In this document: piece by piece, positions 1 through 19,625 of the stretch
Numbering within the stretch: the stretch's first letter is position 1
Layout: each line of letters starts with the position of its first letter
NCBI GenBank assembly: GCA_000482145.1
Contig: AUXH01000367.1
Coordinates: forward strand, 1-19,625
Direction: 5' to 3'
Source of the DNA: Strigomonas culicis
Taxonomy: Eukaryota > Euglenozoa > Kinetoplastea > Trypanosomatida > Trypanosomatidae
DNA: 19,625 nucleotides
The notes under the pieces: generated by a model
Told to the model about the DNA's origin: nothing
Databases searched by the model: none
Seen by the model: the letters and a program-made list of their open reading frames with translations, nothing else
Program-made: the position numbers and the translations under genes

Positions 1-1452
1 GCCGGCGTCGCCGCGCGTGACCCACCCCTCGCGGTCGACAACGCGCGTCGCCTCGCCGGAGGCGCGGCCCTCCGCCGGCGCGGCGGCGCGCATCTCGGGG
101 AACATGGCCCGCTGGTCGGATCGGCGCGGCGCGCGCGCGGCGGCGGGCCCCGCGTCGCAGGAGGCGGGCGGGTGCACCGGGTACGGCCGCAGTGCGAGCG
201 GCCGCGCGAAGGCGACCGCCTCCACGAGCGCGGCGCACTCGACGCACACCATGCCCAGCTGCTCCTCCAGCGTCGCGACGCAGTCCTGGAAGGGCATGCG
301 CGCGGCCTGGTTGTACAGCACAACGTGCCGCTGGTGCTGCGCGAAGAAGGCGGACAGCACCGCCGGCCGCGTCGCGTCGCTCACGGCGCCGGACAGCGTG
401 TCGTCCCACCGCAGCGCCCCGCGCGCGCACGCCACGTACTGCGCCACCTCCTCCAGCAGCGCGCGCTGCACCACGACGAAGGTGAGGCCCGCGAAGAGCC
501 GCCGGCGCTGCGGGTGCGGCTGTAGCAGGTCCTCCGCCGCCATCTGCGCCGTGTTCGCCGGCGACTGGAACAGCTGGCGCCAGAAGGCGCTCAGCGGCGG
601 CGCGTAGAGCGAGGGCGCGGGGGGCGGCACCTGCGGCGTCGCGCGGTCGCGGAGGGCCGTGAAGTAGGCCGGCGTCACGATGGGCGCGCCGCGGCAGAGC
701 ATCGCGACCACCGCCGCGGAGGGCTGCACCGACTGCGTCACGAGGAAGTCCGTGTGGGCGTAGCAGTGCGCGGCGGTCAGCGGCGGCGGTGCCGCGCCCA
801 CCTCCTGCGTCGCCGCGGAGGGCGCGTCCGACGGCTGCAGCAGCTGCACGCCGCAGCGGCCAAGCGCATGCTCGAGCTTGGTGCGCCGGTCGAGGTCGAT
901 GTCCTCCACCGTGGCCAGCAGCGGCGCCCACTGGAACTGCAGGCAGGCGCCGTGGTGCCCCAGCAGCACCGTGAAGCGGCGCCACGGCAGCGCGTCGACC
1001 GGCACGTGGTAGGGCGTGCCCTTCGTCAGGCGGTGCCGCTCGCCCACGGCGGCCACGTCGTCCTCCACCGCGGCGGTGGGCGGCGGCGACGGCCGCGCGC
1101 GTTTGCCGGGCGACGCGCCGGGCGTGTCCGTACCGGGCCGCGCACAGCGCACGCCGGGTATGCCCACGTCGAGCGCCCACTCGTCCGCGCCCGTCGCGGG
1201 GTCGGCGGCGGGCACGACCACCGTGCCGTAGGTCGAGCTGTCGATGAGGGCGAGGGGCGCCGGCCGGTCGCACGGCGCCGCGACGGCGGTGATGGACGGC
1301 TGCGGGGACTCGCCCACCGCGACGGAGAGGTGCGTGCGGCTGATGCTGCGGTCGTCCTGGATCACCACGTGGCAGTCCTTCTTGCCCACGCGGTACACCT
1401 CGCCGCCGAGGAGCCAGAAGCTAGGCGCGCCGTTGAAGAAAATAATCCACAT
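1..1452 (-). CDS. NBS1: Nibrin/NBS1-like MRN complex subunit, 3' end outside window
   Basis: Open minus-strand frame with at least 484 codons and no stop before the left edge. The start is the first ATG (1450-1452) after an in-frame TGA upstream. Residues 1-90 form an FHA domain close to nibrin: MW start, VGKKDC at 22-27, SISRTH at 36-41, then a YGT turn. Human phosphothreonine-binding R28, S42 and H45 align with K24, S38 and H41. A first BRCT (about 160-275, starting FTVLLG) contains a THLV-like THTDFLV and a PIV(T)PAYF motif, followed by the nibrin-like LYAPPL. A second BRCT-like unit spans about 318-424. Known role of the family: phosphopeptide-binding adaptor of MRE11-RAD50 in double-strand break sensing, nuclear. 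The MRE11- and ATM-binding C-terminus is not visible. The frame was read by eye on the minus strand; domain order is the main support. Confidence 0.85.
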   Translation of the reverse strand, partial: MWIIFFNGAPSFWLLGGEVYRVGKKDCHVVIQDDRSISRTHLSVAVGESPQPSITAVAAPCDRPAPLALIDSSTYGTVVVPAADPATGADEWALDVGIPGVRCARPGTDTPGASPGKRARPSPPPTAAVEDDVAAVGERHRLTKGTPYHVPVDALPWRRFTVLLGHHGACLQFQWAPLLATVEDIDLDRRTKLEHALGRCGVQLLQPSDAPSAATQEVGAAPPPLTAAHCYAHTDFLVTQSVQPSAAVVAMLCRGAPIVTPAYFTALRDRATPQVPPPAPSLYAPPLSAFWRQLFQSPANTAQMAAEDLLQPHPQRRRLFAGLTFVVVQRALLEEVAQYVACARGALRWDDTLSGAVSDATRPAVLSAFFAQHQRHVVLYNQAARMPFQDCVATLEEQLGMVCVECAALVEAVAFARPLALRPYPVHPPASCDAGPAAARAPRRSDQRAMFPEMRAAAPAEGRASGEATRVVDREGWVTRGDAG

Positions 1453-1804
1453 CACGTCGGACGCCGCCACGCACGAGCTCGACCGCTGTCGGGGGAATAA
1501 ACGGTTGTGGTCGGGAACGCTGGAGTACGTTCACGACGCTCTATGTGAAGGGATGCAAAAGAGAGTAAAAAGGGAAGGAGGAAAGAAAAGAATCTATTAT
1601 TGTCCTGTGAGCATCCACCTGCGCCTTTCATGAGAGAGAGGGAGAGAAGGTATTCGATGTGTATGTGACTCCAAAACAACCGTCAATAGCTACAACCCGC
1701 GCACAGCAAGAAGTGAATGTCAGTTCGATGCTATTTCAGATAAAGCGGAACAAAAACAAGGACAGATTATTCTACAAAACACGGTATCCTGTATGCGTAG
1801 AAGT
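1453..1804. other. Intergenic region NBS1 / RNase H1
   Basis: This 352-base gap has no supported gene. It contains the NBS1 5' processing signals (polypyrimidine tract and AG) and, to the right, the A/T-richer 3' UTR of the RNase H1 gene. Short frames across it lack family similarity and are not called. Confidence 0.6.
1541..1592 (-). promoter_or_regulatory. Predicted spliced-leader acceptor for NBS1
   Basis: On the minus strand a C/T-rich tract (complement of 1557-1592, almost all purine on the plus strand) is followed by CACATAG, with the AG at 1542-1541. This leaves an 88-base 5' UTR before the NBS1 ATG. Inferred from trypanosomatid trans-splicing rules. Confidence 0.55.
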
Positions 1805-2815
1805 TCAGGAAATGACGTTCCAAAATACAGATTTACTTCCCTGGACAGCCAACTTGTCCGCCATCTCGTTCCCACGAATGTTGCTGTGGCCCTTCACGTG
1901 GGTCAGCACAATCCCGCTGCCGCTCTCCCCTTCCTGCTTCGCCTGCCTCGCGTAGATGGCGTTGTAGGCGTCGCGGTGCGCCAGCAGCAGCTCCCACAGG
2001 TCCCTATTGCGCACGGGCTCGCCGGCGGTCGTCTTGAAGCCGTTCTGCACCCACTTGCGGTAAAAGGAGGTGAGGCCGTTAATCGTGTAGCGGCTGTCCG
2101 ACAGGATCTCCAGCGGTCGCAGCGGCCGCCGCACCTCCCGCGCGTCCGGCACACGCGGTGCGTCAAAATCGACCGGAGCGCCGGCGTCCGCGAAGCCCTG
2201 CTGGATCGCATGCAGCACCGCGCGCATCTCGCCGCGGTTGTTCGTCTGCTGCTCCTCCGGCGGCAGGCGGCGCGAGAAGTTGCGGGGGTCGCCGTCGCCG
2301 TAGTAGCCGCCGTAGCCGGCCTGCGCCCCCGCCTTGCCGTTGTTCGGGCACGCCCCGTCCACGTAGACGACCTGGTGGTTCGTCGGGGGCGGCGGCGCGG
2401 TGGCGGTCGGAAACACCTGTCGCTGGAGCTCCACGGCGGGAGGGCTGGGCGCGCGCTGCTGCTTGAGGTGGACGGGCGCCCCGATGACATTCACGTGCGC
2501 CGTGGACATGGCCGCCACCGCGGCCGCCGGGGCGGCGGTCGTCGCACCGCCGCGCGAGGTGAACTGCGCAGCCTCCTCCAGTGTGGGGAAGCTCTTGAAC
2601 ACGGCCCCGGGGTATCGGTGGACCTGCGCCGAGCACTCGTCCCAGGTGCTGTACACACCCGGGGCTCGGCCCGCCGCCACGGCGTAGAATTTGGCGGGCA
2701 TCGAAGAGACGCTCTGTTTCGGGGAGAGCGCACCCTTCTTCTTGATCTTGGAACGGAACAAACAGAGTGGTGTTACACAGAATATCTCATGGAGCCGTCG
2801 GCTCCGCACCAGCAT
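1805..2815 (-). CDS. RNH1: Ribonuclease H1, two possible starts
   Basis: 336 aa. It cleaves the RNA strand of RNA-DNA hybrids (R-loops, primers). The N-terminal hybrid-binding domain lies at about residues 42-86 (FYAVAAGRAPGVY, then FKSF and EEAAQF). An Ala/Pro linker is followed by the catalytic domain at about 147-330. The full catalytic set is present: D153 (VYVDGAC), E196 (NNRGEM), D240 (LSDSRY), H310 (HVKGHS) and D320 (NEMADKLA). The spacing between E196 and D240 is longer than in human RNase H1. There are two in-frame Mets. M1 begins a basic, hydrophobic 38-residue leader that could be a mitochondrial presequence; M39 begins MPAKFYAV right before the hybrid-binding domain. The Crithidia RNH1 gene is known to give nuclear and mitochondrial forms, so the same is likely here. 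Confidence 0.93.
   Translation of the reverse strand: MLVRSRRLHEIFCVTPLCLFRSKIKKKGALSPKQSVSSMPAKFYAVAAGRAPGVYSTWDECSAQVHRYPGAVFKSFPTLEEAAQFTSRGGATTAAPAAAVAAMSTAHVNVIGAPVHLKQQRAPSPPAVELQRQVFPTATAPPPPTNHQVVYVDGACPNNGKAGAQAGYGGYYGDGDPRNFSRRLPPEEQQTNNRGEMRAVLHAIQQGFADAGAPVDFDAPRVPDAREVRRPLRPLEILSDSRYTINGLTSFYRKWVQNGFKTTAGEPVRNRDLWELLLAHRDAYNAIYARQAKQEGESGSGIVLTHVKGHSNIRGNEMADKLAVQGSKSVFWNVIS
2747..2767 (-). promoter_or_regulatory. Possible internal spliced-leader acceptor in RNH1
   Basis: Inside the RNH1 frame, between M1 and M39, the minus strand carries a pyrimidine-rich stretch (complement of 2750-2767) ending in CCAAG with the AG at 2748-2747. Use of it would give an mRNA lacking M1 and starting 46 bases before the M39 codon. 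This is an inference from position and composition only. Confidence 0.35.
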
Positions 2816-2843
2816 GAACGTCTCCTTGGGGTAGCTAGATGCG

Positions 2844-2892
2844 CACTAGGCAGTGCAGCGGAACAGAGCGGAGACACGGAAGAGCAGAACAG
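2844..2892 (-). promoter_or_regulatory. Predicted spliced-leader acceptor for full-length RNH1
   Basis: A pyrimidine-rich stretch on the minus strand (complement of about 2847-2892) ends in GCCTAG, with the AG at 2845-2844, 28 bases before the M1 codon. Confidence 0.45.
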
Positions 2893-3024
2893 TGTTTAGA
2901 CAAGAGACGGTTGCAACGCATCCATATCGTGCACAGCAAGGAGGTTGGAGAAAACAAAACGAGCGCATGGGAGTGGGGTGAGTGGGTGTTATTATTACAA
3001 ATTAGGATGTAAACAGCGACTTAC

Positions 3025-3525
3025 TTAGGCCGCAGAGGCGCACACCTGTTTGTGGAACTTCCAGTCGCTCTTCTGGCACTCCGCCGAGCAGTACTTGGCC
3101 ACCTTGCAGCGGCTGCAGCGCATCAGCGCCGTGCCGGGGGCGGCCCGCGTCCCGCACTTGAAGCACTTCCCCAAGCCCGGCTGCCCCTGGGCGGTGGTGG
3201 CGATCTCCATGTCCATCATGTACTGCGCCTCGGCCAGCACGGCGCACTCGGGCGAGGCGCACACCTGCTGCGGGATGTCCTCGATGCGCGGCGGGAAGGC
3301 CTCCGAGAAGAGCATGGGGTGGTGCGTCAGCCGCGCGGCAGGCACCTTCTTGCACACGACACACATTTTGTCCTCGTCACTCAAGTGGCTGAGCATGGAC
3401 TCGGACACTTCCTCCACCGCCTTGGCCACCTCCATCTGAAAGGTCGCCTCGGTGATGGGGGTGGGCAGCTCCAGAGAGAACTGAAAGGTCTTGTCGCCTA
3501 TCTCTGCATGGTACGTGTGCAGCAT
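3025..3525 (-). CDS. MYND-type zinc-finger protein
   Basis: 166 aa. The C-terminus (residues 121-162) is a complete MYND finger with spacing C-x2-C-x12-C-x2-C-x5-C-x3-C-x7-H-x3-C (C121, C124, C137, C140, C146, C150, H158, C162), including the typical YCSAECQ and W-x2-H-K segments. Upstream, C55-x2-C58 and C89-x4-C94 may form another metal site. Residues 1-50 resemble no domain I know. MYND fingers bind short proline-rich or PXL-type peptides in other eukaryotes. There is no SET domain or other catalytic part here, so an adaptor role is inferred. The start is supported by a strong splice acceptor about 20 bases upstream. Confidence 0.88.
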   Translation of the reverse strand: MLHTYHAEIGDKTFQFSLELPTPITEATFQMEVAKAVEEVSESMLSHLSDEDKMCVVCKKVPAARLTHHPMLFSEAFPPRIEDIPQQVCASPECAVLAEAQYMMDMEIATTAQGQPGLGKCFKCGTRAAPGTALMRCSRCKVAKYCSAECQKSDWKFHKQVCASAA

Positions 3526-3546
3526 GTTGTAAGAAACTAAAAACTG

Positions 3547-3577
3547 CTATATGCGAAGAGGAGAGAGAAAAAAGAGT
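3547..3577 (-). promoter_or_regulatory. Predicted spliced-leader acceptor for MYND gene
   Basis: The complement of 3555-3577 is nearly pure C/T and is followed by GCATATAG, with the AG at 3548-3547. A second AG lies at 3545-3544. The resulting 5' UTR is about 20 bases. Confidence 0.6.
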
Positions 3578-3685
3578 TTGGAAGTGCACAAGCAGTGTAA
3601 GCGTAAAAAAAAAAAAACGATAGGCAGAATACTAAAACAGTCGGTGTCCTTATTTTTTCTCTGTTGCTATTTCTTTAATAATAGT

Positions 3686-5137
3686 TTACAGCGCATCAGG
3701 TGAGTTGGCAATCTCAAGGACACTGGAGACGAAGGTGGCGTACTCCAGTCTGTGGAAATTCAGCGCATCCCGGCTGTCGGGCGCGCCTACGATACGTGCG
3801 CACAGCGCACGCGTGGCCCGCGTGGCGCGTACCTGGTACTTCTCCAAAACAACATTCATCGCCTCCGCGCACTGGCCCAGCGTGACGTCGCTGCTGCCGG
3901 CCGCGGAGGGCCCGTTCTCCTCCTCCGACAGCATCATGAGCGCGAGCAGCAGGTCGCGCTTGTGCGGCCGCACCGCCAGGCACAGCTCGACCACCAGCTC
4001 CCACTGCGCCCGCTCGCGCGCGCGGCGCTGGCGGTCCTCGCGCAGCCGGTGGGCGTCCCGGGGGGCGCTCCGCTCCCAGAACTGGCGGCGCTGGTGGGAG
4101 GCGAGCGCCGACGTCGCGGAGGAGAGCACGGTGCGGAAGTGGCCCTTGCGCTGCAGCTCGCTGCGCGACTCGGCGTCCTCGCGGCTGGGGTCCGCGCCCC
4201 CCCTCCACGCGCGCTGGCCCCTGCTCGGCTGCGTGGGCGCGCGCCGCGGCTGGTGCGCGACGGACGGCTGCCGCCACGAGTGGTCGCAGAGCATGGCGCT
4301 GGTCACGTCGGCCAGCCGAGGGGTGGCGGCCGCCGCCGGGCGGTGGGCCTCCGCGTGGCCCAGGAACTCTTCAGCCATCTCCTCCGTGCGAGTGTCGGAA
4401 GCCTCCGACGGCGCGGGGGAGACGATGCCCGCGGCAGACGGGGGAAAGAGGTACTCCTCCGCGACGTCCACCTCCACCGTGCGCACGTCCACGAGCTGGG
4501 GAGTGGAGGGCTCCTCCTCCCACTCCCTCTCAACCGAGAAGTCCATGGCAATCTCCTCAACCGAGAAGTCCACCAGAACGGGCTCATCGTCGTCATCCTC
4601 CACCGGCAGGCCCTCCGGTCGGTGGGCCGCCACAGCGGAGGGGCGGGGCGTGGCGGGCGGGGAATGGTGCAGCGCCTCAGCGGCCGCCGTGTGGCCGTGC
4701 GCGATGGCAGAGGGCGCGGTGGTCTGTCGCGCGCCGCACCCTGTGGGGCGGCTGGCCGCGCTCGTGCCGCGCTCGCGGTGCGCGCGCTTCATGGTGACGG
4801 ACGGCGCCTTGGCGCGTGGCGGTGGGGAGGCGGCCGGCAGCGGCGACAGGACCACCGACTCGACCTGCGAGAGCCCCTCGTGCGCAGCACGCGTGCTGGG
4901 CGGGACAGCGGTCGGCCTCGAGCGCGCTGCGAGTGCCCCGTCGGTCACCCGCGCGATGTGGGGCGGCGACGGGGTGAGCGGAACGCGCTGTAGCATCGAG
5001 GTGGACACCGTGGGCTCGCCCTCGCTCGCACTCTCTGCCCCCTCCTCGTGGCCGCTGGACGAGGCGCTCCCGTCCACGGTGGTGGGCTCCTGCGGGGGGA
5101 GGGGGTCTGTGTACTTCGTCATGAGCTGATACAGCAT
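3686..5137 (-). CDS. Hypothetical low-complexity protein with basic/helical C-terminus
   Basis: 483 aa, not recognised. Residues 1-170 are Pro/Ser/Ala/Thr-rich and probably disordered. An acidic block near 180-225 contains DFSVE twice, nine residues apart (190-194 and 199-203), encoded by near-identical DNA at 4529-4543 and 4556-4570. Residues about 340-375 are highly basic (RRQFWER, REDRQRRARERAQWE). The last 110 residues look folded and helical, with LLLALMMLSEEE followed by a region ending FVSSVLEIANS. There is no signal peptide or membrane segment. A C/T tract with AG at 5144-5143 lies only five bases before the first ATG, so the second Met (MTKYTDPL, residue 6) may be the real start. Coding is supported by length, strand and fit in the array. 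Confidence 0.75.
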   Translation of the reverse strand: MLYQLMTKYTDPLPPQEPTTVDGSASSSGHEEGAESASEGEPTVSTSMLQRVPLTPSPPHIARVTDGALAARSRPTAVPPSTRAAHEGLSQVESVVLSPLPAASPPPRAKAPSVTMKRAHRERGTSAASRPTGCGARQTTAPSAIAHGHTAAAEALHHSPPATPRPSAVAAHRPEGLPVEDDDDEPVLVDFSVEEIAMDFSVEREWEEEPSTPQLVDVRTVEVDVAEEYLFPPSAAGIVSPAPSEASDTRTEEMAEEFLGHAEAHRPAAAATPRLADVTSAMLCDHSWRQPSVAHQPRRAPTQPSRGQRAWRGGADPSREDAESRSELQRKGHFRTVLSSATSALASHQRRQFWERSAPRDAHRLREDRQRRARERAQWELVVELCLAVRPHKRDLLLALMMLSEEENGPSAAGSSDVTLGQCAEAMNVVLEKYQVRATRATRALCARIVGAPDSRDALNFHRLEYATFVSSVLEIANSPDAL

Positions 5138-5419
5138 GACGACTTACGAGAGAAAAGAGCAAAATGGATCTAAATGTATTAATATATGTATATAGGTGTG
5201 TATCTATTTGTGTGTCTACAATCCTTTGCTTGCGTAGTAAAGAGTACATGAAGAGGAGGAGACGCTATAACCGCAATGCAAAAAGCTGACGTCCTACAAC
5301 TTAAAAGTGGTAGCGTATAAAACAACCACAAGAACAATCAAGTAGAAAAGTGGCACAGTTCGATAGAACAAGAATAAAAAAGTACAGGGAGAATACTCTA
5401 TTTTCGTTGGTGCTGGTAT

Positions 5420-5450
<31 letters not shown>

Positions 5451-5451
5451 T
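5138..5451. other. Intergenic region with simple repeat
   Basis: 314 bases, AT-rich, no supported gene. The left end has the C/T tract and AG upstream of the 483-aa gene. The middle has TATA-like simple sequence around 5175-5200. The right end is an AC microsatellite next to the stop of the 1123-aa gene. Confidence 0.6.
5425..5450. repeat. (AC)13 microsatellite
   Basis: Thirteen uninterrupted AC units on the plus strand, (GT)13 in the minus-strand transcript. It begins one base after the TAA stop (5452-5454) of the 1123-aa gene, so it sits at the very start of that gene's 3' UTR. Confidence 0.97.
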
Positions 5452-8400
5452 TTACTCATCTTCCATTGTAGACTGCAACTGTTTCGCACGGGCGGCCGCC
5501 ACCGTATCACCCAATGACGCCGCTTTCTGGTACAGCTCGAGTGCCTCCTCCTGCCTTCCCAGGACAGCCTCCAGTAGCACACCGTAGTTGTACGCGGTCA
5601 TGCGATCGTTGGGGTTCATCAGCAGACACGCGTCGTACCACTGTGCCGCCTTGTCGTAGTTCTTTTCAATGGCCTCTGCGAGGTAGGCCCGCGCCTTGGC
5701 GCCGGGCTCCATCCGCTCGTCGCACGCGGCGACCACCCGCTGCCACTCCGCCTTGGCGCCGGCGCTGTCCCCCTGGTGGAGGAGAGCCCACCCTTTCGTG
5801 AGCGCCCCCTCCGGCAGGAACTCGCCCTCCTCCTCGCGCGGCGGCGGCTCGTCCGCCTCGCGCGCGGACGACGCGCTGGACGGGACGGGGGCGGGACGAC
5901 TGACCTGCCGCACGCCGCGGACGGAGGAGGCGGCGGAGGAGGCCACGGAGGACTCCCTCGTGCTGTGCGACGGCTGGGTGCCGGAGGACAGCGGGTTCGG
6001 TGGGATGGAGCCCGCCACCGGCAGGTAGCGCGGGTAGGGGCCCGCGCCGCGGCGGCCCCGGGGGTCTGCGCTGTCGGTGCTTTCGTCCGGGTACAAGTCG
6101 GCGCGCATCCGATGCGCACTGAGCCCCGTGGAGCTGCCGTGGACACGGTCGGTGTGCCCGAACCGGCTTTCATTCAGCCCCGTCACGCGGATCGGCGGCG
6201 GCGGCGGCAGCGGCGCCTTCGCCTCGTCCAGGGCGCACAGCGGCAGCACCTTCTCCAGCGACGCGTCGGGCAGCCGCTCGCTCGCCCACGCGAGGAGATG
6301 GTCCAGCCCGCGCTGCTGCTGCACATGCTGCAGCGCGCCGACGACCTGGGTGGGCGTGGCGGCCTGCAGCGAGGCGGCGATCTGCTCCGAGAGGCGCCGC
6401 GCATGGGCGCGGGTGGCGTCGAGCTCGACCCGCTCGTTGCGGATGCGGGTCAGCTGCTCGTGGTCGGCCTGCTCCACCGCCGCCCGAATGCGGCCGATCT
6501 TCTCCTCCGTCAGGCGCTGCAGGCGCTCGATCTCCTTCATCGCGTTGACGCGCCGGGGGGCGTTCGCCATCATGCTCTCCTCCGTCTCCAGCTGCTTCTC
6601 GAGCGCCCCCATGCTCTCGCCGACGGCATCGGCCGTCCGCTGCACCTCCGCGAGGCGGTGCCGGGCGGCCGCGGCGGCCTCCTCGATGGACACGATGTCG
6701 TACCCCTTGTACTCGCCGAGCACCGCACAGCGGCTGCACACGAACTTGTCTGCATTCACAACGTAGAACTCCACCGCGCGCCCGGGGTGCGAGGGGCACG
6801 GCAGGACGGTGGGGTCCACCGTGCACTGCAGCAGGAAGCGGGGCATGATCTGCTGCAGCCGGAACACGAGGACGGCGGGGCCGCTGTTGCCGTCCGCAAA
6901 GGTGAAGCTGTCGAACTCGCGCGCCTGCTCCTTGGAGGGGGCGTCCGGCACCCGCGCACCCGCGGGGCACGCACAGCTGCGGCCGAGCGCGACGTCACAC
7001 AGCAGCATGCTCGTCGAGCGGAGCTCCCGCCAGTGGCGGAACGGCTCCCGCAGGAACACGACACCGGACGGGTGCGAGGGGCTCAGGCCGGTGGTCCACG
7101 TGCCGGCGCCCTCCCGCACAATGCGACGGAGCACCGCGTCGTCGCCGACAAGCGCGAGGCGCTCGACGCGCTGCTGCCTCATGCCGGCCGTCGCGGCGGC
7201 GAAGGCGCTGAGGTGCTCCCTGTTGGACACCGCCGTGACGCTGAGCACCTGGAGGCAGAGCGGCTCCAGGTGCACCAGCGGCGCGGCCTCAAACGCGACG
7301 GCGTCAAAGGACGGACTGCCCTTGCCGACCGGCTCCTCCCGCACCGCCTCCTCCAGCCGGCGCCGCCACTCCCGCACCAGCGCGCTGCGCTCGCTGCGGC
7401 TAAACGCCTCCATGCAGTCCACGAGGTCGGCGAAGGTGTCCTTGTCGCCGTAGAAGACGTCCGGCGGCTGCAGCCCCGCCGCCCGGACGGACGCCACGAG
7501 CCGCCCCCACAGATCGTCCATGTGTGCCGCGGCGCTGCGGGACGGGGCGTCGTGCGGCACCGGCACCAAGGCGCCGGGCGGCGGGGGCCTCGCCGGCGCG
7601 TCCTGCGTCACGCCCCGAGCGGCCGGCGCAGCGCTCTCGCTTGAGAAGAGGGCGTTCTTGAAGAATCCCTGCTGCGCGTCAGACGAGGGGGGCGACGACG
7701 GCTGCGCGGGGGGCGCACCCACGCGCTCGGCGGGACGGCGTTCCACCGCCTCCGGCTCCTTGGGGCTCAACGACAGGGATAGAAGGTGCTCCTTGTCGCG
7801 TGCGCCCTCCGAGCCAGGAGGCACCGCCGGGGAGCTCACAGATGACTGGTCCCGCGTGCGGCTCCGGGGGGTGGGTGACGACGGCGCCTTCTTCTCTTGA
7901 ATCGCTTGGTTTGGGGTGTAGTGGGAGGGCATGAACGCATAGGTGCGCGGGTCCGGCTCGGGACCAAATCGCTGAGTCAGTGCCTCAAACAGCTTGTCTG
8001 TCTCTGTCTTTGGGTTGTACGCGTGCAGCAGCCGACTCACGTCGCCTTTATCTCTCTGCAGGTGGTGCGTATTCAAGAAGGCAGTGAGGCGCGCATCGAC
8101 ATCGAGGTCAGCGAGCTCGGGACCATTATCCAGCACCAAGTTGCGGATGAGCTCTTCCTCTCTGTTTTCCCACTGGGCCACAAGGGTGGGCACCTGCGCA
8201 ATAAAGTCGGGCCCGTAGGTCGCAAAGAAACGCCTTAGCCGCTCGTCGTAGTCCTGCAGATTGTACTTGCGGTACAGCTTGGTGAAGGTGTCTACCTCGG
8301 GAACTGCCGCCACCACGTTGTCGATGAGACGGAGGCCCTGAGGGTTGTACTTCTCTAGAAACGCCTTCAGCCGTCGGCGGTACCCCTCCTTGTCGGCGGG

Positions 8401-8823
8401 GTCAACGGTGAACGAGAGGCCCACCTGCCCCATCTCCGTCCCTATCACACGTGTGGAGAGCTTTCTTCGCTCCACCACATCCTTCACGTCCACTGTGAAT
8501 GGCACAGAAGCGCCTACTAGCCGATTGGAGGCGTTGGCCTCCTTCACAAGCACCAACACCTCCACCCGAGGGGAGACGCAGTGCCACACCTTCGCATGGC
8601 TGAGCGCACGTGCCGCATCATCCAGGCGGACCTCAAACAGCTGCGGTGTTGACTCCGTGACCTCGCTGGCGGTGAAGGAGGCGGAGGGAGACGGCGCCCT
8701 GTGGGCCACAGAGACAGCCCCCCGCACTTGCGCCTCTACGGTGAACCTTTTATTTCCCTGGCATGCGTTCGGGGGGATGTTGACTAGGTTGTGTAGTGTA
8801 ACAAGCACTCGCCAACTTGACAT
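5452..8823 (-). CDS. Multidomain protein: C2-like, degenerate PARP-like fold, B-box, coiled coil, TPR/Sel1-like
   Basis: 1123 aa. Residues 1-140 are beta-rich and C2-like (MSSWRVLVTLHN). Residues 148-292 contain repeated RL-x2-F(L/F)-x2-Y-(N/G)-P-type units. Residues 300-430 are disordered. Residues 545-670 resemble the C-terminal half of a PARP catalytic domain: GVVFL at 587-591, MLLCDVALGR at 606-615, FDSFTF at 637-642 and VFRLQQIMPRFLL at 653-665. The H-Y-E triad positions appear lost. Residues 676-709 are a B-box (C676, H679, C696, C699) in which the usual GEHKGH is GEYKGY, suggesting one zinc site only. A long coiled coil spans about 710-830. A basic/Pro linker is followed by helical TPR/Sel1-like repeats at about 1005-1115. 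Function unknown; a structural or ubiquitin/ADP-ribose-related scaffold is conjecture. The PARP assignment is by-eye and moderate; B-box and TPR are firmer. Confidence 0.85.
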   Translation of the reverse strand: MSSWRVLVTLHNLVNIPPNACQGNKRFTVEAQVRGAVSVAHRAPSPSASFTASEVTESTPQLFEVRLDDAARALSHAKVWHCVSPRVEVLVLVKEANASNRLVGASVPFTVDVKDVVERRKLSTRVIGTEMGQVGLSFTVDPADKEGYRRRLKAFLEKYNPQGLRLIDNVVAAVPEVDTFTKLYRKYNLQDYDERLRRFFATYGPDFIAQVPTLVAQWENREEELIRNLVLDNGPELADLDVDARLTAFLNTHHLQRDKGDVSRLLHAYNPKTETDKLFEALTQRFGPEPDPRTYAFMPSHYTPNQAIQEKKAPSSPTPRSRTRDQSSVSSPAVPPGSEGARDKEHLLSLSLSPKEPEAVERRPAERVGAPPAQPSSPPSSDAQQGFFKNALFSSESAAPAARGVTQDAPARPPPPGALVPVPHDAPSRSAAAHMDDLWGRLVASVRAAGLQPPDVFYGDKDTFADLVDCMEAFSRSERSALVREWRRRLEEAVREEPVGKGSPSFDAVAFEAAPLVHLEPLCLQVLSVTAVSNREHLSAFAAATAGMRQQRVERLALVGDDAVLRRIVREGAGTWTTGLSPSHPSGVVFLREPFRHWRELRSTSMLLCDVALGRSCACPAGARVPDAPSKEQAREFDSFTFADGNSGPAVLVFRLQQIMPRFLLQCTVDPTVLPCPSHPGRAVEFYVVNADKFVCSRCAVLGEYKGYDIVSIEEAAAAARHRLAEVQRTADAVGESMGALEKQLETEESMMANAPRRVNAMKEIERLQRLTEEKIGRIRAAVEQADHEQLTRIRNERVELDATRAHARRLSEQIAASLQAATPTQVVGALQHVQQQRGLDHLLAWASERLPDASLEKVLPLCALDEAKAPLPPPPPIRVTGLNESRFGHTDRVHGSSTGLSAHRMRADLYPDESTDSADPRGRRGAGPYPRYLPVAGSIPPNPLSSGTQPSHSTRESSVASSAASSVRGVRQVSRPAPVPSSASSAREADEPPPREEEGEFLPEGALTKGWALLHQGDSAGAKAEWQRVVAACDERMEPGAKARAYLAEAIEKNYDKAAQWYDACLLMNPNDRMTAYNYGVLLEAVLGRQEEALELYQKAASLGDTVAAARAKQLQSTMEDE

Positions 8824-9155
8824 GATTCAACGCTGCTGTGTTACGCTCGCTAATCTTCAATGTGGTAGTGGGATGAACAGATACAGAAACGAGAAGACGG
8901 GAAAGGACAGACAGCAGGGTTAAAACACAGGGAATAAAAATACGTGTAGGAAAACAAGAAGAGGCAGAAAAAAGAAAGACGCGGATTGCAGTCGCCTGTA
9001 AGCGTCACTGCATTCGATAGATTTAATCGCAAACGCACCTTGTTACTAATTAAGAGTAGTTAAAAAACAACAACATGGAAAAACAAACGGAAAAAAAAAA
9101 GAGAATGTGATCGTCACGTTACGTTATTGTAAACGAGACAAGGAAAAAGGAAAAA
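8824..9155. other. Intergenic region
   Basis: 332 bases without a supported gene. It contains the splice signals for the 1123-aa gene on the left and the A-rich 3' UTR of the peptidase gene on the right. Confidence 0.6.
8855..8920 (-). promoter_or_regulatory. Predicted spliced-leader acceptor for the 1123-aa gene
   Basis: The minus strand has a long C/T-rich stretch (complement of about 8870-8920), then a short spacer ending TTGAAG with the AG at 8856-8855. The 5' UTR would be 31 bases. Confidence 0.5.
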
Positions 9156-11867
9156 CTATGACTTGCGCTCCTCATCGTAAATGTTCCTGCCGGATGGCTT
9201 GCCATAGCTGCCTGTCTTGGCGCCCGAACGCGTGCTCTCGCGCGCATCCCGTTCCTTTGCCTTGAACATTTCGTCAACCTTTTTCTGATCCAACTCCTTG
9301 TCCGTTGGCACCCAGAAGAAGGGTTCCTTCTCCGCCTTCACCTTGCGGAAGTTGGGTTCCCAGTCAAAGTTGTGCAGCTTCACGTGGTAGTCAATCCGCT
9401 CACGCTCCCAGTTATCCCACTTGAGGAATATTTTCTGCTGGTCCTCGTGGTCCATGACGCCGGTGGCCGTGAGGTTGTGCATATGCGTCATCACGTCCAT
9501 GTCGTTCAGCACCTTTCCGGCGCCCTCCAAATCGAGCTGCGAGCAAAGAAACGCAATCTCCTCACAAATGTTGTCCGTCTCACCCCAGAAGTAGTGGCCG
9601 CCGCTGCTCCGGACGCGCAACACCAACGGGCGCGCCACGGGGTCCACGCCCTTGCGCAGACGCTGGTGGCGCAGCTTGGCCACGTACTTGAGCGCATTCC
9701 ACGCGGGCACGCGGTCATCATCCAGGCATGCAGAAACGACCATACCGGGATAGATAACGCGATCGTTGATGTTGTAGTAAGGGTCGTACTGCTTTAGCAG
9801 ATCCAAATCCTTCTTGTTGTTCAGCGGGTCGCCCCAGTCCTCACGCTCCGCGAGTGACAGCGGCAGCTCGGGGTCGATCATGGTGTTGATGACGTCTAAA
9901 AAGGGCGAGCGAAGCAGGGCGTTCCCGAACAGACCGCACCCCCGCATATTCATGGCCGCCGCGATGGGGACGCAGCCGGCGCTTGTTCCTGCCGCCACCA
10001 TCAACTCCGGCTTTGTGTACCCCATCTTGACCATGTGTTCACAGCAGGCGATGAAGTCTTGCGTGGTCTTTATTTTTGTTTCCCCGCGGCCCTGATCGGC
10101 CCAGCCGGGGAGCTCGCCGCCGCCGCGCACGTGGGCGAAGGCCACGGTCCAACGGCGCCGAATCATCCACATATACGGCGCGAGCTGGAAGTGCATGGAG
10201 GGGACCTCACCGTACGAGCCGTACACGTATATCAAGCAGTGCTTGGGTGAGTTCGGCTGGGCCTCAAAGTCTGTCGCCTCCTGGATGTATGCATCGCGGC
10301 GCTGGCAGATGGTAATGGGAATCTCGGTGCCGTCCTCTGACACACACACGTCGCGGTACATGCTGTAGGGCCACATGTAGTCCCACGGGGTGAACTGATC
10401 GGCTTGCCGCTGCGTAAAGATCGCATCCGGCGCACATAGTTTAGCCTTTTCAGCGGTCATGTTGGAGTCGAACTTGTACACACAGTCGCGGCTCGGCTGC
10501 GTGATTCGGCTATAAATGAAACTGAAAGAGTCTTGGTCAAAGTTTTTATTCAGTCCTGGCGTCACCGACGACAAGGGGGGGAAGTGAATCACCACGTCAT
10601 GATCCCTGGGCGTGCGTGCTGCGGCCTCTATCCCCTCCTCACACTTAATGACGCGGATGTGCTGCTGTCGCTCAAACTTAAAGTGGTTTTCGTACACGAT
10701 GATACTACTTTTAAAAACATCGACGTCCGTGATCTGCACATCGTCACGATACGGTACGAGCTCCTTCCATTCGGCGTCGCCTCCCTGCTTCAATGCCATC
10801 TCCTCACGAATGTACTTGATGCGAAAATTGGGGCCCTTGTCGGACACCACCATCACAAAGTGGTTCTTGTAGTGCTCCAACCAGTTCCACCCACTTTTGC
10901 CAGCAATTTCAACAGGCTTTCCGTCTGGGAAAAACGGCTTCAACGGCGTAGGGATAATGGGGTACGATGCCGGAACGACAACCGCATTACCGTGCACCTT
11001 GGAGTCAGACGTGATGGTGATGAACTGGTTGTCCTTCGTTTTTCTCACATCCACAAAAAATTGCTCATTGTCGTCGCGGTAGATTTCGACCGGCGGCTCG
11101 AGAATACCGGGTCGCAGCTCTTGCATGAGAACGCGGTGCGGACGGTTCAACTCATTCGACTCGGTGTAAAAGAAGTAGTTTCCGGATCCGAACTCGATAC
11201 TAACAATATTCTTGCCGCGGATGACATGAAACAGGCTTGAGTTGTCAATGCTGCGCACGTGGCATATGTAGCGATCACCACCTTCCACCGAAAGTGTGTA
11301 GGCGAGGTACTTTCCGTCCTCGGACACACGGCAGACACCAACGGAGCAGTCCTTGTAGCCAAAGTGCTGTTGTAGTAACAGCGGGTTAATAAGCTCTTCA
11401 CCCAAGAGATCCACCTCACCGTACTTTTTCCGGTAGAAACCGATCGCGTTGGGGTCATGGCCAGGGACAACGCGGGTGAAGTAAACATAATCACCAATCC
11501 GCTCCTCCCCTTTGTCGAAGCCCCCCTCTCTACTCGATACCAAAACCTTTGCATCCAGTTCTGCCCATAAACGAGCCTTGTGGTGCTTGAAGTCGAATTT
11601 CGAGTCTACTAGTGAAAAGTGTTCCATCTCTTTCTTAATGTACTGATGTGTTTCTCTGTCGAACAAATCCTCCATGTACTGAAAAGGATCCTGTTTCTGG
11701 CGCTCTCCATGCAGCACAATGCTCTCAGGCTTTTCGATAGGAAGCGGCCCATCCAACATGGGCAGTGGGTACGTATTCCGAAACTGTGGGCAGAGTTTGT
11801 TTACAGACCTGCGAGCAAGAGTGTATACAGCATTGGATGTTGGCACCCATGGAAACAGAGCTGCCAT
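9156..11867 (-). CDS. OPB2: Oligopeptidase B-like serine peptidase, family S9A
   Basis: 903 aa. N-terminal beta-propeller of the prolyl oligopeptidase family (about 50-520) followed by an alpha/beta hydrolase. The catalytic triad is visible: S629 in GTSAGC, D717 in LDDDRVP and H758 in SGGHY. Family landmarks YGSYG (oxyanion region) and HVRGGGELP at 579-587 (E585) are present. Typical oligopeptidase B has GRSAGG and RGGSELG, so this is the divergent OPB-like (OPB2-type) branch rather than classical OPB. Classical enzymes are about 715-730 aa; this one has a charged C-terminal extension of about 110 residues, rich in Lys/Glu/Asp, and some extra N-terminal sequence. There is no clear signal peptide, so it is probably cytosolic, where relatives cut peptides after basic residues. 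Substrate preference here is uncertain because of the altered motifs. Confidence 0.93.
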   Translation of the reverse strand: MAALFPWVPTSNAVYTLARRSVNKLCPQFRNTYPLPMLDGPLPIEKPESIVLHGERQKQDPFQYMEDLFDRETHQYIKKEMEHFSLVDSKFDFKHHKARLWAELDAKVLVSSREGGFDKGEERIGDYVYFTRVVPGHDPNAIGFYRKKYGEVDLLGEELINPLLLQQHFGYKDCSVGVCRVSEDGKYLAYTLSVEGGDRYICHVRSIDNSSLFHVIRGKNIVSIEFGSGNYFFYTESNELNRPHRVLMQELRPGILEPPVEIYRDDNEQFFVDVRKTKDNQFITITSDSKVHGNAVVVPASYPIIPTPLKPFFPDGKPVEIAGKSGWNWLEHYKNHFVMVVSDKGPNFRIKYIREEMALKQGGDAEWKELVPYRDDVQITDVDVFKSSIIVYENHFKFERQQHIRVIKCEEGIEAAARTPRDHDVVIHFPPLSSVTPGLNKNFDQDSFSFIYSRITQPSRDCVYKFDSNMTAEKAKLCAPDAIFTQRQADQFTPWDYMWPYSMYRDVCVSEDGTEIPITICQRRDAYIQEATDFEAQPNSPKHCLIYVYGSYGEVPSMHFQLAPYMWMIRRRWTVAFAHVRGGGELPGWADQGRGETKIKTTQDFIACCEHMVKMGYTKPELMVAAGTSAGCVPIAAAMNMRGCGLFGNALLRSPFLDVINTMIDPELPLSLAEREDWGDPLNNKKDLDLLKQYDPYYNINDRVIYPGMVVSACLDDDRVPAWNALKYVAKLRHQRLRKGVDPVARPLVLRVRSSGGHYFWGETDNICEEIAFLCSQLDLEGAGKVLNDMDVMTHMHNLTATGVMDHEDQQKIFLKWDNWERERIDYHVKLHNFDWEPNFRKVKAEKEPFFWVPTDKELDQKKVDEMFKAKERDARESTRSGAKTGSYGKPSGRNIYDEERKS

Positions 11868-12198
11868 TGTATTGCTGTGCTTTGTTTGTTTTCTTTCTGA
11901 AGATGGAGAATGAAGAGAGCATAACAGTTACCAACAAAGGAAAAAAAAGAGTTCAAACCAATACAAAATGAGAGAGAGACAAGAAAACATCAAAACATGG
12001 ATGTTTCTAATTGGTACGTTTCGTTTTATTTGTTTGCTTTCTTAAGAGGACGCTGAGTGTTCACAGCATTAAGACAATAAAAAAAAAAGAGAAAAGAGGG
12101 AAAATGTTTGTATATTACTTTCCTTTTCTTTGATTATTATTGTTGTTTTTCTCTTGCTGTTCCAGCAACTTTGAGAAATATAAATGAAAAAGAGAGAA
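11868..12198. other. Intergenic region
   Basis: 331 bases, AT-rich, no supported gene. It carries the peptidase 5' UTR and splice signals on the left and the A/T-rich 3' UTR of the sterol dehydrogenase gene on the right. Confidence 0.6.
11897..11920 (-). promoter_or_regulatory. Predicted spliced-leader acceptor for the peptidase gene
   Basis: The minus strand reads a C/T-rich tract (complement of 11899-11920) ending CATCTTCAG with the AG at 11898-11897, 29 bases before the ATG. Confidence 0.6.
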
Positions 12199-13413
12199 TC
12201 AGTTTTTTTTATGAGCCTGGATATTGATCTTTTGCTGAGATCCTTGGGCGATACCAGCCATCGAGTTGTGGTCCATCTGCTGGAATTTAGGCAACCAGTT
12301 TTCCTTGAACCAGACAATGGTGTCCTCCCACCCTTCCTTGAACGGAATGATGGGCTGGTATTTGAGATCGTTTTCAGCAGCTTCGATACGGAACCAGCGA
12401 TTCATGGTCAAGACAAAAACATTGAACACATTCAGCTTAAATGTTGTCTGCATGATCATTCCCAGCAGCTCAGCAAAGAGTGCGACCATGTATAGGAACA
12501 TAAAAGGGTAGTGAAGTTTCTTCTGGATAGAAGGAAACCCCATTCCAACAATTGCCTTATCAAGCTCCTTCCAGAAAATGCAGTAGGCCGCGGGCTCGGG
12601 ATGTGTGTCACCATCCGTGACAATGTAGAACTTTCCAAGAACAGGAGATCCCTTGTACAACTGTTGTTCCGCAATAATCAGCCCATGGCAGTAATTGTCA
12701 ACATGCGTAAAACAGATACGATTATCGCCTTCTCCAAAAACACGCAGTTTTCCTGTACCAGCCGCCTCCAACATGTTCGGCAAGAAAAGGTTGTCCCGAG
12801 GTCCATACACTTGATGAGGTGCAACAGCGACGGCCCAGAAGTCATCGCTACAAGCTTTTACCATCTCCATTTCTCCTTCTGCCTTTGTTTGCGCATACAT
12901 TTGCATGTACGAATTCAGAGGTAAAGAGGGCATTTCGGCCTCGGTGAGGCCGTCAACGTTAGGCTGATGAAACAAACTTCCCTTGAATCGGGTAGACGGA
13001 GAAGAGCTGAACACTAGCTTCTTCACACCGTGCTCTTTGCATGCCCGAATAACATTGACAGTACCCCCATGGTTCACCTTGCGATACAAATTGGGTGGAT
13101 GAAATGGTCCAACCGCAGCTGCCAGATGCCACACGCAGTCAGAGCCTTTGATTGCCTTCGACACATCCTCGTAATTCGTGATGTCGCCAACCACGTACTC
13201 TATATGGGGGTTATCCCATACACCAATGGCCTTTTCCTTAGGGACAATGTCAAAGCACACAACCTTTTCGGCGCCACGCTCAACAAGCATTTCCACCAGC
13301 CGAGTACCCACAAAACCGGTTCCGCCAGTGACAACACATCTCTTGGGAACAGGAGGATACTGTTGCTGAGCTGCTTGCTTTTGCCTTTTAGAGAGAGCTG
13401 GATTGAGACTCAT
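12199..13413 (-). CDS. Sterol-4-alpha-carboxylate 3-dehydrogenase (decarboxylating), NSDHL/Erg26 type
   Basis: 404 aa, 3-beta-HSD family of extended short-chain dehydrogenases. The Rossmann signature TGGTGFVG is at 29-36, with D55 at the end of beta-2 indicating NAD preference. SSSPS is at 136-140, and catalytic Y173-x3-K177 lies in YAQTKAEGE. HQVYGPRD at 200-207 and CFTHVDN at 234-240 are typical family blocks. A hydrophobic segment at about 302-321 (YPFMFLYMVALFAELLGMI) probably anchors it to the ER membrane, as in NSDHL. The family oxidises and decarboxylates 4-carboxysterols in C4 demethylation, here presumably in ergosterol-type synthesis. The C-terminus ends HKKN, near but not matching a KKxx retrieval signal. 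Confidence 0.92.
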   Translation of the reverse strand: MSLNPALSKRQKQAAQQQYPPVPKRCVVTGGTGFVGTRLVEMLVERGAEKVVCFDIVPKEKAIGVWDNPHIEYVVGDITNYEDVSKAIKGSDCVWHLAAAVGPFHPPNLYRKVNHGGTVNVIRACKEHGVKKLVFSSSPSTRFKGSLFHQPNVDGLTEAEMPSLPLNSYMQMYAQTKAEGEMEMVKACSDDFWAVAVAPHQVYGPRDNLFLPNMLEAAGTGKLRVFGEGDNRICFTHVDNYCHGLIIAEQQLYKGSPVLGKFYIVTDGDTHPEPAAYCIFWKELDKAIVGMGFPSIQKKLHYPFMFLYMVALFAELLGMIMQTTFKLNVFNVFVLTMNRWFRIEAAENDLKYQPIIPFKEGWEDTIVWFKENWLPKFQQMDHNSMAGIAQGSQQKINIQAHKKN

Positions 13414-14181
13414 TGTGTAAATGGTATCTGGTCTTTTGTTGTGTGTTTGAGTTTTTTTTTTGTGTGTGTGTGTAAGTGAACCGCCTTTATATTATCAATG
13501 ACACAGTGTAGGTTTTTTTTTCGTTGTTTTAAAGTAGGATGATACTATTTCTTTTCAAGAAAAAAAAACAATTCACAGCGCGTAATTAACGTGAAAGGAA
13601 AATATCTATACAAAGATTTATTCTTTTTGTGTAATGCTAAGCAAAAAAAACGATCCTTTTAAATCAGAAAAAAATCAGCGATAAAAAAAAAGTAATGACT
13701 GATAAGATAACTCCTAACAAGAATAGAAAGAAAGAGAACCAAGGGTAAAAAAGAAGGACACATTTATAGGGTCAAAAAAAGAAAAAATAAGACATCACAC
13801 AACCACAAAAAAAAGGCACTTTTCTTTCCCTGTCTGCAACCATAATTATAATACTGTGTTTTTGTTTTTTTACCTGCGTTAATGATTTGAGTAAAACACA
13901 CCTTAATGACAAAACACAACTTTTATAGGTGCACAAATAATGAATATATTGCCTTCACATCGCTATTCATCAATAATATAAAGGTGTTCTTCGTCAGAAG
14001 GTGCCTCTGATTTGCCATGAGCATTTGGTATTTGCCATCTAACAATTAATTTACAAGTGTGTACAAGGAAATATATAATAAACATACTCGCTGAATATTT
14101 ATATTATGGATTTCATATGTACACATGTATCTTCAGAATCACCAACCAAGTGATAAATTACACCGTGTCAGCAGCATTATA
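13414..14181. other. Long AT-rich gene-free region
   Basis: 768 bases without a supported gene. It has many A- and T-runs, a GT run at 13461-13472, and no recognisable RNA gene. It must contain the sterol dehydrogenase 5' UTR at the left and the 3' UTR of the 438-aa gene at the right. Confidence 0.65.
13551..13570 (-). promoter_or_regulatory. Possible spliced-leader acceptor for the sterol dehydrogenase gene
   Basis: The complement of 13560-13568 is a T-run, followed by TTGAAAAG with the AG at 13552-13551. The 5' UTR would be 137 bases. Other AGs lie closer to the ATG, so the exact site is uncertain. Confidence 0.35.
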
Positions 14182-15498
14182 CTATTCTTCCAAAATGCAT
14201 TCAAGTGTATTCTTTTCCAGTGAAGAAGTCTCATCAAAAAAATCGGTTAAAGATGATTTTACAGGAGCAAGTGCTGGTCCATGGTTGAGTAGCGTTCCAC
14301 CACGGCTGCGTTTTCGGCTAAACAAGAGCTTCTTGAGAAAACTCGCATCAATCCCTTCAGAATTATCAACCCCAATTGGTGCATTAATTAAATCGCGACA
14401 AATCAAAGTAAGCTGATCGCAATCCCGGCATGTTGAGCTTGATCCATTGAAACTAATCTCCTGTGGAATTGTCTCAGACAGTTTTTCCTTCAGTTCCTTT
14501 GTCGTTGATTCCATCACTAAACGTGAAGGTTGGGCAATAGGAAAGGATTGGAGAGCCTCCGGAACTTCCTCTGAAATCTCACACGGTTCTGCGTCCACTG
14601 AAGCCAGAAAATGAATAATTCGTGGATTGATCAGTGGCATATTATCGGCGGAAGGCGCTGCATACGAATCACACGAAAGGCAAAACAGGCAGGATTCGGC
14701 AAAAAGAGAGAAAAACTGTCGATAGATAATCTTATTTCCACCTGTTATAAAAGACTGACCTGACCATGTGGACTTTGTGAGGTAATCCACCAGCTCACTC
14801 TGGCGAGTTCCTGCGCCTTCACTCAGCACTAACAATTTCCATACCACATGTAAGAAGAAACTCCAGGAATGTATTTTGTTGTTTTCGGCATCTATCAAAA
14901 TTTGTATTTTTTCGGATGCCTCATTAAAATCGCACTCTTTTGCAATAACAACTCTAGGCAAAACAATTGATATGAACTTACTGAAAATGACAGAGAACTC
15001 CTCCGTATTTTGTATTCTATTCAGTTGCATTTGATACGAGTTTCGAATGAACTCCACCACCTCGGTGTATTCCAAACTCTTGTGGGGTGTTCGCGCGGTG
15101 CAAAGATGCAACTCACTGGGCGGAACCTTTGTCGTTAGAGGTACAGTGGACTGATAGTCCGTTCCACAGCAACTGAGTTGCTGATAGTAACACCGACGGT
15201 CTCTTGATTTGGGATAGACAGCCGAAAGAAACTGGATTACAAACATTTTTTTGTCTCCGCTAAGAGGTGAGCAAGGTCCACTAATAAAATTGAGCACTTC
15301 CCACAAGGGTATGCATGATGCTGTTGCAACTGCCCCTCCCTGTGGATCCTTCAGTGTCGTTTTTTGCCATACATTTAGAACTAGATCTTTATACGCTTGG
15401 GCAAAACTTTGGTAGTTAATTTTATTATCACCAAACAAACCTTCTACAAGAGTAATAACGCCCTTTACGTAGTCTTCACAATCATTTTTGTCCGACAT
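14182..15498 (-). CDS. Hypothetical protein with NLS-like and PIP-box-like C-terminus
   Basis: 438 aa, not recognised. It is the first gene of the leftward array and notably AT-rich. Most of the chain (1-300) looks helical and globular, with several Cys including CLFCLSC. Near the end, RKRSR (395-399) resembles a nuclear localisation signal. Residues 414-421, KSSLTDFF, fit a PCNA-interacting box (position 1 Lys instead of Gln, Leu at 4, Phe-Phe at 7-8). Together these suggest a nuclear protein with a replication or repair connection, but this rests on short motifs. There is no signal peptide or membrane segment. The start is supported by a good splice acceptor 24 bases upstream. Confidence 0.75.
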   Translation of the reverse strand: MSDKNDCEDYVKGVITLVEGLFGDNKINYQSFAQAYKDLVLNVWQKTTLKDPQGGAVATASCIPLWEVLNFISGPCSPLSGDKKMFVIQFLSAVYPKSRDRRCYYQQLSCCGTDYQSTVPLTTKVPPSELHLCTARTPHKSLEYTEVVEFIRNSYQMQLNRIQNTEEFSVIFSKFISIVLPRVVIAKECDFNEASEKIQILIDAENNKIHSWSFFLHVVWKLLVLSEGAGTRQSELVDYLTKSTWSGQSFITGGNKIIYRQFFSLFAESCLFCLSCDSYAAPSADNMPLINPRIIHFLASVDAEPCEISEEVPEALQSFPIAQPSRLVMESTTKELKEKLSETIPQEISFNGSSSTCRDCDQLTLICRDLINAPIGVDNSEGIDASFLKKLLFSRKRSRGGTLLNHGPALAPVKSSLTDFFDETSSLEKNTLECILEE

Positions 15499-15522
15499 TA
15501 TTGTATCGCGATTTTTGCAATG

Positions 15523-15571
15523 CTTGATTAAAAACAGAATAAATGGAAGGAGGAAGAAAGAACAAAATGAT
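15523..15571 (-). promoter_or_regulatory. Predicted spliced-leader acceptor for the 438-aa gene
   Basis: The complement of 15541-15565 is C/T-rich; after a short T-rich spacer comes AATCAAG with the AG at 15524-15523, 24 bases before the ATG. Confidence 0.55.
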
Positions 15572-15689
15572 AGTTAAACATCAATATCGTAGTAAAACCA
15601 CAATACAAATACATAAAAACATAATATCAAGAAGCCACAGAAAAGACAGATTTTCCACGAGGTTATTGAAGAAAAAAAAGTCCCTTTCA

Positions 15690-17330
15690 CCATTCGCGTG
15701 GGCGAGCCCATGGGGCCACCTGGTCCCAAACCCCAACGCGAACACGCCGCGCCCGGCCGCCAAAGCCACCCACGACGAGAGAAAAAACACACCAAACACA
15801 AACCGACGGGCCCCAAAGAAGATCAAATGGGCGCCCCGCCTGGTCGCGCGCCCGGGCCACGGGTGTCCACGCTGCGAAACCCGCCCCCCGACCCCTCGGG
15901 CCAAAACACCCGGGTCACCGCCCCCCGCCGGCCCGCCCGGCCCCAAAAGCAACCCCCCCCCCCTGCGCCGCGGACAGGCCCGGGCGGCCGCCCAAAGACG
16001 GCGGCCCACGCGAACGCGATAACACACAACAATATAACAAACAAAACAAACGAGCTGCGCAGGGGGCGACGCCCCCATCCCCGCCTTCATATCACCCAGA
16101 AGGAGCTCCTTGAAGAAAGAAAAAAAAAGAAAGAAAGCCCACGGAGATCCTGACACATCGATTCAAAAGCCAAAACAAAAGCACAAAGGCAAACAAACCC
16201 CCACCCCTACCCCCGGCCACCATTTCTTGCGCACCTCCGACCCAGCACAAAAGTAAGGGAGGAATTAAGAAAAAGAGCGGCCGCCCCTCTTCTTTCATTT
16301 TCACCCGAGAGGCGGATCTCAAAGGAGCCACGGGGAAAAACAGAAAGAAACAAAAACAGAAGCAAAACCACTCATGAGAGGCCGAGGACACCTCAAGGAC
16401 TGAGCCCACACCGATGCCAAAGAGTGCAAGACCCCTTTACCATGCAAAGGTGTGAATTTTGGGAGGAGGCGGCGCCCCCCATTGGCGAACTCTGGGGTGC
16501 ATCAGACTAAGTGAAACACCATGTTCTTCTGCTATTTCCCGCATTCAGTTTACCACAAGGTGTGCCACCTAATCAGATCCCATTTGACGCGAAAGAAGGA
16601 CGTTGTCTAACTTCCCGACGCCAAAGGACGCCCGCCATTAATGCGTGCGGAGGTGGGGGGAATCGATTACCCAAAGAACAACAAGAAGCCCCCTTAAAGC
16701 CGAGAACAGAAGCAACAAACAGATAATTACTCTTTCAGTATTACCCTGATCATTACTACGAAAAAAGTGGTTTCACTCTTCGCGTCACCCCTTCTTACCT
16801 CAGAAACCCCACGTCTTCTCAGCGCTGCAAAAAAAACGTCCTCATCCCTTCAAAACTCGCTCCACGCTATTCATGAGCCAAAAGCCCGAATCCACAAGAA
16901 ACAGTAAAAGAGAAAAAAGAGCCGGAGCATGCTAATGGCCGGGTGTGTTTTTCGCCCCCTTCGCACCCCTCGTCCCCTTTGTCGAAAAACAATTCGGCGC
17001 AACGGGCGCCCCCGCCCAACCCCCACGCGCGAGGATACCAAAAGCAACACAGGAACCCCAAAAAAGATCAGCGCGGAACACCCCCCACCCCTCGCCCTCA
17101 AAGCGAAATTGTGCAAAGAATAACCTAAAACGAAGCCAATCGCTGTGTTAACAGACAATCCGTGAGCGAAAGGGGCTCTTCACAAGCCTGCTGCTTACTT
17201 TGCGGGCAAAGGCCCGGCCGTGACCATCCTTACGCTATGGGGCTGTTTTCGGTTTAGGAATAAGGGGGGGGGGCGCCAACCTGGTGACCGCGCCCATATT
17301 AAAAACGCACAACGCCCAGCCCCATCGGAG
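15690..17330 (-). promoter_or_regulatory. Left arm of strand switch: G/T-rich for leftward transcription
   Basis: The top strand is rich in A and C and very poor in T (13 T in 300 bases at 15721-16020), so the minus strand, RNA-like for the leftward array, is G/T-rich. It contains C-runs on the plus strand, the longest 11 bases at 15953-15963. GC content is high around 15710-16010 and falls afterwards. Proposed Pol II start region by analogy with GT-rich start regions in Trypanosoma brucei. Confidence 0.6.
17264..17273 (+). repeat. Run of ten G
   Basis: An isolated G10 homopolymer near the middle of the strand-switch region, where the strand bias is mixed. Confidence 0.9.
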
Positions 17331-17599
17331 CCCAGTTTAAAAAGAACAGCATCATATTTCTTTTTCTTTCTCCTCTCTTCTTTTTTTTTTTTTTATGAGT
17401 GTTGGGTGGCCCTGGCCGTCCCCACCCCCTTGCCAAAAGGCTTCGCCCTCGAGCAAAGAAAACGACAGCCGCCCATTGGTTTGTTTATGTTTTCGAAATC
17501 GGGGCCAAAAAAAAGCAAGCCCCTTTTTAGCACGTTGTAAAGACCACGCAAACAGAGAATAAGAAGCGCGAAGAAACGAGCGGGGTATGGACATTAAGG

Positions 17600-18370
17600 G
17601 GGCGGGGGGAAAAAGAGAGCGGTGGCGGCGGGGCCCCCTCCTCCCTCTTCCACCCGCCTCTCGCCGCCCTGTTGCATTTTGGCCCTCGGCGGGGGGGGGG
17701 GCTTTTTTTTCTGATTCCTTTTCGTCGGCATGGAATGCGTGGGTTGTATTTCCCCCGCCGCTTTCGTGGCGTGTGTTGTTGGACTAGCATTTTTTCTGTG
17801 TGTTACGCTGGGCCTTGGCCCTTTTTTTTTTGCAAAGGGGCTTGGCGGACACAGGGTTTTCTGATTCCAGCGTCGGTTGTCTCTCGGCGGCCGCTGGCGC
17901 TCGGGGCATGGGTCGTCTTTTGTTTTGGGGGGCGGGGGCCCCGTTTGGGCCCGCGGGCAAGGGGCCCGGGGGGGGTGCTGGGCGCGCGGCCGCCACCTCG
18001 TTTTTGCCAGTTGGTGTTGCTTTTTGTCCCAGGCCAGGGGGGGGGGGTGGTTGTCGCTTCTCGTTTCCACTCGTTTTCGGCGGGCGGCGTGGTTGGGGTT
18101 GGTTTGGGCGGGCCGTGGGTTTGTGTGGTCGGGCACCCATTTGTGCTTCGTTTGTTCTTTGCGCCGGGGGGCAGGCTTTGGGGGGGCTCGTGGCGACGCT
18201 CCTTTTCGGCTTGTGGTTGCGGGGTTGTTGAGGTTGGGGTTTGTTTTCCGTGGGGGGGATGGGGGCGTATCTCGCCGTGCCCGGGGGTTGGGGATGGCGC
18301 TTTCCTTTTACGAAACGATTGGTGGGGCGCTGGGGTTACGAGCGGTGTTGCGCAATGTGCAATCACCATT
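17600..18370 (+). promoter_or_regulatory. Right arm of strand switch: G/T-rich for rightward transcription
   Basis: The top strand is G/T-rich and A-poor (12 A in 300 bases at 17941-18240), the mirror image of the left arm. G-runs include 11 at 17691-17701, 8 at 17968-17975, 11 at 18037-18047 and 7 at 18180-18186. Dense G-runs on the non-template strand favour G-quadruplexes and R-loops. Proposed rightward Pol II start region; the exact start cannot be read from sequence. Confidence 0.6.
17707..17876 (+). repeat. Direct repeat pair, 150 bp apart
   Basis: TTTTCTGATTCC occurs at 17707-17718 and 17857-17868; both copies are followed within 2-4 bases by CGTCGG (17723-17728 and 17871-17876). The sequence between differs. 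Confidence 0.7.
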
Positions 18371-19084
18371 TTTGTGAGAAAGGGTTAGGGATTGTTGCTA
18401 CAGCGGAAATAAAATGAGAGCCAATGATGGCGCCTCGTTATATCCTGGTTTAAAACATGTGGGGGTGGGGTTCGGAAACCTTTCTCTTTTTTTGTTTTTG
18501 CAGTTCAATTAAATGAAAAGTTTGTGGTGACTACGTCTTCTCTTCTTTAGATTCTTATTCCCTTTTCTTGTTTAAACTGGTGCCAACTACACTGAAAAAA
18601 GTCTCTGGAACAATCTCTGAATTCTTCTTTTTGTTTCATGCTACCTGTTGTAATCTGAATACAGAGAAATGAACGGACTCAAGAAAAAAAAAAGAATGGA
18701 GTGAAGTTGACTTACACCTCGTTATTTTAGTTGCCATGTGTAAATTAGCTCGACTTCTTCTTGGGTTGTATACTAATTGTTCTTCTTGTACGGAATGCAA
18801 TACATTTTGTTTATGTCTGATTTATTTGATAAGTATTTTAATTTTTTTTCCCTGTTGGCGGTTGATGCATTTTGATCATTTGTTTTTATTATATTTCTTT
18901 TTTTTCGAGAAAAAAATGCAGCTTTAAGTGCTTATTGTGAATCTTTTATTATCATTATTACAACGTAAGGCTATTATATGAATATACATATACACAAACT
19001 CTCAGCGCGTATAGTTTTCCAAGCAACAAATAACCTTTTTTTCATGCTCGGATTTCATTTCTGTGTTTTCTTTTTTGCTTCCTT

Positions 19085-19116
19085 AAATATATATATATAT
19101 ATATTATAATATATAT

Positions 19117-19148
<32 letters not shown>

Positions 19149-19250
19149 TCCATATCCATATCCATATCTATATCTATACCTATATATATATTTATTTATT
19201 TATATATTTATATATTTATATATTTATATATGTATATATTTATATGTATT
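19085..19250. repeat. AT-rich tandem repeat tract
   Basis: About 165 bp of almost pure A/T. TA dinucleotide runs with palindromic stretches (19087-19149) are followed by six hexamers of the type CCATAT/CTATAT (19150-19185), then ATTTATAT-like units (about 19190-19245). It is likely to melt easily or extrude hairpins. Confidence 0.9.
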
Positions 19251-19305
19251 CGTTGCACATTTTTTTTTCTCTCTCCACACTTTCATCTTCCGGTATGAAG
19301 TCAAG

Positions 19306-19330
19306 CTCTTTTTTTTCCAATCGACTCGAG
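19306..19330 (+). promoter_or_regulatory. Predicted spliced-leader acceptor for glutamine synthetase
   Basis: A pyrimidine tract at 19306-19318 precedes CGACTCGAG with the AG at 19329-19330, 51 bases before the ATG. Alternatives are the AG at 19299-19300 after the 19261-19290 tract, and the one in AATAAAG near 19350. Confidence 0.5.
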
Positions 19331-19381
19331 TATATACACGTACAATAAAGTTTTTTTTTGTTCTTAACGACACCACCAATA

Positions 19382-19625
19382 ATGTCCGATTCCACCAAGA
19401 AACCCGTGCGTGTTACCTACATTTGGTTGTCTGGTAAGGATTCACACCATGATATTCGGAGCAAAGACCGCACCATGTACATGACGGAAGAAGAAATCAA
19501 GAAGGACCCGAAAGAGTTGCTCGCTGATTCATTTTTCCCCATCTGGAACTTTGATGGCTCTTCTACTGCTCAGGCAAAGGGTTTGAATACCGAAATTTTG
19601 CTGAGGCCCGTCAATGCGTACCCTT
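19382..19625 (+). CDS. GS: Glutamine synthetase, type II (eukaryotic), 5' part only
   Basis: 81 complete codons; the gene continues past the window. It opens MSDSTKKPVRVTYIWLSG and contains IRSKDRT (25-31) and the family block WNFDGSST (55-62), followed by QAKGLNTEILLRPV, matching the N-terminal beta-grasp domain of eukaryotic GSII. The enzyme makes glutamine from glutamate, ammonia and ATP. The ATP- and metal-binding residues lie in the missing part. It is the first gene of the rightward array, directly downstream of the AT-repeat tract and a splice acceptor. No N-terminal targeting signal is seen. Confidence 0.95.
   Translation, partial: MSDSTKKPVRVTYIWLSGKDSHHDIRSKDRTMYMTEEEIKKDPKELLADSFFPIWNFDGSSTAQAKGLNTEILLRPVNAYP

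What the first reader, a model, noticed from the sequence alone, without database searches (positions are those of the whole stretch)
15690..18370. Mirror-image strand asymmetry in the divergent strand-switch region
In 300-base samples the left arm top strand has 13 T (15721-16020) and the right arm top strand has 12 A (17941-18240). So the outward RNA-like strand is about 4% A on both sides and G/T-rich, with the sign change near 17.5-17.6 kb. GT-rich elements are known to drive Pol II transcription and H2A.Z deposition in T. brucei. This looks like an extreme two-sided version and gives a sequence-only estimate of where the two start sites separate. The left arm is about twice as long as the right.
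Basis: partly seen in the sequence, partly recalled or inferred. Interest (0 to 1): 0.75.

Follow-up and report, generated by a model that had tools for sequence, protein, structure and literature searches.

The report
Two-sided GT-rich trypanosomatid start region
Between two gene arrays that run away from each other, the DNA letters are lopsided in opposite directions on the two sides, which is the known sequence mark of where trypanosome-type parasites start reading their gene arrays, here in an unusually strong form.

Summary
The counts are exact, and the skew flip exceeds everything in the background examined. The window is from a trypanosomatid: a 3-beta-HSD-family protein is 86% identical to that of Angomonas deanei, the best named match, but its place in a tree is poorly resolved. 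Six minus-strand ORFs lie left and the start of glutamine synthetase lies right, so the tract is a divergent strand-switch region.

Segmentation finds two outward-facing GC-rich cores, 15701-16020 and 17621-18360, around a weakly skewed 1.6-kb spacer. The only two other switches found by gene orientation, in 200 kb of the same genome, show a smaller flip of the same sign. Such coding-strand G and T bias is published for T. brucei and L. major, so I file this as a strong new member of a known kind. Transcription itself is not shown.

Less expected: fourfold-site GC is about 0.4 in most genes beside the switches and about 0.85-0.9 beyond 10 kb, and it climbs even within one 12-kb ORF.

A genome-wide outward pairing of poly-G runs failed on a fresh test.

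The parts
15701..16020 (-). left core: GC-rich (0.73), T 4% on top strand, so G/T-rich and A-poor on the leftward RNA-like strand; holds an 11-base poly-G on the minus strand (15953-15963)
16021..17620 (.). spacer, GC 0.51, weakly skewed (top-strand G+T 0.40)
17576..17693 (.). most likely sign change (5 lnL interval; best 17670, cumulative minimum 17577)
17621..18360 (+). right core: GC 0.64, A 6%, G 40%, T 30% on top strand; two 11-base poly-G runs (17691, 18037)
14182..15498 (-). first leftward ORF, 438 aa, no Pfam match; fourfold-site GC 0.39; the only hit among 3928 candidates is a 100% identical 354-aa record with no source, probably itself
12199..13413 (-). 3-beta-HSD family protein (relatives named steroid dehydrogenase-like)
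9156..11867 (-). prolyl oligopeptidase family protein
5452..8823 (-). 1123-aa ORF, weak TPR match below the cutoff
3686..5137 (-). 483-aa ORF, no Pfam match
1805..2815 (-). RNase H1-like protein (RNase_H plus Cauli_VI domains)
19382..19625 (+). start of glutamine synthetase, cut by the contig end (Gln-synt_N, 27.8 bits, below the cutoff of 33.4 for this fragment)

Best explanation
This is a divergent RNA polymerase II transcription start region of a trypanosomatid. Shown: ORFs diverge from a tract without recognised genes, and each side carries a GC-rich core whose coding strand is G/T-rich and nearly free of A. Inferred: each core is a one-directional dispersed promoter. G-rich, A-poor non-template DNA disfavours ordinary nucleosomes and favours H2A.Z/H2B.V chromatin, and polymerase starts on the inner side of each core and runs outward, leftward from about 16.0-17.6 kb and rightward from about 17.6 kb.
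For: Gene layout. Exact counts and background. V-shaped flip in G+T minus A+C: window 318 (0 of 763 background windows as deep); the only two other switches found by gene orientation in 200 kb, C1 and C2, give 190 (3 of 763) and 175 (4 of 763), and those 3 and 4 all come from one background place. A poly-G-selected locus on C29 gives 264 (0 of 763). Of 247 poly-G runs of 11 or more in the genome, the only 2 in those 200 kb lie in the 2 switches. In T. brucei, coding-strand G/T 10-mers are enriched at the 5' end of start regions, and synthetic GT-rich elements drive directional transcription and H2A.Z deposition. In L. major PRO-seq, one of three prototypic divergent switches has a centre virtually free of polymerase, as a two-core layout would predict. 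No tRNA and no Rfam match at gathering scores in the window.
Against: No transcription or chromatin data. Only one gene, cut short, marks the right array. Of 11 further places picked by 12-base poly-G, 7 show no unusual V (164 to 689 of 763), among them C13, whose skew is one-sided; their gene layout is mostly unknown. With T minus A alone the flip is less exceptional at C2 (7 of 763), C15 (33) and C16 (49). Poly-G orientation did not predict outward pairing on a fresh test. In T. brucei it is not obvious that GC skew dictates R-loops (passage), so the step from a G-rich strand to chromatin is not established.
Confidence: 0.85

Rival explanations
1. The skew is a mutational footprint of transcription (strand-biased repair or R-loop deamination near start sites) rather than a promoter signal.
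For: The sign, G+T excess on the coding strand, is what transcription-coupled mutation would give (recalled from mammalian work). Fourfold sites of genes have a small excess of that sign (0.02-0.08 by distance bin); single genes reach 0.29, and two genes near switches have 0.19 (window 12199-13413) and 0.20 (C2 54788-56017).
Against: The excess in the arms (0.39 and 0.47) is at least 4.6 times the largest bin mean. The first leftward gene, about 2 kb from the sign change, has -0.04. Segmentation breaks at 15.70 and 18.36 kb, although the right flank keeps a mild excess (G+T 0.58).
Confidence: 0.25
2. It is a replication origin, and the flip is a leading/lagging-strand skew or an origin signature.
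For: A bidirectional origin gives the same sign. Some kinetoplastid origins are at strand switches (recalled). A T. [quoted passage not shown]
Against: The strong skew is confined to under 3 kb, whereas replication skew should reach far. In the same T. brucei study, start, termination and head-to-tail regions were not enriched for origins (passage).
Confidence: 0.08
3. A chance composition fluctuation or an unrecognised coding region.
For: Long ORFs cross both cores (191 aa minus, 238 aa plus).
Against: 0 of 763 windows have so deep a V, and 0 of 4192 are as poor in A or T. All three stop codons contain A, so A-poor strands stay open trivially. The 238-aa frame has no Pfam match; the 191-aa frame was not searched.
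Confidence: 0.02

Closest known systems
GT-rich RNA polymerase II start regions of Trypanosoma brucei (Wedel et al. 2017, PMC5579346)
   Same: G/T bias and long G or T stretches on the coding strand, directional
   Different: here two compact cores, very GC-rich (0.73 and 0.64), with A near 4-6% on the coding strand; no functional data
Divergent strand-switch regions of Leishmania major mapped by PRO-seq (PMC11708010)
   Same: divergent gene arrays; three prototypic layouts shown: empty centre, overlapping, head-to-head
   Different: here the layout is read from sequence only: two cores with a 1.6-kb spacer in this window, one small island in each of C1 and C2

Membership tests
kinetoplastid divergent Pol II start region | two gene arrays running outward | tested here: met
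   six minus-strand ORFs left (three with clear Pfam matches), glutamine synthetase right; the right array rests on one gene cut by the contig end
kinetoplastid divergent Pol II start region | G over C and T over A on each coding strand | tested here: met
kinetoplastid divergent Pol II start region | poly-G runs on the coding strand | tested here: met
   11-base runs at 15953 (minus), 17691 and 18037 (plus); but at C1 and C2 the one run each is on the minus strand only, runs of 10 also occur outside switches, and orientation is a poor genome-wide marker
kinetoplastid divergent Pol II start region | H2A.Z, H2B.V, acetyl-H4 or acetyl-H3 chromatin | not testable with these tools
   needs ChIP
kinetoplastid divergent Pol II start region | 5'-triphosphate or nascent RNA diverging from the tract | not testable with these tools
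   needs RNA data
Pol III gene cluster at a strand switch | tRNA, 5S or snRNA gene in the tract | tested here: not met
   0 tRNAs, 0 Rfam matches at gathering scores
replication origin | origin activity | not testable with these tools
   needs nascent-strand or fork mapping
inverted duplication of one promoter | the two arms align as inverted copies beyond composition | tested here: not met
   local alignment score 33; 14 of 100 dinucleotide shuffles reach it; the inverted repeats listed between the arms are mostly low-complexity

The most novel reading that the evidence does not exclude
In this lineage each divergent start region is written into the genome at two scales: an island of up to a few kilobases, T-poor on one side and T-rich or A-poor on the other, and around it a trough some 5-10 kb to each side across which fourfold-site GC climbs from about 0.4 to 0.85-0.95. 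The trough would be a mutational or gene-conversion fossil of the start-region chromatin domain (of the same order of size as the ~10-kb H2A.Z regions of T. brucei), so that start domains could be mapped from sequence alone.
Probability: 0.3. Interest if true: 0.65.

Novelty: new member of a known kind. Interest (0 to 1): 0.42.

Why it matters
Conserved promoter motifs for most trypanosomatid genes have escaped detection, and what DNA marks their start regions is still being worked out (passages). A very strong, two-sided example in a lineage outside Trypanosoma and Leishmania would support GT-rich coding strands as an old, shared start signal. If the wider GC ramp holds at all switches, base composition could locate start domains in genomes with no chromatin data.

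Tried and rejected
Poly-G orientation as a genome-wide marker. All 247 runs of 11 or more G were listed. Leaving the window's 3 runs out, opposite-strand neighbours 700-3000 bp apart were 8 outward to 0 inward (permutation p 0.004), but I chose that spacing after seeing the data; over 0-3000 bp it was 11 to 5 (p 0.07). A fresh test added runs of exactly 10 G, the first 100 of 242 places (the tool lists only these, contigs C2-C146). New pairs 700-3000 bp apart were 2 outward to 2 inward for neighbours and 3 to 9 over all pairs; under 700 bp, neighbours were 5 to 3. I reject it as a marker.

Arms as an inverted duplication: rejected. Of 13 arm pairs aligned, C29 left with C1 left and the window's right arm with C2 right beat all of 100 shuffles, and 17 8-mers occur in 5 or more of 7 loci against 1.4 in shuffles; the listed ones are mostly G, T or G/C tracts. 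No motif is claimed.

G-quadruplex motifs: 3 in the cores, all on the outward strand, but none at C1 or C2, both strands at C29, and minus strand only at C13, C15 and C16. Runs free of A or T, or of G/T only, did not separate switches from background. A spliced-leader pattern had no match. The tract has no copy elsewhere in the genome that the search found, for 17600-18400 and 15690-17600 (that search skips simple repeats).

Full report
What was checked. The finding's two counts are exact. The contrast with the rest of the genome was measured on the first 100 kb of contigs C1 and C2 of the same assembly (taken by contig number, not by content) and the rest of this window. Of 4192 overlapping 300-bp windows, 0 are as poor in A or T as either arm, and 0 reach the arms' TA skew. 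The cumulative G+T minus A+C sum falls and then rises again by 318 with its minimum at 17577; 0 of 763 background 3-kb windows have so deep an outward V, and the deepest of them is 223. All background windows at 175 or more lie in one place, C1 93-97 kb, an AT-rich stretch that I could not classify. The 3-kb windows over the switches were placed by hand.

What it is. Pfam places a prolyl oligopeptidase, a 3-beta-HSD-family dehydrogenase and an RNase H1 on the minus strand to the left, and the start of a glutamine synthetase on the plus strand to the right (the last match is below the curated cutoff, the gene being cut by the contig end). Three further minus-strand ORFs on the left have no Pfam match above its cutoff. 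The 3-beta-HSD protein's best named match is Angomonas deanei at 86% (120 of 1112 hits listed). A tree of 16 rows that I chose pairs it with an unnamed 93% relative (support 100/99), with A. deanei the nearest named row by path and the deeper order unresolved. I therefore call it a trypanosomatid, probably of the Angomonas side, without naming a species. The first leftward ORF has no relative besides what is probably itself among 3928 candidates.

Anatomy. Segmentation on four-letter composition finds a left core 15701-16020 (A .23 C .46 G .27 T .04), a weakly skewed spacer 16021-17620, and a right core 17621-18360 (A .06 C .24 G .40 T .30), between flanks of GC 0.40 and 0.33. The sign change is 17576-17693 within 5 lnL. 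'Left twice as long as right' is true only if the weak spacer is added to the left core.

Other switches in the same genome. In the 200 kb of C1 and C2, gene orientation shows one divergent switch on each contig, if two ORFs on C1 (5879-6484, inside the island, and 29775-30668, alone among plus-strand ORFs) are taken as spurious. Both switches hold a small GC-rich island in an AT-rich stretch, T-poor on its left edge and followed by a T-rich right flank, with outward V depths of 190 (3 of 763) and 175 (4 of 763). One search looked for runs of 12 G; its loci cover 12 distinct places (two runs on C18 counted as one). The C2 place is the switch just described. Of the other 11, C29 has a V of 264 (0 of 763), C15 139 (5 of 763) and C16 (L021) 131 (10 of 763). 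C7 has 108 (34 of 763). The remaining 7 (C13, C18, C4, C6, C12, C16 at L022, C22) are ordinary (164 to 689 of 763). With T minus A alone the counts are: window, C1 and C29 0, C2 7, C15 33, C16 (L021) 49 of 763. At C15, open frames of 564 nt run outward on both sides of the island; at C29 only the left side shows one. So the flip is a repeated property of the switches that I could read, strongest in this window and at C29, and poly-G alone does not define a switch.

Mechanism. Wedel et al. (PMC5579346; abstract and sections 5 and 7 read) report in T. brucei that 10-mers enriched on the coding strand of start regions mostly contain long G or T stretches, that this agrees with earlier reports of G-to-C and T-to-A skew in L. 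major and T. brucei, and that synthetic GT-rich elements drive orientation-dependent transcription and H2A.Z deposition. The present cores fit that description on both strands. The most likely working is two one-way dispersed promoters back to back. That is inference: no RNA or chromatin data are held. In L. major (PMC11708010, passages), PRO-seq shows three prototypic layouts of divergent switches, one with a centre virtually free of polymerase; a two-core layout with a spacer would be expected to look like that.

Rivals. A mutational origin of the skew is the serious rival. Fourfold sites of genes have the same sign but only 0.02-0.08 by distance bin (single genes up to 0.29), against 0.39 and 0.47 in the arms. 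Near switches the picture is mixed: -0.04 in the first leftward gene, 0.19 in the second, 0.20 in the first plus-strand gene of C2. A replication origin would give the same sign but should reach further; in a T. [quoted passage not shown] No Pol III gene was found.

A wider pattern seen on the way. Genes close to the three switches are AT-rich at fourfold sites. The set is 66 ORFs of at least 200 aa, picked mechanically; I dropped two on C1 and three in the window as spurious, and the RNase H1 ORF is missing because an overlapping plus-strand ORF had displaced it. The 10 whose near end is within 5 kb of a switch have fourfold GC of 0.39-0.85, seven of them under 0.5; the 50 at 10 kb or more never fall below 0.698 (Spearman over 66: 0.52, p 8e-6; genes on one contig are not independent). 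The 6 in between pool to 0.80, one of them at 0.51. Inside one 4083-aa ORF that starts 1.3 kb from the C1 switch, fourfold GC goes from 0.48 in the first 510-nt bin to 0.86-0.97 in the last four (24 bins, rho 0.81). A similarly long ORF 29 kb from the C2 switch shows no trend (rho -0.01). This rests on three switches, and no convergent switch was available as a control. I did not find it described in searches, of which I saw the listings and, for some papers, passages only.

Negative result. I first thought that poly-G runs face outward in pairs genome-wide. The test on fresh data failed; details are under tried and rejected.

Verdict. It is a strong new member of a known kind.

Noticed in passing
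C1 7663-19914 (L032-L033), C2 48-60 kb (L046-L047), window 3686-15498: Fourfold-site GC rises from about 0.4 beside divergent switches to about 0.85-0.9 beyond 10 kb, even within one 12-kb ORF.
   Followed up: partly
window 14182-15498: 438-aa ORF next to the switch with no Pfam match and no relative besides what is probably itself among 3928 candidates.
   Followed up: partly
C1 93-97 kb (L041): AT-rich stretch with the deepest background outward V (223) and long G/T runs; could be another start region or chance.
   Followed up: no
window 19087-19249: TA-repeat array upstream of glutamine synthetase.
   Followed up: no
G000 genome-wide: 247 runs of 11 or more G in 203 clusters (3-kb linkage); 44 neighbouring pairs lie within 3 kb, 2 of them in this window, where about 10 are expected for random placement of the 244 other runs.
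   Followed up: partly
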